From contig NZ_CP027858.1 of assembly GCF_005519465.1 (NCBI RefSeq), positions 3,596,001-3,660,000 of the forward strand: a stretch of DNA of 64,000 nucleotides, read 5' to 3'. The notes beneath the pieces were generated by a model. It searched no databases and was not told where the DNA came from. It saw nothing but the letters and a program-made list of their open reading frames with translations. Below, in pieces: positions 1 through 64,000 of the stretch. This DNA comes from Streptomyces clavuligerus. GTDB lineage: Bacteria; Actinomycetota; Actinomycetes; Streptomycetales; Streptomycetaceae. Both the position numbers and the translations under genes were made by a program. Position 1 is the stretch's first letter. Every line of letters starts with the position of its first letter.

Positions 1-171
1 GGAGACCTCGACACGGGTGGGGTGATGGGCCTGTTCGACGTATCGGCGGATGGAAGGGAGCAGCTCGGGGTTCGGCTCGAAGGCGTAGAAGTCGTGATCG
101 GGAAGCTCGTGCATGAAGCGGTTCAGCACGACTCCGAGGTTGGTGCCGCAGTCGATGAAGATCTTGCGCAT
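1..171 (-). CDS. FkbM-type methyltransferase (N-terminal fragment)
   Basis: Only the first 57 residues are in the window; the gene runs off the left edge. The start is an ATG read from the reverse strand at 171, 26 nt after the stop of the membrane-protein gene. The protein opens with MRKIFIDCGTNLG, followed by a short helix and FYAFEPNPELLP. In FkbM-family SAM-dependent methyltransferases these two stretches form the glycine-rich SAM loop and the acidic ribose-binding strand. FkbM enzymes usually O-methylate sugars or polyketides, which fits the glycosyltransferase in the same operon. The substrate cannot be read from this fragment. Confidence 0.75.
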   Translation of the reverse strand, partial: MRKIFIDCGTNLGVVLNRFMHELPDHDFYAFEPNPELLPSIRRYVEQAHHPTRVEVS

Positions 172-197
172 GAGGTGCTCCCTCGGTCGGCTCCGGG

Positions 198-1715
198 TCA
201 GAGGAGGTCGATCTCGTGTACGACGTGGTCGGTGAGCCGGACGAGGTCGCCGGTCGACGGGCGGTAGCAGCGCTCCTCGTACCGGATGGTGATGCGACGC
301 ACGGGTTCGTCGCCGCGGTAGGGAGGGAGGTCGCCCCACTGGTAGAGCTGGCCGCCGGGTGCTTTGAGTCGGCGCAATGACCGGGGCACGGGGCCTTTCC
401 GGGCACCATGATTGAGGCGGTTGAACATGGTGGTCAGGAAGGCGATGTGCTCTTTCGCCTGCTGTTCGTCCTTCCGTACGCGGCCGTAGGTCTCTCTGAG
501 ACGGCGAAGCGTCTCCGGGTCCCCGTCCGCCTGGAGGATGAGGTCTCGGAGCTTCCGGTCCCAGACGATGCCGAGGTGGTCGTGAAGGACGGGTTCGCTG
601 GTCAGGAAGTAGCCCAGGATGCGGCCGAACTCCCGTTCGTACGGGCACATGAAGTCGTTGTAGAGGCCCATCCGTCTGCCGGACGCGGTTTCCACCTGCC
701 AGTGGATACGGGCGGTGAACGGGGAGTCCCACCACCCCAGGTGCCAGGGTTGCCACAGCAGATCTGAGGCGCTGAGTATGAGCATCACGAGTGCCAGCAG
801 CGCGGCCGGCCAGCCGAAGGCCGTGCCGTATGCAGCATCGGGCAGTAGTCCCATGGTGATCGCGAGGGCGACGTTGACGCTGATGTTCTCCCAGAAGAGG
901 ATGCCGGAGGCGAGGGCGACGGCAACATTGAAGAGGGCCGTTGCCACGAGGGCCGCGATCAGAAGACGGCGATCGAGGAACGCGACCAGCCCGACTGCCT
1001 CTGTCATCATCGTCAGGACGTTGACCGGGCGATCCAGGCCGCGTGCGTGGCGCAACACGCGGGACACGGTCTCGGGGCGCAGGAAACGTGCCCAGCCCCA
1101 GGCGTATGCCGAAGCCATGAGGTAGTGCGTGCGGTTGTGCCAGGCCCATGACCAGGGGCGCGGCCCGAGTCGGGCTTTGCTCCACGCCGGCTTCACGTAG
1201 TGGGAGAACGAGACGCAGCCGAGCACGAGAACCAGTGCGGCGGCGGAACTCGAAGCCTCAAGGAACGCCATCGCGAGGAACCAGGCGAGGTACGCCTTGA
1301 GCAGCCGCAACGGCATCATCGCGTGGTGCTTCCAGCCTCGGAGCCTTCCGCAGTACACCCCCATCCAGGCCAGGAGAGCCGGGGGCCAGAAACAAGCGGC
1401 GGCACCGAGGGCCAGAAGGAGCTGCTTGTCCAGGCGCTGCGGCCCCATGGGCTCCGTCACGTCGTAGTCGCTCGTCGTTCCCTGCCAGGTGAGCAGCGCG
1501 ATAACGAACATGACGAACCATCGGATAGGCCCTGGCTCGGGCGGCGGAAGGAAGGCGGGCAGTACTGCGGGAGGGACGCCCGCAACGAGGATCACTGCGG
1601 CAGACCGGCGTGCGATGCCCCGTACTGCGGGCGAGATCACGAATCGGTAGCAGACCGCTACAGCAGCGACGGTCATGGCAGTGTGCAGATAAACGGCGAG
1701 CGGTGGCGTCCCCAT
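198..1715 (-). CDS. polytopic membrane protein of unknown function
   Basis: A 505-residue protein with about eight to ten hydrophobic segments in the first 330 residues (for example 10-30, 38-57, 140-165, 245-320), then a charged soluble domain of about 175 residues. The soluble part begins near GWWDSPFTARIHW. I do not recognise the family; the layout loosely recalls HTTM or gamma-carboxylase-like membrane proteins, but I see no decisive motif. The ATG at 1715 lies 5 nt beyond the stop of the glycosyltransferase, so the two are translationally close. It probably acts on or transports the product made by its operon partners; that is inference from position only. Confidence 0.7.
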   Translation of the reverse strand: MGTPPLAVYLHTAMTVAAVAVCYRFVISPAVRGIARRSAAVILVAGVPPAVLPAFLPPPEPGPIRWFVMFVIALLTWQGTTSDYDVTEPMGPQRLDKQLLLALGAAACFWPPALLAWMGVYCGRLRGWKHHAMMPLRLLKAYLAWFLAMAFLEASSSAAALVLVLGCVSFSHYVKPAWSKARLGPRPWSWAWHNRTHYLMASAYAWGWARFLRPETVSRVLRHARGLDRPVNVLTMMTEAVGLVAFLDRRLLIAALVATALFNVAVALASGILFWENISVNVALAITMGLLPDAAYGTAFGWPAALLALVMLILSASDLLWQPWHLGWWDSPFTARIHWQVETASGRRMGLYNDFMCPYEREFGRILGYFLTSEPVLHDHLGIVWDRKLRDLILQADGDPETLRRLRETYGRVRKDEQQAKEHIAFLTTMFNRLNHGARKGPVPRSLRRLKAPGGQLYQWGDLPPYRGDEPVRRITIRYEERCYRPSTGDLVRLTDHVVHEIDLL

Positions 1716-1720
1716 GGCGC

Positions 1721-2869
1721 CTACCGCGTGGACGGCGCGAGGACCGGCGAACTGGCTGCGGGCAGACTCTCCAGGTAGGAGGCGATCCGCTCCCGCGGGT
1801 CGACCGCGAGATGCTCGCTTCGGTGGCGTACGACGTTCGAGCGGAGTTCACGGCTTCGGTTGAGGAAGTCGAGCACCGCGCCGCCGTCGACGCGGGGCGC
1901 TGATGTACCCAGTTCCGCCTCATGGACGACCTTGGCGCACCAGTGCTGATCGTATGTGGGCAGGGGGATCAGATGGACCGGCTTGCCGAGGACGAAAGCT
2001 TCGCTGATGAGGTTGAAACCGGCGTTGGAGAAGATGCCCTCGGACCGCGCCATGTCTCTGATGAACGCCTCGCGGTCGAAGAAGCGGATCTCGATCTTGC
2101 CATCTGCGTACCGGCGCAACTTTTCGGCCTCCGTCGGCTGTACGTAGATCCGCAGGGCACGGTCCGGAACGTACTGGCGGAAGACGGCGATCAGGTTTCG
2201 GACGGAGTCTTCCGGTCCGTGGTCGAAGTAGCGCGAGAAATAGGCCGTGGCGACGGGTTCGGTGGTGACCTGCGTGGAGCGCACTGAGTCGGGGATGACC
2301 GGGGCGATGAACTCCACCTTTCGGTCGTCCGCTTCCAGCGGGACGTACGAGCAGATGAAGGACCGGTCGACGCGGGGCGCGAAGTGGCGGAGCCGCTGCT
2401 CATCGGCGGTCCGGGCGTACGTACCGACACCTGGCAGGTCAAGGTGTCGGTACTTGCTCTGCTGGTCAACGGAGATCAGTGGCCTGTCGAAGTGGTAGGC
2501 CAGCCGTGGAGTGTTGGGCTCGTAATCGGTGATGAATACGTCGGGGATACCCGTCTCGCGGATGATCTGACGCAACCGCATGTGCTTGGCGAAGCCAACG
2601 GGGGCTCGCAAGAGGTTCGCACGGACCGCGTCACTCGCGTAGATACGGTCCGCGCGGGCGAGGAGCGTCGGCATCCATCCGTCCCACGCGGGGAAGCCGA
2701 GGTCGCGGAAGTACTCCACGCGGGCGGAACCGTTGGTGACGATGCGTACCGAGTGCCCGCGGTCGCGGAGATACTGAGCGATCACGCTCTGCCTGACGGA
2801 GTGCCCCATACCGATGCCGTTGACACCGATGATCACACTGAGCGGACGTATGTTTCCGGACAAGGTCAT
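1721..2869 (-). CDS. glycosyltransferase, MurG/GT1-like fold
   Basis: A 382-residue two-domain GT-B enzyme. The N-terminal domain begins with a hydrophobic strand followed by GIGMGHSVRQS (about residues 19-29), the GxGH acceptor/diphosphate loop of MurG-like and related transferases. The C-terminal domain has SNAGFNLISEAFVLGKP (about 281-297), the usual nucleotide-sugar-binding SxxG...E segment, followed by PTYDQHW. The start is the ATG overlapping the stop of the upstream formamidase-like gene as ATGA; a longer reading back to about 3343 is an artefact. It likely transfers a sugar within the pathway encoded by this operon; donor and acceptor are unknown. Confidence 0.85.
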   Translation of the reverse strand: MTLSGNIRPLSVIIGVNGIGMGHSVRQSVIAQYLRDRGHSVRIVTNGSARVEYFRDLGFPAWDGWMPTLLARADRIYASDAVRANLLRAPVGFAKHMRLRQIIRETGIPDVFITDYEPNTPRLAYHFDRPLISVDQQSKYRHLDLPGVGTYARTADEQRLRHFAPRVDRSFICSYVPLEADDRKVEFIAPVIPDSVRSTQVTTEPVATAYFSRYFDHGPEDSVRNLIAVFRQYVPDRALRIYVQPTEAEKLRRYADGKIEIRFFDREAFIRDMARSEGIFSNAGFNLISEAFVLGKPVHLIPLPTYDQHWCAKVVHEAELGTSAPRVDGGAVLDFLNRSRELRSNVVRHRSEHLAVDPRERIASYLESLPAASSPVLAPSTR

Positions 2870-4194
2870 CCTTTCGGTCGGGAGAGACGGGTGAGGACGT
2901 TGCGGGTGATGGCCGCGACCTGCGAATCGGTGGTCAGCAGACGGGCCCAGTCGGTCGTGGCAGCGGTGAAGACGGTGCCGTTCGCCGTATAGAGGCCGAG
3001 CGTCGCGGCCCGGGGGCTGTCCACCACCTCCCGAGCAGCGAAGTTCCAGTCGGAAGGCAGCGAGGCGATGCCGAGGATCTCGAAGTCCTTCGGTGTCCCG
3101 TCCTGGCCTGTCGGACGAGGCCGTCCGGATGCGGCGAGCTCGTACGCCGCCCCGTCGGATTCGTAGCCGACCAGCGCGCCTTCGCGGCCGATGATGTCGC
3201 CCGTCCGCAGGCCCGTGCCGGAGAAGAGCCAGTGGTCCGCGTCCGTGACGGTGAAGCCGAGTTGAGTACGCGATCCGTCCCAGTGGCCGCCGCCGTTGCG
3301 GTAGCTCACGCCGAGGAGGGAGTTCTCGGGCTCCGACTCCCACCAGTGATCCGGGCAGCCGTGCGAGCTGTCAGGATCCGTTCCGGCGGGGGCTCCGGGC
3401 GGGAACTTGTCGCAGTGCAGACCGGACCCGTCAGGGGCCACGCGCACTCGCCACCAGCAGCTATTGGCACCGAAGTTGGCGATGTTGCCCCCGCCGTCCC
3501 GAAACGCGGTGACGTTTCGGCGTATCTCGGTGCTCCAGTACTCGTCGTGACCGGCGGCGACCAGGAGGCGGTATCCGTCATGAAGGTGTCGGCCTTCGTG
3601 AAGGTCCAGATCGGTGCAGTAGTCGCTCTCGATCCGGTTCTCCTCCATCCATCTGATGAAGGGGGCGTCCCAGTGGGCGAACGTCTGCCGCGGGGAGGTG
3701 GCGTCGTACGGGTCGGGCAGGCCCTTGACGGGGCCGCCGACACCGCCTCCGGGCCGGAGCATGCTGACGCCGGCGGCGCTGTAGAGACTGCCTCCCCCCG
3801 CTGTGTTGTAGGCGTGGTACGTGAAGGTCGGAATCTTGAAGAGGACCCTGCGGCCGGTCGGAGCCGACGGTGTGACGACGAAGAGGATCCGAGCCCCACG
3901 GGAGTCCAGTGGCGGTATGCCCGACAGCGGCTCCGTGCTCAGCGTCGCGATGTAGACCCCGGACCTCCACTCGGGGGGTACGAGGAACTCATAGGCGGGC
4001 CACCGCCAGTCCGCGTCGAACGTGTCCGGCTCCGCGACGCGGCCGGGCCACTCGACGTGCCCCGCGTGGTGAGGCACCGCGCCCCAGCGGTAGAAATCCA
4101 CGCGGCAACGCGGGGCCGATGTGGCGATATGCAGCCGGAGCACTTCGCCGGCGCGGACGCTCGACCGGGCCGGGTACCCGTTGATGTCCGTCAT
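2866..4194 (-). CDS. N,N-dimethylformamidase beta-subunit-like protein
   Basis: A 442-residue soluble protein. An N-terminal beta-sandwich-like region (about 1-110, opening GYPARSSVRAGEVLRLH) precedes a larger domain with TYHAYN (about 125-130) and AGHDEYWS (about 214-221), then GGGNIANFGANSCWW. This arrangement is typical of the C-terminal domain of the N,N-dimethylformamidase large subunit, an iron-dependent amidohydrolase. Most homologues in actinomycetes are uncharacterised, so activity on formamides should not be assumed. The start is the ATG overlapping the methyltransferase stop (ATGA); an in-frame ATG at 4263 lies inside the upstream gene and is less likely. The overlaps on both sides show it is part of one operon. 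Confidence 0.75.
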   Translation of the reverse strand: MTDINGYPARSSVRAGEVLRLHIATSAPRCRVDFYRWGAVPHHAGHVEWPGRVAEPDTFDADWRWPAYEFLVPPEWRSGVYIATLSTEPLSGIPPLDSRGARILFVVTPSAPTGRRVLFKIPTFTYHAYNTAGGGSLYSAAGVSMLRPGGGVGGPVKGLPDPYDATSPRQTFAHWDAPFIRWMEENRIESDYCTDLDLHEGRHLHDGYRLLVAAGHDEYWSTEIRRNVTAFRDGGGNIANFGANSCWWRVRVAPDGSGLHCDKFPPGAPAGTDPDSSHGCPDHWWESEPENSLLGVSYRNGGGHWDGSRTQLGFTVTDADHWLFSGTGLRTGDIIGREGALVGYESDGAAYELAASGRPRPTGQDGTPKDFEILGIASLPSDWNFAAREVVDSPRAATLGLYTANGTVFTAATTDWARLLTTDSQVAAITRNVLTRLSRPKG

Positions 4195-4868
4195 TCGCTG
4201 GGCCAGGGGCGGGCGACACCAGCGATGTGGAAGCGGTCGACCGGCTCGATCCGGGCTTCCCATTCCAGGTCACGCAGCTCCGACGTGAGGTCGGCGGAGT
4301 CCCGCAGCACCTTCACCGCCAGGTGGTGGGACCCGTCGGCGAGCTTGCGGCGCACCGTGGGCACCTGAGCCTCGCCGACGACCTCCTCGATCTCCGCCTT
4401 TGCGGGTGCGTCGTCGAGGAACACCACGCGGCCGCCCGGTGCCAGCGTCCACCTCAGCAGGTCCCAGAATGCCTCCATCTCCACCGGCGGCACATGGCTC
4501 AGCCAGAAGGCGAAGAAGACGGTGTCGTACCGGCGATCCGGCTCCCAGCCGAATACGTCCGCCTCAAGGAAGCGGGTCGGTGTCCCGTGCAACCGCTCAC
4601 GTGCCACGGACAGCATCTCCGGCGCGGCGTCCAGCGCGGTCAGGCTACGAGCACGGTCGGAGATCAGCCGGGTCCACTGGCCCGTACCGCACGCCAGTTC
4701 CAGCACATCACCGTGGATCGGCAGCCCGTCCAGGGCGTTCGCGAGGCGGGGCATGTGCATGCGCTCGCTGTAAGCGATGTCGTATTCGGCGGCTCGCGCT
4801 CGGTAGTACGCGATCTGGTGCTCAGACCACTTACCTCTGTCGCCATGCCGCTCTGTCGTCCCGGTCAC
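4191..4868 (-). CDS. class I SAM-dependent methyltransferase
   Basis: A 225-residue Rossmann methyltransferase. Motif I is VLELACGTGQW at about 55-65, followed by an acidic strand end (LDAAPE, about 79-84) and FLEADVF, which would contact adenine; a post-motif TLAPGGRVVFLDD follows. It is the first gene of the leftward operon. The start is GTG at 4868, with a purine-rich GAAGGGTGG about 9 nt upstream. It overlaps the next gene by 4 nt. It could modify the small molecule or glycan made by the downstream genes; its substrate is unknown. Confidence 0.85.
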   Translation of the reverse strand: MTGTTERHGDRGKWSEHQIAYYRARAAEYDIAYSERMHMPRLANALDGLPIHGDVLELACGTGQWTRLISDRARSLTALDAAPEMLSVARERLHGTPTRFLEADVFGWEPDRRYDTVFFAFWLSHVPPVEMEAFWDLLRWTLAPGGRVVFLDDAPAKAEIEEVVGEAQVPTVRRKLADGSHHLAVKVLRDSADLTSELRDLEWEARIEPVDRFHIAGVARPWPSE

Positions 4869-5138
4869 TCAATGACCACCCTTCCGTAACCATCCGGAGC
4901 GGTCGTGCTCCGTGGTGAGGAGACTGCCGTGGCATGCCGGACAGCGGGCTGCCGTTGTGTCGCACTCGCGTGGCAGCGCCATCGCGCACATGAGTGGTCG
5001 CCCATCCCTGGGCTCGGGCTCGCCGAGGCACCCCAGGTGCTGAACCCGTGCTGAACTCCTGTCGCAGTGAAGGCCCTACGCCGCTGGTCAGACCGCCCTA
5101 CGCTGTTACCGTCGTTGGTGTCGGTCGAAGGAGCCTCG
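4869..5138. promoter_or_regulatory. divergent promoter region with 9-bp direct repeat
   Basis: 270 bp between the leftward operon and the STAND gene. GTGCTGAAC occurs twice in succession (from 5038 and 5049), giving an 11-bp period on one face of the helix. Direct repeats with this period are the binding pattern of several actinomycete activators such as SARPs, so this is a candidate regulator site for the rightward gene. I see no convincing -35/-10 pair by eye. Confidence 0.4.
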
Positions 5139-8100
5139 GTGGCCACAGTGCAGCGCTGGACCGGAAGGGAGGCGCGTGCTCTGCGACTCGCGACGCGTCG
5201 GAGTGTGCGTCGCTTCGCCGCCTACCTCGGCGTCAGCGACCGGACGGTGTCCAACTGGGAGGCTCGGGGCGAGAAAATCGTTCTCGTTCCGGATTCCCAG
5301 GCGTTATTGGATACAGCGCTGGAGCGAAGCGACACGGAGGTACAGCGGCGCTTCTGGGATTCTGTCGGTGCTCCCACTCCTTCCGACGGGCCCACACCGG
5401 ATCACTACTTCCCCATTCCCGTCCCGGAGCCCGGCTTGGTGCACAGGTCAGATGATTTTGAGAGGCTCGTCTCCGTCCTGCGGGAGGCGTCTGCGGAGGC
5501 CAGTACCGCCGCAGTCGCCCTGTGCGGTCCCGGCGGGTTCGGGAAGACGACGCTGGCGACGCAGACATGCGACGACCCTCGTATACGAAATTCCTTCTCG
5601 GAGATCCTCTGGGTGGAGACGGGCGAGGGGTGTACAGCGGCGCGGGTCGTCGAACTGATCTCTGATCTGTGCGTTCATCTGGCCGGCAACCGGCCGTCCT
5701 TCACGGATCCGGAGCAGGCCGGCTTTCACCTGGCCCGTCTGCTCCAGGGCCGACGTGCTCTTCTTGTCGTCGACAATGTTTGGTCCGCGGCCGACCTCAG
5801 CCCCTTCCTCCTGGGCGGGGAGAACTGTGTGCGGCTCGTCACCACGCGGAACGTGCGTGTATGCCCCAGTGCCGCCCGGGTGGTGCAGCTGGGACCCATG
5901 GCACCGGGCGAGGTCAGAGAGCTGCTCATCCGCACCGTCGGCACCTTGGATGAGACCGAATCTGCGCGGCTTGCCGACGTGTGCGGTGGATGGCCCCTGC
6001 TGGCGTCGATCGTCGGAGCGAATGTCTCACAGGAAGTCGTCTCCGGCGTCCCGGCCGGCCGTGTGGTCGCGGAGACAAGCGCGACGATCCGCGCGTACGG
6101 CCCCCAGGCATTCGATGTCTGGGATTCGGACCAGCGGAAGAACGCCATGGGGCAGGCACTCTCGTCCAGCCTCCGCAGCCTTGAGGAGAGCGTCTCGATC
6201 GCCGGGCACTCGGACCTCCGGGATCGGTACCTTTCGCTCGCGGTCTTTCCCCCGTCGGTGCCGATCCCCATGTCGGTGCTCACCCACTGGTGGCAGACCG
6301 CGCACGGATGGGCGCCTCACGTCGTGCGGCAATTCTGCCGACTGCTGTCCGACCGCTCCCTGATCAGCGCGTATCTCGCCGACCGGAACGCCATTGTCCT
6401 GCACGATGTGTTCCGGTCATATCTGCGGCATCTGATCGGCGACCGCTGGGCGGCTCTTCATCAGTCCCTGACCGAGGCGTACCGCCGGAGTACCGAGGGC
6501 GCGTGGACGACGCTGGACGGAACCGAGGGCTACCTGTGGCGGCACCTTCCGTACCACCTGCGGGAAGCCGGCCTGGACGCCGAAGTCGTCAGTCTGCTGG
6601 CCTCTCCTCCGTACATCATCCGCAAGGTCGGTCTTGTCGGACATCAGTCTCTGACCAGGGACGCGGCTGTGCTGGATGCTCTGTCCGGCCAGCCCGACTC
6701 GGGCCACCCTCAACATAGGGAGTGGCTGATTGCCCGCGCCCTGACCGGCGCTGGATACCTGCTGAACGGAGTGGAAAGCCCGGCGGACATTGCCTCGACA
6801 CTCTCCATCGTGCTGCGACGCGCCCCTCTGACCGAAGCCACGCGAACCGTCGACCGTGGCATCGACGCGGAGGCCGTGTTCACCCCGAAGTGGCTGCTGC
6901 CGCCCGAGAACGCCACCACGGAAGCGGCGGTACCCGGCCATATCGGCGCGGTCGTCAGCGTCTCGGCCGTCCGTGACCTGGTGGTTTCGGGTGGTGAGGA
7001 CGGGGTGGTCAGGTTGTGGAACAGCAGCACCGGCCGATTGCTCCGAGCCCACCACGCCCACACCGGGTGGGTGTTCGCCACCGTGCTCTCGGCAGATGGC
7101 CTGGTCCTCGCGTCGGCGGGAGACGACGGGGCGATCCGGTTGTGGCGTACGGACACCGGGGACCCCATCGGGGTGCTGCCCGGGCACAATCGCCGCGTGC
7201 GGAGCCTCGCCTTCTCCCCCTCCGGCCCCATCTTGATCTCCGGGGCCGAGGACGGGGCTGTGCACGTGTGGGACACAGACAGACTGGTGCTCGTGCGTTC
7301 GATGCGTACGGTCGGCACTCCCGTCTGGTCCGTGGCGGTCGGAGGGGACTCCCACTCGTTTGTGGCCGTGGCCGGCGAGGACGAGTTCGTCCGCCTCTTC
7401 GATCTTCGTACAGGCCGCCTCCTGGACGAACACGCGGCTCACCGGGGCTGGGTACGCTCTGTGGCCTTCGCGCCCGAATCATCTGTCCTGGTCTCCGGAT
7501 CAGGAGACCGCTCCGTCATCGTGTGGGACACGGCGGAAGGACGACTCACGCTCGTTCGCCAGATCGCCGGTCTCAAGGCACGCGTGCGCGCCGTCGCTCT
7601 GACTCCGCACGCCGACATCATCGTCGCCGCCACCGAAGAGCCGAGAATCCAGGCGTTCGCGGCGGAAGGCCCAGCGCGCGAGACCCAGCCGCCGCCAGGT
7701 GTCGACTGGGTGCGCTCACTCGCCAGAACCGGCGACCGCACCGTGATCGCGGGATGCGAGGACGGCGCTGTTCGTGTCTGGACCGTGGGAAAAAGCAGGC
7801 TCAGGACGCTGGCCAGCGGCTCGAACACCGTGTGGTCCACACAGTTCGCCGCCGACGGCCGTACTGCTGCGGTCGGCGATGGAGCCGGTGGCGTCGGCAT
7901 CATCGATACCTCGACCGGGACGGTCAGCCGGAGACTCGCGGCGGCCCATGGGCGCGTCTGGTCCCTGGCCGGTGGCATGGAGCACATCGCGGCCGCGTGT
8001 GGCGACGGGGCAGTCAGAGTGTGGTCGCTGCTCGACGTGACATGGTCACTCACGCTGAACCAGGACACCCCGCGTACGTGGGCCGTGGCAATGGCCCGTT

Positions 8101-8666
8101 CGGCACCGCGCCTTGCCGCGAGTACAGGCGACGGACACATCCGGTGTTGGGACTTCTCCACAGGGGCACTGCTGTGGAGCCAGGATGTCCATGCCGGTCG
8201 ACTGCGCTCGCTGGCCTTCGACAACAGCGGAGACCTCCTCGCCGCATGTGGCGGTGACGGTTCTGTACGTGTGTGGCACGCCCCCACCGGCGAGTTCAGA
8301 GGCCGCTTCTCCAGCCCCAACGGGTGGGCCCGTGCCGTCACCGTGGACAGACCGGGGCATCGCGTGGCGGTCGGGGCGGGAACCGGTGACATCGCGGTGC
8401 GACACCTGGGTACGGACAGGTTCACCTCTCACCTCTCCGGGCACACCGGACGCATCCTCATGCTCGGCTTCGTCGGCGACGAGGACCGCTTGGTGTCGGC
8501 TGCGGCGGACGGGACCGTGCGCCTGTGGTCGCTCAGCGAGCAGCGCCAGATCGCCAAGGTCAGAGTGGATGCCTCCTTGCACTGTGCGGCCTTCGAAGCC
8601 GGTACGGGCGAGGTGCTGGTCGGCAGCGCGGCGGGGGTCGTAGCACTGGAGATCAAGGATTCATGA
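5139..8666 (+). CDS. HTH / NB-ARC / WD40 STAND-type regulator or conflict protein
   Basis: A 1175-residue multidomain protein. A Cro-like helix-turn-helix lies at about 17-44 (VSDRTVSNWEARG), the NB-ARC P-loop CGPGGFGKTT at 129-138, and Walker B RALLVVDNVW at 206-215. A helical linker follows, and from about residue 597 there are roughly 14 WD40 repeats (VRLWNSSTG, IRLWRTDTG, VHVWDTD), enough for two propellers. I chose GTG 5139 because GAAGGAG sits 6 nt upstream; an in-frame GTG at 5067 has no such site. Codon 56 (5304-5306) is TTA, so translation should depend on the bldA tRNA. STAND proteins oligomerise on sensing a ligand; here the output may be DNA binding. It may instead belong to the prokaryotic NLR-like defence proteins. 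Confidence 0.85.
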   Translation: MATVQRWTGREARALRLATRRSVRRFAAYLGVSDRTVSNWEARGEKIVLVPDSQALLDTALERSDTEVQRRFWDSVGAPTPSDGPTPDHYFPIPVPEPGLVHRSDDFERLVSVLREASAEASTAAVALCGPGGFGKTTLATQTCDDPRIRNSFSEILWVETGEGCTAARVVELISDLCVHLAGNRPSFTDPEQAGFHLARLLQGRRALLVVDNVWSAADLSPFLLGGENCVRLVTTRNVRVCPSAARVVQLGPMAPGEVRELLIRTVGTLDETESARLADVCGGWPLLASIVGANVSQEVVSGVPAGRVVAETSATIRAYGPQAFDVWDSDQRKNAMGQALSSSLRSLEESVSIAGHSDLRDRYLSLAVFPPSVPIPMSVLTHWWQTAHGWAPHVVRQFCRLLSDRSLISAYLADRNAIVLHDVFRSYLRHLIGDRWAALHQSLTEAYRRSTEGAWTTLDGTEGYLWRHLPYHLREAGLDAEVVSLLASPPYIIRKVGLVGHQSLTRDAAVLDALSGQPDSGHPQHREWLIARALTGAGYLLNGVESPADIASTLSIVLRRAPLTEATRTVDRGIDAEAVFTPKWLLPPENATTEAAVPGHIGAVVSVSAVRDLVVSGGEDGVVRLWNSSTGRLLRAHHAHTGWVFATVLSADGLVLASAGDDGAIRLWRTDTGDPIGVLPGHNRRVRSLAFSPSGPILISGAEDGAVHVWDTDRLVLVRSMRTVGTPVWSVAVGGDSHSFVAVAGEDEFVRLFDLRTGRLLDEHAAHRGWVRSVAFAPESSVLVSGSGDRSVIVWDTAEGRLTLVRQIAGLKARVRAVALTPHADIIVAATEEPRIQAFAAEGPARETQPPPGVDWVRSLARTGDRTVIAGCEDGAVRVWTVGKSRLRTLASGSNTVWSTQFAADGRTAAVGDGAGGVGIIDTSTGTVSRRLAAAHGRVWSLAGGMEHIAAACGDGAVRVWSLLDVTWSLTLNQDTPRTWAVAMARSAPRLAASTGDGHIRCWDFSTGALLWSQDVHAGRLRSLAFDNSGDLLAACGGDGSVRVWHAPTGEFRGRFSSPNGWARAVTVDRPGHRVAVGAGTGDIAVRHLGTDRFTSHLSGHTGRILMLGFVGDEDRLVSAAADGTVRLWSLSEQRQIAKVRVDASLHCAAFEAGTGEVLVGSAAGVVALEIKDS

Positions 8667-8691
8667 GCGATAAGCGAAGGGCTTGGACACT

Positions 8692-9924
8692 ATGCCAGAG
8701 AACACTTCCCGCACTTCGGACGAAGGGGCCGACCGTGATTCCGGCCCGGTGGACGAATCCGGCGCGTCGGTCATCCTGAGCGACGAGACCGGCTCGTTCG
8801 CCTGGGGAGTCCTGGCCAAACGCCATCCGTCCCTGATCCAGCAGGTACGGGATGCCTTCCCGTACGGCCGCCGACAGCACGCGGCCCTCGATGCCCTGTT
8901 GGACGAGATCACCAACGGTGTCGTCGAACCGCTTGCCCCTTCGGCGCACGATCACGGGCAGTGGGCGGAATGGGGGCGGGGGCACTTCGGGCGGCCGTGG
9001 TTCGACGCTCCGTTCCTGTGGGCGGAGAGCTACTTCTACCGCAGGCTCCTCGGGGCCGTCGAGTACTTCGGTACGGGCCCGTGGCAGGGTGTCGATCCCT
9101 TCGCCCCCTTCAAGCAGGCGGAACTGCGTACTGCGGTGGTGGACGAGGAACTCGGGGCGCTGGACGCGCTCGCCGACGTTTCGGCTGATGAGAGGGCCAC
9201 GGCCCTGCTCCACGCCTCGCTCTGGGGCAACCGCGCTGACCTGGGCTTCCGTGTCACGGAGGGGGATCCGGCGCCCGGAGACGCTACCGACGGCTTGGTC
9301 GCCGATGATGCTGCCGTGCTGTGGCAGTTGCTGCCCGCTGGAGCCGGTTCCACTGTCGCTGTGGTGGCGGACAACGCGGGGCGAGAGTTGATCCCGGACC
9401 TGATCCTCATCGACCATCTTCTCGTGCACCGGCACGCCAAGCGGGTCGTGCTCCACGTCAAGCCCTCTCCGTACTATGTGTCCGACGCGATGACGGCGGA
9501 CGTCGTCGACTGCCTCCGCCGCCTCACCGAGGCACCTGGAGAGGCCGGCCGGATCGGCAACCGTCTCTGGGAGGCCGTGGCGACAGGCCACGTGGAGATC
9601 CGCACCCACCCGTTCTTCTGCGCGCCGCTGTCGTACGCGGAGATGCCGGACGATCTGCGCGAGGAGTTCGCGGCCGTCACCCTGACCATCCTGAAGGGCG
9701 ATCTCAACTACCGTCGGCTTGTCGGCGACCGGATGTGGGATGCGAGGACGCGGTTCGCGGACCTCACGGCGTACTTCCCCGGGGCTGTAGCGGCGCTCCG
9801 CACCCTGAAGTCCGACGTCATCGTGGGGCTGGAGCAGAAGACGCTGGATGCTCTGGAACGGTCCGGGAGGGCTTGGCGCACGAGCGGCACTCATGCCCTG
9901 GTTCAGGTCCGACGGCAGACCTGA
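8692..9924 (+). CDS. DUF89 / ARMT1-like damage-control phosphatase
   Basis: A 410-residue protein with the DUF89 signature: VVADNAGRELIPDLILIDHLL around 224-244, where the Asp-Asn and Glu would bind the divalent metal, then HVKPSPYYVSDA, the conserved phosphate/metal segment. Members hydrolyse phosphate from damaged or reactive phosphometabolites, and human ARMT1 has been linked to a carboxyl methyltransferase activity. ATG 8692 is preferred over TTG 8683; GAAGGG lies 11 nt before it. It starts 25 nt after the STAND gene, so the two are probably cotranscribed. A functional link between them is not obvious. Confidence 0.8.
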   Translation: MPENTSRTSDEGADRDSGPVDESGASVILSDETGSFAWGVLAKRHPSLIQQVRDAFPYGRRQHAALDALLDEITNGVVEPLAPSAHDHGQWAEWGRGHFGRPWFDAPFLWAESYFYRRLLGAVEYFGTGPWQGVDPFAPFKQAELRTAVVDEELGALDALADVSADERATALLHASLWGNRADLGFRVTEGDPAPGDATDGLVADDAAVLWQLLPAGAGSTVAVVADNAGRELIPDLILIDHLLVHRHAKRVVLHVKPSPYYVSDAMTADVVDCLRRLTEAPGEAGRIGNRLWEAVATGHVEIRTHPFFCAPLSYAEMPDDLREEFAAVTLTILKGDLNYRRLVGDRMWDARTRFADLTAYFPGAVAALRTLKSDVIVGLEQKTLDALERSGRAWRTSGTHALVQVRRQT

Positions 9925-10051
9925 TTTCCGCACGGCTCCTAGCTCACTCCATGAGCGGCTGGGCACGGTATGTCCGGCCGCTCGATCTTCCACCAGGCGT
10001 CAGCCTCCCGTCGGAATCCTGGCGGAAGGAACAAACAGGAGGCAGTACGAG

Positions 10052-10261
10052 GTGGCTGAGTACGCGGCATCGCCGTCGGCCCGGAGCAGGCTTCTGGGAG
10101 CGATCGAGCGGTCGGTCCGCTTGGAGCTCCGCAGTGATCTGCTGAGCCACGTGCCCCCGTGTGGTTGGGGGCGCCCTTCCGCCGGTCCACCTTCGGCCGT
10201 ACATGGCGGGCGGCACGAGAGCGGGTCGGCATGGAGCCGGGCTTCCGCTTCTGCGATCTGA
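10052..10261 (+). pseudogene. truncated small ORF fused to integrase remnant
   Basis: An AGGAGG 9 nt before GTG 10052 leads into a natural-looking opening, MAEYAASPSARSRLLGAIE, which continues helical for about 35 residues. From about 10150 the frame runs out of phase through the integrase fragment and loses protein-like composition. I read this as the 5' end of a gene cut by a deletion whose other side is the integrase remnant. It could be non-coding. Confidence 0.35.
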
Positions 10262-10410
10262 GGCACACGGGCAACACTCTGCTCGCCGAGACCGGGGCCA
10301 GCACCAGGGACCTCATGGTCCGGATGGGCCAGTCCTCAGTCCGGGCCGCGATGATCTACCAACACTCCACGGCCAAGCGGCAGAAGGAAACCGTGGTCGG
10401 GGTCACATGA
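10159..10410 (+). pseudogene. C-terminal remnant of a tyrosine-recombinase integrase
   Basis: 83 residues matching the C-terminal catalytic part of actinobacterial phage/ICE integrases. FCDLRHTGNTLLAETGAS carries the Arg-x-x-His pair, and HSTAKRQKE follows the YQH segment with the likely nucleophilic Tyr. The N-terminal arm-binding and core domains and the first catalytic Arg are missing. It lies about 160 bp from the 3' end of tRNA-Gly, the usual integration target. It is probably the scar of an integrated element that delivered part of the left-hand region. Confidence 0.75.
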
Positions 10411-10515
10411 AATCGATCTCGGGATGCGGGACGTCGGCGGAGAAGGCCGCCCGGCGGGATGCCCCGCACCTCGCTGTGAAGACTCCCCGGGTGCGTAGTG
10501 GTGCGAGGTCCTGGA

Positions 10516-10529
10516 ATTGGTCTAGACAA
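10516..10529. promoter_or_regulatory. possible DasR-responsive element (dre-like)
   Basis: ATTGGTCTAGACAA resembles the dre consensus ACTGGTCTAGACCA bound by the GlcNAc-responsive regulator DasR; the core TGGTCTAGAC is intact. It lies between the integrase remnant and the tRNA terminator, with no gene start nearby, so it may be fortuitous. Confidence 0.3.
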
Positions 10530-10533
10530 CAAG

Positions 10534-10562
10534 AAAGACCCCGGTCTGTGACCTGGGCCTTT
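10534..10562 (-). terminator. terminator of tRNA-Gly
   Basis: Inverted repeat AAAGACCCC / GGGCCTTT with inner GGTC / ACCT pairing, lying directly downstream of the leftward tRNA gene and followed on that strand by a T-containing tail. Confidence 0.6.
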
Positions 10563-10566
10563 ATCG

Positions 10567-10640
10567 TGGAGCGGGTGACGAGAATCGAACTCGCGCTCTG
10601 AGCTTGGGAAGCTCATGTTCTACCATTAAACTACACCCGC
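10567..10640 (-). tRNA. tRNA-Gly (anticodon CCC)
   Basis: The reverse strand folds as a cloverleaf. The acceptor arms are GCGGGTG and CACCCGC, the D-loop contains TTTAATGGTAG, and the anticodon stem TGAGC/GCTCA encloses the loop TTCCCAA (anticodon CCC, reading GGG). The T-arm is GCGAG-TTCGATT-CTCGT. The discriminator T and CCA are encoded at 10567-10570. The integrase remnant beside its 3' end suggests it has served as an attachment site. Confidence 0.95.
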
Positions 10641-10843
10641 CTGAGGTCCCGGAATGATCCGGTACCGCGCAGCTCACCTTACCTCATTCCGTCCGCGACG
10701 GGTACGGACCCTTCCTCCGTGGTCGTCCCGAAGGGCGGATGGGGCTGTGCGGTGGGGGAGTTGAGGCGGCCGGAGGACGCGGCGCGAGTTCCGGTGCGGC
10801 GTCCGAGTAGGGCGGGTCCGGGCGTTCTGCGTATCCTCGGGGG

Positions 10844-11419
10844 GTGCTTCTCTCAGACAAGGACATCCGGGCGGAGATCGACGCCGGACGGGTGGGCATC
10901 GACCCGTATGACGAATCCATGGTGCAGCCGTCGAGCATCGATGTGCGGTTGGACCGCTACTTCCGGGTGTTCGAGAACCACCGCTATCCGCATATCGACC
11001 CCGCGGTCGAGCAGGCGGATCTGACCCGTACGGTCGAGCCGGACGGTGACGAGGCGTTCATCCTGCACCCGGGCGAGTTCGTGCTGGCGTCGACGTACGA
11101 GGTCATCTCGCTGCCCGACGACATCGCCTCCCGGCTGGAGGGGAAGAGCTCCCTCGGCCGGCTCGGGCTGGTCACCCACTCGACCGCCGGCTTCATCGAC
11201 CCCGGGTTCTCCGGACACGTCACGCTGGAGCTGTCGAATCTCGCGACCCTGCCGATCAAGCTCTGGCCCGGGATGAAGATCGGACAGCTCTGCATGTTCC
11301 GGCTGTCCTCGCCCGCGGAGTACCCGTACGGCAGCGAGCGCTACGGCTCCCGTTACCAGGGGCAGCGCGGGCCCACGGCGTCGCGCTCGTTCCAGAACTT
11401 CCATCGGACGCAGGTGTGA
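10844..11419 (+). CDS. dcd: dCTP deaminase
   Basis: A 191-residue enzyme of the trimeric dUTPase fold that converts dCTP to dUTP and ammonia, feeding dTMP synthesis. Diagnostic segments are [11 protein letters not shown] at the start, [11 protein letters not shown], and [18 protein letters not shown] leading into [16 protein letters not shown], which carries the catalytic Glu and the nucleotide-binding residues. Length is normal for the family. GTG 10844 is preceded by a TATCCT hexamer ending 6 nt upstream, so the message may be leaderless. The following phosphoribosyltransferase starts immediately after it. Confidence 0.95.
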
Positions 11420-11421
11420 GC

Positions 11422-11919
11422 ATGAGCGATGTACGAGAGAACCTGACGTACGAGAAGTTCGGCGGGGCGATCCGGGAGCTGGCGCAGACGATCGCGGACG
11501 ACGGGTACGAGCCCGACATCGTGCTGTCGATCGCGCGCGGCGGGGTCTTTGTCGCGGGTGGTCTGGCATACGCGCTGGACTGCAAGAACATCCACCTGGT
11601 GAACGTCGAGTTCTACACCGGGATCGGGACCACCCTGGCGATGCCGGTCATGCTGGCCCCGGTGCCCGACGCGATCGACTTCAGCAACAAGAAGGTGCTC
11701 ATCGCCGACGATGTCGCGGACACCGGCAAGACCCTGAAGCTGGTCCACGACTTCTGCAAGGACCATGTCGCCGAGGTCCGCTCCGCCGTGATCTACGAGA
11801 AGTCCCACTCGCTCGTGAAGTGCGAATACGTCTGGAAGCGCACCGACGACTGGATCAACTTCCCCTGGAGCGTCGACAAGCCCGTCGTCCAGCGGAGCGG
11901 CCAGGTCCTCGACGCCTGA
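11422..11919 (+). CDS. phosphoribosyltransferase (purine-type)
   Basis: A 165-residue type I phosphoribosyltransferase. VLIADDVADTGKTLKLV is the PRPP-binding loop with two acidic residues, and IVLSIARGGVFVAGGLA is the flexible-loop side. C-terminal WINFPWS is typical of actinobacterial hypoxanthine/xanthine-guanine type enzymes. The role is probably purine salvage; the precise base is not determinable. ATG 11422 has AGG 7 nt upstream, while GTG 11416 overlapping the dcd stop is an alternative. Cotranscription with dcd gives a nucleotide-metabolism pair. Confidence 0.85.
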   Translation: MSDVRENLTYEKFGGAIRELAQTIADDGYEPDIVLSIARGGVFVAGGLAYALDCKNIHLVNVEFYTGIGTTLAMPVMLAPVPDAIDFSNKKVLIADDVADTGKTLKLVHDFCKDHVAEVRSAVIYEKSHSLVKCEYVWKRTDDWINFPWSVDKPVVQRSGQVLDA

Positions 11920-11982
11920 CAAGAGGCGACGAGAAGCGACAAAAGGCTGCGGGAAGCGGCGGGACGGCAAGGAACAGCAGAA

Positions 11983-12013
11983 GGGCCCGGACGGAGTCAC
12001 TCCGTCCGGGCCC
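11983..12013. terminator. bidirectional terminator
   Basis: A 13-bp perfect stem (GGGCCCGGACGGA and its complement) with a 5-nt loop between two convergent genes. No long T-run is present, as is usual in Streptomyces. Confidence 0.8.
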
Positions 12014-12031
12014 TCCGCCTTCGCCGTGTGC

Positions 12032-13066
12032 TCAGATCGTGCCCAGCTTGATGATCGACAGCAGTCCGATGAGCTGGATCGCCGACGCCCCCAGCGCCTT
12101 CGGCCAGGGCAGATCGTGCGAACGGCGCATCATCGTCGTGAACAGCGCACTCGCCGCCAGCCAGGTGAGCCAGCCGATGACCTGGACGAGAGAGTTCTCC
12201 CCGCCCAGGAACATGGCGAAGATCAGCCGGGGCGCGTCTGTGATCGACATGATCAGCATGGAGAGGCCCACGGTCGGCTGCCAGGAGCCGGTGCCGCCGA
12301 GCTGGCGGCCCAGGGTGTGGGTCACCGCGCCCAGGATCAGACCGCCGATGACGAAGGCGACGCCGGTGGTCAGGACATAGGGGATCGCCGTCGAGATCGT
12401 GGCGTTGATCGTCTCGTCGCGCGCCTGGTCGAAGCCGAAGAGCGCGAGTGCGCCGTAGAGGAAGGTGACCACCAGCGCGGGGCCCCAGACCGCGTAGTCC
12501 CGCATCTGCCAGAACGTCGCGTCGGGGCGCAGCACGATCCCGCTGAGGAGCTGCTTCCAGGGCAGACGGGGTCCTGCGGGCGGCGCGGTCGCCGATCCGG
12601 CCTGGTAGACGGCGCTCTCGCCATAGGGGTCCTGCACGGAGAACGCCTGGGTGTGCCCCGGGTTGTTCGCGTACGCGTCCTGCGGGGCGGGAGCGGGTCC
12701 GGAGTGGCGCGGCTGGTGCTGCTGATACTGGTGCTGCTGCTGGTACGGGTCGCCGAAGTACTCCGGCTCGTCGTGGCCGCCGTGCTGGCCCGGGTGGCCG
12801 GGCGGACCGCCGTGGTTCCGGGGGCCCTGCTGGCCCGGGTGGCCGGGCTGACCGCCGGGGCCGTAATGTCCCTGGTGTCCCTGGTGCCCGGGGTGCGACT
12901 GCGGCCACTGCGGTGGTTGCTGCTGCTGGGCATACGGAGGCGCCGCCTGTCCCCCGTAGGCAGGCGGTGCCTGCTGCGCCCGCCGCTGCCCGGGGCCCCC
13001 GGTCTGCTGCGGTCGCTGCTGCTGCGTGCGGTTGTCCCGGCCGCGTCCGATCCTGAATCCAGCCAC
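12032..13066 (-). CDS. Yip1-domain membrane protein
   Basis: A protein of about 344 residues. The N-terminal half is a low-complexity Gln/Gly/Pro/His-rich cytosolic tail with many Q-runs and GQPGHPGQQGP-like repeats. The C-terminal half (about 165-344) has five hydrophobic segments with RDYAVWGPALVVTFLYGALAL at its entry, the pattern of bacterial Yip1-family proteins. The start GTG 13066 gives VAGFRIGRGRDNR, the opening I associate with Streptomyces homologues; upstream in-frame codons look non-coding. Function is unknown. Confidence 0.8.
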   Translation of the reverse strand: MAGFRIGRGRDNRTQQQRPQQTGGPGQRRAQQAPPAYGGQAAPPYAQQQQPPQWPQSHPGHQGHQGHYGPGGQPGHPGQQGPRNHGGPPGHPGQHGGHDEPEYFGDPYQQQHQYQQHQPRHSGPAPAPQDAYANNPGHTQAFSVQDPYGESAVYQAGSATAPPAGPRLPWKQLLSGIVLRPDATFWQMRDYAVWGPALVVTFLYGALALFGFDQARDETINATISTAIPYVLTTGVAFVIGGLILGAVTHTLGRQLGGTGSWQPTVGLSMLIMSITDAPRLIFAMFLGGENSLVQVIGWLTWLAASALFTTMMRRSHDLPWPKALGASAIQLIGLLSIIKLGTI

Positions 13067-13229
13067 GCTCTCGAACGTACCCGCTTCCCGCGCACCGGAT
13101 GAGTACGGGAGGGGCGCGAGGGGCTGTTTGCGGCCGACCTGTGACATCCCCTAAGGGGTGTCACTCCCTCATCCCTGAGGCGCCACTGCCTCACCCCTGA
13201 GAGGGAACGCACCCCTCCGCACAGCCGAC

Positions 13230-13259
13230 GGGCCCCGCACCGGACACGGCACGGGGCCC
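13230..13259 (-). terminator. terminator downstream of the Fe-S oxidoreductase
   Basis: GGGCCCCG / CGGGGCCC inverted repeat in the gap following the leftward oxidoreductase stop. Small direct repeats (CACTTCACCGGTGTCGGCG type) lie just upstream at about 13300-13350. Confidence 0.55.
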
Positions 13260-13341
13260 GCGGGCCGACGGCGGCCGGTCGGAGACCGGCCCGGCCATCG
13301 GTGTCGGCGTCACTTCACCGGTGTCGGCGCCGGTGTCGGCG

Positions 13342-15663
13342 TCACTTCACGGGAGCCGGTTCCGGCGCCCCCGCCGGCTCCTGCGAGGGGCTCGGGTCGG
13401 ACGGCGGCGTCCTCACCGATTCGAGGAGGAGCTGCGCCACGTCCACGACCTTCAGCTCCTCCTTCGCCTGGCCGTCGTTCTTCTTGCCGTTGACGGAGTC
13501 GGTGAGCATCACCAGGCAGAACGGGCAGGCGGTGGAGACGATGTCCGGGTTGAGGGAGAGCGCCTCGTCGACCCGCTCGTTGTTGATGCGCTTGCCGATC
13601 CGCTCCTCCATCCACATCCGCGCGCCGCCCGCGCCACAGCAGAAGCCGCGCTCCTTGTGGCGGTGCATCTCCTGCTGCCGCAGCCCCGGGACCTTGTCCA
13701 TGATCTCGCGCGGCGGTGTGTAGACCTTGTTGTGACGGCCCAGATAGCAGGGGTCGTGGTAGGTGATCAGACCCTCGACCGGGGTGACGGGGATCAGCCG
13801 CCCCTCGTCGATGAGGTGCTGGAGGAGCTGGGTGTGGTGGATGACCTCGTACTCGCCGCCGAGCTGCGGATACTCGTTCGCGATCGTGTTGAAGCAGTGC
13901 GGGCAGGTCGAGACGATCTTCTTCGCCGACTGCGGCTTCCGCGTCGACTCCTCCACCCGGCCGTCCTCGTCGAGGGATTCACCGAACGCCATGTTCAGCA
14001 TCGCCACGTTCTCCTGGCCGAGCTGCTGGAACAGCGGCTCGTTGCCCAGGCGCCGCGGGGAGTCGCCGGTGCACTTCTCCTCGCCGCCCATGATCGCGAA
14101 CTTGACGCCCGCGATGTGCAGCAGCTCGGCGAAGGCCCGGGTGGTCTTCTTGGCCCGGTCCTCCAGGGCGCCCGCGCAGCCGACCCAGTAGAGGTAGTCC
14201 ACCTCGCTCAGGTCCTCGATGTCCTGGCCGACGATCGGGACCTCGAAGTCGACCTCCTTGGTCCATGCGACGCGCTGCTTCTTCGCGAGGCCCCAGGGGT
14301 TGCCCTTGCGCTCCAGGTTCTTGAGCATCGTGCCCGCCTCGGAGGGGAAGGCCGACTCGATCATGACCTGGTAGCGGCGCATGTCGACGATGTGGTCGAT
14401 GTGCTCGATGTCCACCGGGCACTGTTCCACGCAGGCGCCGCAGGTGGTGCAGGACCACAGGACGTCCGGGTCGATGACGCCGCCCGTGGCGAAGCCGCTG
14501 TCGGACACCGCCCCGGCGGTGCCGATCAGCGGGCGCTCGGCCTCGGCCAGCGCGCTCGCGGGGACGTCCTTCAGTGCCTCGGCGGACGCCTTCTCCTCGC
14601 CCTCCGCGGTTTTGCCGCCGCCCGCCAGCAGATAGGGGGCCTTGGCGTGCGCGTGGTCGCGCAGGGACATGATCAGCAGTTTGGGGGAGAGCGGCTTGCC
14701 GGTGTTCCAGGCCGGGCACTGCGACTGGCAGCGTCCGCACTCGGTGCAGGTGGAGAAGTCGAGGATGCCCTTCCAGGAGAAGTGCTCGACCTGGGAGACG
14801 CCGAAGTCGACCTCGGCGTCCTCGTCCTCGAAGACCGTCTCGAAGTCGATCTCCTTGCCGCCGGAGGTCATCGGCTGGAGCGCGCCCAGCGCCGTGGACC
14901 CGTCCGCGTTCCGCTTGAACCAGATGTTGGGGAAGCCCAGGAAACGGTGCCAGGCCACACCCATATTGGTGTTGAGCGAGACCGTGATCATCCAGATCAG
15001 CGAGACACCGATCTTGATCATGGCGGTGCAGTAGATCAGGTTCTGGAGCGTGCCCACGTCCAGCCCGTCGAAGGCCAGGACCAGCGGGTACGAGACGAAG
15101 TACGCCGCCTCGTAGCCGTCGACGTGGTGGATCGCGCCCTCCAGGCCGCGCAGCACCAGGATGGCCAGGCCGATGGTGAGGATGACGTACTCGACGAAGT
15201 ACGCCTGCCATGCCTTCGAGCCCGCGAAGCGCGACTTGCGGCCCGCCCGGGAGGGCAGGCTGAGCAGCCGGATCGCCATCAGGACGAGGATGCCCACCAC
15301 CGTCATCAGGCCGATGAACTCGATGTACATCTCGAACGGGACGAAGCCGCCGATGACCGGGAGCACCCAGTCCGCCTGGAAGAGCTGTCCGTACGCCTGC
15401 GCCAGGGTCGGCGGCAGGGTGAGGAAGCCGATCGCGACGAACCAGTGGGCGAAGCCCACGACGCCCCAGCGGTTCATCCGGGTGTGCCCCAGGAACTCCC
15501 TGGCCAGGGTGAGGGTGCGCTGCTTGGGTTCATCGGTCCGGCTGCCCGCGGGCACCGGTTGGCCGAGCTTCACGAAGTGGTAGATCTGCGCGACGGCACG
15601 GGCGATGAGCGCAACGCCGACCACGGTCAGGACCAGTGACACGACGATCGCGGCGAGTTGCAT
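13342..15663 (-). CDS. membrane (Fe-S) oxidoreductase, EtfD-like
   Basis: A 773-residue protein. The N-terminal 230 residues contain five to six membrane helices of the nitrate-reductase-gamma / HdrE type. Two 4Fe-4S ferredoxin motifs follow at 306-316 (CTECGRCQSQC) and 405-415 (CTTCGACVEQC), then two CCG-type cysteine domains including FCCGAGGARMW near the C-terminus. This is the architecture of mycobacterial EtfD, which passes electrons from electron-transferring flavoprotein of beta-oxidation into the quinone pool; that role is likely but inferred. ATG 15663 has AGGAG nearby. A TetR-like palindrome lies upstream, consistent with control by fatty-acid status. Confidence 0.85.
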   Translation of the reverse strand: MQLAAIVVSLVLTVVGVALIARAVAQIYHFVKLGQPVPAGSRTDEPKQRTLTLAREFLGHTRMNRWGVVGFAHWFVAIGFLTLPPTLAQAYGQLFQADWVLPVIGGFVPFEMYIEFIGLMTVVGILVLMAIRLLSLPSRAGRKSRFAGSKAWQAYFVEYVILTIGLAILVLRGLEGAIHHVDGYEAAYFVSYPLVLAFDGLDVGTLQNLIYCTAMIKIGVSLIWMITVSLNTNMGVAWHRFLGFPNIWFKRNADGSTALGALQPMTSGGKEIDFETVFEDEDAEVDFGVSQVEHFSWKGILDFSTCTECGRCQSQCPAWNTGKPLSPKLLIMSLRDHAHAKAPYLLAGGGKTAEGEEKASAEALKDVPASALAEAERPLIGTAGAVSDSGFATGGVIDPDVLWSCTTCGACVEQCPVDIEHIDHIVDMRRYQVMIESAFPSEAGTMLKNLERKGNPWGLAKKQRVAWTKEVDFEVPIVGQDIEDLSEVDYLYWVGCAGALEDRAKKTTRAFAELLHIAGVKFAIMGGEEKCTGDSPRRLGNEPLFQQLGQENVAMLNMAFGESLDEDGRVEESTRKPQSAKKIVSTCPHCFNTIANEYPQLGGEYEVIHHTQLLQHLIDEGRLIPVTPVEGLITYHDPCYLGRHNKVYTPPREIMDKVPGLRQQEMHRHKERGFCCGAGGARMWMEERIGKRINNERVDEALSLNPDIVSTACPFCLVMLTDSVNGKKNDGQAKEELKVVDVAQLLLESVRTPPSDPSPSQEPAGAPEPAPVK

Positions 15664-15739
15664 GGAGGGCTCCTCGGGCCTGCGAGGGTAGGGACCACCG
15701 CACTGCCCGGCGCCGCCGAGCAAGGCAGCCCTCAGGCAC

Positions 15740-15758
15740 TACTAAGCGGTAACTTATT
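15740..15758. promoter_or_regulatory. possible TetR-type operator upstream of the EtfD-like gene
   Basis: TAAGCGGTAACTTA forms an inverted repeat (TAAG/CTTA) in an AT-richer patch about 80 bp before the start codon. It resembles operators of TetR regulators that govern acyl-CoA metabolism in actinobacteria. The assignment rests on resemblance only. Confidence 0.35.
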
Positions 15759-15855
15759 GAGTTCGTGCTGAGACTACCCACTTACGGCGCCGCACTGTAG
15801 CGGGACGGCCGGTGATCTGTATCGCTCGGTGCCGGATCTTCCGGCCGGACCGGGG

Positions 15856-16515
15856 CTACCGGCCCCCTGCGGGGCGGCCCCGGAGCGCCACCGGCACGGT
15901 GCGCGCCAGGATCGCCAGGTCGAGGCCGAGCCAGTGCTCCTCCAGATAGTGGAGGTCGAGCACGGCCATCTCCTCCCAGGGCAGCTCCGAGCGGCCCCCG
16001 ATCTGCCAGGGGCCGGTCATGCCGGGGCGCACCGCCGTGCGCGCCCGCTCCGGGCCCGTCGCCGACCAGGCCCGTTCCAGGGGGATCGGGTACGGGCCGA
16101 CGAGCGACATCTCGCCGCGCACGACATTGGCCAGTTCGGGGAGGTGGTCGAGGCGGTGGCGGCGCAGGAACCGGCCGCTCCGGGTGGCCGGGTCGGTACG
16201 GAAGGCCAGCATCGCGAAGGGGCGGCCCGCGAGGCCCGCCCGGACCCGGGGGACGAGGACGGGGCCCCGGGAGCCCGCCGCGACCGCCGCCGCGGCCGTC
16301 AGCAGGGCGGGGGAGAGCAGAAGCAGCAGCAGGGCGGCGCCGAGGAGGTCGACGGCCCGCTTGGCGGGCGCCGAGACGCAGCCTCTTCCGCCGCCCCGGC
16401 CCCGGCTCCGGTGCTCGCGCCGGCCCCGGTCTCCGGTGCCGCGCCGCTTGTCCGCCATCCGTTCGTCCGCCGCCCTCGACCGCCGCCGTCGTTGTCTGTC
16501 GTCAGATCGGTGCAT
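15856..16515 (-). CDS. bacterial sugar transferase (polyprenyl-phosphate glycosyl-1-phosphate transferase type)
   Basis: A protein of up to 219 residues. A very basic, Arg-rich tail of about 45 residues precedes KRAVDLLGAALLLLLLSP, the single membrane hairpin of the family. The catalytic core follows: RSGRFLRRHRLDHLPELANV, then RGEMSLVGPYPI and RPGMTGPWQIGGRSEL. These enzymes move a sugar-1-phosphate from UDP-sugar to undecaprenyl phosphate to begin surface-glycan synthesis. The usual FRTM segment is reduced to AFRTD. The start is uncertain; an in-frame ATG at 16458 or a later codon would remove most of the basic tail. Confidence 0.8.
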   Translation of the reverse strand: MHRSDDRQRRRRSRAADERMADKRRGTGDRGRREHRSRGRGGGRGCVSAPAKRAVDLLGAALLLLLLSPALLTAAAAVAAGSRGPVLVPRVRAGLAGRPFAMLAFRTDPATRSGRFLRRHRLDHLPELANVVRGEMSLVGPYPIPLERAWSATGPERARTAVRPGMTGPWQIGGRSELPWEEMAVLDLHYLEEHWLGLDLAILARTVPVALRGRPAGGR

Positions 16516-16644
16516 CTCATGCCAAGAGGCATCAAGGTGCAGAGAAACCCCTCAACGGGAATGACTCTTGCAGACAGGGGAGAAATGCGCGGGAACGACG
16601 CGTGACGCCCTTCCGAACCCCCTGCGGATAAGCGCAGGATAAAA

Positions 16645-16665
16645 GTTGAGCCTTCTCGACTCAGG
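16645..16665. promoter_or_regulatory. second, degenerate HAIR upstream of dnaK
   Basis: TTGAGC-N7-ACTCAG keeps the spacing and most bases of the HspR operator (CTTGAGT-N7-ACTCAAG). It lies about 52 bp upstream of the perfect copy. The S. coelicolor dnaK promoter is known to carry more than one HAIR. Confidence 0.6.
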
Positions 16666-16669
16666 TCTG

Positions 16670-16717
16670 TTGACTCCGGGAGGGGGCTCGTGCATCCTTG
16701 AGTCAGTTCCACTCAAG
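16670..16717 (+). promoter_or_regulatory. dnaK promoter with perfect HAIR (HspR operator)
   Basis: CTTGAGT-N7-ACTCAAG at 16697-16717 matches the HAIR consensus at every position. A plausible promoter lies just before it: TTGACT (16670-16675), 17 nt, CATCCT (16693-16698). HspR bound here would cover the transcription start and repress the operon until heat shock titrates DnaK. Confidence 0.9.
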
Positions 16718-16738
16718 TAGTCAGCTGGAGGAATTGAC

Positions 16739-18598
16739 ATGGCACGTGCGGTCGGCATCGACCTGGGCACAACCAACTCCGTCGTCAGCGTTCTGGAGGG
16801 CGGCGAGCCCACCGTCATCACCAACGCCGAGGGTGCCCGGACCACGCCGTCCGTTGTCGCCTTCGCGAAGAACGGCGAGGTGCTGGTCGGCGAGGTCGCG
16901 AAGCGCCAGGCGGTCACCAATGTGGACCGGACGATCCGTTCGGTGAAGCGCCACATGGGCACCGACTGGAAGATCGACATCGACGGCAAGACCTTCAACC
17001 CGCAGCAGATGAGCGCCTTCATCCTGCAGAAGCTGAAGCGGGACGCGGAGGCGTACCTGGGCGAGAAGGTCGCGGACGCGGTCATCACCGTTCCGGCGTA
17101 CTTCAACGACTCCGAGCGCCAGGCCACCAAGGAGGCCGGTGAGATCGCGGGTCTGAACGTCCTGCGCATCGTCAACGAGCCGACGGCCGCCGCCCTCGCC
17201 TACGGCCTGGACAAGGACGACCAGACGATCCTCGTCTTCGACCTCGGTGGCGGCACCTTCGATGTCTCGCTGCTGGAGATCGGCGACGGCGTCGTCGAGG
17301 TGAAGGCCACCAACGGCGACAACCACCTCGGTGGTGACGACTGGGACCAGCGCGTCGTCGACTACCTGGTCAAGCAGTTCCAGAACGGCCACGGCGTCGA
17401 CCTGTCCAAGGACAAGATGGCGCTCCAGCGGCTGCGCGAGGCCGCCGAGAAGGCGAAGATCGAGCTGTCGTCCTCCACCGAGACGACGATCAACCTGCCC
17501 TACATCACCGCCTCCGCCGAGGGCCCGCTGCACCTGGACGAGAAGCTCACCCGGGCGCAGTTCCAGCAGCTCACCTCGGACCTGCTGGAGCGTTGCAAGA
17601 CCCCGTTCAACAACGTCATCAAGGACGCGGGCATCGCCCTCTCCGAGATCGACCACGTGGTCCTCGTCGGCGGCTCCACCCGTATGCCCGCCGTCGCCGA
17701 GCTGGTCAAGGAGCTGACCGGCGGCAAGGAGGCCAACAAGGGTGTGAACCCGGACGAGGTCGTCGCCATCGGCGCCTCGCTCCAGGCCGGTGTCCTCAAG
17801 GGCGAGGTCAAGGACGTCCTGCTGCTCGACGTGACCCCGCTGTCGCTGGGCATCGAGACCAAGGGCGGCATCATGACCCGCCTCATCGAGCGCAACACGA
17901 CCATCCCCACCAAGCGCTCGGAGATCTTCACCACGGCCGAGGACAACCAGCCGTCGGTGCAGATCCAGGTCTACCAGGGCGAGCGCGAGATCGCCGCGTA
18001 CAACAAGAAGCTCGGCATGTTCGAGCTGACCGGTCTGCCGCCGGCCCCGCGCGGGGTGCCGCAGATCGAGGTCTCCTTCGACATCGACGCCAACGGCATC
18101 ATGCATGTCACGGCGAAGGACCTCGGCACCGGCAAGGAGCAGAAGATGACCGTCACCGGCGGCTCCTCGCTGCCGAAGGACGAGGTCGACCGGATGCGCC
18201 AGGAGGCCGAGCAGTACGCGGACGAGGACCACCGCCGCCGCGAGGCCGCCGAGAGCCGCAACCAGGGCGAGCAGCTCGTCTACCAGACCGAGAAGTTCCT
18301 CAAGGACAACGAGGACAAGGTTCCCGGCGAGGTGAAGACCGAGGTGGAGACCGCCATCGGCGAGCTCAAGGAGAAGCTGAAGGGCGAGGACACCGCCGAG
18401 ATCCGCACCGCCACCGAGAAGGTCGCCGCCGTCTCGCAGAAGCTGGGCCAGGCCATGTACGCCGACGCCCAGGCGCAGCAGGCCGCGGGTGCCGACGCCG
18501 GTGCCGCCGGTGCGGGCCAGCAGGCCAAGGCGGAGGACGACGTCGTGGACGCCGAGATCGTCGACGACGAGAAGCCCGGTAAGGACGGTGCCGCGTGA
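16739..18598 (+). CDS. dnaK: chaperone DnaK (Hsp70)
   Basis: A 619-residue Hsp70. The N-terminal ATPase begins [19 protein letters not shown]; the phosphate-2 loop is [15 protein letters not shown] and the adenosine motif is [13 protein letters not shown]. The substrate-binding domain begins after [14 protein letters not shown], and the tail ends in the acidic [13 protein letters not shown]. The start has GGAGG 8 nt upstream. It binds exposed hydrophobic stretches in the cytoplasm with DnaJ and GrpE, and is co-repressor of HspR in Streptomyces. It is the first gene of the operon and overlaps grpE. Confidence 0.98.
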
Positions 18599-19245
18599 CG
18601 GAGGAGACCCCGGGCTTCGAGGAGAAGCCCGACGTCCCTTCCGGCGCCACATCCGACGACGCCGCCGAGGCCGCCGAGTCCCCGGAGAAGGAGGACAAGG
18701 CGGCCCCGGCAGGGGACGCAGCCAAGACCGTCGGCCTGACGGCGGAGCTGGACCAGGTGCGTACGGCCCTCGCCGAGCGCACCGGTGACCTCCAGCGGCT
18801 CCAGGCCGAGTACCAGAACTACCGCCGTCGGGTGGAGCGGGACCGCGTCGCGGTCAAGGAGATCGCCACGGCGACCCTCCTGACCGAGCTGCTGCCCGTG
18901 CTCGACGACATCGGCCGGGCCCGGGACCACGGGGAGCTGGTGGGCGGCTTCAAGTCGGTCGCCGAGTCCCTGGAGACCGCCGCCGCCAAGATGGGCCTCC
19001 AGCAGTTCGGCAAGGAGGGCGAGCCCTTCGACCCGACGATCCACGAGGCGCTGATGCACAGCTACGCGCCGGATGTCACCGAGACCACATGCGTCGCGGT
19101 GCTTCAGCCGGGGTATCGCATCGGCGAGCGGACCATCCGCCCCGCCCGGGTCGCGGTGGCCGAGCCCCAGCCGGGCGCGGCCCCGTCGGCCGCCAAGGAC
19201 GAGGCGGCGAAGGACGAGGAGAGCGGTGGCCCGGACGAGGGCTGA
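18595..19245 (+). CDS. grpE: nucleotide exchange factor GrpE
   Basis: 216 residues. An acidic, disordered N-terminus (1-45) leads into the long coiled-coil [20 protein letters not shown], then [12 protein letters not shown]. The C-terminal beta-domain has [20 protein letters not shown] and [18 protein letters not shown]. It speeds ADP release from DnaK. The GTG start overlaps the dnaK stop by 4 nt, indicating translational coupling. The C-terminal tail is Ala/Lys/Glu-rich and variable. Confidence 0.95.
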
Positions 19246-19262
19246 CGCACACCAGACAAGGA

Positions 19263-19311
19263 CCGTCCGGGGAAGCCGCCCGGGGGCCGTACCGGGCAGC
19301 GCCCCGGACGG
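19263..19311 (+). other. hairpin between grpE and dnaJ
   Basis: CCGTCCGGGG pairs with CCCCGGACGG across a GC-rich loop in the 135-nt gap. It could be a processing site or partial terminator that sets dnaJ levels relative to dnaK. Confidence 0.5.
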
Positions 19312-19380
19312 CCCCCGGGCGGTGCGCCCGGTGACCGCCGGTACACCGGACCCGGTGACCGTCCGGGAGGAGGGACGTCG

Positions 19381-20565
19381 ATGAGCACGAAGGACTTCGT
19401 CGAGAAGGACTACTACAAGGTCCTGGGCGTCCCCAAGGACGCCACCGAGGCGGAGATCAAGAAGGCGTACCGGAAGCTCGCCCGTGAGTTCCACCCGGAC
19501 GCCAACAAGGGCGACGCGGGCGCCGAGGAGCGCTTCAAGGAGATCTCCGAGGCGAACGACATCCTCGGCGACCCCAAGCGGCGCAAGGAGTACGACGACG
19601 CCCGCGCACTCTTCGGGAACGGCGGCTTCCGCCCCGGTCCCGGCGCCGGTGGCGGCAGCTTCAACTTCGATCTGGGCGACCTCTTCGGCGGCGGGGCCCA
19701 GGGCGGTGGCGGCGGCGGTGCCGGTGGCTTCGGCGGCGGTCTGGGCGATGTGTTCGGCGGTCTGTTCAACCGCGGCGCGGGCACGACGACCCGTACCCAG
19801 CCCCGGCGCGGGCAGGACGTCGAGTCCGAGGTGTCGCTCAGCTTCACCGAGGCGGTCGACGGGGCCACGGTCCCGCTGCGGATGTCCAGCTCGGCCGCGT
19901 GCAAGGCGTGCTCGGGCACCGGCGACAAGAACGGCACCCCCCGGGTCTGCCCGACCTGTGTCGGCACCGGTCAGGTCTCCCGCGGCGGCAGCGGCTCCTT
20001 CTCGCTGACCGATCCCTGTGTGGACTGCAAGGGCCGGGGCCTGATCGCCCAGGACCCCTGCGAGGTCTGCAAGGGCAGCGGGCGGGCCCGTTCCTCGCGC
20101 ACCATGCAGGTCCGTATCCCGGCGGGCGTCTCCGACGGCCAGCGCATCCGGCTGCGCGGCAAGGGCGCACCGGGCGAGCGCGGCGGTCCGGCCGGTGACC
20201 TCTATGTCGTCGTCCATGTCGACGAGCACCCGGTCTTCGGCCGTAAGGGCGACAATCTGACCGTCACCGTGCCTGTCAGCTTCACCGAGGCGGTGCTGGG
20301 CGGTGAAGTGAAGGTGCCCACCCTCGGCGGGCCCGCCGTCACGCTCAAGCTGCCCCCCGGCACTCCCAACGGCAGGACCATGCGGGCGCGTGGGAAGGGA
20401 GCGGTCCGCAAGGACGGCTCCCGGGGCGATCTGCTGGTCACCGTGGAGGTGACGGTGCCGACCGAGCTGAGCGAGCAGGCGAAGGAAGCGCTGGCGGCCT
20501 ACCGCGAGGCCACCGCGGACGAGGACCCGCGGGCCGAGCTGTTCCAGGCAGCGAAGGGAGCATGA
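19381..20565 (+). CDS. dnaJ: co-chaperone DnaJ
   Basis: A 394-residue class I J-protein. The J-domain (about 8-75) contains HPDANKGD, where HPD stimulates DnaK ATPase. A Gly/Phe-rich linker (about 80-135) follows, then four CxxCxGxG zinc motifs: CKACSGTG, CPTCVGTG, CVDCKGRG and CEVCKGSG. The C-terminal substrate domain includes RIPAGVSDGQRIRLRGKG. AGGAGG precedes the ATG. It delivers clients to DnaK; the adjacent hspR starts 1 nt after its stop. Confidence 0.97.
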   Translation: MSTKDFVEKDYYKVLGVPKDATEAEIKKAYRKLAREFHPDANKGDAGAEERFKEISEANDILGDPKRRKEYDDARALFGNGGFRPGPGAGGGSFNFDLGDLFGGGAQGGGGGGAGGFGGGLGDVFGGLFNRGAGTTTRTQPRRGQDVESEVSLSFTEAVDGATVPLRMSSSAACKACSGTGDKNGTPRVCPTCVGTGQVSRGGSGSFSLTDPCVDCKGRGLIAQDPCEVCKGSGRARSSRTMQVRIPAGVSDGQRIRLRGKGAPGERGGPAGDLYVVVHVDEHPVFGRKGDNLTVTVPVSFTEAVLGGEVKVPTLGGPAVTLKLPPGTPNGRTMRARGKGAVRKDGSRGDLLVTVEVTVPTELSEQAKEALAAYREATADEDPRAELFQAAKGA

Positions 20566-20566
20566 C

Positions 20567-21013
20567 ATGGACGGACGGCGTCGTAACCCGTACGAGCTGA
20601 CGGACGACTCCCCGGTGTATGTGATCTCGGTGGCGGCCCAGCTCTCGGGTCTGCATCCGCAAACGCTGCGGCAGTACGACCGGCTGGGCCTCGTCTCCCC
20701 CGACCGCACCGCGGGCCGGGGGCGGCGCTACTCCGCCCGTGACATCGAACTGCTCCGGACCGTCCAGCAGCTCTCCCAGGACGAGGGCATCAACCTCGCC
20801 GGTATCAAGCGCATCATCGAGCTGGAGAACCAGGTCGCCGCACTCCAGGCCAGGGTCGCCGAGCTGGCGGCGGCGCTGGAGGGCGCGGCGGCGGCGATCC
20901 AGCAGCGCGAGGCGCAGGTGCACGCGTCCTACCGGCGCGATCTGGTGCCCTATCAGGATGTCCAGCAGGCGGGGGCGTTGGTGGTCTGGCGTCCGAAGCG
21001 GTCCGACGGCTGA
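20567..21013 (+). CDS. hspR: heat-shock repressor HspR (MerR family)
   Basis: 148 residues. The MerR-type winged helix lies at about 17-75: YVISVAAQLSGLHPQTLRQY, GLVSPDRTAGRGRRYS, LLRTVQQLSQDEGINLAGIK. A coiled-coil (LENQVAALQARVAELAA) follows. It represses dnaK and clpB by binding HAIR operators with DnaK as co-repressor; both operators are present in this window. Being last gene of the operon it closes its own feedback loop. Confidence 0.95.
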   Translation: MDGRRRNPYELTDDSPVYVISVAAQLSGLHPQTLRQYDRLGLVSPDRTAGRGRRYSARDIELLRTVQQLSQDEGINLAGIKRIIELENQVAALQARVAELAAALEGAAAAIQQREAQVHASYRRDLVPYQDVQQAGALVVWRPKRSDG

Positions 21014-21136
21014 CTCTGCCCTGGCGCCGCCCCGCCGCGGGCCGCCGGGCCCTGGCGGCACCCGGAGCTACCCGCGTCACATGGGGCCCAGGTGTGGACA
21101 GCTCTGTCCCCTGGCGCACAACTGCACCATGAATAA

Positions 21137-21179
21137 CATCAGCCCCCTGAGTCATGGCTCCGGGGGCGATGCTTTTTGG
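21137..21179. terminator. terminator between hspR and the LuxR-like gene
   Basis: CATC-A-GCCCCC-T-GAG pairs with CTC-C-GGGGGC-GATG and is followed by CTTTTT. It lies between convergent genes and has an unusually good T-run for this genome. Confidence 0.85.
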
Positions 21180-21265
21180 CCTTGTTCACACCTGTGGACG
21201 GGAACGGGTCCGGAGCGCCCCCGAAGGGCCGGCCGGCGGGGAGCCGCAGGGCCGGTCAGGTGCCC

Positions 21266-22246
21266 TCACTCCCCCTCCAGGATCTTCGACTGGGCGATCA
21301 GATAGCCCAGTTGGGTCCGGCTGCCGCTGCCCAGCGAGGACCCCAGCTTCGCGATATGGGCCCGGCAGGTCCGGACGTTCATCCCCAGCCGACGCGCTAT
21401 CGCCTCGTCCACATGCCCCTCCACCAGCAGTTTCGCTATGGAGCGCTGAACACCCGTGATCCCGTTCAGATCGGGTCCGTACGACACCGGCTCCTCCCAG
21501 GGCAGCCCGTGCAGCCAGAACTGCTCGAAGACCCCGACGAGGTACTCCACGATCCCCTTGTGCCGCAGCTCCAGCGCGGAGAGACGGTCGCTGCTCGCCG
21601 GTATGAAAGCGACCTTGCGGTCCACGATGATCAGACGGTCGATGATCTCCTCAAGGGTGCGCACCTCCACCCCGGAGGGCCCCACCAGCTCCACATAGGC
21701 GAGCGTCGCGGGGTGGTGGCGGGCCGTGTGCTGATAGAGGGTGCGCATCCGTACGCCCCGCTCCAGCAGCGGGTTCACCCGGCGCAGGGCCTTCTGGACC
21801 ACATGCGGCTGACGTCCGCTGCCGGGCTGTACCGTGAGCAGTTCCTCGGAGCAGTCCATCAGCACCTGGTCCAGGATCGCGTTGATGCGGTTGCGACCCT
21901 CCAGGACCGTTATGCCCTGGGGCGCGGTGGAGTTCTGCGCGGTGAAGGCCATGAATGGCTCAAGTGCGTCGGTCAGGGCAAGGGCGCGGCGCCGTCGCTC
22001 TTGGATCTCCCTTTCGATCGGGTGTATGAGCTGTGACAGGGCGGCGGTGGGCGCAACGGGGCGCAGCCACTGACTGTCGTCGGGGTCCGGGTACAGCAGG
22101 GCGAGATCGAAGAGGCAGGGCGTGGCCTCCGCCTCCGACCGGGCGATGCGGCCGGTGCGAAGAGCGGTGATGTACAGACTTTTCCCGGCCTCGCACAGCT
22201 CGCCGACTGTATGGGAATGTCCCACTTCACCATGGTGCGGCGTCAT
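21266..22246 (-). CDS. LuxR-type regulator with TrmB/PLD-like sensor domain
   Basis: 326 residues. An N-terminal region (1-110) leads to ITVLEGRNRINAILDQVLMD and a stretch ending VDRKVAFIPAS (about 115-225), which resembles the PLD-like effector domain of TrmB regulators. The C-terminal LuxR HTH is about 262-320 (IAKLLVEGHVDEAIARRLGM, RTCRAHIAKL). ATG 22246 follows GAGGGGGG at good spacing; the longer reading to 22282 has none. It is divergent from two small genes that it probably controls; an inverted repeat lies between them. Confidence 0.8.
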   Translation of the reverse strand: MTPHHGEVGHSHTVGELCEAGKSLYITALRTGRIARSEAEATPCLFDLALLYPDPDDSQWLRPVAPTAALSQLIHPIEREIQERRRRALALTDALEPFMAFTAQNSTAPQGITVLEGRNRINAILDQVLMDCSEELLTVQPGSGRQPHVVQKALRRVNPLLERGVRMRTLYQHTARHHPATLAYVELVGPSGVEVRTLEEIIDRLIIVDRKVAFIPASSDRLSALELRHKGIVEYLVGVFEQFWLHGLPWEEPVSYGPDLNGITGVQRSIAKLLVEGHVDEAIARRLGMNVRTCRAHIAKLGSSLGSGSRTQLGYLIAQSKILEGE

Positions 22247-22263
22247 ATGCACCCCCCTCAGGC

Positions 22264-22306
22264 TCTTGCAATACAGGAACATGATGCCTGCCGTCGCTGG
22301 TGCAAG
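22264..22306. promoter_or_regulatory. long-spaced inverted repeat in divergent promoter
   Basis: CTTGCA (22264-22269) and TGCAAG (22301-22306) form a perfect inverted pair 31 bp apart, between the regulator start at 22246 and the small ORF at 22374. It is a candidate operator for the LuxR-type protein. Confidence 0.35.
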
Positions 22307-22373
22307 CGTTCGGAGTGAGACATCGTCTTATGCGCGGGGGAGGAGGATTGATCAAACGAGGTGGAGATCACCC

Positions 22374-22565
22374 ATGTCTAGGACGCTACGTGCTACTTGT
22401 GCTCTTGCCATAGCGGCTGCCGCGGTCGGCCTGGGCACCCTCGGCCCCCAGGACCCGACCTGGGACAGTTCTCCTGGCTCCGTCGTGGCTTCCGTCCAGG
22501 CCGGAGGCGTGGGGGACGCCGCCGATGCCGACCGTGCCGCTTCGACCGAGGGTGCGGCAGCATGA
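22374..22565 (+). CDS. 63-residue peptide with signal-like N-terminus
   Basis: The protein begins MSRTLRATCALAIAAAAVG, a basic start followed by an Ala-rich hydrophobic run, then an acidic Gly/Ala/Asp tail. GGTGGAG lies 7 nt upstream of the ATG. It overlaps the next gene by 4 nt (ATGA). It could be an exported peptide or a precursor; no cleavage motif or lanthipeptide-type core is evident. It is divergent from the LuxR-type regulator. Confidence 0.6.
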   Translation: MSRTLRATCALAIAAAAVGLGTLGPQDPTWDSSPGSVVASVQAGGVGDAADADRAASTEGAAA

Positions 22566-22882
22566 CCGTCCCCCCGGACGACCGGGTCTTCCGGCGTGAG
22601 ATGGCGACCGCCTACCGCTCTGGGTGGCACTTCATCGATCTCGTCACGGCCATCCCCCACCGTGGCGACTCGTTGATGGTCACCCTGTTCGGCGAGCCGA
22701 TCGTCGTGGCACGGGAAGAGGACGAGGATGTGCGCGCCTACCGCTGCCTGCGCCGCCCCCGTGGTGCGCCGCAGCCCGTGCGGTGTGCGATCCGCTACGG
22801 AATGATCTTCGTCAACCTCGACCAGCGCGACCATCAGATGGCCGACCCCGATACCACCACCGCCACCCCCCGCAGTGCTTGA
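22562..22882 (+). CDS. small Rieske-fold-like protein lacking metal ligands
   Basis: 106 residues. WHFIDLVTAIPHRGDSLMVT, GEPIVVAREEDEDVRAYRC, RRPRGAP, and IRYGMIFVNLDQRDH appear in the same order as the Rieske domain of ring-hydroxylating oxygenase alpha subunits. There one expects CRHRGAP and CxxH ligands, then GLIFVNLD. Here the first CxH is replaced by CLRR and the second CPYH by CAIRY, so a 2Fe-2S cluster is unlikely. The catalytic domain is absent. It is translationally coupled to the preceding peptide. Resemblance is by eye and unproven. Confidence 0.6.
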   Translation: MTVPPDDRVFRREMATAYRSGWHFIDLVTAIPHRGDSLMVTLFGEPIVVAREEDEDVRAYRCLRRPRGAPQPVRCAIRYGMIFVNLDQRDHQMADPDTTTATPRSA

Positions 22883-22924
22883 GCGATTCCCCCGTCGTTC
22901 CAAATCGCTCAGGCGCTTCCCCCA

Positions 22925-22974
22925 CACAGCGGCGCCATCGCGGACCTGAAACGCGATGGCGCCGCTGTGCTTTT
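22925..22974 (+). terminator. strong terminator
   Basis: An 18-bp perfect stem (22925-22942 with 22952-22969), 9-nt loop, then CTTTT. It ends the two-gene unit and may also serve the convergent oxidase-like gene. Confidence 0.9.
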
Positions 22975-23027
22975 CCCGTCGGCGAGCGGCCCGTGTGCCG
23001 CGCGCCCGGCGATGACCGGTGCCGGGG

Positions 23028-23510
23028 TCAGGACGCCCGGCTGATGCCCGCGCCCCGCCCGAGTGCCCGCCGTACCGCGATCTCGATGACCACCCGGTCC
23101 GGGTTGGGGCCCGGGGTGCGCCCGTACCGTTCCGCGTAGCGCCGTACCGCGTCCGCGACCACGGCCTCCTCCGTACGGATGCGGGCGCGGCCCTCCAGCG
23201 TCGCCCAGCGCCCCCGGTCCACCTGGCAGACCGCGACCCGCGCCCCGCCCTCGTCCGTCGAGCGCAGGATGTTGGCGACCTTGCGGCTGTTCCTGTTGGT
23301 GATCACCCGGGCGGTGCCCGTCTCCGGTTCGAAGGTCACCCCCACCGGGACCAGGTGCGGGCTGCCGTCCGGCCGCTGGGTGGTCAGGGTGCACAGGTGG
23401 TACTCACGCCAGAAGGCGAGGTACTCCGGGCCGAGCCCCAGCAGGTCCCCGGAGCCGTCGGGTCCGTCGGGGGCCCCGGGTGCGGGGGTGGTTTCCGTGT
23501 CCGCTCTCAT
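23028..23510 (-). CDS. pyridoxamine-5'-phosphate-oxidase-family protein (F420/FMN type)
   Basis: 160 residues of split-barrel flavin-binding fold. After a Pro/Gly-rich leader (1-30) come FWREYHLCTLTTQRPDGSPH, VTNRNSRKVANILR-like segments, and VDRGRWATLEGRARI. This is the pattern of actinobacterial F420-dependent small reductases rather than true PdxH. The substrate is unknown. The start ATG 23510 is preferred over upstream in-frame codons, which look non-coding. Confidence 0.8.
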   Translation of the reverse strand: MRADTETTPAPGAPDGPDGSGDLLGLGPEYLAFWREYHLCTLTTQRPDGSPHLVPVGVTFEPETGTARVITNRNSRKVANILRSTDEGGARVAVCQVDRGRWATLEGRARIRTEEAVVADAVRRYAERYGRTPGPNPDRVVIEIAVRRALGRGAGISRAS

Positions 23511-23642
23511 GGTCGCCAGGGTACGTATCCGCCCGCACCGGCCCGTGTCCGTGGTGTGCTGCATTGCGATTGCCAAGCATGCGGGCGCGGGGGCGACCGG
23601 TCCGGGGCACCCGCGCGGGCCGCTCGCCATGGCGCAAGAGGA

Positions 23643-23670
23643 TTGAGTGGAATAGACTCAACTTTATGCA
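23643..23670 (+). promoter_or_regulatory. clpB promoter overlapped by HAIR
   Basis: TTGAGT-N7-ACTCAA (23643-23661) is an HspR operator. The left half doubles as a -35 (TTGAGT), and TATGCA at 23665-23670 is a -10 at 16-nt spacing. HspR binding would therefore occlude RNA polymerase directly. Confidence 0.9.
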
Positions 23671-23740
23671 CGTTGGATGAGTCAGTATCAGGGGGAACAC
23701 CTTTCCCTGCAAGGACTCGGGCAAGGAGGAGAGACCGCAC

Positions 23741-26338
<2,598 letters not shown>

Positions 26339-26592
26339 ACGGGACGGAGCGAGGGCGGCCGGGACGGGACGGAGCGAGGACGGGACGAGGACGGGGCGGA
26401 GCAGCGAGGACGGAGCGGGAACGGGACGGGGGCTGAGCAGCGGGGGCCGGCGGAAACACCCGCTCGTCCCCGGCCCCGTCGCACGGCGGCCGGGCCGGAG
26501 ACCAGGGACGGGAGTGCTGTGGGGGGTGGGGGTTGCGGCTCCCGACCCGCCATGGGGGAGGATGGCGTCATCCGTACGAAGGGAAGTACACG
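26339..26592. repeat. GGGACGGAGCGAG-type minisatellite and short leader
   Basis: Between clpB and the YbjN gene, 26339-26440 consists of irregular tandem copies of units like GGACGGAGCGAGGAC. No gene is seen. Downstream there is only the leader of the YbjN gene with GAAGGGAAG near its start. Confidence 0.6.
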
Positions 26593-27141
26593 GTGACCAT
26601 CGATCCGTCCTCGATTCCGAATTTCGGGGGCCAGCCCCAGCCTCAGGCAGCAGGACCGGCGGGCCCCGTCGTTCCCGACCAGGATTTGGTCAAGCAGCTT
26701 CTCGACCAGATGGAGCTGAAGTACGTCGTCGACGACGAGGGCGACCTCGCGGCTCCCTGGGAGGAGTTCCGGACGTACTTCATGTTCCGCGGCGAGGCGG
26801 ACCAGCAGGTCTTCTCGGTCCGTACGTTCTACGACCGGCCGCTGCCCGCCGACGAGCGTCCCCGGGTCCTCGACGTGATCGACGACTGGAACCGCCGCAC
26901 GCTGTGGCCCAAGGTCTACACCCACCTCCACGAGGACGAGGAGGGCGGCGCGACCATCCGCCTCATCGGTGAGGCGCAGATGCTCATCGGCATGGGCGTC
27001 AGCCTGGACCACTTCGTCTCCTCCACCGTGAGCTGGGTGCGGGCCGCGATCGAGTTCGACAAGTGGTTCGCGGAGCAGCTCGGTCTGGAGACCGCGGGCG
27101 GGGACGAGGCCGAGGGCGACGCCCCCGGCGACGACGCCTGA
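26593..27141 (+). CDS. YbjN-domain protein
   Basis: 182 residues. After a Pro/Gln-rich leader, the YbjN/CesT-chaperone-like fold spans about 38-165: LVKQLLDQMELKYVVDDEGD, FRGEADQQVFSVRTFYDR, NRRTLWPKVYTHLHED, and FVSSTVSWVRAAIEFDKWF. The acidic tail is EAEGDAPGDDA. Members resemble type III secretion chaperones, but their role in actinobacteria is unknown. GTG 26593 is chosen because purines lie upstream and the residues before it look non-coding. Confidence 0.85.
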   Translation: MTIDPSSIPNFGGQPQPQAAGPAGPVVPDQDLVKQLLDQMELKYVVDDEGDLAAPWEEFRTYFMFRGEADQQVFSVRTFYDRPLPADERPRVLDVIDDWNRRTLWPKVYTHLHEDEEGGATIRLIGEAQMLIGMGVSLDHFVSSTVSWVRAAIEFDKWFAEQLGLETAGGDEAEGDAPGDDA

Positions 27142-27221
27142 GCCCACGCCCGAGGCCGTGGAGCCGCGCTGAGCTTCGTACGCCTGCGCGTACGTCCCCG
27201 CGTCCATACCTGCGCGGGGTC

Positions 27222-27251
27222 GGGGGCCGTCCGGTACGCCGGACGGCCCCC
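27222..27251. terminator. bidirectional terminator
   Basis: 13-bp perfect stem GGGGGCCGTCCGG / CCGGACGGCCCCC with a 4-nt loop between convergent genes. Just beyond it, GGTCACAGGGCGATCGG is nearly duplicated in tandem (27292-27325) across the stop codon of the leftward gene. Confidence 0.85.
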
Positions 27252-27307
27252 GCGTGCGTGCGGCCCCGCGAAGCGCCGACGGCTCCGCGCGGTCACAGGG
27301 CGATCGG

Positions 27308-28726
27308 TCACAGGGCGATCGGGGACAGGGTCAGCAGATAGGTCCCATAGGCGAACGACAGCGCCGCCAGGGCGGCCGTCACCACCGCCGCGGGCCCGGG
27401 GCGGGCCCGTGCCAGGGCCTTCGCCGCGGGCAGCAGCAGCGGGAAGGCGGGCAGCAGAAAACGCGGCTTGGACTCGAAGAAGCCCGAGCCGCCGACGGTG
27501 ATCAGCACCAGCACCGCCGTGAAGACCAGCAGCGGCAGCGGCGGCCGGTCCAGGACGAGCAGCGCGAACAGCACCACGCCCGCCGCCACCAGCGTCAGCG
27601 TCACCGCCAGCGGGAGCGGCGCGGGCCGCAGCACGATGTCCCGCACCACCCGCAGCGACCCCTCGCCGAAGTCGAACGTCGACGTCCAGCGGCGCTGCAC
27701 GGCGAAGTAGCCGCCGAGCGGATCGCCCTCGCGCACCCCCACGTACAGCACATACGCGCACCAGCCGACGGGTGCGAGGGCCGCGCCCGCCGCGGGGCGC
27801 CAGCCGACGCGTTCCCCGTCGCGGAGGGCGCGGAACCCATGGAGCGCGGCGGTGGCGACGACCGCGGCGGCCACCGCGACCCCGTTGGGCCGCGCGGCCC
27901 CGGCACAGAGGGAGAGGGCACCGGCCCACAGCCAGTACCCGCTGATCAGCGCGTACAGCGACCAGGCGGCGAAGGCGCAGAGCAGGGGCTCCGTATACGC
28001 CATGGTCAGCACGATCGAGTGCGGCAGCAGCCCCCACAGCAGCACCAGCGCGGTCGCGGTCCGCCGTCCGTGGAGCCGGTTGCCGACGGCGAACACCCCC
28101 CAGGCGGCCACCGCTGCGGCGGTCCAGGAGATCAGCAGCCCGGCGGTGCCGCCGGTGACGGGGAGGACCGAGGTGACGGCGCGGACCAGCCCCGGGTAGA
28201 GCGGGAAGAAGGCCAGATCGCTCTGGACGGCGCCGTCGGGCCAGGTCAGGGTGCGGCCGTAGCCGTGCTCGGCGATCAGCAGATACCAGTCGGAGTCCCA
28301 GGACCGCGCCAGGACCCGGCGGGGCGGACGGTCGATGTGCCGGGCCCAGCCCGCCATCACCAGCAGCCCGGTCAGCCGGGCGGCGGCGAACAGCCCCAGC
28401 GCGGGGGCCGCCCGCCGGAGCGCGGCGCGCCAGGGGGCCGCCGCCCCGGCCCGCCGCTCCCCGCGCGCCAGGGGACCGGGGCGGTGTCCCGTACCCGCGG
28501 GGACGTCCGCCGACGTGTCATCCGCCAACGGGGTGTCCGTCGACGCGTCATCCGCCGACGGGCTGTCCGTCGACGGGGCATCCGTCGCCGCGTTGTCCGC
28601 CGACGGGCTGTCCGCCGCCGGGGCATCCGTCGCCGCGTTGTCCGCCGACGGGCTGTCCGCCGCCGGGTCGTCCGCTGTCGTGTCGTCGAAGGTCTCTGCG
28701 GACAGGGAACACCTCCGGGCGCGCAC
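27308..28726 (-). CDS. membrane mannosyltransferase-like protein (GT-C, PIG-V type)
   Basis: Up to 472 residues. Residues 16-75 are a low-complexity Ala/Asp/Ser/Thr region of 15-residue repeats. From about 110 there are eight to ten membrane helices. The first large extracytoplasmic loop carries SWDSDWYLLIAEHGYG, whose Asp fits the catalytic position of GT-C enzymes, and FPLYPGLVR follows. It would transfer a sugar from a polyprenyl-phosphate donor outside the membrane. The start is uncertain: GTG 28726 has no clear ribosome site, and the true start may lie inside or after the repeats. Confidence 0.75.
   Translation of the reverse strand: MRARRCSLSAETFDDTTADDPAADSPSADNAATDAPAADSPSADNAATDAPSTDSPSADDASTDTPLADDTSADVPAGTGHRPGPLARGERRAGAAAPWRAALRRAAPALGLFAAARLTGLLVMAGWARHIDRPPRRVLARSWDSDWYLLIAEHGYGRTLTWPDGAVQSDLAFFPLYPGLVRAVTSVLPVTGGTAGLLISWTAAAVAAWGVFAVGNRLHGRRTATALVLLWGLLPHSIVLTMAYTEPLLCAFAAWSLYALISGYWLWAGALSLCAGAARPNGVAVAAAVVATAALHGFRALRDGERVGWRPAAGAALAPVGWCAYVLYVGVREGDPLGGYFAVQRRWTSTFDFGEGSLRVVRDIVLRPAPLPLAVTLTLVAAGVVLFALLVLDRPPLPLLVFTAVLVLITVGGSGFFESKPRFLLPAFPLLLPAAKALARARPGPAAVVTAALAALSFAYGTYLLTLSPIAL
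28505..28690. repeat. 45-bp in-frame tandem repeats
   Basis: About three to four degenerate copies of a 45-bp unit encode ADSPSADNAATDAP-like peptides at the N-terminus of the mannosyltransferase. Two copies are nearly identical. The reading frame is preserved. Confidence 0.8.
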
Positions 28727-28860
28727 GGGTCGTCAAGGAGACTTTCCGTTCCGCTGCCGCCGCGCGCGAGCGCTGCGGCCACGACACGGCCGGTTGCGTG
28801 CCCGTTGCCACCCGGTCGGCTGACAGCGGGCCGCGTGACGGCGGGTCCCGTCGCCCGGGC

Positions 28861-30063
28861 TCAGCCCCGCAGTGTGGACAGTCTGCGGATGGCTTCCTCC
28901 ACCACCTCGGTCCGCTTGCAGAACGCGAAGCGGACGAAGGGCGCGCCCTGTTCGCGGTGGTCGTAGAAGACCGCGTTGGGGATCGCGACGACCCCGCACC
29001 GCTTCGGCAGCGCACGGCAGAAGGCGAAGCCGTCCTCCTCGCCCAGCGGCCGGATGTCGGTGGTGACGAAGTAGGTCCCGGCGGGGCGGTGGACCGTGAA
29101 ACCGGCGTCCGCGAGCCCGGCGCAGAGCAGATCCCGCTTGGCCCGCAGCTCCTCGCGCAGCCCCGCGAAGTACGCGTCCGGCAGCCGCAGCCCCTCGGCC
29201 GCCGCGTACTGGAGGGGCCCCGCCGCCACATAGGTGAGGAACTGCTTGGCCGAGCGGACCGCCGTGACCAGCTCCGGGCTGCCCGTCGCCCAGCCGATCT
29301 TCCAGCCGGTGTACGCGAGGGTCTTCCCGGCGCTGCTGATGGTGACGGTCCGCTCCCGCATCCCCGGGAAGGAGACGAGCGGGATGTGCTCCCCCTCGAA
29401 CACCAGATGCTCGTACACCTCGTCCGTGACCACCAGCAGATCCCGCTCGACGGCGAGTTCGGCGACGGCGGCCAGCTCGGCGCGGGTCAGCACGGTGCCG
29501 GTGGGGTTGTGCGGGGTGTTGATCAGCAGCAGCCGGGTGCGCTCGGTGACGGCGTCCCGCAGTTCGTCGAGGTCGAGACGGTACGCGCCGTCCCGGGGGC
29601 GCAGGGTCACCGGCACCCGTCGGCCGCCCGCCATCGCGATGCACGCGGCGTACGAGTCGTAGAACGGCTCCAGCGCGACGACCTCGTCGCCCGGTTCCAC
29701 CAGGGCCAGCAGCGCCGCCGCGATGGCTTCCGTGGCGCCCGCCGTGACGAGGACCTCGGTGTCGGGGTCCACGGCCAGCCCGTGGAAGCGCCGCTGGTGC
29801 TCGGAGATCGCGTTCCGGAGCTCGGGGACCCCGGGGCCGGGCGGGTACTGGTTGCCCCGGCCGTCGCGCAGCGCCCGCACGGCCGCCTCGCGGACCTCCT
29901 CGGGGCCGTCGGTGTCGGGGAAGCCCTGTCCCAGGTTGATGGCTCCGGTCGCGGTCGCCAGCGCGGACATCTCCGCGAAGATCGTGGTGCCGAACTCCGC
30001 CAGCCGGCGGTTCAGCAGTGGTCGTGTCCGCGGCAGCGGTCCGGGCCCATCCATGGTCACCAT
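28861..30063 (-). CDS. class I/II PLP aminotransferase (kynurenine/methionine aminotransferase-like)
   Basis: 400 residues of fold-type I aminotransferase. INLGQGFPDTDGPEE (about 42-56) binds substrate, NTPHNPTGT is at 182-190, and VVTDEVYEHL at 211-220 supplies the Asp for the PLP ring nitrogen. SSAGKTLAYTGWKIGW (243-258) carries the Schiff-base Lys247. The final RFAFCK holds the carboxylate-binding Arg. The start ATG 30063 has GAGGA 7 nt upstream; the longer reading is rejected. It is close to the KAT/YbdL group; the kynurenine genes 10 kb away are suggestive but not linked. Confidence 0.85.
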   Translation of the reverse strand: MVTMDGPGPLPRTRPLLNRRLAEFGTTIFAEMSALATATGAINLGQGFPDTDGPEEVREAAVRALRDGRGNQYPPGPGVPELRNAISEHQRRFHGLAVDPDTEVLVTAGATEAIAAALLALVEPGDEVVALEPFYDSYAACIAMAGGRRVPVTLRPRDGAYRLDLDELRDAVTERTRLLLINTPHNPTGTVLTRAELAAVAELAVERDLLVVTDEVYEHLVFEGEHIPLVSFPGMRERTVTISSAGKTLAYTGWKIGWATGSPELVTAVRSAKQFLTYVAAGPLQYAAAEGLRLPDAYFAGLREELRAKRDLLCAGLADAGFTVHRPAGTYFVTTDIRPLGEEDGFAFCRALPKRCGVVAIPNAVFYDHREQGAPFVRFAFCKRTEVVEEAIRRLSTLRG

Positions 30064-30322
30064 GGCGCCATCCTCGGGGGAAGCTCTGGACTTCCTCAAG
30101 TCCGCTTTGGCCGCGGAGTGTCCGGGGCATTCTCCTTCCACCAGGACGAGGAAGCCCTGACAAGCGCTGATGGACACCGATAGGCGGGGATCAGCAGCGG
30201 CAGGCGGGGGCAGGCAGGGAGAATCGTCCAGGAATCGACAGAGACAGACAGGCACACAGAAGCAAGTCACGCGACGGCGCGGGGATCTCGCTTCGGGGGA
30301 AGAGAAAGATGGTGGGAGCGAT

Positions 30323-30598
30323 ATGACAGGTTTCGTGGTTCTGGTGCTCCTCCTGGCGCCCGCAGTGGTGATCGCGGGGGTCGTGGGCGTCGTGGCGCAT
30401 CGGCGCGGCCAGGTCTCCCCGCTCTATCGGCACGGCCAGGTCCCCCCGCGCTATCGGCGCGCGTCCGCGGGTGGCGGAGGCTCGCACTCCAGCGGCTCGG
30501 TCTGGGTGGGGGACGGCGGTTCCTGCGACACGTCGTCGAGTTCGTCGGGCTCGTCCTGCGGTGGCGGCGGCGGTGGCGGATGCGGCGGAGGCAGCTGA
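30323..30598 (+). CDS. small membrane protein with Gly/Ser/Cys-rich tail
   Basis: 91 residues. A single N-terminal helix (VVLVLLLAPAVVIAGVVGVV, about 5-24) is followed by a basic linker with two HGQVPP-like repeats. The tail is Ser/Gly-rich with three cysteines and a Gly run. Such tails occur at the ends of TIGR04222/TPM-type membrane proteins in Streptomyces. GGGAG precedes the ATG. Function is unknown. Confidence 0.65.
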   Translation: MTGFVVLVLLLAPAVVIAGVVGVVAHRRGQVSPLYRHGQVPPRYRRASAGGGGSHSSGSVWVGDGGSCDTSSSSSGSSCGGGGGGGCGGGS

Positions 30599-31015
30599 CA
30601 CGGGGCAGCGGCCTTCTCGCCCTCGGCCGGTTTCCGGCCGGGTCGAAGCAGGGGCGCCCGGCGGGTTTCCGCCGGGCGCCCCTGTCATGTTCCGGGCGGT
30701 GGTGGGGAAGTCCTCTGCCGTGAGCGCGGGGCGCCCGGGGCGCCTTGTCCCGGATGTCCGGGGTGCGGTGAAGCATGTGGTTGAACAGTTGAACCGTAAG
30801 TCCCCTAGGGGATGGAAACCCCTTCAAGTTGGGTAAAAACACTGCGAGCCCCGCGTACTTCATGATTCAGTCGCTGACGGAACCTGTTGGAACCACCCAG
30901 CCGTCGGGCCTGCTCACGGCCTCGATCAGGCGGTCCCCCCACTTTGTGAACTCCCGCTCAGGGGGCGCCTCAGGTTCACGTATCCACCGCCGACGCGTGT
31001 TTGCGGAGCCGACCC
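30599..31015. terminator. intergenic region with strong terminator
   Basis: A 16-bp perfect stem with a 4-nt loop lies at 30649-30684, ending the small membrane-protein gene. The remaining 330 bp are without a gene. 30780-30900 is AT-richer and presumably holds the promoter for the DUF2617 gene, but I cannot place a clear -35/-10. Confidence 0.8.
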
Positions 31016-31564
31016 ATGCTCACGACTCTCAGTACCGCCTACACCGATACCCGTGCCGACGATCTCGCCTGGGCACTCGGACGGGAGCCGCTTCCCGCCC
31101 TGGCCGTTCTCGACCTGGAGCTCTCCGGAGCGAAACTCCAGCTCAGGCTGCTCGGTGCCTCGCACCAAGTCCTGCTCGAATCCAAACGGAGCACCTGTTC
31201 CGAAACCGTCGCCTGCATGCCCGGCAGCAGCACCCCGCTGCCGCTGGGCGTGGCCAAGCGCGTCGGCGACTGGGAGTACGAGTTCGCCGCGCGCGTCGAG
31301 ACCCTCTCCAAGGGCTCGTTCGCGGGGCGCGCGCAGGAACTCCTCGCGCTGGTCGCCGACCACCCGCACTCGCTGGCCGGGACCTTCCCCGGCTCCCCGC
31401 TCGCCTTCACCGCGATGATGGCGCAGCGGGAGGAGGGCCAGGTGCGGTGGCGTACCTGGCACTCCTATCCACAGGAGGGGCGGCTGGTCGTCACCCGTAC
31501 CCGGGTGGGTGCCATCACCCCGAGACCGCGAGCGCGGCGCCCGCCGCAGCACGCCGTGCTGTAG
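31016..31564 (+). CDS. DUF2617 family protein
   Basis: 182 residues. The start MLTTLSTAYTDTRADDLAWAL and FSGS-type PGSPLAFTAM with WRTWHSYPQ match my recollection of DUF2617, an actinobacterial family of unknown function. The neighbouring membrane spermidine-synthase-like gene is a frequent companion in Streptomyces. GGAG lies upstream of ATG 31016. The tail is Pro/Arg-rich. Confidence 0.75.
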   Translation: MLTTLSTAYTDTRADDLAWALGREPLPALAVLDLELSGAKLQLRLLGASHQVLLESKRSTCSETVACMPGSSTPLPLGVAKRVGDWEYEFAARVETLSKGSFAGRAQELLALVADHPHSLAGTFPGSPLAFTAMMAQREEGQVRWRTWHSYPQEGRLVVTRTRVGAITPRPRARRPPQHAVL

Positions 31565-31602
31565 GGGCGCGGCGCGCGGGGTGTGCGCCCGGGATGTCCG
31601 GG

Positions 31603-31650
31603 GCGCGGTGCCGGGTCCGGAGCAGGGGCCGGACCCGGCACCGCGCTTTT
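31603..31650 (+). terminator. strong terminator; gap 31565-31877
   Basis: 18-bp perfect stem (31603-31620 with 31629-31646) followed by TTTT, directly after DUF2617. The rest of the 313-bp gap has no gene; TAGCGT at 31866-31871 ends 6 nt before the next ATG and is the likely -10 of a leaderless message. Confidence 0.9.
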
Positions 31651-31877
31651 CTCGTGTGTGCCTCCGGCGTGCGGGCGCGCGCCGCGCCCCCCGCGCCGTG
31701 TCCGCCGTGGTGCGTGCCCCGTCCCCGCGCCGTGTGCCCCGTTTTCCGCGCCCGGATCGCACGCGGGGCCCGGACCGCGCTCCGGCGGGAGGACGCCGCG
31801 CCCGGCTCGCCCGGCGCAGGGCAGGTGCACACGTGTGGGTGACAAACCGCTTCTGTATCGTGACGTAGCGTTACTGC

Positions 31878-33491
31878 ATGATCGACCGGACGCAGCAACT
31901 GGCACCGCCCCCCCAGGCCGCGCCGCTGCGGGTGCGCCCGGCGGCCGGACGCAGTCTGGTGCTGCTGGTCGTCTTCGTCTGCGCGGCCTGCGGTCTGGTG
32001 TACGAGCTGGAACTCGTCGCCCTCGCCTCGTATCTCATCGGCGACTCCGTCACCCAGGCGTCGGTGGTTCTCTCGGTGATGGTCTTCGCCATGGGCGTCG
32101 GATCGCTCCTGGCCAAACGGCTGCGCTGCCGGGCCGCCGTCGGCTTCGGGCTGCTGGAGCTGTCCCTCGCGCTCATCGGCGGCTGCTCCGCCCTGGTGCT
32201 CTACGCCTCCTTCGCCTGGGGCGGCGGGTCCCGGCTGGTACTGGTCTCCTTCTCGCTCATCATCGGCGTCCTCATCGGCGCGGAGCTGCCCCTGCTGATG
32301 TCCCTGATCCAGCGCGTCTCCCGGCGCGACCGCGATGTCGAGGGCACCGTCGCCGATCTGTTCGCCGTCGACTACGTGGGCGCGCTCGTCGGCGGGCTCG
32401 CCTTCCCCTTTCTGCTGCTGCCCTGGCTCGGCCGGCTCACCAGCGGACTGCTGACCGGCGCGGTCAACGCGGTCGTGGGCGGGCTGCTCGTGCTCTGTCT
32501 CTTCCGCCACGACCTGACCCGGCGGTCCCGCCTCTGGCTGCTGGTCGCCAATGCCGCCGTCCTCGCCGTGCTCGGCACCGCGACCGTCCTGGTCGACGAC
32601 TTCGAACGGGCGGCGCGCCGCGCGGTCTACGGCGACCGGGTCCGTGTCGCCCTGGAGACCGACGTCCAGGAGGTCGTCCTCACCGGCGGCCCCGGCGGTC
32701 CGCTGGATCTCTTCCTCGACGGCAGGCTCTGGGTCAGCGAAGGGGACGAGCGCCGCTATCACGAGGCCCTGGTGCACCCGGCCATGCGGGGCCCGCACAC
32801 CCGGGTGCTGATCATCGGCGGCGGCGACGGGCTCGCCGCGCGCGAGGTGCTGCGCTACCGGGGCGCCGCCTCGGTCACCGTCGCCGAACTGGACCCCGTG
32901 GTGGTCCGGCTGGCCCGTACCGACCCCGCGCTCACCGCCCTCAACCGGCACGCCTACCGCGACCCCCGGGTCCGCGTGGTCACCGGGGACGCCTTCGGCT
33001 GGCTGCGCTCCGCCCGTTCCGAACCCGTGTGGGACGTGGTGATCGTGGACCTGCCCGAGCCGGGCACCACCCGCAGCGCGAAGTTCTACTCGCAGGAGTT
33101 CTACGGGCTGTTGGGCGGCGCGCTCGCCGACGGCGGGCGGCTCGTCGTCCACGCCGGTCCCTCTGGCACCCGGCCGCGTACCTACTGGACCGTCGAGGCC
33201 ACCCTGCGGGCCGCCGGGTTCCGCGCCACCGCCTACCGCGCGGACGGCGGGCTCTCCCGGCTCGCCGCGGGCCCCGAACGGGAGGGGCGCGCCACGATGA
33301 CGGCCCCGTGCGACTGGGGTTTCCTGCTCGCGGCCCATGCGTCGGCGCCCCGGCTCGGCCTGGACTCCGGGGCTCCGCCGCTGACGTCGCTCACCCCCGG
33401 CCGACTGGCGGCCGACGCCCGGGAGACCGCGCTCACCCGGGTGCCCGCGCTCGCGCCCTCCACCCTGGTCCATCCGCGTTACGAGAACTGA
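31878..33491 (+). CDS. membrane-fused spermidine-synthase-like protein
   Basis: 537 residues. Residues 25-235 contain seven membrane helices ([17 protein letters not shown] at the start). The soluble half is an aminopropyltransferase/spermidine synthase fold: [38 protein letters not shown] (the decarboxy-SAM loop), VAELDPVVV and [12 protein letters not shown]. True spermidine synthases have DVIIxDxSDP; the DLPEP here leaves polyamine activity uncertain. The substrate may be membrane-linked. Likely leaderless. Confidence 0.8.
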
Positions 33492-33568
33492 TCCGGCGCG
33501 GCGGTTCCCGGCCCGGGCGCGGACCGGAGCGCAGACGCGCCCGGGGCCCCTGGGTAGGCTCGGACCCC

Positions 33569-34780
33569 ATGGACCATCAGGTATTCGTTCCGGCCCCGGC
33601 GGAGGCCGTCCGCCGGGTGCTCCGCGACCCGGCCCGGCTCGCCCGCTGCGTCCAGGGATTCCAGCAGGACACCCAGGCGACCGGGGCCACCGGGGACACC
33701 TCGGGCCCGCTCTCCGGGAGGCTGCGCGTCCGCGCCGGGCGGCACACCATCACCTACCGGGGCGCGCTCACGACGGCGGCGGACGAGGAGGGTTTCACCT
33801 TCCGGGGGGAGGGCACGGAGGTGCGGGGCCAGGGCTCCGTGGCCGTGGCGTTGACGATCCGTCCGACGGCGGTGGACGGTGGGACGAACCTCGGCATCAA
33901 CGGTTCCGCGACGGTGGGGGGACGGCTGGCGGACCTGGCGCCCGAACTCCGGGCCCAGACCGCGCACCGGCTGCTCGACCGCTTCGGCGAGCGGCTGGCG
34001 GACGTGGCGCTGGAGCCCTCCGGCCCCGTCGGCGGACCCCCGTGCGACACCCCGTCGCCGACCGGCGCCGGGCCGGACGACACCTTCGCCCACGGCCGGG
34101 AGGAACCTCACACGATGGACGGAAACCCCCACGCCAACCGCCCTGACGAGAACGACGACGAGAACGAGAACGAGAACGAGAACGGCAACGGGAACGGCAG
34201 CGACGACGGCAGCGGGAGCGGGAACGAGGAGAACGGGAGCGGGGCCGGGAGCGAGGACGACGGCCGTATGGACGGCGAGGCCGCCCGGGGAGGTCGCGGC
34301 GGGGCAGAGGAAGACAGCCCCGTCAGCCCCGGCGCGGACCCCGAGGACGCTGCGGACGCCGGGAGCACCGGGGACACCGGAGGCGGCCGGGAAGCCGCCG
34401 CGTCGACACCGGACGCCGACGCCGACGCTTCGCGGGACGGCCGCTCCTCGGACGACGACCGCGTCTTCGACGCCCTGCGGGACCTCTCCGGCACCGGGGA
34501 GCTGCGCGACCTCGGAGACCTCGGTGACCTCGGCGGTCTTGACGATCTGCCCGCCCTGGGCGACGAGCCCCCCGTCGAGGCCGCCCATGCCCGCCGCACC
34601 ATGATCGGCCGCAGCGCCGAGGAGGTCGACCACGCCCCGCCGCGCGGCCGTTACGCCCCCGTCCCCGCGCCCGACGAGGGCCGCCGGGGTCTGCCGCTGC
34701 ACTGGATCGCGCCCGCCGCCGCCGCGCTGGCGATCGCCTCCGTCGTCGTCGGCCGGGCGCTGCGCCGCCGCCGCACATGA
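33569..34780 (+). CDS. SRPBCC-domain protein with acidic linker and C-terminal anchor
   Basis: 403 residues. The first 150 form a CoxG-like SRPBCC/START domain (MDHQVFVPAPAEAVRRVLRD, LADLAPELRAQTAHRLLDRF). Residues 180-340 are extremely acidic and Asn/Glu/Gly/Asp-rich, with four GDL/RDL-type short repeats (residues about 305-325). A single helix LHWIAPAAAALAIASVVVG near the C-terminus is followed by RALRRRRT. The domain would sit in the cytoplasm tethered by the anchor. TAGGCT ends 8 nt before ATG, indicating a leaderless start. Confidence 0.8.
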   Translation: MDHQVFVPAPAEAVRRVLRDPARLARCVQGFQQDTQATGATGDTSGPLSGRLRVRAGRHTITYRGALTTAADEEGFTFRGEGTEVRGQGSVAVALTIRPTAVDGGTNLGINGSATVGGRLADLAPELRAQTAHRLLDRFGERLADVALEPSGPVGGPPCDTPSPTGAGPDDTFAHGREEPHTMDGNPHANRPDENDDENENENENGNGNGSDDGSGSGNEENGSGAGSEDDGRMDGEAARGGRGGAEEDSPVSPGADPEDAADAGSTGDTGGGREAAASTPDADADASRDGRSSDDDRVFDALRDLSGTGELRDLGDLGDLGGLDDLPALGDEPPVEAAHARRTMIGRSAEEVDHAPPRGRYAPVPAPDEGRRGLPLHWIAPAAAALAIASVVVGRALRRRRT

Positions 34781-34815
34781 GGCCGCCGCCCCGGGGTGCC
34801 AGTAGGGTCCGAAGG

Positions 34816-35610
34816 GTGAACAGCAGCGAAGAGAACGTCCGGCTGACCGCCGGCGATGTGGAGTTGACCGTCGCCCCGCGCCACGGCTGCCGTATCGAGA
34901 GCCTGGCCATCGGCGGCACCGAACTCCTCCGCCAGGGTGAGCGGTACGGCTGCTTCCCGATGGCCCCCTGGTGCGGCCGGATCGAGAACGGTGTCTTCCG
35001 CGACGGTGCCGACCGCTATCAGATGCCGCTCAACGCGGCGCCGCACGCCATCCACGGCACCGTCCGGGACCAGCCCTGGCGCACCGCCCGGCACACGGCC
35101 ACCGAGGCGGCCTTCACCTGCGAGCTGGCCGAGCCCTGGCCGTACCCCGGCCGGGCCACCCAGGTGGTGGAGCTGGGGGAGGACTCGCTGACGCTCCGGA
35201 TGGGCATCGAGGCGACGGAGAACTCCTTCCCCGCACAGGCGGGCTGGCACCCCTGGTTCCGGCGCGTCCTCGGCGACAGCGAGGTACGGATCGACTTCGA
35301 CCCCGCCTGGCAGGAGGAGCGCGGCGGGGACCATCTGCCGACCGGCCGCCGGATCGATCCGCTGCCCGGCCCCTGGGACGACTGCTTCGGCATGCCCGAC
35401 GGGGTGCGAGTGACGCTCACCTGGCCCGGACGGCTGGAGCTGACCGTGACCGGCCGTACCGAGTGGGTGGTGATCTACGACGAGCAGCCGGAGGCGGTCT
35501 GCGTGGAGCCCCAGTCGGGTCCGCCCAACGGCCTCAACACCCTCCCCCGGCTCGTCACCCCGATCGACCCGCTGGAGATCGAGACCACCTGGACCTGGCG
35601 CCGCCTCTGA
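34816..35610 (+). CDS. aldose 1-epimerase family protein
   Basis: 264 residues of galactose-mutarotase-like beta-sandwich. APHAIHGTVRDQPW carries the conserved His, and QAGWHPWFRR with VCVEPQSGPPNGLN supply the second His and the catalytic Glu. It interconverts sugar anomers, perhaps of a phosphosugar. GTG 34816 lies 7 nt after TAGGGT, so it may be leaderless. It reads the same way as pyrE, 166 bp upstream of it. Confidence 0.85.
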   Translation: MNSSEENVRLTAGDVELTVAPRHGCRIESLAIGGTELLRQGERYGCFPMAPWCGRIENGVFRDGADRYQMPLNAAPHAIHGTVRDQPWRTARHTATEAAFTCELAEPWPYPGRATQVVELGEDSLTLRMGIEATENSFPAQAGWHPWFRRVLGDSEVRIDFDPAWQEERGGDHLPTGRRIDPLPGPWDDCFGMPDGVRVTLTWPGRLELTVTGRTEWVVIYDEQPEAVCVEPQSGPPNGLNTLPRLVTPIDPLEIETTWTWRRL

Positions 35611-35776
35611 GCACCGCGCCCGCCGCACCCCTGCACGGGCGGGGCCCCGCCGCGCCCCTGTCCCGGTGCGGCCCCGCTGTGCACCGGGCCTCCGCGCCGG
35701 GGCGGCCACCGGCCGTCACGGGCGCCCACCCGGCGCCCGGGCCGGGAGGGTGTCCGAAGCGCCTAAGCTCATGGGC

Positions 35777-36325
35777 ATGAGTGATGTACGTGCCGATCTG
35801 CTCCAGCAGATCAAGGACAAGGCCGTGGTGCACGGCAAGGTGACCCTCTCCTCGGGTCTGGAAGCCGACTACTACGTCGACCTCCGCCGGATCACGCTGG
35901 ACGGGGCCGCCGCGCCGCTGGTGGGCCAGGTCATGTCCGATCTGACCGCCGACCTGGACTTCGACTGCGTCGGCGGGCTCACTCTGGGCGCGGACCCGGT
36001 GGCCACCTCGATCCTGCACGCCGCCGCCGCGCGCGGACGCCAGGTGGACGCGTTCGTCGTCCGCAAGGCGGCCAAGGCCCACGGCATGCAGCGCCGGGTC
36101 GAAGGGCCGGACATCACGGGCCGCCGCTGCCTGGTCGTCGAGGACACCTCCACGACCGGTGGCTCCCCGCTGACCGCCGTCGAGGCCGTGCGCGAGGCGG
36201 GCGGCGAGGTCGTCGCCGTCGCCACGATCGTGGACCGTGCCACCGGCGCCGGAGAGAAGATCAGCCAGACGGCCGGGGTGCCCTACCTCTACGCGTACTC
36301 GCTGGACGAGCTCGGCCTGTCCTGA
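35777..36325 (+). CDS. pyrE: orotate phosphoribosyltransferase
   Basis: 182 residues. LSSGLEADYYVDLRRITLD opens the protein, VGGLTLGADPVATSILHAAA contributes the loop, and RCLVVEDTSTTGGSPLTAV is the PRPP motif with the two acidic residues. It makes OMP from orotate and PRPP in pyrimidine synthesis. Of the two ATGs, 35777 is favoured because TAAGCT ends 7 nt upstream (leaderless); 35771 would add two residues. Confidence 0.95.
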   Translation: MSDVRADLLQQIKDKAVVHGKVTLSSGLEADYYVDLRRITLDGAAAPLVGQVMSDLTADLDFDCVGGLTLGADPVATSILHAAAARGRQVDAFVVRKAAKAHGMQRRVEGPDITGRRCLVVEDTSTTGGSPLTAVEAVREAGGEVVAVATIVDRATGAGEKISQTAGVPYLYAYSLDELGLS

Positions 36326-36450
36326 GTCTCCTGCCTCCGGGGGCCTTCCGGGCCCCCTGTGCCCCGGGCGGAGCAGCGGCCCGGGGTGCCATCCCCCCGC
36401 CGAGCTGGCAGCTACCCCCTCTGACCTGCGACAACGACAAAAACTCGATT

Positions 36451-36464
36451 GTTTCACGTGAAAC
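36451..36464. promoter_or_regulatory. parS site (ParB-binding)
   Basis: GTTTCACGTGAAAC is a perfect 14-bp palindrome identical to the Streptomyces parS consensus. It lies in the 280-bp gap between pyrE and fba. ParB bound here would seed the segrosome; parS copies in Streptomyces cluster near oriC. Confidence 0.95.
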
Positions 36465-36605
36465 GGGAGTTCCACCGCACGGAGTATCGGGCCGGGCCGG
36501 GTGGAGCGTCCGGACCTGTCTGGAAAGATAGGGGCTGACGATGACGTCGCCCCCCAGGTCAGGGCCAGCTCATTTCGCTTACCCCGCACATCACAAGGAG
36601 CGGAC

Positions 36606-37628
36606 ATGCCCATCGCAACCCCTGAGGTCTACAACGAGATGCTGGACCGGGCGAAGGCAGGAAAGTTTGCCTACCCGGCCATCAATGTGACCTCGTCGCA
36701 GACCCTTCACGCCGCGCTGCGCGGCTTCGCGGAGGCCGAGAGCGACGGCATCGTCCAGATCTCCACCGGTGGTGCGGAGTTCCTGGGCGGCCAGCACAAC
36801 AAGGACATGGTCACGGGCGCCGTTGCCCTGGCCGAGTTCGCGCACATCGTCGCCGCGAAGTACGACGTCACCATCGCGCTCCACACCGACCACTGCCCCA
36901 AGGACAAGCTCGACAGCTATGTCCGCCCGCTGCTGGCGGTCTCCGCCGAGCGCGTCGCCCGGGGCGAGAACCCGCTCTTCCAGTCCCACATGTGGGACGG
37001 CTCGGCCGAGACCCTGAGCGACAACCTCGCCATCGGTCAGGAGCTGCTGGCCCAGGCCGCCGCCGCCAAGATCATCCTTGAGGTCGAGATCACCCCGACC
37101 GGCGGCGAGGAGGACGGTGTCACGCACGAGATCAACGACGAGCTGTACACCACCGTCGACGACGCGCTGCGCACCGCCGAGGCGCTGGGCCTGGGCGAGA
37201 AGGGCCGCTACCTGCTGGCCGCCTCCTTCGGCAACGTCCACGGCGTCTACAAGCCGGGCAATGTCGTCCTCCGTCCCGAGCTGCTCAAGGACCTCCAGCA
37301 GGGCGTGAGCGAGCGCTACGGCAAGGCCGACCCGTTCGACTTCGTCTTCCACGGCGGCTCCGGCTCCACGGCCGAGGAGATCGCTGTCGCGCTGGAGAAC
37401 GGCGTCGTGAAGATGAACCTCGACACCGACACCCAGTACGCCTTCACCCGTCCCGTCGCCGGGCACATGTTCGCCAACTACGACGGCGTGCTGAAGATCG
37501 ACGGCGAGGTCGGCGACAAGAAGACCTACGACCCCCGGACCTGGGGCAAGCTCGCCGAGGCGGGCATGGCCACCCGGGTCGCCGAGGCGTGCGCCACGCT
37601 GCGCTCGGCCGGTAACAAGATCAAGTAA
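36606..37628 (+). CDS. fba: class II fructose-bisphosphate aldolase
   Basis: 340 residues. FAYPAINVTSSQTLHAALRG is the N-terminus of the fold. The zinc site uses ALHTDHCPKDKLD and later FGNVHGVYKPG and FVFHGGSGST. It cleaves fructose 1,6-bisphosphate to DHAP and glyceraldehyde-3-phosphate in glycolysis, or runs the reverse in gluconeogenesis. AAGGAG lies 7 nt before ATG 36606. The gene has strongly biased codons, consistent with high expression. Confidence 0.97.
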   Translation: MPIATPEVYNEMLDRAKAGKFAYPAINVTSSQTLHAALRGFAEAESDGIVQISTGGAEFLGGQHNKDMVTGAVALAEFAHIVAAKYDVTIALHTDHCPKDKLDSYVRPLLAVSAERVARGENPLFQSHMWDGSAETLSDNLAIGQELLAQAAAAKIILEVEITPTGGEEDGVTHEINDELYTTVDDALRTAEALGLGEKGRYLLAASFGNVHGVYKPGNVVLRPELLKDLQQGVSERYGKADPFDFVFHGGSGSTAEEIAVALENGVVKMNLDTDTQYAFTRPVAGHMFANYDGVLKIDGEVGDKKTYDPRTWGKLAEAGMATRVAEACATLRSAGNKIK

Positions 37629-37940
37629 GCGGTACGCCCGGCCCGTCGGCGCCACCCGTGGTGGACCGGCGGGCCCGGTCATGGGCGGCCCGGTGCCCCT
37701 CCTGTCCCAGGGGGAGCGCCGGGCCGTTGTCCTGTCACCGGGCCGTCGTCCTGTCATCGGGGCCGTCCTCCGATGCCGCCGGGCCGTCGCCCTGTGCCGC
37801 CGGGCCGTGCGGGCCCGGTCCCCGTCGCTCCGTCCCGTCGTGCGGTTCCGGTCCCCGTCGTGCGGCCCCCGTCGTGCGGGCCCGGTCCCTGTCGTGCGGT
37901 TCCGGTCGTGCGGGCCCGGTGGCGCTGCGATGATCCGGGT
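37629..37940. repeat. intergenic GC-rich imperfect tandem repeats
   Basis: From about 37690 to 37920 the sequence is built of irregular copies of units such as CCGGGCCGTCGTCCTGTC and CCCGTCGTGCGGTTCCGGT. Open frames across it encode only Arg/Pro/Ser-rich peptides and are not believed. GATGAT at 37929-37934 lies 6 nt before the next start. Confidence 0.7.
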
Positions 37941-39416
37941 ATGGCTGACCGCCCGGGAGAGATCCGACTGTCCACGGCCACCGGCCGCTGGGTGACGTTC
38001 ACCACCGTCCTCGGCTCCAGCATGGCCCTGCTGGACTCGACCGTCGTCAATGTCGCCCTGCCCCGCATCGGGAAGAGCCTCGACGCCGATCTGGCGGTCC
38101 TCCAGTGGACGGTCAACGCCTACATGCTGGCGCTCGCCGGGCTGATCCTGCTCGGCGGGGCGCTCGGCGACCGCTACGGACGGCGCCGGATCTTCGTCCT
38201 GGGTGTGGTCTGGTTCGCCCTGGGCTCCCTGCTCTGCGGGTTCGCGCCCACCGGTGAGCTGCTGGTGCTCGCCCGCGCCTTCCAGGGCGTCGGCGGCGCC
38301 CTGCTCACGCCCGGCTCGCTCGCCCTGATCCAGGCCAGCTTCCACCCGGACGACCGGGCCCGCGCCGTGGGCCTGTGGTCCGGCTTCGGCGGCGTCGGCG
38401 CGGCGATCGGCCCCTTCGTCGGCGGCTGGCTGGTCGACGGGCCCGGCTGGCGCTGGGTCTTCCTGCTCAATGTGCCGCTGGCCGCGATCTGTGTCCCGAT
38501 CGCGCTCCGCCATGTGCCCGAGTCCCGTGACCCACAGGCCCACCAGGGCCGCTTCGACGTCCTGGGCGCGGCCCTCGGCGCGGCGGCGCTCACCCTGGTG
38601 ACCTATGCCCTGATCGGCTCCGCCTGGTGGGCCGGGGCGGCCGGAGTGGTGGTCGGCGCCCTCTTCATCGCCGTCGAACGCCGCAGGCCCGACCCCATGC
38701 TGCCGCTGTCGATCTTCCGCTCGCGGCTCTTCACCGCCGTGAACCTGGTGACGTTCTGTGTGTACGCGGCGTTCGGCGGCTTCTTCTTCCTGGTGGCGCT
38801 CCAGCTCCAGGTGGTCTCCGGCTACTCCGCGCTGGAGGCGGGCCTCGCGCTGCTGCCCACGACCCTGCTGATGCTGTTCTTCTCCGCCCGCTCCGGTGAG
38901 CTGGCCCAGAAGACGGGCCCCCGGCTGCCGCTCACCGCCGGGCCGCTGATCTGCGCCGTCGGCATGCTGCTGATGCTGCGCGTCGGCGAGCACGCCTCCT
39001 ACATGACGGACGTGCTGCCCGCGATCCTGGTGATGGGCCTCGGCATGGTGACCCTGGTGGCCCCGCTGACCGCCACCGTCCTGGCCTCGGTGGACACCGC
39101 CCGCGCCGGTATCGCCAGCGGGGTCAACAACGCCGCCGCCCGCGCGGCGGGCCTGCTGGCGGTCGCGGCGCTGCCGCTGCTCACCGGGATGGGCCCCGAG
39201 GCGTACCGCTCCGCGACCGCCTTCGACGAGTCCTTCCGCCGGGCCATGCCCTGGTGCGCCGCCATCCTGGTGCTGGGGGCGCTGATCGCCTTCGCGACCG
39301 TCCGCCGCCCCGCCCCCACCTGCGTCCACCCGGAGTGCCGCTACAACTGCGGGGTGGGCGCGCCGCCGCTGGAGACGGGGGAGGCGGACGCCGACGACGG
39401 CAGGGCGGAGCGGTGA
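37941..39416 (+). CDS. MFS drug exporter, DHA2 (14-helix) family
   Basis: 491 residues with about 14 helices. LDSTVVNVALPRIG is motif D1 of the DHA2 family, GGALGDRYGRRRIFVLG is motif A, and AFQGVGGALLTPGSLALI is motif C. It would export drugs or metabolites using the proton gradient. The short C-terminal tail has three closely spaced Cys/His residues (CVHPECRYNC), which is unusual and may bind metal. It is followed 14 nt later by DUF3151. Confidence 0.9.
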   Translation: MADRPGEIRLSTATGRWVTFTTVLGSSMALLDSTVVNVALPRIGKSLDADLAVLQWTVNAYMLALAGLILLGGALGDRYGRRRIFVLGVVWFALGSLLCGFAPTGELLVLARAFQGVGGALLTPGSLALIQASFHPDDRARAVGLWSGFGGVGAAIGPFVGGWLVDGPGWRWVFLLNVPLAAICVPIALRHVPESRDPQAHQGRFDVLGAALGAAALTLVTYALIGSAWWAGAAGVVVGALFIAVERRRPDPMLPLSIFRSRLFTAVNLVTFCVYAAFGGFFFLVALQLQVVSGYSALEAGLALLPTTLLMLFFSARSGELAQKTGPRLPLTAGPLICAVGMLLMLRVGEHASYMTDVLPAILVMGLGMVTLVAPLTATVLASVDTARAGIASGVNNAAARAAGLLAVAALPLLTGMGPEAYRSATAFDESFRRAMPWCAAILVLGALIAFATVRRPAPTCVHPECRYNCGVGAPPLETGEADADDGRAER

Positions 39417-39430
39417 GGGAGACTGGGGCC

Positions 39431-39844
39431 ATGGTCATCCACGAGAACCTGCTGGGGGGACCGCCCCCCACCCATCTGCCCGACGAGCCCGAGCCGCGTG
39501 AGCTGCTGGAGTCCGGGGCGACCCCCGCCGAGGTCGCCGCCAAGTACCCCACGTCCTCGCTCGCCTGGGCGCTCCTCGCCGACGACGCCTTCGGGCGCGG
39601 CAGCGTGGTGGAGTCGTACGCGTACGCCCGTACCGGCTACCACCGCGGTCTGGACGCGCTGCGGCGCAGCGGCTGGAAGGGCCACGGCCCGGTGCCCTGG
39701 GAGCACGCGCCCAACCGGGGTTTCCTGCGGGCGCTGCACGCGCTGGCGCGGGCCGCGGGCGAGATCGGTGAGCAGCAGGAGTACGAGCGCTGCACGACCT
39801 TCCTGCGCGACTCCTCCGCGACGGCCGCCGACACCCTGGGCTGA
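39431..39844 (+). CDS. DUF3151 family protein
   Basis: 137 residues. LLGGPPPTHLPDEPEPRELL, KYPTSSLAWALLADDAF and SVVESYAYARTGYHRGLDAL match DUF3151, an all-helical actinobacterial family of unknown role. It lies 14 nt after the exporter and is probably cotranscribed. ATG 39431 is preceded by GAGGGAGACTGGGG. Confidence 0.8.
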   Translation: MVIHENLLGGPPPTHLPDEPEPRELLESGATPAEVAAKYPTSSLAWALLADDAFGRGSVVESYAYARTGYHRGLDALRRSGWKGHGPVPWEHAPNRGFLRALHALARAAGEIGEQQEYERCTTFLRDSSATAADTLG

Positions 39845-40144
39845 CCCCTGGGCCGACCGCCGGCTGCCGACCGCCGGCCGTCGGCACCCGCGCTGACCGG
39901 CGCACCCGGCGCCCAGCGGCGCGGGACGGCGCGCTCCGGCGCGCCCGATGGCGGAACGTGTCGAACCGACCGGTGAACCAAGCAGGTCAGGGGCCCGTGC
40001 CTTACCCGAATACGCCCCACGCGCGCCGCGCGTGACAAGCGTGGAGGGTGGCGCGGGCCCCGGCTTATGATGCCGATGGGGACCGGGGCTCCCACCACCA
40101 ACAGGAAGGGGCGGACCGCTACCCGGAACGTCGAGGAGACAGCG
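39845..40144 (+). promoter_or_regulatory. promoter region of the kynurenine genes
   Basis: 300 bp without a gene. TATGAT at 40065-40070 is the best -10 hexamer in this gap and would give a leader of about 68 nt. I do not see a good -35. Confidence 0.45.
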
Positions 40145-40972
40145 ATGTCACATGACGCCGACGCGACCCCGCATCTCGATTTCGCGGGCACCACTCCGTA
40201 CGAGGACTATGTCCAGGCGGATGTGCTGACCCACCTGCAAAAACCCCGGTCCGACGACCCGGGCGAAATGGTCTTCCTCGTCACCACCCAGGTGATGGAG
40301 CTGTGGTTCACCGTCATCGTCCACGAGTGGGAGACCGCGAGCCGGGCCCTGGACGAGGGCCGTGTCCCCGTGGCGCTGGACGCGCTGAAGCGTTCCGTGC
40401 GGGAGCTGGAGGCGCTGAACGCCTCGTGGCGACCGCTGGGGCAGCTCACCCCCGCGCAGTTCAACGCGTACCGGGGCGCTCTCGGTGAGGGCTCCGGCTT
40501 CCAGTCGGCGATGTACCGGCGGATGGAGTTCCTGCTCGGCGAGAAGTCCGCGTCCATGCTCGTCCCGCACCGGGGTGCGCCGCGTGTCCACGCGGAGCTG
40601 GAGAAGGCGCTCCAGCAGCCGAGCCTCTACGACGCGGTGCTGCGGCTGCTCGCCCGGCGCGGCTTCCCGGTGCCCGCGGAGGTCCTGGAACGGAATTTGG
40701 CGCGGCGGTACGAACCCAGCGCGGCGGTCGAGGCGGTCTGGACGGAGATCTACCGGGACCCGGAGAACCACGCCGAACCGGCCCGGCTCGGCGAGGCGTT
40801 GACCGATGTCGCCGAGTTGGTGTGGCGCTGGCGCAACGACCATCTGGTGGCGACCCGCCGTGCCATGGGCGCGAAGGTCGGCACCGGTGGCTCCGCCGGG
40901 GTGGCCTGGCTGGAGAAGCGGGCCCGCAACCATGTCTTTCCCGAGCTGTGGACGGCGCGCAGCCATGTCTGA
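40145..40972 (+). CDS. kynA: tryptophan 2,3-dioxygenase
   Basis: 275 residues of heme-dependent TDO. TPYEDYVQADVLTHLQKP opens the fold, MVFLVTTQVMELWFTVIVHE follows, and RPLGQLTPAQFNAYRGALGEGSGF (about 99-122) forms the substrate pocket, with SAMYRR. WRWRNDHLVATRRAMGAKVG provides the distal-histidine region. It opens tryptophan to N-formylkynurenine. The gene overlaps the kynureninase start by 8 nt. Confidence 0.95.
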   Translation: MSHDADATPHLDFAGTTPYEDYVQADVLTHLQKPRSDDPGEMVFLVTTQVMELWFTVIVHEWETASRALDEGRVPVALDALKRSVRELEALNASWRPLGQLTPAQFNAYRGALGEGSGFQSAMYRRMEFLLGEKSASMLVPHRGAPRVHAELEKALQQPSLYDAVLRLLARRGFPVPAEVLERNLARRYEPSAAVEAVWTEIYRDPENHAEPARLGEALTDVAELVWRWRNDHLVATRRAMGAKVGTGGSAGVAWLEKRARNHVFPELWTARSHV

Positions 40973-42359
40973 GACCCATGCCGCGACCATGCCTGAGACC
41001 CACGAGTTCCAAGAGATCCATGAGATCCACGAGACCGGTAAGGCCCCTGTGACTCCCCAGCACACCGCGTCCACCACCCCCGGACTCCCCTCCCGCCGCG
41101 CCGCCGCGCTGGACGGAGCGGATCGACTGGCCCCGCTGCGCGGGCTGTTCGCCCTGGACGGGACCGTCTATCTCGACGGGAACTCGCTGGGCGCGCTGCC
41201 CGCGCACGTCCCCGGCCGGATCGCCGATGTCGTCACCCGGCAGTGGGGCGGGCTGAGGATTCGCTCCTGGACCGAGAGCGGCTGGTGGACCGCGCCCGAG
41301 CGGATCGGCGACCGGATCGCCCCGCTGGTCGGCGCGGCCCCGGGGCAGATCGTGGTCGGCGACTCCACCAGCGTGAACGTGTTCAAGGCGGTGGTCGGCG
41401 CGGTCCGGCTCGCCGGTACGGACACCTCCCGGGAGACCCCCGGTACCGATGCGCCGGGTACGGGGGGAGGGGCCCGTACCGAGGTGCTCGTGGACGCGAG
41501 CACCTTCCCCACCGACGGCTATATCGCGGCGTCGGCGGCCCGGCTGACGGGCTGCCGGATCGTCCCCGTCGACCCCGCCGACGTGCCCTCGGCCCTCGGG
41601 CCGACGACGGCGGCCGTGCTGCTCAACCATGTCGACTTCCGCAGCGGCCGCCTGCACGACCTGCCCGCGCTCACCGAGGCGATCCACCGGGCGGGCGCGC
41701 TCGCGGTCTGGGACCTCTGCCACAGCGCGGGCGCGCTCCCCGTGGGGCTCGACGCGCACGGCGTGGACCTCGCCGTCGGCTGTACGTACAAGTACCTCAA
41801 CGGCGGCCCCGGCTCGCCCGCGTTCCTGTATGTCGCCGAGCGCCACCAGGCGGCCTTCGACTCCCCGCTGCCCGGCTGGAATTCGCACCGCGACCCCTTC
41901 GCCATGGACAGCGGCTACGCCCCGGCGGACGGCCCGCTGAAGGGCCGGGTGGGCACACCGGACATTCTGTCGATGCTCGCGCTGGACGCGGCGCTCGACG
42001 TCTGGGACGGGGTGTCGGTCGACGACATCCGGGCGAAGAGCCTGGCACTCACCGATTTCTTCCTGGAGTGCCTGGACGAACGGCTGCCCGGCGGGCTCGG
42101 CGACCCGGGCTGTCCGGTGCGCCCGGTGACCCCCCGGGAGCACGCGGAGCGCGGCAGCCAGATCGCCCTGCGCTGCGACCGGGCCCCGGTGGTGATGGAA
42201 CGGCTCATCGCCCGTGGCGTGGTGGGCGATCTGCGCCGCCCGGATCTGCTGCGTTTCGGTTTCACCCCGCTGTACACGTCGTTCGCGGACGTGGAACGGG
42301 CCGCCGCGACCCTGGTGGAGGTCGCGGCGGAGGTATACGGCGAGCCCTCGGGCGGATGA
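40965..42359 (+). CDS. kynU: kynureninase
   Basis: 464 residues of PLP enzyme. YLDGNSLGALP lies near the N-terminus, VWDLCHSAGALPV contains the PLP aspartate, and AVGCTYKYLNGGPGSPAF supplies Schiff-base Lys276. It cleaves kynurenine to anthranilate and alanine. The first 40 residues are a His/Glu-rich extension with EIHEIHE-like repeats, absent from most family members. An insertion of about 15 Thr/Gly-rich residues sits near 145-165. It overlaps the dioxygenase by 8 nt. Confidence 0.95.
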   Translation: MSETHAATMPETHEFQEIHEIHETGKAPVTPQHTASTTPGLPSRRAAALDGADRLAPLRGLFALDGTVYLDGNSLGALPAHVPGRIADVVTRQWGGLRIRSWTESGWWTAPERIGDRIAPLVGAAPGQIVVGDSTSVNVFKAVVGAVRLAGTDTSRETPGTDAPGTGGGARTEVLVDASTFPTDGYIAASAARLTGCRIVPVDPADVPSALGPTTAAVLLNHVDFRSGRLHDLPALTEAIHRAGALAVWDLCHSAGALPVGLDAHGVDLAVGCTYKYLNGGPGSPAFLYVAERHQAAFDSPLPGWNSHRDPFAMDSGYAPADGPLKGRVGTPDILSMLALDAALDVWDGVSVDDIRAKSLALTDFFLECLDERLPGGLGDPGCPVRPVTPREHAERGSQIALRCDRAPVVMERLIARGVVGDLRRPDLLRFGFTPLYTSFADVERAAATLVEVAAEVYGEPSGG

Positions 42360-42920
42360 CCCACCCGGCCCCGGGCCCACCGCCGCCGTCCGCGCGGTCC
42401 GGCCCCGGGCCGGACCACGCCGGACCCGGTGGACAAGGCCCCGGGAGCCCCCCCGGAGGTCCGCCGGAAGGCGCCGGAGGGCCCCGGGCCCGGGATGGTC
42501 TGCCGGATGTCCTTCCGCTGTCCTCGGGACGTTGGGGGACGTCCCCCGGGGCCGGGATGTCCCGACGGTGTCTGTGGGTGTGCCCGGGGGCCGGGGAGGG
42601 GGCGTCTGCCGGGTGTCCCTGGAGGTGCCCGGGGTGTCCCCTGGAGGGTCCCGGGAGGTCCTGGACGCCCCGAAGGTGCCCGGGGTGCCCCTGAAAGATG
42701 TCCGGGAACGTCCCCGGAAGCCTCCGGGAGGTGCGCCGGAAATCCCCGGAGGGTCCCGGGCGGCCTGCCGGAGGTCCTTCTGACGTCTTCGGGTGTGGGG
42801 GGCGTGCCCAGGGACCCCGGGGAGGTCTGCCGATGATCCCCGGGAGTCCGGGGCGTCCCGACAATGTCCCGGAACGCTCGGGGGATGTCCCGGCGACGTC
42901 CGGGAGTGTCCCCGGAGGGT
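42360..42920. repeat. GC-rich degenerate repeat array, left part
   Basis: No gene. The stretch is built of degenerate units of roughly 80-130 bp around GGAGGTCCGCCGG, GGATGTCC and TCCTCGGGACGT. GGGCGTCCCGACAATGTCCC at 42851 recurs as GGGCGTCCCGACAACGTCCC at 43815. All frames yield Gly/Pro/Arg-rich peptides only. The array continues at 43685 after the inserted cassette. Confidence 0.85.
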
Positions 42921-43067
42921 TGACAGCGGCCAGCTCGAAGTCCCCGCGTACGGCCAGTTACGAGATCACACTCCGTGATGAAGATGGCCCGCGGAGCGGC
43001 CGGATCGGACCGCTCCGGCCGCGCTGGGTGGCAAATGCCTCGCCTCGGCGCCGAGCAGGACAGCATC

Positions 43068-43589
43068 ATGATGCCCATGCACATCACGAGCTGCCGGCAA
43101 GAAGATCTGGATGTGCTGGAAGAGCGCCTGCCGTCCTCCAGCGCCGTCTCGTACCACGCTCAGCGGTTCGCCCGCCAGGTCTCGGGGACAAGCACGTTCC
43201 TGGTGGCCTGGCTGGATGCCCAGCCGGCCGGAACCTGCGAAGTACGGTGGGACGGCTGCGTGGCACCAGAGGTGAGGGCCGTCGTGCCGGGCTGCCCGGA
43301 GATCAACGGTTTGCAGGTCGTCGGCATGCTGCAGTCCCGGGGGATAGGCAGCGCCTTGATCCGCCATGCCGAACAGCTCGCCGGTGAACGAGGCGCACAC
43401 CTGATCGGACTGGGAGTGGACGATCACGGGAATCCGCGAGCTGCCGCCCTCTACGCCCGCTTGGGGTACCGACCCACGATCCGCTACCTGGACCGCTACT
43501 TCTATACAGACGACACCGGTGCCGAACACCCGGTCGAAGATCCCGCCATCTTTCTGGTGAAGGAGCTCACGCCCAAGCACCAGCCATGA
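43068..43589 (+). CDS. GNAT-family N-acetyltransferase (cassette cargo)
   Basis: About 173 residues. ITSCRQEDLDVLEERLPSSS opens the fold, LVAWLDAQPAGTCEVRWDGC is strands 2-3, QSRGIGSALIRHAEQLAGER is the acetyl-CoA pyrophosphate loop, and NPRAAALYARLGYRP is motif B. GC and codon use are clearly lower in bias than in the flanking core genes. The start is uncertain (43068, 43071, 43077, or upstream 42975). The substrate is unknown; such genes can acetylate drugs or toxins. Confidence 0.8.
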   Translation: MMPMHITSCRQEDLDVLEERLPSSSAVSYHAQRFARQVSGTSTFLVAWLDAQPAGTCEVRWDGCVAPEVRAVVPGCPEINGLQVVGMLQSRGIGSALIRHAEQLAGERGAHLIGLGVDDHGNPRAAALYARLGYRPTIRYLDRYFYTDDTGAEHPVEDPAIFLVKELTPKHQP

Positions 43590-43634
43590 CCCGCTCTCCC
43601 GCTATCAACACAGAGTCACGGATCGCGGCCAGAT

Positions 43635-43667
43635 GATTCCCCACTGGCTGGCCGCCAGCGGGGAATC
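43635..43667 (+). terminator. hairpin after the GNAT gene
   Basis: GATTCCCC / GGGGAATC inverted repeat with inner CTGG/CCAG pairing. It overlaps the right cassette end, so it may be both a terminator and a transposase-binding feature. Confidence 0.55.
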
Positions 43668-43690
43668 GGAACTGGCCGCTGACAGAGGGT

Positions 43691-44098
43691 CCGGGAGGGG
43701 GCGTCTGCCGGATGTCCCCCGGAGGTCCGCCGGGAGGCGTCGGAGGGCCCGGGAGGTCCACCAGGTGTCCTTCTGGCGTCCTCGGGACGTCCGGGGACGT
43801 GCCCGGGAGCCCCGGGGCGTCCCGACAACGTCCCGGAACGTCCCGGAGGGTCCGTCGGAAGTCCCGGAAGGTCCCGGAGGGGCCGGGGTGGTCCGGCGGA
43901 AGGGCCCGTGGCCTCGCCGTTCCCGCCCCGCGCCGGTGAGAATCCGTCAGGAAGCCGCGGGCCGTCCCCGCCGAGTTCTCCGGGAGCCCGGTCAGGGCGC
44001 CGGGGTACTGATACCGTCCCCGCTGGTCAGATCAGTTCCGCGGTCGCTCGTTCAAGCCCGCGGCCCCATCCGCGACTTCCCGGGAAGGTGCACCCGCA
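43691..44098. repeat. GC-rich repeat array, right part, and leader
   Basis: 43691-43890 continues the array: GGAGGTCCGCCGGGAGGCG and TCCTCGGGACGTCC recur here and in the left part. 43891-44098 has no gene and leads to the hydrolase start. Confidence 0.8.
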
Positions 44099-44995
44099 AT
44101 GGACCCTGTGGCCCGTGACAACGCCGAGTCCGAGTCGGCCTTCTCGCATCCCGCGGTGGCCCCGGACGCCTCCCTGCCCTACGGCGGCCACCCCGATCAG
44201 GTGGTCGACTTCTACCGGCCCCGGAACGGCGCGGAGCGGACGCCGCTCGTCGTCCTGGTGCACGGCGGGGCCTGGCGCGCCCCCTACGACCGCACGCATG
44301 TCTCCCCGTTCGCGGACTTTCTCGCCCGGCGCGGGCTCGCCGTCGCCAGCGTCGAGTACCGCAGGGGCCGCGAACTGCCCCGGCAGGGCGGTGAAGGGCC
44401 GGTCGCCGGGCGCTGGCCGGACACCTTCGACGACATCGCCGCCGTCCTGGACGCGCTGCCCGCGCTGGCCGCCCGCGCGCTGCCCGGGGCGGACCCGGGG
44501 CGGACCGTCCTCACGGGGCACTCCGCCGGGGGACAGCTCGTGCTGTGGGCGGCGGCCCGGCATGTGCTCCCCGCCGGTTCGCCCTGGCGGCTGCCCGCCC
44601 CGCCCGCGCTGCGCGGGGTGGTCGCCCTCGCGCCGGTCGCCGACTTCGCCCTCGCGGTGGAACGGGACGTGTGCGGCGGGGCGGTACGGCAGCTCCTGGG
44701 CGCGAGCGGGGGCGGCAGCGGCGAGGGGGAGGGCGAGGAGACCTTCGCCGAGCGGAGCGCCCGAACCGACCCCGCCGCGCTGCTGCCGACGGGCATCGCG
44801 ACCGTCGTCGTCCAGGGGCGCGAGGACATCGTGGTGCCGTACGGGCTGGCCGAGTCGTTCGTCGACACGGCGGCCCTCGCGGGGGAGACCGTCGGCCTCA
44901 CCCTGCTGGAGGATGTCGGCCACTTCCCGCTGATCGACCCGGCGGCGGACGCGTGCGCGGTGGTGGCGGAGGAGATCGCCCAGCTCGCCTGGTGA
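44099..44995 (+). CDS. alpha/beta hydrolase, kynurenine-formamidase-like
   Basis: 298 residues. VLVHGGAWRAPYDR (about 52-65) is the oxyanion HGGxW loop typical of esterases and arylformamidases. GHSAGGQLVLWAA carries nucleophile Ser142, and EDVGHFPLIDP the catalytic His. N-formylkynurenine hydrolysis is the step missing between the dioxygenase and kynureninase upstream, and from memory this trio is adjacent in other Streptomyces. General esterase activity remains possible. ATG 44099. Confidence 0.8.
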   Translation: MDPVARDNAESESAFSHPAVAPDASLPYGGHPDQVVDFYRPRNGAERTPLVVLVHGGAWRAPYDRTHVSPFADFLARRGLAVASVEYRRGRELPRQGGEGPVAGRWPDTFDDIAAVLDALPALAARALPGADPGRTVLTGHSAGGQLVLWAAARHVLPAGSPWRLPAPPALRGVVALAPVADFALAVERDVCGGAVRQLLGASGGGSGEGEGEETFAERSARTDPAALLPTGIATVVVQGREDIVVPYGLAESFVDTAALAGETVGLTLLEDVGHFPLIDPAADACAVVAEEIAQLAW

Positions 44996-45098
44996 CGTGA
45001 CGGGGAACGGGCCGACCCGGCGTACCGGAGACCGGCCCGGCGTACCGCAGCACCGGCCCGGGGGCGAATCGCGGACAGAAGCTGGCCGCAAGCCTCCC

Positions 45099-45104
45099 TA
45101 CCGT
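45099..45104 (+). promoter_or_regulatory. -10-like hexamer of the reductase gene
   Basis: TACCGT ends 7 nt before ATG 45112, the placement expected for a leaderless transcript. Confidence 0.5.
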
Positions 45105-45111
45105 GGTCCCC

Positions 45112-45945
45112 ATGACCAACCTTGTCACCGGGGCCACCGGAACCGTCGGCCGTGAGATCGTCCGCGAACTGCTGGAGCGCGGCCACGCCGTCCGCGCCCT
45201 CACCCGCGACCCGGCCGCGGCCGACCTCCCCGCCGGAGCGGAGGCCGTACGCGGTGACCTCTCCGACCCCGACTCCCTCGGGGCGGCGCTGAAGGGCGTC
45301 ACCGCACTGCACCTGATCACCTTCGACGGCCCGTACTACACCCCGCTGGAGACCGGCCCGCGGATCGTGGCACTCGCCCGGGAGGCCGGGGTCCGGCGGA
45401 TCACCGTCCTCCACGGCGGCGGCCCCACCCCGCTGGAGGACGCCGTCCGCGCGGGCGGCGTCGACTGGACCGTCCTCGTCCCCGTCGAGTTCATGGCGAA
45501 CGCGCTGGAGTGGGCCGACCCCGTCCGCACCGCCGACGAGATCGCCGAGCCCTTCACGGACCGGCTCAGCGCCATGGTCCACGAGGGGGACATCGGCGCC
45601 GTCGCCGCCGTCGCCCTCACCGAGGACGGCCACGCCGGACAGCAGTATGTGATCACCGGCCCCGAGGCCCTCACCATCCGGGACAAGACCGACATCATCG
45701 CCGCCGCGCGCGGCAGGGCGATCCGGCTGGTGGAGCTGAGCGAGGAGGCGGCCATCGCCCGCTGGCGGGCGGCCGGACACCCCCAGGACGTGATCGACTT
45801 CCTGCTGTCGGTCTACCGCGACACCCCGCCGGAGGGCCGGACCGTCTCCGGTACCGTGGAACGGGTCACCGGCCGCCCCGCCCGTACCTTCGCCCAGTGG
45901 GCGCGGGACCACGCGGACGCGTTCCGCGCCGGGGGCACCACCTGA
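45112..45945 (+). CDS. NmrA-like NAD(P)-binding protein
   Basis: 277 residues of atypical short-chain dehydrogenase. LVTGATGTVGREIVREL is the dinucleotide GxxGxxG loop at the N-terminus; RALTRDPAAADLPAGAEAVR suggests NADP preference (Arg after strand 2). It lacks the YxxxK pair of catalytic SDRs, as do NmrA sensors and isoflavone-reductase-like enzymes. Redox sensing or reduction of a quinone is possible. Confidence 0.85.
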   Translation: MTNLVTGATGTVGREIVRELLERGHAVRALTRDPAAADLPAGAEAVRGDLSDPDSLGAALKGVTALHLITFDGPYYTPLETGPRIVALAREAGVRRITVLHGGGPTPLEDAVRAGGVDWTVLVPVEFMANALEWADPVRTADEIAEPFTDRLSAMVHEGDIGAVAAVALTEDGHAGQQYVITGPEALTIRDKTDIIAAARGRAIRLVELSEEAAIARWRAAGHPQDVIDFLLSVYRDTPPEGRTVSGTVERVTGRPARTFAQWARDHADAFRAGGTT

Positions 45946-46064
45946 CCCGTCCACCGGGCCCGTAGGGCCGATCCCGGGTCGGCCCCGTAGTCCTCAGGAC
46001 GGACGCGGCGGAATCCGCACCGATGGTGACGACCGCGTCCGCCCCCTCCCCCTACCTTTTTCAC

Positions 46065-47432
46065 GTGACCCAGAAGACCCGCAGCCCCGAATACGAACTC
46101 GCCGCCGGAGCCGTCCGAGGACTCCCGCCGGAGCTCTTCCACGATGCCTTCGCCCACCGCCCGCTGCCCCGGATGAGCACCGACGGGCCCCTGACCGGCA
46201 GGCTGCCCGACGGCATACGTGGCGCGGTCGCCTGGCTCCCGCACGCCGTGGTGGCCGCTGTGGCGATGATGGCGCTGTGGATATCCGCCGTGCTCGTGAG
46301 CGCGACATCACTGGTCTCCGCCGGTGCCGGTCTGGTGATCGGGGTACTCCCCACGGCCACCCTGCTGCTGGCGCTGATACGGCCGGTCGGGGCGTTCTGG
46401 ATCTCCCTGCTCTCCACCCCGGTCGTGTCCCTCAGCTCCTCCGACCTCTGGCCGTGGTCCCTTTCGGGATTCCTCTGCCATCTGGGCGTGCTGGTCCTCG
46501 CCGCGCTGCGGACCCGGCCGGGGATCGCCGGCTGGATGTGGGGGCTGACCGCGCTCTACACGATGCTCGCCCAGATCTTCCTGGGCGGGGGCGCGCCCCC
46601 CAACTCCCCGCTGATGCTGTTCTTCGCTGCCGTGCTCCTGCTGATCACCACGCTGGTGCACATCCGGCGCAAGGCCGAGCGGGACGTCGCCGCCGAGCAG
46701 TCCGTGACCGCCGTGGAACGCGACCGCCGCACCCTGCTGGAGGAGCGCACCACCATCGCCCGTGAGCTGCACGACGTCGTCGCGCACCATATGTCCGTCG
46801 TCGCGATACAGGCCGAGGCCGCGCCCTACCGGGTGGAGAACCCGCCGCCCGAGCTGGAGAAGGCGTTCGCGACCATCCGGGAGAACGCCGTCGCCGCCCT
46901 CACCGAGCTGCGCCGCATCCTCGGGGTCGTCCGCGCGGAGGACTACGAGGCCCCCGACGCGCCGCAGCCGGTCCTCGCCGATCTGGACACCCTGCTCGAC
47001 AACGTCCGCGAGGCGGGTCTGACCACGCGGAAGACGGTCACCGGCGCGGTGCGGACCCTGCCGCAGGGCGTCGAGCTGTCGGCGTACAGAATCATCCAGG
47101 AAGCCCTGTCCAACACCCTGCGGCACGCCCCGGGCTCCACGGCGGACATCGAGGTCAGCTATGTGCTCGGCGGGCTCGGACTGCGGATCGTGAACACCGC
47201 ACCGCAGGGCCTGGTGAAGCCCTCGCCGGGGGCGGGCCACGGACTCACCGGCATGAAGGAGCGGGTGTCGATGCTGAACGGCGGTATGACCCACGGGCCG
47301 ACCGACGACGGCGGCTACGAGGTCACGGCCTTCATCCCGGTGCCGCTGGACGAGGAACCCGCCCGGGACAGGGCCATGGACGCGGCCCCGTCGGCGGATG
47401 GGCGCACGGGCGGGGAGGGAGCAGCCGCATGA
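46065..47432 (+). CDS. NarL-type sensor histidine kinase
   Basis: 455 residues. Five helices (about 50-175) form a membrane sensor. The dimerisation domain is TTIARELHDVVAHHMSVVAI, whose His is the phosphoacceptor (HisKA_3 class). The ATPase domain has ILRGHAP-like NTLRHAPGSTADIEV and GAGHGLTGMKERV. I prefer GTG 46065, since TACCTT ends 6 nt upstream; an upstream ATG at 46023 would add 14 residues. It overlaps its response regulator by 4 nt. Confidence 0.85.
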   Translation: MTQKTRSPEYELAAGAVRGLPPELFHDAFAHRPLPRMSTDGPLTGRLPDGIRGAVAWLPHAVVAAVAMMALWISAVLVSATSLVSAGAGLVIGVLPTATLLLALIRPVGAFWISLLSTPVVSLSSSDLWPWSLSGFLCHLGVLVLAALRTRPGIAGWMWGLTALYTMLAQIFLGGGAPPNSPLMLFFAAVLLLITTLVHIRRKAERDVAAEQSVTAVERDRRTLLEERTTIARELHDVVAHHMSVVAIQAEAAPYRVENPPPELEKAFATIRENAVAALTELRRILGVVRAEDYEAPDAPQPVLADLDTLLDNVREAGLTTRKTVTGAVRTLPQGVELSAYRIIQEALSNTLRHAPGSTADIEVSYVLGGLGLRIVNTAPQGLVKPSPGAGHGLTGMKERVSMLNGGMTHGPTDDGGYEVTAFIPVPLDEEPARDRAMDAAPSADGRTGGEGAAA

Positions 47433-48088
47433 CCATCAAGGTGATGATCGTCGACGACCAGATGATGGTCCGGGAGGGCTTCTCCGTCCTGCTCAACGCG
47501 ATGCCCGACATCGAGGTCGTCGGCGAGGCGGTCAACGGCCGGGAGGCCGTCACCAAGGTCGCCGAGCTGCGCCCCGACGTGGTGCTGATGGACATCCGGA
47601 TGCCCGAGCTGAACGGCATCGAGGCCACCCGCGAGATCGCCGCCACCCACCCGGAGGCCAGGGTCCTCGTCCTGACCACCTTCGACCTCGACGAATACGT
47701 GTACCAGGCGCTGCGGGCGGGCGCCTCCGGCTTCCTCCTCAAGGACGCCTCCGCCCGGCAGCTCGCCGAGGGGGTGCGGGTGGTCGCGAGCGGTGAGGCG
47801 CTGCTCGCGCCGACCGTGACCCGGCGGCTGATCAACGAGTTCTCCAAGCTGGCCCAGGCCCCCCGGATCGCCTCCGTCGCCCAGCTCGGGGAGCTGACCG
47901 AGCGCGAGACCGAGGTACTGGCGCTGATCGCGCAGGGGCTGTCGAACGCGGAGATCGCCTCCCATCTGGTGGTCGCCGAGTCCACGATCAAGACCCATGT
48001 CAGCCGGATTCTGGTGAAGCTGGGGCTGCGGGACCGCACCCAGGCGGCGGTGTTCGCGTACGAGGCACGGCTGGTCACCCCGGGCTAG
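47429..48088 (+). CDS. NarL/LuxR response regulator
   Basis: 219 residues. The receiver domain has KVMIVDDQMMVREGF with the acidic pair, and VVLMDIRMPELNG with phospho-Asp55. The effector domain (about 150-212) is ELTERETEVLALIAQGLSN, TIKTHVSRILVKLGL. ATG overlaps the kinase stop as ATGA. The signal and regulon are unknown; homologues of this pair often respond to cell-envelope stress. Confidence 0.95.
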   Translation: MTIKVMIVDDQMMVREGFSVLLNAMPDIEVVGEAVNGREAVTKVAELRPDVVLMDIRMPELNGIEATREIAATHPEARVLVLTTFDLDEYVYQALRAGASGFLLKDASARQLAEGVRVVASGEALLAPTVTRRLINEFSKLAQAPRIASVAQLGELTERETEVLALIAQGLSNAEIASHLVVAESTIKTHVSRILVKLGLRDRTQAAVFAYEARLVTPG

Positions 48089-48189
48089 CCGAAGCCGTGG
48101 CCGAGGCGTGCCTACTGACTGGTCACAAGCGGGTGGAGGTTTGCGCTCCGCTCTGGCCGCCCACCGCCGACGAGGGTTAGCGTCCGCAT

Positions 48190-49395
48190 ATGAGCGCACT
48201 TTTCGAGCCTTGGTCGCCCGCATTCGTCGCCGATCCCTACCCCGCCTACCAGCGACTGCGGGAGACGGGACGGGTCCACTGGTTCGAGCCCACCCGGCAG
48301 TGGCTCGTCCCCCACCACGAGGATGTCTCGGCGCTGCTGCGGGACCGCAGGCTGGGGCGGACCTATCTCCACCGCTTCACCCACGAGGAGTTCGGGCGGA
48401 CGGCCCCGCCCGCCGCGCACGAGCCGTTCCACACGCTCAACGACCACGGCATCCTCGATCTGGAGGCCCCGGACCACACCCGCATCCGCAGGCTGGTCAC
48501 CAAGGCGTTCACCCCCCGTACCGTCTCCGCGCTGGAGCCCACCGTCCGCAGGCTCGCCGCCGAGCTGGTCGACGGGGTGAAGCGGGCGGGCGGCGGCGAT
48601 CTGCTCGCCGATGTCGCCGAGCCGCTGCCGGTGGCCGTGATCGCGGAGATGCTGGGCATCCCGGAGTCCGACCGGGCGCTGTTGCGGCCCTGGTCGGCGG
48701 ATATCTGCGGGATGTACGAGCTGAACCCGTCCGAGGAGACGGCCCGCAGGGCGGTCACCGCGTCCCTGGAGTTCTCCGCGTATCTGCGGGAGCTGATCGC
48801 GGAACGGCGGACCCGGCCCGGCGACGACCTGATCACCGCGCTGATCGCCGCCCACGACGAGGGCGACCGGCTCAGCGAGCAGGAGATGATCTCGACCTGT
48901 GTGCTGCTGCTCAACGCGGGCCACGAGGCCACCGTGAACACCACCGCGAACGGCTGGTGGACCCTCTTCCGCCACCCCGATCAGCTCGCCGCGCTCCGGG
49001 CCGATCACACGCTGCTGCCGACGGCGATCGAGGAACTCATGCGCTACGACACCCCGCTCCAGATGTTCGAGCGCTGGGTGCTGGACGACATCGAGATCGA
49101 CGGAACGGTCATCCCGCGCGGCTCCGAACTCGCCCTGCTCTTCGGCGCCGCCAACCGCGACCCCGCCCGCTTCCCGTCCCCCGACACCCTCGACCTGACC
49201 CGTGCCGACAACCCGCACGTCACCTTCGGCGCGGGCATCCACTTCTGCCTGGGTGCCCCGCTCGCCCGCATCGAACTCGCCGCGTCCTTCGGCGAACTCC
49301 TCCGCGAGACCCCGACGCTGCGGCTCGCGGCCGAGCCGCAGTGGAAGCCGGGGTATGTGATCAGGGGCGTCCACGCGCTCCCGGTGGAGCTGTAG
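48190..49395 (+). CDS. cytochrome P450
   Basis: 401 residues. I-helix LLLNAGHEATVNTTANGW holds the AGHE(A)T oxygen-activation motif, EELMRYD is the ExxR stretch, and TFGAGIHFCLGAPLAR carries heme ligand Cys353. This is a typical soluble actinomycete class I P450, close in layout to the CYP107 type. No ferredoxin gene adjoins it. TAGCGT (48178-48183) ends 6 nt before the ATG, suggesting a leaderless message. Confidence 0.95.
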   Translation: MSALFEPWSPAFVADPYPAYQRLRETGRVHWFEPTRQWLVPHHEDVSALLRDRRLGRTYLHRFTHEEFGRTAPPAAHEPFHTLNDHGILDLEAPDHTRIRRLVTKAFTPRTVSALEPTVRRLAAELVDGVKRAGGGDLLADVAEPLPVAVIAEMLGIPESDRALLRPWSADICGMYELNPSEETARRAVTASLEFSAYLRELIAERRTRPGDDLITALIAAHDEGDRLSEQEMISTCVLLLNAGHEATVNTTANGWWTLFRHPDQLAALRADHTLLPTAIEELMRYDTPLQMFERWVLDDIEIDGTVIPRGSELALLFGAANRDPARFPSPDTLDLTRADNPHVTFGAGIHFCLGAPLARIELAASFGELLRETPTLRLAAEPQWKPGYVIRGVHALPVEL

Positions 49396-49407
49396 CGGCG
49401 GCGCGGC

Positions 49408-49839
49408 TCAGTCGACGCAGAACTCGTTGCCCTCGATGTCCTGCATCACGATGCACGATTCGTCGCCGCCGTCGTACAGCAGCCGCACCCGCACCGCGCC
49501 GAGCGGGAGCAGCCGCGCGCACTCGGCTTCGAGCGCGGCGAGGCGCTCCTTCCCCACGAGCCCGGTGCCGACCCGCACATCGAGGTGCAGCCGGTTCTTG
49601 GCCACCTTGCCCTCGGGAACACGCTGGAAGTACAGCCGGGGCCCCACCCCCGAGGGATCGACGCACGCGAACCAGGCCCCCCGCTCCTCCGGAGGCTGGG
49701 CCTGCCAGTACTCGTCCCACCCGCCGAACCCGTCATCGGGCGCCGGTACGACGTACCCCAGCACCTCGCACCAGAAACGGGCGAGACGTTCGGGTTCCGC
49801 GCAGTCGAAAGTGACCTGGAACTTCTTGATCGATGACAT
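49408..49839 (-). CDS. VOC-family (glyoxalase/bleomycin-resistance-like) protein
   Basis: 143 residues. SIKKFQVTFDCAEPERLARF opens the first beta-alpha-beta-beta-beta module, and FQRVPEGKVAKNRLHLDVRV begins the second, ending IVMQDIEGNEFCV. The Glu in EGNEF and the His of HLDV are the usual metal ligands. Substrate unknown. It converges on the P450 gene, separated by 12 nt. Confidence 0.85.
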   Translation of the reverse strand: MSSIKKFQVTFDCAEPERLARFWCEVLGYVVPAPDDGFGGWDEYWQAQPPEERGAWFACVDPSGVGPRLYFQRVPEGKVAKNRLHLDVRVGTGLVGKERLAALEAECARLLPLGAVRVRLLYDGGDESCIVMQDIEGNEFCVD

Positions 49840-49965
49840 CCACGCACCATAGCCAGGGGGTTGAGCCCGGCGCACTCCCTTTACGGCCGTGCCGACGCAG
49901 GTGCTCAGGGGGCGATCACGGGGTGTCCTTTCCGCGCTGCGGATTCCGGCCGCGAGCCGTACGCG

Positions 49966-49995
49966 TTCACACGGTCCGCAGGCCGCGAGTAGCGT
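49966..49995 (+). promoter_or_regulatory. promoter of the first XRE regulator
   Basis: TTCACA (49966-49971), 18-nt spacer, TAGCGT (49990-49995); transcription would begin about 35 nt before the ATG, leaving room for GGTGGAGG as ribosome site. Confidence 0.55.
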
Positions 49996-50035
49996 TCGGT
50001 GGAGGCTCCACTCCGTCGGACAGGACGTTACGACC

Positions 50036-51289
50036 ATGCCGTACGAACTGGAAGAGCAAGAGGCCATCGGCCGCCGGATCAAGCGTCGGCGGCTCGCCCT
50101 GGGAATGCCCCAGGCCGACCTCGGGGCCGCTGTCGGCCAGTCGCAGGGCTGGGTGTCCAAGGTCGAGAAGGGCCGTATCGAGCTGGACCGGGCCGCGCTG
50201 ATCAACAGCATCGCCGCCGCGCTGCACTGCCACCCGAACGACCTGATCGACCGCCCGTACGTCGGCACCGCGCCGGAGAACCAGTGGCAGCCGGCCGCCG
50301 CGTCCATCCTGCGGGAGCTGCGGCGCTATGACCTGACGCCGGTCTTCGACGGCACCCCCCGCCCGTCCGGCACGCTGTGGCAGGACATGAGGCGGCTGCA
50401 CCGGCTGCGGGACGCGGCGGCGAACGTGGCGATCCTCCGGAGCCTTCCCGACCTCCTGCGGGAGGCGCAGGCCCTGGCCGAGGTGGCGGCCGGGCACGAG
50501 CGGGAGGAGGCGTTCGGCATCTACGCGGTGTGCTGCAAGTTCGCCCATACCGCCGCCCATGCCCTGGGCCATCCGGAGCTGGTCGCCATGGCCTGCGAGC
50601 GGGCCGTGTGGGCGTCCCGGCTCTCCGGTGACCCGGTGCTGCCGGCGGTGGCGGACTGGATGCGGATCTGGGACATGTGGGCCACGGCGAGCTGGGCCGA
50701 CTGCCTCGCGCTGGCGGACAAGGCGCTGGGCGGGATCGAGCGGGAGTACGAGCGCGGGGACGCGCTCGCGGTACGGGCCTGGGGCAGCCTCCAGCTCCGG
50801 GCGGCGGTCTCCGCCGCCCGAGCGGGCAACGCGGGCGAGGCCGACCACCGGATCGGCCTCGCCCGGCAGGCCGCGACGCGCCTGCACCTCCCGGAAAGCG
50901 CAACGGTCGAGGACCGGCACTCGCTGACCTTCTCGGCGGGCAATGTCACCATCCACGGCATCAGCGTCGCGCTGGAGCTGAGCGACCAGACCACGGCGCT
51001 GCGCCGGAACGAACAGGCCGGGCCCGAGGAGATCGCCGCGCTCCCCAACTCCCGCCAGGGACACCACCGGATGGACCTGGCCCGTGCCTGGCTCTGGGAG
51101 GGAGACCGCCACAAGGCCCTCGGAGAGCTGCGGCAGGCCGAGGCACTCGCCCCGCAACTGGTGCGGAACCACCCCATCGCGCGGGCGACCCTCCGCAGGA
51201 TCATCCACGCCGAACGCACCGCTACACACGAGCAGTTGCGCGGCATGGCAAACCGCTTTCACCTGAACGACCAGGAGTTGTTCTCCTGA
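50036..51289 (+). CDS. XRE regulator with helical repeat domain
   Basis: 417 residues. The HTH lies at about 10-68: IGRRIKRRRLALGMPQADLG, VGQSQGWVSKVEKGR, LHCHPNDLID. The remaining 340 residues are all-helical and TPR-like (LADKALGGIEREYERGDALA, LARAWLWEGDRHKALGELRQA). Such proteins in Streptomyces often sit beside small target genes. ATG 50036. Confidence 0.85.
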   Translation: MPYELEEQEAIGRRIKRRRLALGMPQADLGAAVGQSQGWVSKVEKGRIELDRAALINSIAAALHCHPNDLIDRPYVGTAPENQWQPAAASILRELRRYDLTPVFDGTPRPSGTLWQDMRRLHRLRDAAANVAILRSLPDLLREAQALAEVAAGHEREEAFGIYAVCCKFAHTAAHALGHPELVAMACERAVWASRLSGDPVLPAVADWMRIWDMWATASWADCLALADKALGGIEREYERGDALAVRAWGSLQLRAAVSAARAGNAGEADHRIGLARQAATRLHLPESATVEDRHSLTFSAGNVTIHGISVALELSDQTTALRRNEQAGPEEIAALPNSRQGHHRMDLARAWLWEGDRHKALGELRQAEALAPQLVRNHPIARATLRRIIHAERTATHEQLRGMANRFHLNDQELFS

Positions 51290-51630
51290 TTCGTGTTCGG
51301 CGGCAACGGCCGAGGACCCCGGCGCGAAGACCTCGTCCATGACACCGGCACGAGCCCGACCGACATCGTGAGCCGAAGCGTACGAAGGCCCACTCGACGC
51401 GGGCGCCGCCGGGTGACCGCGCCCCGTGGACGTCGTTGTGCAGATCCAAGGGGCGAGGCGATGGGGAGATCCCGGCCGTCGCCCCCGCACCCCCGGGTGG
51501 AGGACGCCTTTTCGGCGTCGTGACGCCACCGGCAGAGCAGCCCCGCAGGGTGCCGATTCGGCCAACAAGGGTAAAACCAGGGCATGTTATGTGGTGCGAA
51601 GTACCGTGGTTCGGGAGAGAGGTGGGATCG
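51290..51630. other. intergenic region, no gene seen
   Basis: 341 bp between the two XRE regulator genes. I find no convincing coding region. It is AT-richer at 51560-51600 (around AACCAGGGCATGTTATGTGG), where the promoter of the second regulator probably lies. Confidence 0.6.
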
Positions 51631-52893
51631 ATGACGCAAGAAATCGGCGACAACATCAAGCGCTACCGGCGGGCCGAGGGGCTGTCCCAGGAGGAGCTGG
51701 CCGAGAAGGCGGGGCTGTCGGTCAGCACGGTGCAGAAGGCCGAACAAGGGCGTGGTGCGGTGCGCACCCAGACGCTGCACACGATCGCCCGTGGGCTCGG
51801 TGTCACCACGTCCGCCCTGTTCGTGGCAGGCCCACCCGAACCGGTGGTCGGTGACGATGCCACGAAGCAGAGTCTGGTGGCCATCCGTGCGGCGCTGATG
51901 CCGCCCATCGGGATCGACGGAGTGCTGGTGGCATCCGTTCCGAAGGTCGGTGATCTGTCCGCGCTGCGGCGGAGGGTGCTTGCTATTCATGATCTTTACC
52001 GGGTGGACGACTACGACGCGGTCGCCAGGGCACTGCCTCATCTCCTGCGCGAAGCGGAAGCGTCCGTGGCGCAGGCCGACGGCGAGAGCGCCCGGCGGAA
52101 GGCCGAGCGGGTGTGGACCATGACCCTGCTGGTCAGCGGCAAGTACCTCACGCAGGTGCGTCAGTACGATCTCGCCTACGCGGCGCTCTCCGAGGCGATT
52201 CGGAGGGCCGGTGGTGCCGGGGACCGGACGATCGCGGCGACCGGGGTGGTCGGCCTGTGCTGGCTGCTGCTGCGGCAGGATCGTTTCGGTGACTGCTACG
52301 ACCTGGCCGTCCGTACGGCAGAGGCGATGGAGCCCCGGTTCTCCGAGGTCGACCCCACTCGGGTGAGCCTCTGGGGGGAGCTGTGGATGCGCGCGGCTGC
52401 GGCGGCCGTACGGGACAACAGGCGTACCGAAGCGGCGGAAGCGCGGCGGATGGTCGCCCGTGCGTCGGCAGGGATGGTGAAGGAGGAGGGAGAGGGGACG
52501 TTCCCCTCGGTGTGGGGCAGCTTCGGGCCGGTCACCGCACGGATCAAAGCCATCGAGGACTGCTTGGTGCAGGGACACAGCCGGGCGGACGCCCGCGCCG
52601 TGCTCCGCCAGGCGGATCGCGGTGTTCTGCGGAGCGAGGCGCGCAAGCGCACGGGGAATCCCTCAGGTGCGAGCTGGGGGCGTCATCTGCTGGATGTGGC
52701 ACAGGCGCACACCCTGCTGGGCGCCCACCAGGACGCGATGGAGACGCTCGTGGTCATCAAGGCGGACAGGGGAGAGTGGATCAAGCACCAGCCCATGGCG
52801 CGGCGCATGATGGCGGACATCCTCCACAACCGAAAGAGGGGCCTTACGGCGGAGATGCGCGACATGGCCGCTCACCTGGGAGTTGTCGGCTAA
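51631..52893 (+). CDS. XRE regulator with TPR-like domain
   Basis: 420 residues. HTH at 5-60: IGDNIKRYRRAEGLSQEELA, GLSVSTVQKAEQGRGAVRTQ. A long helical region follows, with paired-helix repeats (YDLAYAALSEAIRRAGGAGD, RRKAERVWTMTLLVSGKYL). It resembles the first XRE regulator in layout but not sequence. ATG 51631 has GGTGGG upstream. It is followed by a group of very small genes that it may regulate. Confidence 0.85.
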   Translation: MTQEIGDNIKRYRRAEGLSQEELAEKAGLSVSTVQKAEQGRGAVRTQTLHTIARGLGVTTSALFVAGPPEPVVGDDATKQSLVAIRAALMPPIGIDGVLVASVPKVGDLSALRRRVLAIHDLYRVDDYDAVARALPHLLREAEASVAQADGESARRKAERVWTMTLLVSGKYLTQVRQYDLAYAALSEAIRRAGGAGDRTIAATGVVGLCWLLLRQDRFGDCYDLAVRTAEAMEPRFSEVDPTRVSLWGELWMRAAAAAVRDNRRTEAAEARRMVARASAGMVKEEGEGTFPSVWGSFGPVTARIKAIEDCLVQGHSRADARAVLRQADRGVLRSEARKRTGNPSGASWGRHLLDVAQAHTLLGAHQDAMETLVVIKADRGEWIKHQPMARRMMADILHNRKRGLTAEMRDMAAHLGVVG

Positions 52894-53016
52894 CCATCGC
52901 GTTCCGTATCAGTTTGATCACCGAGCGCAGTGGTATCGATGCCGCTGCGCCGGTGGGCCGGGGGGCGCGCCTTCCCTACGGTCTTCATGTCTGGCCTCAC
53001 ACCCCAGGAGGCAGCC

Positions 53017-53220
53017 ATGACCCACCGCAGCGACGCGGACCGTGCCCGCCGTCGCGCCCTGTACGACGCGGCAGCCGGAATCGTCGCTCCGCTGCGAACT
53101 CCGCCCCGGGCCGACGCCCTGCCGCACGACGCCGCAGGAGACGCGGCCCCTGCGGGTGGCCGGTGCTCCTGTCCGCCACGGAGCCCCCCGTGGAGCCATG
53201 CCGCGCCCGGGAGCCCCTGA
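53017..53220 (+). CDS. small hypothetical protein, 67 residues
   Basis: MTHRSDADRARRRALYDAAAG opens a basic helix; the tail is Pro/Cys/Ser-rich. AGGAGG sits 5 nt upstream of ATG 53017. The second half looks less protein-like, so only the first 45 residues are convincing. Confidence 0.5.
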   Translation: MTHRSDADRARRRALYDAAAGIVAPLRTPPRADALPHDAAGDAAPAGGRCSCPPRSPPWSHAAPGSP

Positions 53221-53268
53221 GGCCCTGCGACGCCGTGGTTCGTCAGCACCCCCATCCGGAGATTGACC

Positions 53269-53436
53269 GTGCGTCAGCCCTTTCGCAGGGGGCCGGAATT
53301 GAACCCGTTCGATTTCGGTCCCTGCGACTGCCCCAAAGCCGACTGTCCGCTCAAGCCGAGCCCCCCTCAGGACGATCCCCCACCGGAATCGAAAGGTTTT
53401 CCGTGCGACCCCGAAAGCCCCAACGGCACTCCATAG
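53269..53436 (+). CDS. small Cys-rich protein, 55 residues
   Basis: GTG 53269 with GGAGA 6 nt upstream. The protein has FDFGPCDCPKADCPLKP, four Cys in the first half, and a Pro/Glu tail with a further Cys. A CxCx4C spacing could bind zinc. It overlaps the following gene by 34 nt in another frame. Confidence 0.55.
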   Translation: MRQPFRRGPELNPFDFGPCDCPKADCPLKPSPPQDDPPPESKGFPCDPESPNGTP

Positions 53437-53534
53437 CGAGCGCCCTGGCGATTTTCTCCCTGTGGGCCATCGTCCTGGGAGTCATCGCCTCCGGGATCGC
53501 ACGAGAACTGGAAGCCCTCCGCCTGCCCGCATGA
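53403..53534 (+). CDS. small membrane protein, 43 residues
   Basis: GTG 53403 with GAAAGG 6 nt upstream. After a basic start (RPRKPQRH) comes one helix, ALAIFSLWAIVLGVIASGIA, and a short acidic end. It starts inside the Cys-rich gene, an arrangement expected of coupled translation. Confidence 0.55.
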   Translation: MRPRKPQRHSIASALAIFSLWAIVLGVIASGIARELEALRLPA

Positions 53535-53628
53535 CGGCGGCGGAGCCGTGAGACCCCCTCCGGGCCCCGGCCGTCCGCACCGGCCAGGTCCGAAGGGACG
53601 GGGGAGCGCCCCTGCGCCCGTGCTCCCC

Positions 53629-53670
53629 GGCCCCGGCCGTCCCATCGCCCCGTCAGGGACGGCCGGGGCC
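53629..53670. terminator. strong terminator
   Basis: 15-bp perfect stem (53629-53643 with 53656-53670), loop of 12. It closes the small-gene group. A second hairpin (53690-53727, arms around CGCCCCGA/TCGGGGCTT) lies in the leader of the next gene. Confidence 0.8.
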
Positions 53671-53757
53671 ACCCACCCGTGAACGCAAAGCGCCCCGACA
53701 GACCGCGGCAACGGTCCATCGGGGCTTCCACCGATCAGCCACCTGGAGCTGAACGAC

Positions 53758-54060
53758 ATGCGCGATGCTATCGCCCGTGCCCTCGCCTGGACACTGTCCC
53801 TGTTACTGCCCGCCCGCAGCCGACACCGCACCACCACACCGGCCGCCACCACCCCCGCGCCCGTATCGCCCTGGACACGCCCCTGGCCCGGCCCCAGCAG
53901 CGCCACGGCCCGCGCGATCTTCACCGCGCCGGAGACCCGAGGACTCACCCCGGAGCAGCGCGAAACCTTCTACGCGACCGCCTGGGCGGAACTCGGATAC
54001 GCCTACTCCCACGACGTCGCCATCTCCGACGTCCACCACGTCACCACGGCGGTCGCCTGA
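53758..54060 (+). CDS. hypothetical protein, 100 residues, with TTA codon
   Basis: CTGGAG lies 9 nt upstream of the ATG. The protein has a hydrophobic start (ALAWTLSLLLPA), a Thr/Ala/Pro linker, and a conserved-looking end LTPEQRETFYATAWAELGYA. Codon 16 (53803-53805) is TTA, making translation dependent on bldA. It belongs with the XRE-linked small genes. Confidence 0.7.
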   Translation: MRDAIARALAWTLSLLLPARSRHRTTTPAATTPAPVSPWTRPWPGPSSATARAIFTAPETRGLTPEQRETFYATAWAELGYAYSHDVAISDVHHVTTAVA

Positions 54061-54370
54061 GGCTCATCGATCGGCACCCTCCCGCACCGGGACGGCCCGG
54101 CCCCGTGGTGGGGGGTGCAGGGTCGTCCCCGGAAGGGACCGGCGGAGAATCACCCGCGTCCAGACGACGGACGCCCGGTCTGCCGGCCCTGAGGAGTCGA
54201 GCCCGGAGGCCCCCACATCCCGCAGCCGACGACCGACCCGAGCAAATCAAGCCCGTCCGGCGTTTGAGGACGGACCCCGCACCCAACGCAAGGCTCACGC
54301 GCAAGCCGACGGACCGGGGCGCCCCCGGCCCTCGTCAGGCCCGGCGGCACCCCGTCCGTTCCGCGGCGGA
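54061..54370. repeat. intergenic region with common Streptomyces interspersed repeat
   Basis: Convergent genes; no gene seen in this 310 bp. AAGCCCGTCCGGCGTTTGAG followed by GACGG, at about 54249-54273, matches a motif that, from memory, occurs many times between genes in Streptomyces genomes. Its role is unknown. Confidence 0.65.
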
Positions 54371-55066
54371 TCAGCTGAAGACGATCATCGAGCCCTGCCC
54401 CAGGCTGCGGGTCGCCGCCGTGTGCAGGCCCAGCCAGACATGGCGTTCCCGGGCGAAGGGGCCGCCCGCGTCCGGAGGAGCGGGCGCGGGTTCCTCCAGG
54501 GTGGTGGGGCGCGCCGGGGGCGCGGGGGGCGCCGGGGGGTTGGACGGGTCGATGCCCAGGGACGGGGCGACGAACTCCAGCTCCCGCAGCAGGCCCTGCG
54601 TGGAGCCGAGCGGACCGCCCCCGTCCAGCAGCGCGTCCGTCGCGAGCGGTGCCGCGAAATCGACCGGGACATAGGCGCCCGCGTGGTCGTAGTGCCAGAC
54701 GAGATGCGACTGCTGGGCCGTCGGCTCGAACATCTCCAGGAGCTGTTCGTAGTCGCCGCCGAGTTCGTCCACCGGCGTCACGGCGAGACCGCAGAGCCGG
54801 AGCAGATAGGCGCGGCGCAGAAAGTGCAGGGCGTCGTAGTCGAACCCGGCGACCGGGGCGACATCCCCGGACAGCCCCGGCATGTAGGAGAAGACCGGGA
54901 CCGTCGGCAGCCCCGCCTCCGTCAGGGCCTTGTCATAGGACGCCAGCTCTTCGGCGAAGGGGTTGTCGGGGCTGTGGCACAGCACGTCGACGAGGGGGAC
55001 CAGCCAGAGGTCACAGGCCAAGGGGGACTCGCTCTCCAACGGGGTCGGCACGGTCGGACGTCGCAC
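54371..55066 (-). CDS. hypothetical protein, 231 residues
   Basis: Not recognised. A globular part (1-165) has LWLVPLVDVLCHSPDNPFAE, LRRAYLLRLCGLAVTPVDEL and HLVWHYDHAGAYVPVDFAAP, then a Pro-rich linker (176-205) and a final VWLGLHTAATRSLGQGSMIV. No membrane helix or signal. It starts 60 bp after the glycosyltransferase stop on the same strand and may be cotranscribed with it. Confidence 0.7.
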   Translation of the reverse strand: MRRPTVPTPLESESPLACDLWLVPLVDVLCHSPDNPFAEELASYDKALTEAGLPTVPVFSYMPGLSGDVAPVAGFDYDALHFLRRAYLLRLCGLAVTPVDELGGDYEQLLEMFEPTAQQSHLVWHYDHAGAYVPVDFAAPLATDALLDGGGPLGSTQGLLRELEFVAPSLGIDPSNPPAPPAPPARPTTLEEPAPAPPDAGGPFARERHVWLGLHTAATRSLGQGSMIVFS

Positions 55067-55125
55067 CGCGGTGACACCGTCGCACAGGAAGCCCGGTCAC
55101 GGCAGCGGGGCGGCGCTCTTCCGTC

Positions 55126-57726
55126 TCACTCCCGTTCATTACCCGGCAGACGGCCGACATCCCACACCCAGACCCCGCCGGTGTGCACGCCCGGCCTGCC
55201 GAGCAGTTGTTCCAGGGCGGTGTACAGGGCGTGGTCGTTGTACTGCGGGGGCAGCACCACCACCCCCGCGCGCCACGCCGCGAGGTCGGCCCGGGCCTGG
55301 GCCCGCCACTGGGGGCCGAGTTCGGGCACTTGCCCGGTGTTGCGCACGTCGGACAGGAGGTTGGACGTGTGGCGGGGCGTCGCGCCGTAGATCCCGATGC
55401 GGTCGGGGCCCCAGGGGCCGTTGAAGTATCCGCCCGCCAGGGAGAAGCCGAGGCCGGTCGACGACTGCCAGTGGAGGGGGTCGGCGCCGCCGGGTCCCGG
55501 CAGCGGCACGGTGATCATGGACTCGCCCTCGGCGAGGTACGGGCGGTACATCCCCTCGGTGATGAAGGCGGGTACGGGCGCCCGCTCCCGTACCGGGTAC
55601 GGCGTCGGCAGTATGGGCAGCAGCGCGCCCGCGACGGCGAGCAGCCCCACCGCCCGCACCGCGTGCGCCCGTGCGGGCCGCGCACCCGGCACCGCCCGGG
55701 CCGCCCGGGGCGCGGTCAGCCGGTCGGTCGCCAGCGCGACGAGGATGCCGAACACGGGGGCGCAGATCATCGCCACCCGGGACTCGATGACGGACTCGAA
55801 GAGCGGCAGGTTCGCGAGCGCCCGCCACGGACCGGTGAGTTCCACGTCCGTGAACGGGATGCGGAACGTCACGCCCAGCGAGAGCAGCGCCGCCGCGAGC
55901 GCGGTGAACGCCAGCGCCTTGACCAGGGCCAGCCGCCGCAGCCGGACCACGATCACGGCGGTGAGCAGCAGCAGCGGCCAGCCGAAGAACGCGTTCTGCT
56001 CGGTGCGGTTCATCGCCAGCGGGTCGGCGGTCGCGTCGCTGCCCGCGAGGGAGCGCCCGGCGAACTCGACGAACGCGAGTGGGCTGTTGTGGGTGTTGTC
56101 GCCGTGCATGACGTGCGTATAGCTCTGCGGCCCGAAGAACTGCCAGCCCAGCGGGAAGCCGACGATCGGCAGACAGACCGCGAGCCCGATGAGGGTGCCC
56201 CGCAGCAGGGGGCGCCACACGGCGGCGGCGACATCGCGCCGGAGGACCGCGTACGCGAGCGCGAACAGCACCATCCCCATCGCGGCGAGCAGCAGCGCCT
56301 CCTCGCCGAGGAAGATCTGGTACGCGGTGAACAGGCCGAGGAGGACGCCGTCCCGGACGACCCGCCGCCCCTCGCAGAGCCGCAGCGCGCGGTCCACGAT
56401 CACCGGGAGCATGAAGAGCGCGAGGAAGTTGGGGTGCGCGTTGCCGTGGGAGATCATCGGCGGCGCGAAGGCGGCGAGCGCGGCGCCGGTGGCGGCGGCC
56501 CAGCGGTTGGCGACCAGGCGGCGGGCGATGAACCAGTACCAGGCGACGGCGGTGGCGGCGAGCCCGCCGGTGAGGACGAGGGCCCAGGTGACGGTGGGTC
56601 CGAGCAGCAGCGTCACCGGGGTGAGGGGCACGGAGAGCCCCAGCATCACCGTGTTGGCCATCAGGTTCACGCCCTCGGGATGGCCCTGGAGGGTGGTGAA
56701 GAGGGGGTTCCGCAGCTCGGTGATGTTCGCGGCGGTGACCCGGAAGAACCACTCCCACTGGTTCTGGTCCTGGCCCGCGTCCGCGAGATAGCCGCGGTCG
56801 AGGTCGGCCCAGAGCTGGTGGTAGAGCACGCCGGACGCGAGCAGGAAACCGAGGACGATCACGAGGTCCACCGGGCGGACCGACGACAGCGACGGACGTG
56901 ACGACGGCGACGACGGCGACGACAGCGACGACCGTGACGACACCGGCGCCGGGAACGCGCCCGGCGCGCGCAGCCGCAGCAGTTCCAGCAGCACCCGGCC
57001 GTAGTCCAGCGGGCGCACCTTGGAGCCGGGCCGGTGCGACCACCGCACGGGGACCTCGGCCACCGGCCAGCCCGCGCGCCGGAAGTGCCGCAGGATCTCC
57101 ACGTCGATGCCCCACCCGTTCAGCCGGGAGTCGGCGAACGCCGCCCGCGCCTTGTCGCCGTCGAAGAGTTTGAAGCCGCACTGCGTGTCGTGGATGCCGG
57201 GCACCGCGACCGTGCGTATCAGCCGGTTGCCCATCCGGCCGAGCCATTCGCGGACCCGCCACTGGTGGATCTCTATCAGCGACTCGGGGTGGGCGCGGGA
57301 GCCGATGGCGGCGTCCGTGTCCTCGGCGGACAGCAGTTCGTCGAGCCGGTCCAGCTCCTCGATCGGGGTGGCGAGATCGGCGTCGGTGACGAGGACCCGG
57401 CGGCCGTAGGAGGCGAGGACACCGCGCCGCAGCGCGTCGCCCTTGCCGTGGTTCGCGCCGTCGTGCGCGGCGACCACATGGATACGGGGCTCCTCGGCGG
57501 CGGCCTCCCGGGCGACCCGGGCGGTGCCGTCGGTGGAGCCGTCGTCCACCACGATCACCTCCCAGGTGCGGTGGGGGTCGGCCGACAGATGGGCGCTGAT
57601 CGCGTCGAGAGTGGGGCGGAGCCTGCCCTCCTCGTTGTACGCGGGGACGACGACGCTCAGGTCCACGTCGCCGCGGGACGCGGCCGGTACGGGCGCGGGG
57701 TCCGGGTGGTGCGGGGCCGTGGTCAT
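55126..57726 (-). CDS. GT2 / GT-C fusion glycosyltransferase
   Basis: 866 residues. Residues 20-250 are a dolichol-phosphate-mannose-synthase-like GT2: VVVPAYNEEGRLRPTL, IVVDDGSTDGT, VTDADLATP (the DxD) and GIHDTQCGFKLF. After a Ser/Arg linker, 300-700 has about ten membrane helices of GT-C type with an extracytoplasmic QNQWEWFFRVTA loop, and a large soluble C-terminus ends at DVGRLPGNERE. The fusion would make a polyprenyl-linked sugar and use it at once. The start ATG overlaps the GntR stop. Confidence 0.8.
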   Translation of the reverse strand: MTTAPHHPDPAPVPAASRGDVDLSVVVPAYNEEGRLRPTLDAISAHLSADPHRTWEVIVVDDGSTDGTARVAREAAAEEPRIHVVAAHDGANHGKGDALRRGVLASYGRRVLVTDADLATPIEELDRLDELLSAEDTDAAIGSRAHPESLIEIHQWRVREWLGRMGNRLIRTVAVPGIHDTQCGFKLFDGDKARAAFADSRLNGWGIDVEILRHFRRAGWPVAEVPVRWSHRPGSKVRPLDYGRVLLELLRLRAPGAFPAPVSSRSSLSSPSSPSSRPSLSSVRPVDLVIVLGFLLASGVLYHQLWADLDRGYLADAGQDQNQWEWFFRVTAANITELRNPLFTTLQGHPEGVNLMANTVMLGLSVPLTPVTLLLGPTVTWALVLTGGLAATAVAWYWFIARRLVANRWAAATGAALAAFAPPMISHGNAHPNFLALFMLPVIVDRALRLCEGRRVVRDGVLLGLFTAYQIFLGEEALLLAAMGMVLFALAYAVLRRDVAAAVWRPLLRGTLIGLAVCLPIVGFPLGWQFFGPQSYTHVMHGDNTHNSPLAFVEFAGRSLAGSDATADPLAMNRTEQNAFFGWPLLLLTAVIVVRLRRLALVKALAFTALAAALLSLGVTFRIPFTDVELTGPWRALANLPLFESVIESRVAMICAPVFGILVALATDRLTAPRAARAVPGARPARAHAVRAVGLLAVAGALLPILPTPYPVRERAPVPAFITEGMYRPYLAEGESMITVPLPGPGGADPLHWQSSTGLGFSLAGGYFNGPWGPDRIGIYGATPRHTSNLLSDVRNTGQVPELGPQWRAQARADLAAWRAGVVVLPPQYNDHALYTALEQLLGRPGVHTGGVWVWDVGRLPGNERE

Positions 57727-58493
57727 CACCGCTCCCGCCGTTCCCCGTGGTCCGGCCGTGGTGGCGGTGGACCGGCCGGGGCCTGGGCCCTGGGGGAGGT
57801 GTCCGGGTGTCCGAGGTGGTCCAGCCAGGCGAGGGCCCGGTCGTGGTGGGCCTCGATGACCGCGCGGGCCGCTGTCAGGTCGCCGAGGGTCATGGCGTCG
57901 ACCAGCTCCTCGTGTCCGCTCCACAGCCAGCGGCGACGCTCGGCGTCGGCCCGGAGGTGCGGCACGGCGAAGACCCACGCCTGCATCCGGAGCCTATGGA
58001 GAAAGTCAGATATATACGGATTGGAGAGGAGTGATCCGAGTTCATGCCAGAAACGCAGGTCGTAGCCGATATGGATGTCCAGATCGCCGCAGCGGGCCGC
58101 ACGGGCGGCCTCGTCGGCGCGGCGGCGCACGGCGACCATGGCGACCGCCTGTGTCCCGGTGTGGCCCCGGCGTTCGGCGTGCCGGATCACCCCGTCCAGG
58201 ACGAGGGAACGGGACTCCACCATCGCGCGGTAGTCGGCGGCGGTGAAGTGGCGCACCTTGAAGCCCCGGTGCTGGTCGCAGTCGAGCAGCCCCTGGGCGC
58301 TGAGGTCCACCAGGGCCTCCCGGACCGGGGTCGCGGAGACCCCGTACTGCTCGGCGATCTGTTTGACGGTGAACGCCTGGCCGGGTACGAGCCGTCCGGC
58401 CAGCACCTCGTCCCGCAGCGCGTCCGCGATCTGCTGCCGCAGGGTGCTGCGGGTGACAGCGGCAGTCGCGCCGTTCGGTCCGGGGCCGGGCAT
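57726..58493 (-). CDS. GntR-family regulator (FCD subfamily)
   Basis: 255 residues. The winged HTH is at about 15-80: LRQQIADALRDEVLAGRLVP, QIAEQYGVSATPVREALVDL, GLLDCDQHRGFKVRH. The all-helical FCD effector domain (about 90-220) has FWHELGSLLSNPYISDFL, whose His/Asp residues typically hold a metal. AAGGAGAG lies before ATG 58493. It shares a TGA/ATG overlap with the glycosyltransferase, so it may respond to a product of that gene. A divergent gene starts 72 bp upstream. Confidence 0.9.
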   Translation of the reverse strand: MPGPGPNGATAAVTRSTLRQQIADALRDEVLAGRLVPGQAFTVKQIAEQYGVSATPVREALVDLSAQGLLDCDQHRGFKVRHFTAADYRAMVESRSLVLDGVIRHAERRGHTGTQAVAMVAVRRRADEAARAARCGDLDIHIGYDLRFWHELGSLLSNPYISDFLHRLRMQAWVFAVPHLRADAERRRWLWSGHEELVDAMTLGDLTAARAVIEAHHDRALAWLDHLGHPDTSPRAQAPAGPPPPRPDHGERRER

Positions 58494-58565
58494 GGGTGGC
58501 TCTCCTTCGCCAAGGTGGTCCCGGACACGATAGGCCAGTCGGTATGTGGACCAAGTGAGGCGCAA

Positions 58566-59009
58566 ATGGCGGAAAGTGGTGCAGAAGGAGCGTTCCAGGC
58601 GGCCACGGGGGACGGGCCCGCGCGGGGCGGTCCGGCGCGCGAGGCGGAGGTACGGGCGGCCTTCGCCGGGCTGATACAGATCCGGCGGCTCACCGGCGCC
58701 GCGCCCGCGCCCTGGGAGCGCGGGCGCATGGTGTGGGCGGTCGCGCTCGCGCTGGAGGCGGCGGGCGTTCCGGCGTCGGCGGTGGACGCGGACGGCGAAC
58801 GGACGGAGACCGGCTACCGGGTCCGCGCCTCGGACCGGCCGGGCGCGGTGCGCGTGGAGTGGACCGGCCCGCCGGGCGAGGGGGCGCGGCTGTCGGCGGA
58901 CGAACGGCTGCGGGAGTGCGCCCGGGTGCTGGCGGAGGCGGGGTGGGAGGCGCTGCTCTACCGGGGCGCGGGCGGCCGGCGCTTCCTGGAGGTGGAGGCC
59001 GGGGGGTGA
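58566..59009 (+). CDS. hypothetical protein, 147 residues
   Basis: Not recognised. Helical AEVRAAFAGLIQIRRLTG, WALALALEAAGVP and a C-terminal VLAEAGWEALLYRGAGGRRF with repeated GA. No signal or membrane segment. It is divergent from the GntR regulator with a 72-bp shared promoter region. Confidence 0.65.
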   Translation: MAESGAEGAFQAATGDGPARGGPAREAEVRAAFAGLIQIRRLTGAAPAPWERGRMVWAVALALEAAGVPASAVDADGERTETGYRVRASDRPGAVRVEWTGPPGEGARLSADERLRECARVLAEAGWEALLYRGAGGRRFLEVEAGG

Positions 59010-59302
59010 GCCCCCCCGGCCCGGCGGGGCCCGCCGGGCCGGGCGGAAGCCGGGGCGCGGCGGGCGGGGTGGCGGCACCGGGGGCCTGGAGCCGTGGGTC
59101 GTGGCGGCCGGGTACGCCCGGTCGGCCCCGATGCGGTCGGGCCGGGCTGCCCGGGGCCTGGGAGCCAGATCGGTGACCGGGGGTGCGGGGCGGGGCCGGC
59201 CCCGGTGCCCCGCCGGGTGTGGCCGGGCCGGTGGCGGCAGCGAGCCCGGAACCCCGCCGGGTGGCACCCGCCCGCCCGGGGCCACCCCTCACGGGCGGGG
59301 GC
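59010..59302. terminator. GC-rich convergent gap with hairpin
   Basis: Hairpin at 59015-59043 (arms CCCGGCCCGGCGGG and complement). The rest (to 59302) is GC-rich sequence with no believable gene. Confidence 0.6.
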
Positions 59303-60808
59303 TCAGCGACCGGCCGGACGGTCCGTCCGGACGTACACCCCGATCCGTTCGCGGCTCACCAGCCGCTCCTCCACCAGCCGGAAGTGCCGGTCCAGAACCT
59401 CCCGCTTCACGGCGTCCGAGGCCCCCGCGCCCTGGGACTTCCCGGTCCGGTCCTGGAGCACCACCACCCGCCCGGGGTGGCTCAGCAGCCGCTCGCGGAC
59501 GACGGCGGGCGGGGCCTCCGTCCCGTACAGGGTGTCCGAGGCGCGCGGCGTGCGGTCCAGGGAGAGGTCGCGCAGCCCCCGGAAGGAGTCGCCGGGCGCC
59601 AGCGTCCACACCCGCCGCTGCGCGGTGAGGAAGAGCACCCCGTCCCCGGGCCGGGCCAGCCGCTCCACGGTCCCCGCGACCGCCGTCGCGTTGTCGGTGC
59701 GGCTCGCCGGGGAACGCAGCCCCGGCCCCTCGATCGCGAGATGCAGCAGCGCCGCCGCCGACACACCCGCCGCCACCAGCCTCGACCAGTACCGGTCCAG
59801 GACCGTGCCCAGCAGCAGCGCCAGCCCGATCGCGTGGAACAGGACATAGCGCTCGGAGTAGAGCGGGTGCACGAAGGACACCGCGAGCAGCAGCCCCCCG
59901 GGGAGGACGAGCAGCGGCAGCGCGAGCACCCGCGCCCGGGAACCGCCGGGGAGCACCGCGCAGACCAGCCCCACGAGCACCAGCACCGCGAACCGCGTCA
60001 GTTTTGATGTGCTCGGCTGTTCGATCCACGCCACCTGCCCCGACTGCGTCATCGAGAGCAGCGCGAGCGGCAGCAGACCGGCGACCACCGCCGTCGCGGC
60101 CCACAGCCACCCGCGCGGCGGCCGGAGCGCCCCCGGCGGACGGCCGAGCCACAGCGTCACCCCGTGCGCGAGCAGCGCCAGCACCGCGAACTCGTGCAGC
60201 AGACAGGCGCCCAGCAGCACCGCCGCGTACGCCCGCCACCGCCGCTCCAGGAGCAGCAGCGTCGCCCAGGCGACCAGCGCGCACACCAGCGCGTACGAAC
60301 GCCCCTCCTGCGCGTACCGCTGCACCACGGGCAGCAGCGCCAGCGCCAGACCGGAGAGGAGCCCCGCCCGCGGGCCCGCGAGCCGCAGCCCGATCCGCGC
60401 GACCAGGGCGGCGGTCGCCGCCGTCGCCAGCACGGACGGCAGCCGCAGCGGGACCAGCCCCTGGTCCCAGGCCGTGAACACCCCGTGCATCAGCAGGTAG
60501 TAGAGGCCGTGGACGGCGTCCGCCGCGCCGAGGGTCCGCCAGATCTCCGGCAGCTCCCGCCCGGCCATGTCCCAGGTGACCGCCTCGTCACCCCACAGCG
60601 TCCCCTCGCGCTCCAGTCCCCACATCCCCAGCAGCAGCGCCAGCGCGGCGGGCGGCAGCCAGACCTGCCAGGGCGCACGGGTACGGGCGGCACGGACGGG
60701 ACGGAGGGCACGGGGGGTGGAGCGCCGCCCCGGCGGCAGCCCGCGCCAGGAGCGCCGGAAACGCGGGGAGCGCGGCGGCGGGACGGGAGCGGTCGCGGTA
60801 TCGATCAT
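59303..60808 (-). CDS. membrane glycosyltransferase, GT39/ArnT-like
   Basis: 501 residues. A basic Pro/Arg leader (1-50) precedes 11-12 helices. Loop 1 is LWGDEAVTWDMAGRELPEIW, where Asp-Glu fit the catalytic acidic pair of GT-C mannosyltransferases. A soluble end (about 400-501) has GVLFLTAQRRVWTLAPGDSF. A sugar from a polyprenyl phosphate is probably transferred outside the membrane. ATG 60808 is chosen; upstream codons look non-coding. Confidence 0.8.
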   Translation of the reverse strand: MIDTATAPVPPPRSPRFRRSWRGLPPGRRSTPRALRPVRAARTRAPWQVWLPPAALALLLGMWGLEREGTLWGDEAVTWDMAGRELPEIWRTLGAADAVHGLYYLLMHGVFTAWDQGLVPLRLPSVLATAATAALVARIGLRLAGPRAGLLSGLALALLPVVQRYAQEGRSYALVCALVAWATLLLLERRWRAYAAVLLGACLLHEFAVLALLAHGVTLWLGRPPGALRPPRGWLWAATAVVAGLLPLALLSMTQSGQVAWIEQPSTSKLTRFAVLVLVGLVCAVLPGGSRARVLALPLLVLPGGLLLAVSFVHPLYSERYVLFHAIGLALLLGTVLDRYWSRLVAAGVSAAALLHLAIEGPGLRSPASRTDNATAVAGTVERLARPGDGVLFLTAQRRVWTLAPGDSFRGLRDLSLDRTPRASDTLYGTEAPPAVVRERLLSHPGRVVVLQDRTGKSQGAGASDAVKREVLDRHFRLVEERLVSRERIGVYVRTDRPAGR

Positions 60809-60870
60809 GCGTCGAGTCCATCGGCCACGGCATTGATAAGCAGGCCCCCCACGCCGCACCCATCAATTGA

Positions 60871-60880
60871 TTTACGCTCC
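60871..60880. promoter_or_regulatory. palindrome in divergent promoter
   Basis: ATCAATTGAT, a perfect palindrome in an AT-rich patch between the leftward glycosyltransferase and the rightward STAND gene. Candidate operator. Confidence 0.35.
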
Positions 60881-61012
60881 CGGGTGACCGTCGGTGGGGA
60901 CAGGTCGACGGTCCGGGGCCGTACGGGGCGGGCCGGAACGCACAGGGGCACGGGGACGACCGCCGCACGGCGGCGGGGCGGCCGGGACACGGCGAGGGGA
61001 CGGGGCACGGGG

Positions 61013-64000
61013 ATGGGACGCCGGGAGAAGCCGCTGGACTCCGCCGACGGACCGGTGGAGTCCTTCGCGAACGAACTGCGCGCGCTGCGGCGGTCGGCGG
61101 GCTCGCCCACCTACCGGGCGATGGCCGAGGGCTCCCCGTACTCCGCGCCCACCCTCTCCTCGGCCGCGTCCGGGGAACGGCTCCCCTCGCTCCCCGTCAC
61201 CCTCGCCTACGCGGCCGCCTGCGGCGGGGACCCCGACGAGTGGGAGCGCCGCTGGCACCGGGCCCTCGCCGACGATCCCGTGGTGGCCGTCGAGGACGGC
61301 ACCGCCGCCCCCTACCCCGGGCTCGCCCGGTACGGGACGGACGACAGCGACCACTTCTTCGGCCGGGACGAACTCGTCGCCGATCTGCTGGAGCTGACCC
61401 GGCACCACCCGGTCGCCGCCCTGGTCGGCGCCTCCGGCAGCGGCAAGTCCTCGCTGCTGCGCGCGGGACTGGTCCCGGCACTCCGAGGAGCGGCACGCGC
61501 GCCGGGCAGCACGGCGGCCGGACCGGAGGAAGGGCCACAAAGCGCACCGCAAAACGCACCACAGGGCGCACCCCGGAACGGCGGCCCCCGGAGCGCACCG
61601 CAGAACGGCGCACCGCGGAACGGCTCGCGGAACGGCCCGGCGGACGGCGTCCCCCGGAACGGCCCGGCGGGCCCCCGGAACGGAACGGCTCCTTCCGTCA
61701 TCCGCGTCTTCACCCCCGGACCCACCCCCGCCCGGACCCACCGCGCCCTGATGACCGAGGGCGCCCTGCTCCTCGTCGACCAGTTCGAGGAGGTCTTCAC
61801 CCTCTGCCGGGACCCCGCCGAACGGAACGCCTTCATCGAGCTGCTGACCGGCTCCGGCTGCCGGGTCGTCATCGCGGTGCGCGCCGACTTCTCCGGGCGG
61901 TGCGCCGAACACCCCGCCCTCGCCGCCGCGCTCAAGGAGTCGGTGCTGCTCGTCGGGGCGATGACCCCCGAGCAGCTCCGGGCGGCCGTCGTCGGCCCCG
62001 CCACGGCGGAACGGCTGATCGTGGAACGGGCCCTCACCGCCCGGGTCGTCGCGGACGTCGCCGACGAGCCCGGCGGGCTGCCGCTGATGTCCCACGCCCT
62101 CCTGGAGACCTGGCGCAGACGGCGCGGACGGACCCTCACCGTGGCGGCGTACGAGGCGATCGGCGGGGTCCAGGGGGCCATAGCCCACACCGCCGAGGAG
62201 GTCTTCGGCTCGTTCACCGGCGCCGAGGCCCAGGCCGCGCGCGAGCTGCTGCTGCGGCTGATCTCCCCGGGCGACGCCACCGAGGACACCCGCCGCTCGG
62301 CCGGGCGCGCCGAACTGCTCCGCGCGCCCGAGTCCGAACAGGTCCTGGAGCGCCTGGTCCGGGCCCGGCTGCTCACCGTCGACGACGGCACCGTCGACCT
62401 CGCCCACGAGGCCCTGATCCGGGGCTGGCCCCGGCTGCGCGGCTGGATCGAGCGGGACCGCGACCGGCTCCGGCTGCACCGCAGGCTCACCGACGCGGCC
62501 CGCACCTGGGACCGCCTCGGCCGGGACGAGGGCGCGCTCTACCGGGGCGCCCAGCTCGCGGCGGCCCGGGAGACCTTCGGCACCCCGCAGGACCGGCCCG
62601 CCGCCGACGGCTCCGCACCGCCCCCGGCCGGGCGGAGCGCCTTGCGCCGCACCGCCCGCCGCGTCCGCCGCTCCCGGCTGCTCGCCGACCGCAGGACCCG
62701 CGCGGGCCGCGTCCGCGCCCCTCGCCGCGACCCCGCCCCGCTCGGCACCGAGGCCGTCCTCACCCCGCAGGAACGGGACTTCCTCGCCGCGTCGCTCCGC
62801 TCCCACGACGCCGCCCTGCGGGCGACGGCCCGGACCACCCGGCGGCTGCGCGCCCTCATCGCGACCCTCTCGGTCCTGCTCTGCCTCGTCACGGTCGCCG
62901 GGCTCGCCGTCTGGAGGGACAGCCGGGCCGCCGACCGCCGCGCGGTGGAGGCGGAGGCCCGGCGGACGGCCGAGACCGCGAACACCCTGCGGGAGTCGGA
63001 CCCGGCGCGCGCGCTCAGGCTCAGCGTCGACGCCTGGCGGAAGGCGGACACCCCGGAGACCCGGGAGGCGCTGTTCGCGGCGGCGGCACAGCCGGACTCC
63101 ACCGTGTACCGGGTCGCGGACGGGCAGTCGTTCCCGTCCGGGGTGCGCCACGACCTCAGCGCCGACGGCCGCAGCCTGCTCACCCTGGCCCCCGACAACA
63201 GCGAGATCTGGGGCGTCGGCGGCCAGTTGGAGAACCAGGCCGTGCCCGGCCTCGGCGGAAACCTGAAACGGCTGGTCGCCATCGTGCCCGACCACCGCTT
63301 CGTCGCCCTCGCCACCGCCCGGGGCATCCGGATGTGGGACCTGGTCCAAGGGCGTTTCACCGGACCTTCGTTCGGGCCGCGCGCGAGCGGGGTCCGGGGC
63401 TGGTTCGCCCCCGGGGGCGAGGTGCTCGCCGCGCGGGCCCCCGGCGGCCCGCTCCAGGTCTGGGACACGGCCACCGGCCGGGAACTCCTCGACACCCGCG
63501 ACACCCGGCCCGGGACCGACCGCGTCCGGGTCGCCCCCGGCGCCGGGCTGCTGGCGTACTGTCCGGAGGAGGGGCCGCTGCGGATCTGGGACATCGGCGC
63601 CCGCCGGGCCCTGGACACCCCCTGGACGGACCGCCTCGGCGGCGGCTGCGGCCCCGGGGAGTTCCGCTTCACCCCCGACGGCCGGGCTCTCGCCTTCGCC
63701 ACGGCGACGGGCGTCCGCACCGTCGAGGTCCGCACCGGCCGGGAACGCCCCCGGATCACCACGGACGGCCTGCCCCAACTCGCCTTCGGCACCGGCGGCG
63801 CGCACCTCGCCACCCTCACCCCGACCACGCTCCAGATCTGGCGCACGGAGGCGCCCGACTCGCCCGTCCTCCATCTGCCGATGAGCGGTATCACCCGTTC
63901 CGATCTCCGGCTCGACCTGGCGGAGGGAGCCGTCCGCTTCCGTGAGGGGGAGGAGTCCGCCCTCACCGTGCGGACCGTGGCCGTGGACACCACCACGTCC
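61013..64000 (+). CDS. nSTAND1-type NTPase with beta-propeller (C-terminus outside window)
   Basis: At least 996 residues; open at the right edge. Residues 1-85 look like the actinomycete XRE-like head (ESFANELRALRRSAGSPTYR). Then YPGLARYGTDDSDHFFGRDE, Walker A GASGSGKSS (about 139-147), a Pro/Arg/Asn/Gly-rich insertion (about 160-220), and Walker B LLLVDQFEEVFT (about 251-262), typical of novel STAND NTPases. One membrane helix, LRALIATLSVLLCLVTVAGL (about 618-637), precedes WD40-like blades (IRMWDLVQG, LQVWDTATG, LRIWDIGAR). ATG 61013 lies in a GA-rich stretch. The large ORF at 61240 in another frame is a shadow. Confidence 0.85.
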   Translation, partial: MGRREKPLDSADGPVESFANELRALRRSAGSPTYRAMAEGSPYSAPTLSSAASGERLPSLPVTLAYAAACGGDPDEWERRWHRALADDPVVAVEDGTAAPYPGLARYGTDDSDHFFGRDELVADLLELTRHHPVAALVGASGSGKSSLLRAGLVPALRGAARAPGSTAAGPEEGPQSAPQNAPQGAPRNGGPRSAPQNGAPRNGSRNGPADGVPRNGPAGPRNGTAPSVIRVFTPGPTPARTHRALMTEGALLLVDQFEEVFTLCRDPAERNAFIELLTGSGCRVVIAVRADFSGRCAEHPALAAALKESVLLVGAMTPEQLRAAVVGPATAERLIVERALTARVVADVADEPGGLPLMSHALLETWRRRRGRTLTVAAYEAIGGVQGAIAHTAEEVFGSFTGAEAQAARELLLRLISPGDATEDTRRSAGRAELLRAPESEQVLERLVRARLLTVDDGTVDLAHEALIRGWPRLRGWIERDRDRLRLHRRLTDAARTWDRLGRDEGALYRGAQLAAARETFGTPQDRPAADGSAPPPAGRSALRRTARRVRRSRLLADRRTRAGRVRAPRRDPAPLGTEAVLTPQERDFLAASLRSHDAALRATARTTRRLRALIATLSVLLCLVTVAGLAVWRDSRAADRRAVEAEARRTAETANTLRESDPARALRLSVDAWRKADTPETREALFAAAAQPDSTVYRVADGQSFPSGVRHDLSADGRSLLTLAPDNSEIWGVGGQLENQAVPGLGGNLKRLVAIVPDHRFVALATARGIRMWDLVQGRFTGPSFGPRASGVRGWFAPGGEVLAARAPGGPLQVWDTATGRELLDTRDTRPGTDRVRVAPGAGLLAYCPEEGPLRIWDIGARRALDTPWTDRLGGGCGPGEFRFTPDGRALAFATATGVRTVEVRTGRERPRITTDGLPQLAFGTGGAHLATLTPTTLQIWRTEAPDSPVLHLPMSGITRSDLRLDLAEGAVRFREGEESALTVRTVAVDTTTS

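Follow-up and report, generated by a model that had tools for sequence, protein, structure and literature searches.

A transposase-less GNAT cassette with IS21-type ends in Streptomyces clavuligerus and similar end-pairs with diverse cargo in other actinobacteria

The window, i.e., the whole 64,000-nucleotide stretch of Streptomyces clavuligerus DNA that was analyzed, contains at positions 42921-43684 a unit of 764 bp. It has imperfect inverted ends of 37 bp, a 6-bp flanking repeat, a single gene for a GNAT N-acetyltransferase, and no transposase gene. This unit is very probably a non-autonomous mobile insertion cassette of the IS21 family that was moved in trans. The earlier note, made from the sequence of the window, had read it as a transposase-less IS21-like cassette carrying a GNAT gene, and this reading was supported by istA/istB elements with homologous ends and by many similar cassettes.

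The window element, its gene and its insertion site

The features of the unit are listed in Table 1. The two terminal repeats are complementary at 29 of 37 positions (78%) and are spaced by 690 nt. The termini read TGACAG...CTGACA, that is 5′-TG...CA-3′ as in IS21-type ends. A second CGGCCAG was found 23 bp inward at both ends, and two GGCCA units are present in the left end and three in the right end if the inverted one is counted. The ends were scored with leave-one-out models, for which 52 other elements were the input and the window element and one duplicate row were excluded. The left end scored 51.2 bits (E 5.5e-15) and the right end 52.4 bits (E 3.3e-15). The inverted ends with an internal CGGCCAG described in the earlier note were thus borne out, with E values around 1e-15, and so were the flanking GAGGGT, which is exact at both sides, and the presence of a single gene without a transposase, as only the GNAT frame was convincing. 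The GC content of the cassette is 66%, compared with 77% in the surrounding array, and the cassette is present as a single copy in its own 8.54-Mb genome. An Rfam search of the window at the gathering threshold revealed nothing but one tRNA gene (10570-10640, minus strand).

Table 1. Features of the cassette and of its insertion site (positions in the window)
Feature	Position	Strand	Basis
GC-rich (77%) imperfect repeat array, left part	42361-42914		
Target duplication GAGGGT, left copy	42915-42920		Direct reading; exact at both sides
Left terminal repeat, IS21-type (TGACAGCGGCCAG...CGGCCAG)	42921-42957	+	Leave-one-out model spans 42921-42978
Inner motif TCACACTCCGTGA, of a kind common to other cassettes just inside the left end	42966-42978	+	Alignment of ends
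GNAT N-acetyltransferase gene, 173 aa, most likely start	43068-43589	+	Pfam; matching ATG of a relative
Right-end counterpart of the inner motif, read from the right end inwards GTGACTCTGTGTTGA	43605-43619	-	Alignment
Right end: terminal repeat (43648-43684) and inner inverted GGCCA/CCCC repeat	43622-43684	-	Leave-one-out model spans 43625-43684
Target duplication GAGGGT, right copy	43685-43690		Direct reading
GC-rich array, right part	43691-43960		

The GNAT frame is open from 42975 (204 aa; Pfam PF00583, E 3.8e-13). We took 43068 as the start, which gives a 173-aa form (PF00583, E 2.4e-13), because the relative in genome G261 begins at the corresponding ATG. The latter is the closest non-cassette relative, with 83% identity to positions 112-693 of the window cassette; the match consists of the GNAT gene with about 36 bp before and about 24 bp after it and includes neither cassette end. 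Further relatives, at 85-86%, were found in Nonomuraea and Kitasatospora. In total, 191 GNAT homologues were found, and the family is common as a plain gene. Cassette ends were sought at 13 of the homologous loci and were found at none. DNA searches, including those of plasmids and phages, gave no match spanning the GNAT gene and the ends outside the own genome; the window cassette had no match in phages, and no relatives of the GNAT protein were found in viral contigs. The numbers of plain homologues and of loci without ends would agree with an ordinary resident gene, flanked by inverted repeats that are a chance or regulatory feature. Against this stand the leave-one-out E values near 1e-15, the exact 6-bp flanking repeat and the lack of the gene at this place in relatives. 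The family of end-pairs described below refutes such a reading, and we give it practically no weight.

The protein cluster to which the GNAT belongs represents 29 contigs, which suggests that many isolates keep the gene. The best relatives of solved structure were PaiA (E 5e-5) and an aminoglycoside 3'-N-acetyltransferase (E 8e-5), and the five NCBIfam matches were all far below the cut-off. Neither the solved structures nor NCBIfam indicated a close characterized relative or a particular substrate. A resistance or toxin-modifying role, at which the earlier note had hinted, was not established, as no characterized enzyme is close to the GNAT. The PADLOC defense models matched none of 10 proteins (the window GNAT and nine cargo-type proteins). 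The GNAT gene is probably a useful passenger.

The cassette is inserted into an imperfect repeat array with 77% GC. On one side, the array is bordered by the end of a kynureninase gene (Pfam KYNU_C), and on the other by a gene for an alpha/beta-hydrolase (BD-FAE, Abhydrolase_3). The array units are CGTCCCGGAA- or GGTCC-like, with periods of 10 and 21-22 bp. Genes for tryptophan 2,3-dioxygenase, kynureninase and the hydrolase, which may be a kynurenine formamidase, are clustered at 40067-42359 and 44099-44995 of the window. The cassette and the array separate the last two, whose matches lie 117-229 bp apart in several relatives. In relatives, the kynureninase-hydrolase pair is present at this site and the GNAT cassette is absent. 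A blastn comparison of the array with the same interval in the fetched relatives gave only matching stretches of up to 51 bases. The empty-site check proposed earlier was therefore answered in part: the cassette-free gene pair was found, but no GC-rich array is recognizable there either, and a strictly empty allele was not seen. The seamless joining of the array after removal of the cassette and one GAGGGT, to which the earlier note had also pointed, is not diagnostic, since random joins within the array were equally good in 17-47% of 500 trials, the percentage varying with the length compared.

A family of end-pairs with changing cargo

A DNA search of 295 genomes of the genus with the window element gave matches in 71 of them, many of which were to one or both ends only. 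Two sequence-only end models were then seeded with 13 right ends and 10 left ends. Among 392 genomes of the genus, the right-end model matched 85 and the left-end model 77. In addition, 84,980 species genomes were searched with one degenerate 25-base pattern, and 40 stretches were fetched. Their hosts were Streptomyces, Nocardia, Nonomuraea, Kitasatospora, Streptacidiphilus, Actinacidiphila, Saccharothrix, Rugosimonospora, Kutzneria, Saccharopolyspora and Solihabitans. Pattern matches in Nitrosopelagicus and in a gammaproteobacterial MAG, each with a single weak end, look like chance. Two pattern matches were obtained in viral contigs, neither with an end pair. The right-end model matched 14 of 296 class-wide genomes, four of them of the same genus, so the density outside Streptomyces is low.

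From these matches, 54 convergent end-pairs were assembled, 35 from the genus search and 19 from the pattern stretches; 53 are distinct, as L102 is identical to L218. The set was put together by eye from model matches, only part of which were fetched. Partnerless single ends (23 loci in one listing, plus others) were left out, and some pairs with weak partner ends were kept (e.g., L116 with 15.9 bits and L211 with 12.4 bits). Loci found later (L160, L161, L261, L264 and the plasmid copies L265, L268, L269, L285, L286) are outside the 54, and incomplete or repeated plasmid loci were not counted (L267, which is L032 again; L281 and L282, with a degraded right end; L266, with the left end only). 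The pairs come from eight genera: Streptomyces, Nocardia, Nonomuraea, Kitasatospora, Saccharothrix, Streptacidiphilus, Rugosimonospora and Saccharopolyspora. The elements are 363-2493 bp long (median 1253) and sort into 31 sequence clusters, the largest with 11 elements.

An exact 6-bp flanking repeat was found in 24 of the 54 pairs, with 0.49 expected and a maximum of 4 in 2000 trials in which the right flanks were shuffled among the elements. Of the remaining 30 pairs, 5 have a 6-bp repeat with one mismatch, 3 an exact 5-bp repeat and 22 neither, so that 25 of 54 are without a 6-bp repeat even if one mismatch is allowed. The five plasmid pairs with two good ends each (L265, L268, L269, L285, L286) all have 6-bp repeats, as judged by eye. 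The MerR cassettes L047, L088, L091 and L092 of the largest cluster are 91-98% identical, and their duplications are four different ones (GCCGGT, ACCGGG, ACCGTG and TACCTG). In the case of L088 (genome G356) and L091 (G013), the cassettes are 98% identical over 1263 bp. For the host stretch beside L088 (L088:753-1249), which contains a tRNA-Gly and lies near a gene for dCTP deaminase, the identity between these two genomes is 68%. The PRiA4_ORF3 cassettes of five genomes are 87-93% identical and have different exact duplications in four. One cassette thus sits at different sites in different species. In L088 (S. carminius), the insertion of the MerR cassette (at 1324) lies about 107 bp past a tRNA-Gly gene (1144-1217); its right flank had no host match among the matches listed in relatives and is perhaps part of an integrated element.

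Empty sites were also sought for other cassettes. The break points between the NBC_00257 Streptomyces plasmid and L265 (2666 and 4614) differ from the cassette borders (3001-4266). In the comparison of the S. xanthophaeus KPP03845 plasmid with L286, homology ends at 1284, 7 bp ahead of the cassette start (1292), and restarts at 3763, about 700 bp past the other cassette end (3060), so this comparison is confounded by a second insertion or a deletion. A two-sided match was absent for L093 in relatives of G064 and for L090 in relatives of G365. For L088 in relatives of G356, host similarity among the matches listed was confined to the left flank with tRNA-Gly. The surroundings of L266, L268, L095, L285 and L267 showed no clean empty site among the matches listed in plasmids. 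With a strict filter, an ORF across the joined flanks was found at one of the 24 duplication-bearing sites (L210, Saccharothrix), hence most insertion sites look intergenic. At L089 and L225, a reading frame extends right to the cassette edge, and some host genes may have been cut by cassettes.

Several copies are plasmid-borne. The S. violaceusniger plasmid pSTRVI01 carries the TetR and NADP oxidoreductase cassette of L032 without a duplication. The S. alboflavus plasmid pMDJK44.2 carries a different, unrelated GNAT cassette (L268, 2781-3562) with the exact 6-bp duplication CCCGGT. Other plasmid-borne duplications are CTCCAG (Streptomyces NBC_00046), GCCGCC (Embleya NBC_00896), TGCTGC (S. antimycoticus) and CCCAGC (S. 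xanthophaeus). The L268 cassette lies beside the relaxase gene mobF, and its plasmid is mobilizable. In L286, a stretch of about 590 bp (~3318-3905) that is present in many Streptomyces plasmids lies just past the beta-lactamase-fold cassette.

The striking feature of the family is the diversity of cargo in one frame. According to Pfam, GNAT proteins are encoded in the window cassette, in L218 and on the S. alboflavus plasmid, APH proteins in L100 and L210, alpha/beta-hydrolases in L200 and L206, and a protein of beta-lactamase fold on the S. xanthophaeus plasmid. Two-part cargos are TetR with a zinc-type oxidoreductase (L032), with an alpha/beta-hydrolase (L106) or with an FAD monooxygenase (L203), AraC/DJ-1 with Sacchrp_dh (L104) or with a cupin (L235), and Pyr_redox with a sigma factor (L236). 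Other Pfam matches were MerR, CN_hydrolase, Hexapep, Rhomboid, PRiA4_ORF3, epoxide hydrolase, DUF3050, DUF6193, DUF6463, Sel1, RibD_C and EthD. A Pfam match was lacking in 6 of the 36 cargo proteins scanned (L034, L037, L046, L097, L098, L229), and the short elements L050 and L103 are without a called gene. Because the cargo ORFs were picked by visual inspection and by GC at codon positions, the list of genes may be incomplete. The cargos of L032, L104, L106, L203 and L235 contain a regulator, and such cargos probably have their own promoters. For the FAD monooxygenase of L203 (Nocardia fusca, 4807-7006), the NCBIfam matches include rifampin monooxygenase, all of them well below the cut-off. 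In none of the 54 elements was an IstA or IstB homologue detected by tblastn with the L159 proteins (E≤0.01).

Autonomous IS21 elements and the source of the transposase

IS21 transposition proceeds by the binding of IstA to the end repeats and the preparation of the target by IstB, and staggered joining leaves a short repeat. The cassette encodes neither protein, so IstA and IstB must have come from elsewhere. Autonomous IS21 elements were reached by an IstB search of 60 end-bearing genomes. Those of G046, G242 and G284 have left ends that begin with TGATAGCGGCC or TGACGGCGGCC, with four GGCC[A/G] units within the first 110 bases, and right ends with TGTCAA. Three of the four copies read have duplications (CACCAT, CCCGGG, GCCCGG) and one, L157, has none. 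The copy L159 of G284 encodes a 512-aa IstA (rve and Mu-transpos_C_2) and a 263-aa IstB (IstB_IS21); in the copies of G046 and G242, the reading frame of istA seems to be disrupted. The ends of a second Streptomyces IS21 clade (L162, L163, L168-L170) are more diverged.

Among the class-wide genomes, ten outside the genus were matched by the right-end model, and three of these ten ends adjoin IstA/IstB. Two complete copies have the duplications GACTG and GCGCA. The elements with IstA and IstB, like the cassettes, have TG...CA termini and GGCCA...CCCC repeats. Of the other seven matches, one, which has a weak partner end, lies by an AraC/DJ-1 gene, and four may be chance. The remaining two (L262 near 1706 and L263 near 1866), from different genera of a single other family, are cassette-like ends followed by a gene for an Imm5-like immunity protein, and no partner end was found at these two loci. 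The right ends in G505 and G514 agree with the window right end at 31 of 37 (84%) and 30 of 37 positions, respectively, compared with 29 of 37 between the window's own two ends. In the case of the three Streptomyces IS21 types, the ungapped agreement with the window ends is only 20-27 of 37. An autonomous IS with near-identical ends was not found, the best being the 84% over 37 bp in another family. The search for an IS with the same ends, suggested in the earlier note, thus revealed homologous ends on istA/istB elements of Streptomyces and of other actinobacterial families, but not identical ones.

We infer that the cassettes were moved in trans by IS21 enzymes. The GGCCA-n-CCCC repeat units in both ends would be the transposase-binding sites, and the captured GNAT gene would stand in the place of istA and istB. 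IstA and IstB from elsewhere, supplied by an IS21 on a plasmid, an integrative element or a chromosome, would have bound the cassette ends and moved the unit into the GC-rich intergenic array, leaving the 6-bp duplication. A resident mobilizer in the own genome was considered and rejected, as neither an IS21-like IstB nor an IS21 with model ends was found there. The best of the four IstB-family matches in this genome, a frame of 523 codons, shares about 30% identity with the L159 IstB, and no model end was found in 14 kb around this frame. Because no IS21 with model ends was found in its genome, the window copy is probably stranded at present. We give about even weight to the view, compatible with movement in trans, that this copy is an old remnant that no longer moves and that, as with any other gene acquired horizontally, its gene may or may not be the reason for its retention. 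Its single copy, the failure to find a resident IS21 and the 29 contigs of the GNAT cluster agree with this, but with both ends and the duplication intact, the unit could be mobilized again by incoming IstA and IstB.

The strongly conserved part of the cassettes is longer at the right end (about 60 bases, with the inverted inner repeat) than at the left (about 39), with scattered conservation to about 76 and 59 bases, respectively. Among the 31 cluster representatives, an inner motif TCAC-n-GT was found at the left in 15, compared with 4% of control windows, and at the right in 17, compared with 5%; the pattern was picked after the alignment had been seen. The motif was absent from all six autonomous IS21 copies compared, which include two of the same IS. 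Inward of this motif, the cassette sequences diverge between clusters. The cassettes therefore appear to share a single lineage of ends in which the cargo varies, but independent origins are also possible. That every cassette arose separately, from a full IS21 copy whose interior was deleted or replaced and without exchange of cargo, is in our opinion somewhat unlikely. The gene-less short forms L050 and L103 and the shortened L087 (575 bp, MerR cluster) indicate that deletion happens, but the clusters have a common end architecture, about half of them have the inner motif that is absent from the autonomous copies, and no trace of istA or istB remains.

The same motif, with its distribution of 15/31, 17/31 and 0/6, bears on the nature of the enzyme. 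A dedicated stand-alone transposase, descended from IS21, could move the cassettes, much as one integrase serves many integron cassettes. It would fit the likeness of cassette ends in Streptomyces, Nocardia, Nonomuraea, Kitasatospora, Saccharothrix and Rugosimonospora, and the fetched loci with cassette-type ends, which have no nearby IstA/IstB match (E≤1e-6). However, a candidate enzyme was not seen among the end matches, of which only part were fetched. Moreover, IS21 enzymes may tolerate divergence of the ends, and autonomous copies may be scarce or not represented in the assemblies. We consider such an enzyme quite unlikely and favor mobilization by IstA and IstB of IS21 elements.

Comparison with known mobile units and implications

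The window unit has inverted repeats, a passenger gene, a target duplication and no transposase, and an IS with homologous ends exists; istA and istB, which an autonomous IS21 has inside, are absent from it. In these respects, it resembles the mobile insertion cassettes, such as MIC231/IS231 of Bacillus cereus, mic-qnrD and mic-qnrS2, which combine inverted repeats, a passenger and a duplication without a transposase. IS231 is a member of the IS4 family. Unlike in MIC231, the ends are IS21-type, the hosts are actinobacteria, the duplications are mostly 6 bp, and there are 54 pairs in 31 clusters. MITEs are gene-less, non-autonomous elements with IS-derived ends that are mobilized in trans. The window unit differs from them in encoding a 173-aa GNAT, and only the 363- and 375-bp members of the family are MITE-like. 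Single genes or small operons and diverse cargo in a common frame are shared with integron gene cassettes, but the ends here are inverted, of IS21 type, and accompanied by a target duplication. An attC cassette is not expected to have inverted TG/CA ends with a duplication. With the IS21 family (IS21, IS5376), the cassettes share the TG...CA ends, the repeats within the terminal inverted repeats and the short direct repeats; they differ in having cargo instead of istA/istB and, in about half of the clusters, the additional inner motif.

The excerpt of one paper describes MIC231 as mobilized in trans by the IS231A transposase, with inverted repeats, a passenger gene in place of the transposase gene and a target duplication (PMC3913671), and that of another describes IS21 ends with the multiple repeats L1/L2 and R1/R2 and 5-bp direct repeats for the element studied (PMC10122671). 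In the publications, as far as their excerpts go, few passengers of mobile insertion cassettes are named (MIC231, mic-qnr), compared with many here. No link between mobile insertion cassettes and IS21 was found in the excerpts of two further papers (PMC3281130, PMC4444841). Titles and abstract openings of a mostly open-access literature, without bioRxiv and ISfinder, revealed no IS21-ended gene cassettes in actinobacteria.

We tentatively suggest, with somewhat less than even confidence, that actinobacteria share a transposon-based economy resembling that of integron cassettes, in which a frame consisting of one conserved pair of IS21-derived ends, often with an inner motif of its own, has its cargo repeatedly replaced and is moved between genera in trans by IS21-type, possibly dedicated, enzymes. 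If this is true, the cargo of this portable frame consists of resistance-like and detoxification enzymes, regulator-enzyme pairs and immunity-like proteins, on chromosomes as well as on plasmids. The end models are a direct means to list this cargo, and since IS21 is biochemically tractable, mobilization in trans can be tested at once. Horizontal gene flow in antibiotic-producing actinobacteria is usually credited to conjugative plasmids, integrative elements and phages. As a common class, cassettes shorter than 2.5 kb, with one or two genes and no transposase to annotate, would let resistance-type enzymes and regulators pass between genera by a route that has been overlooked.
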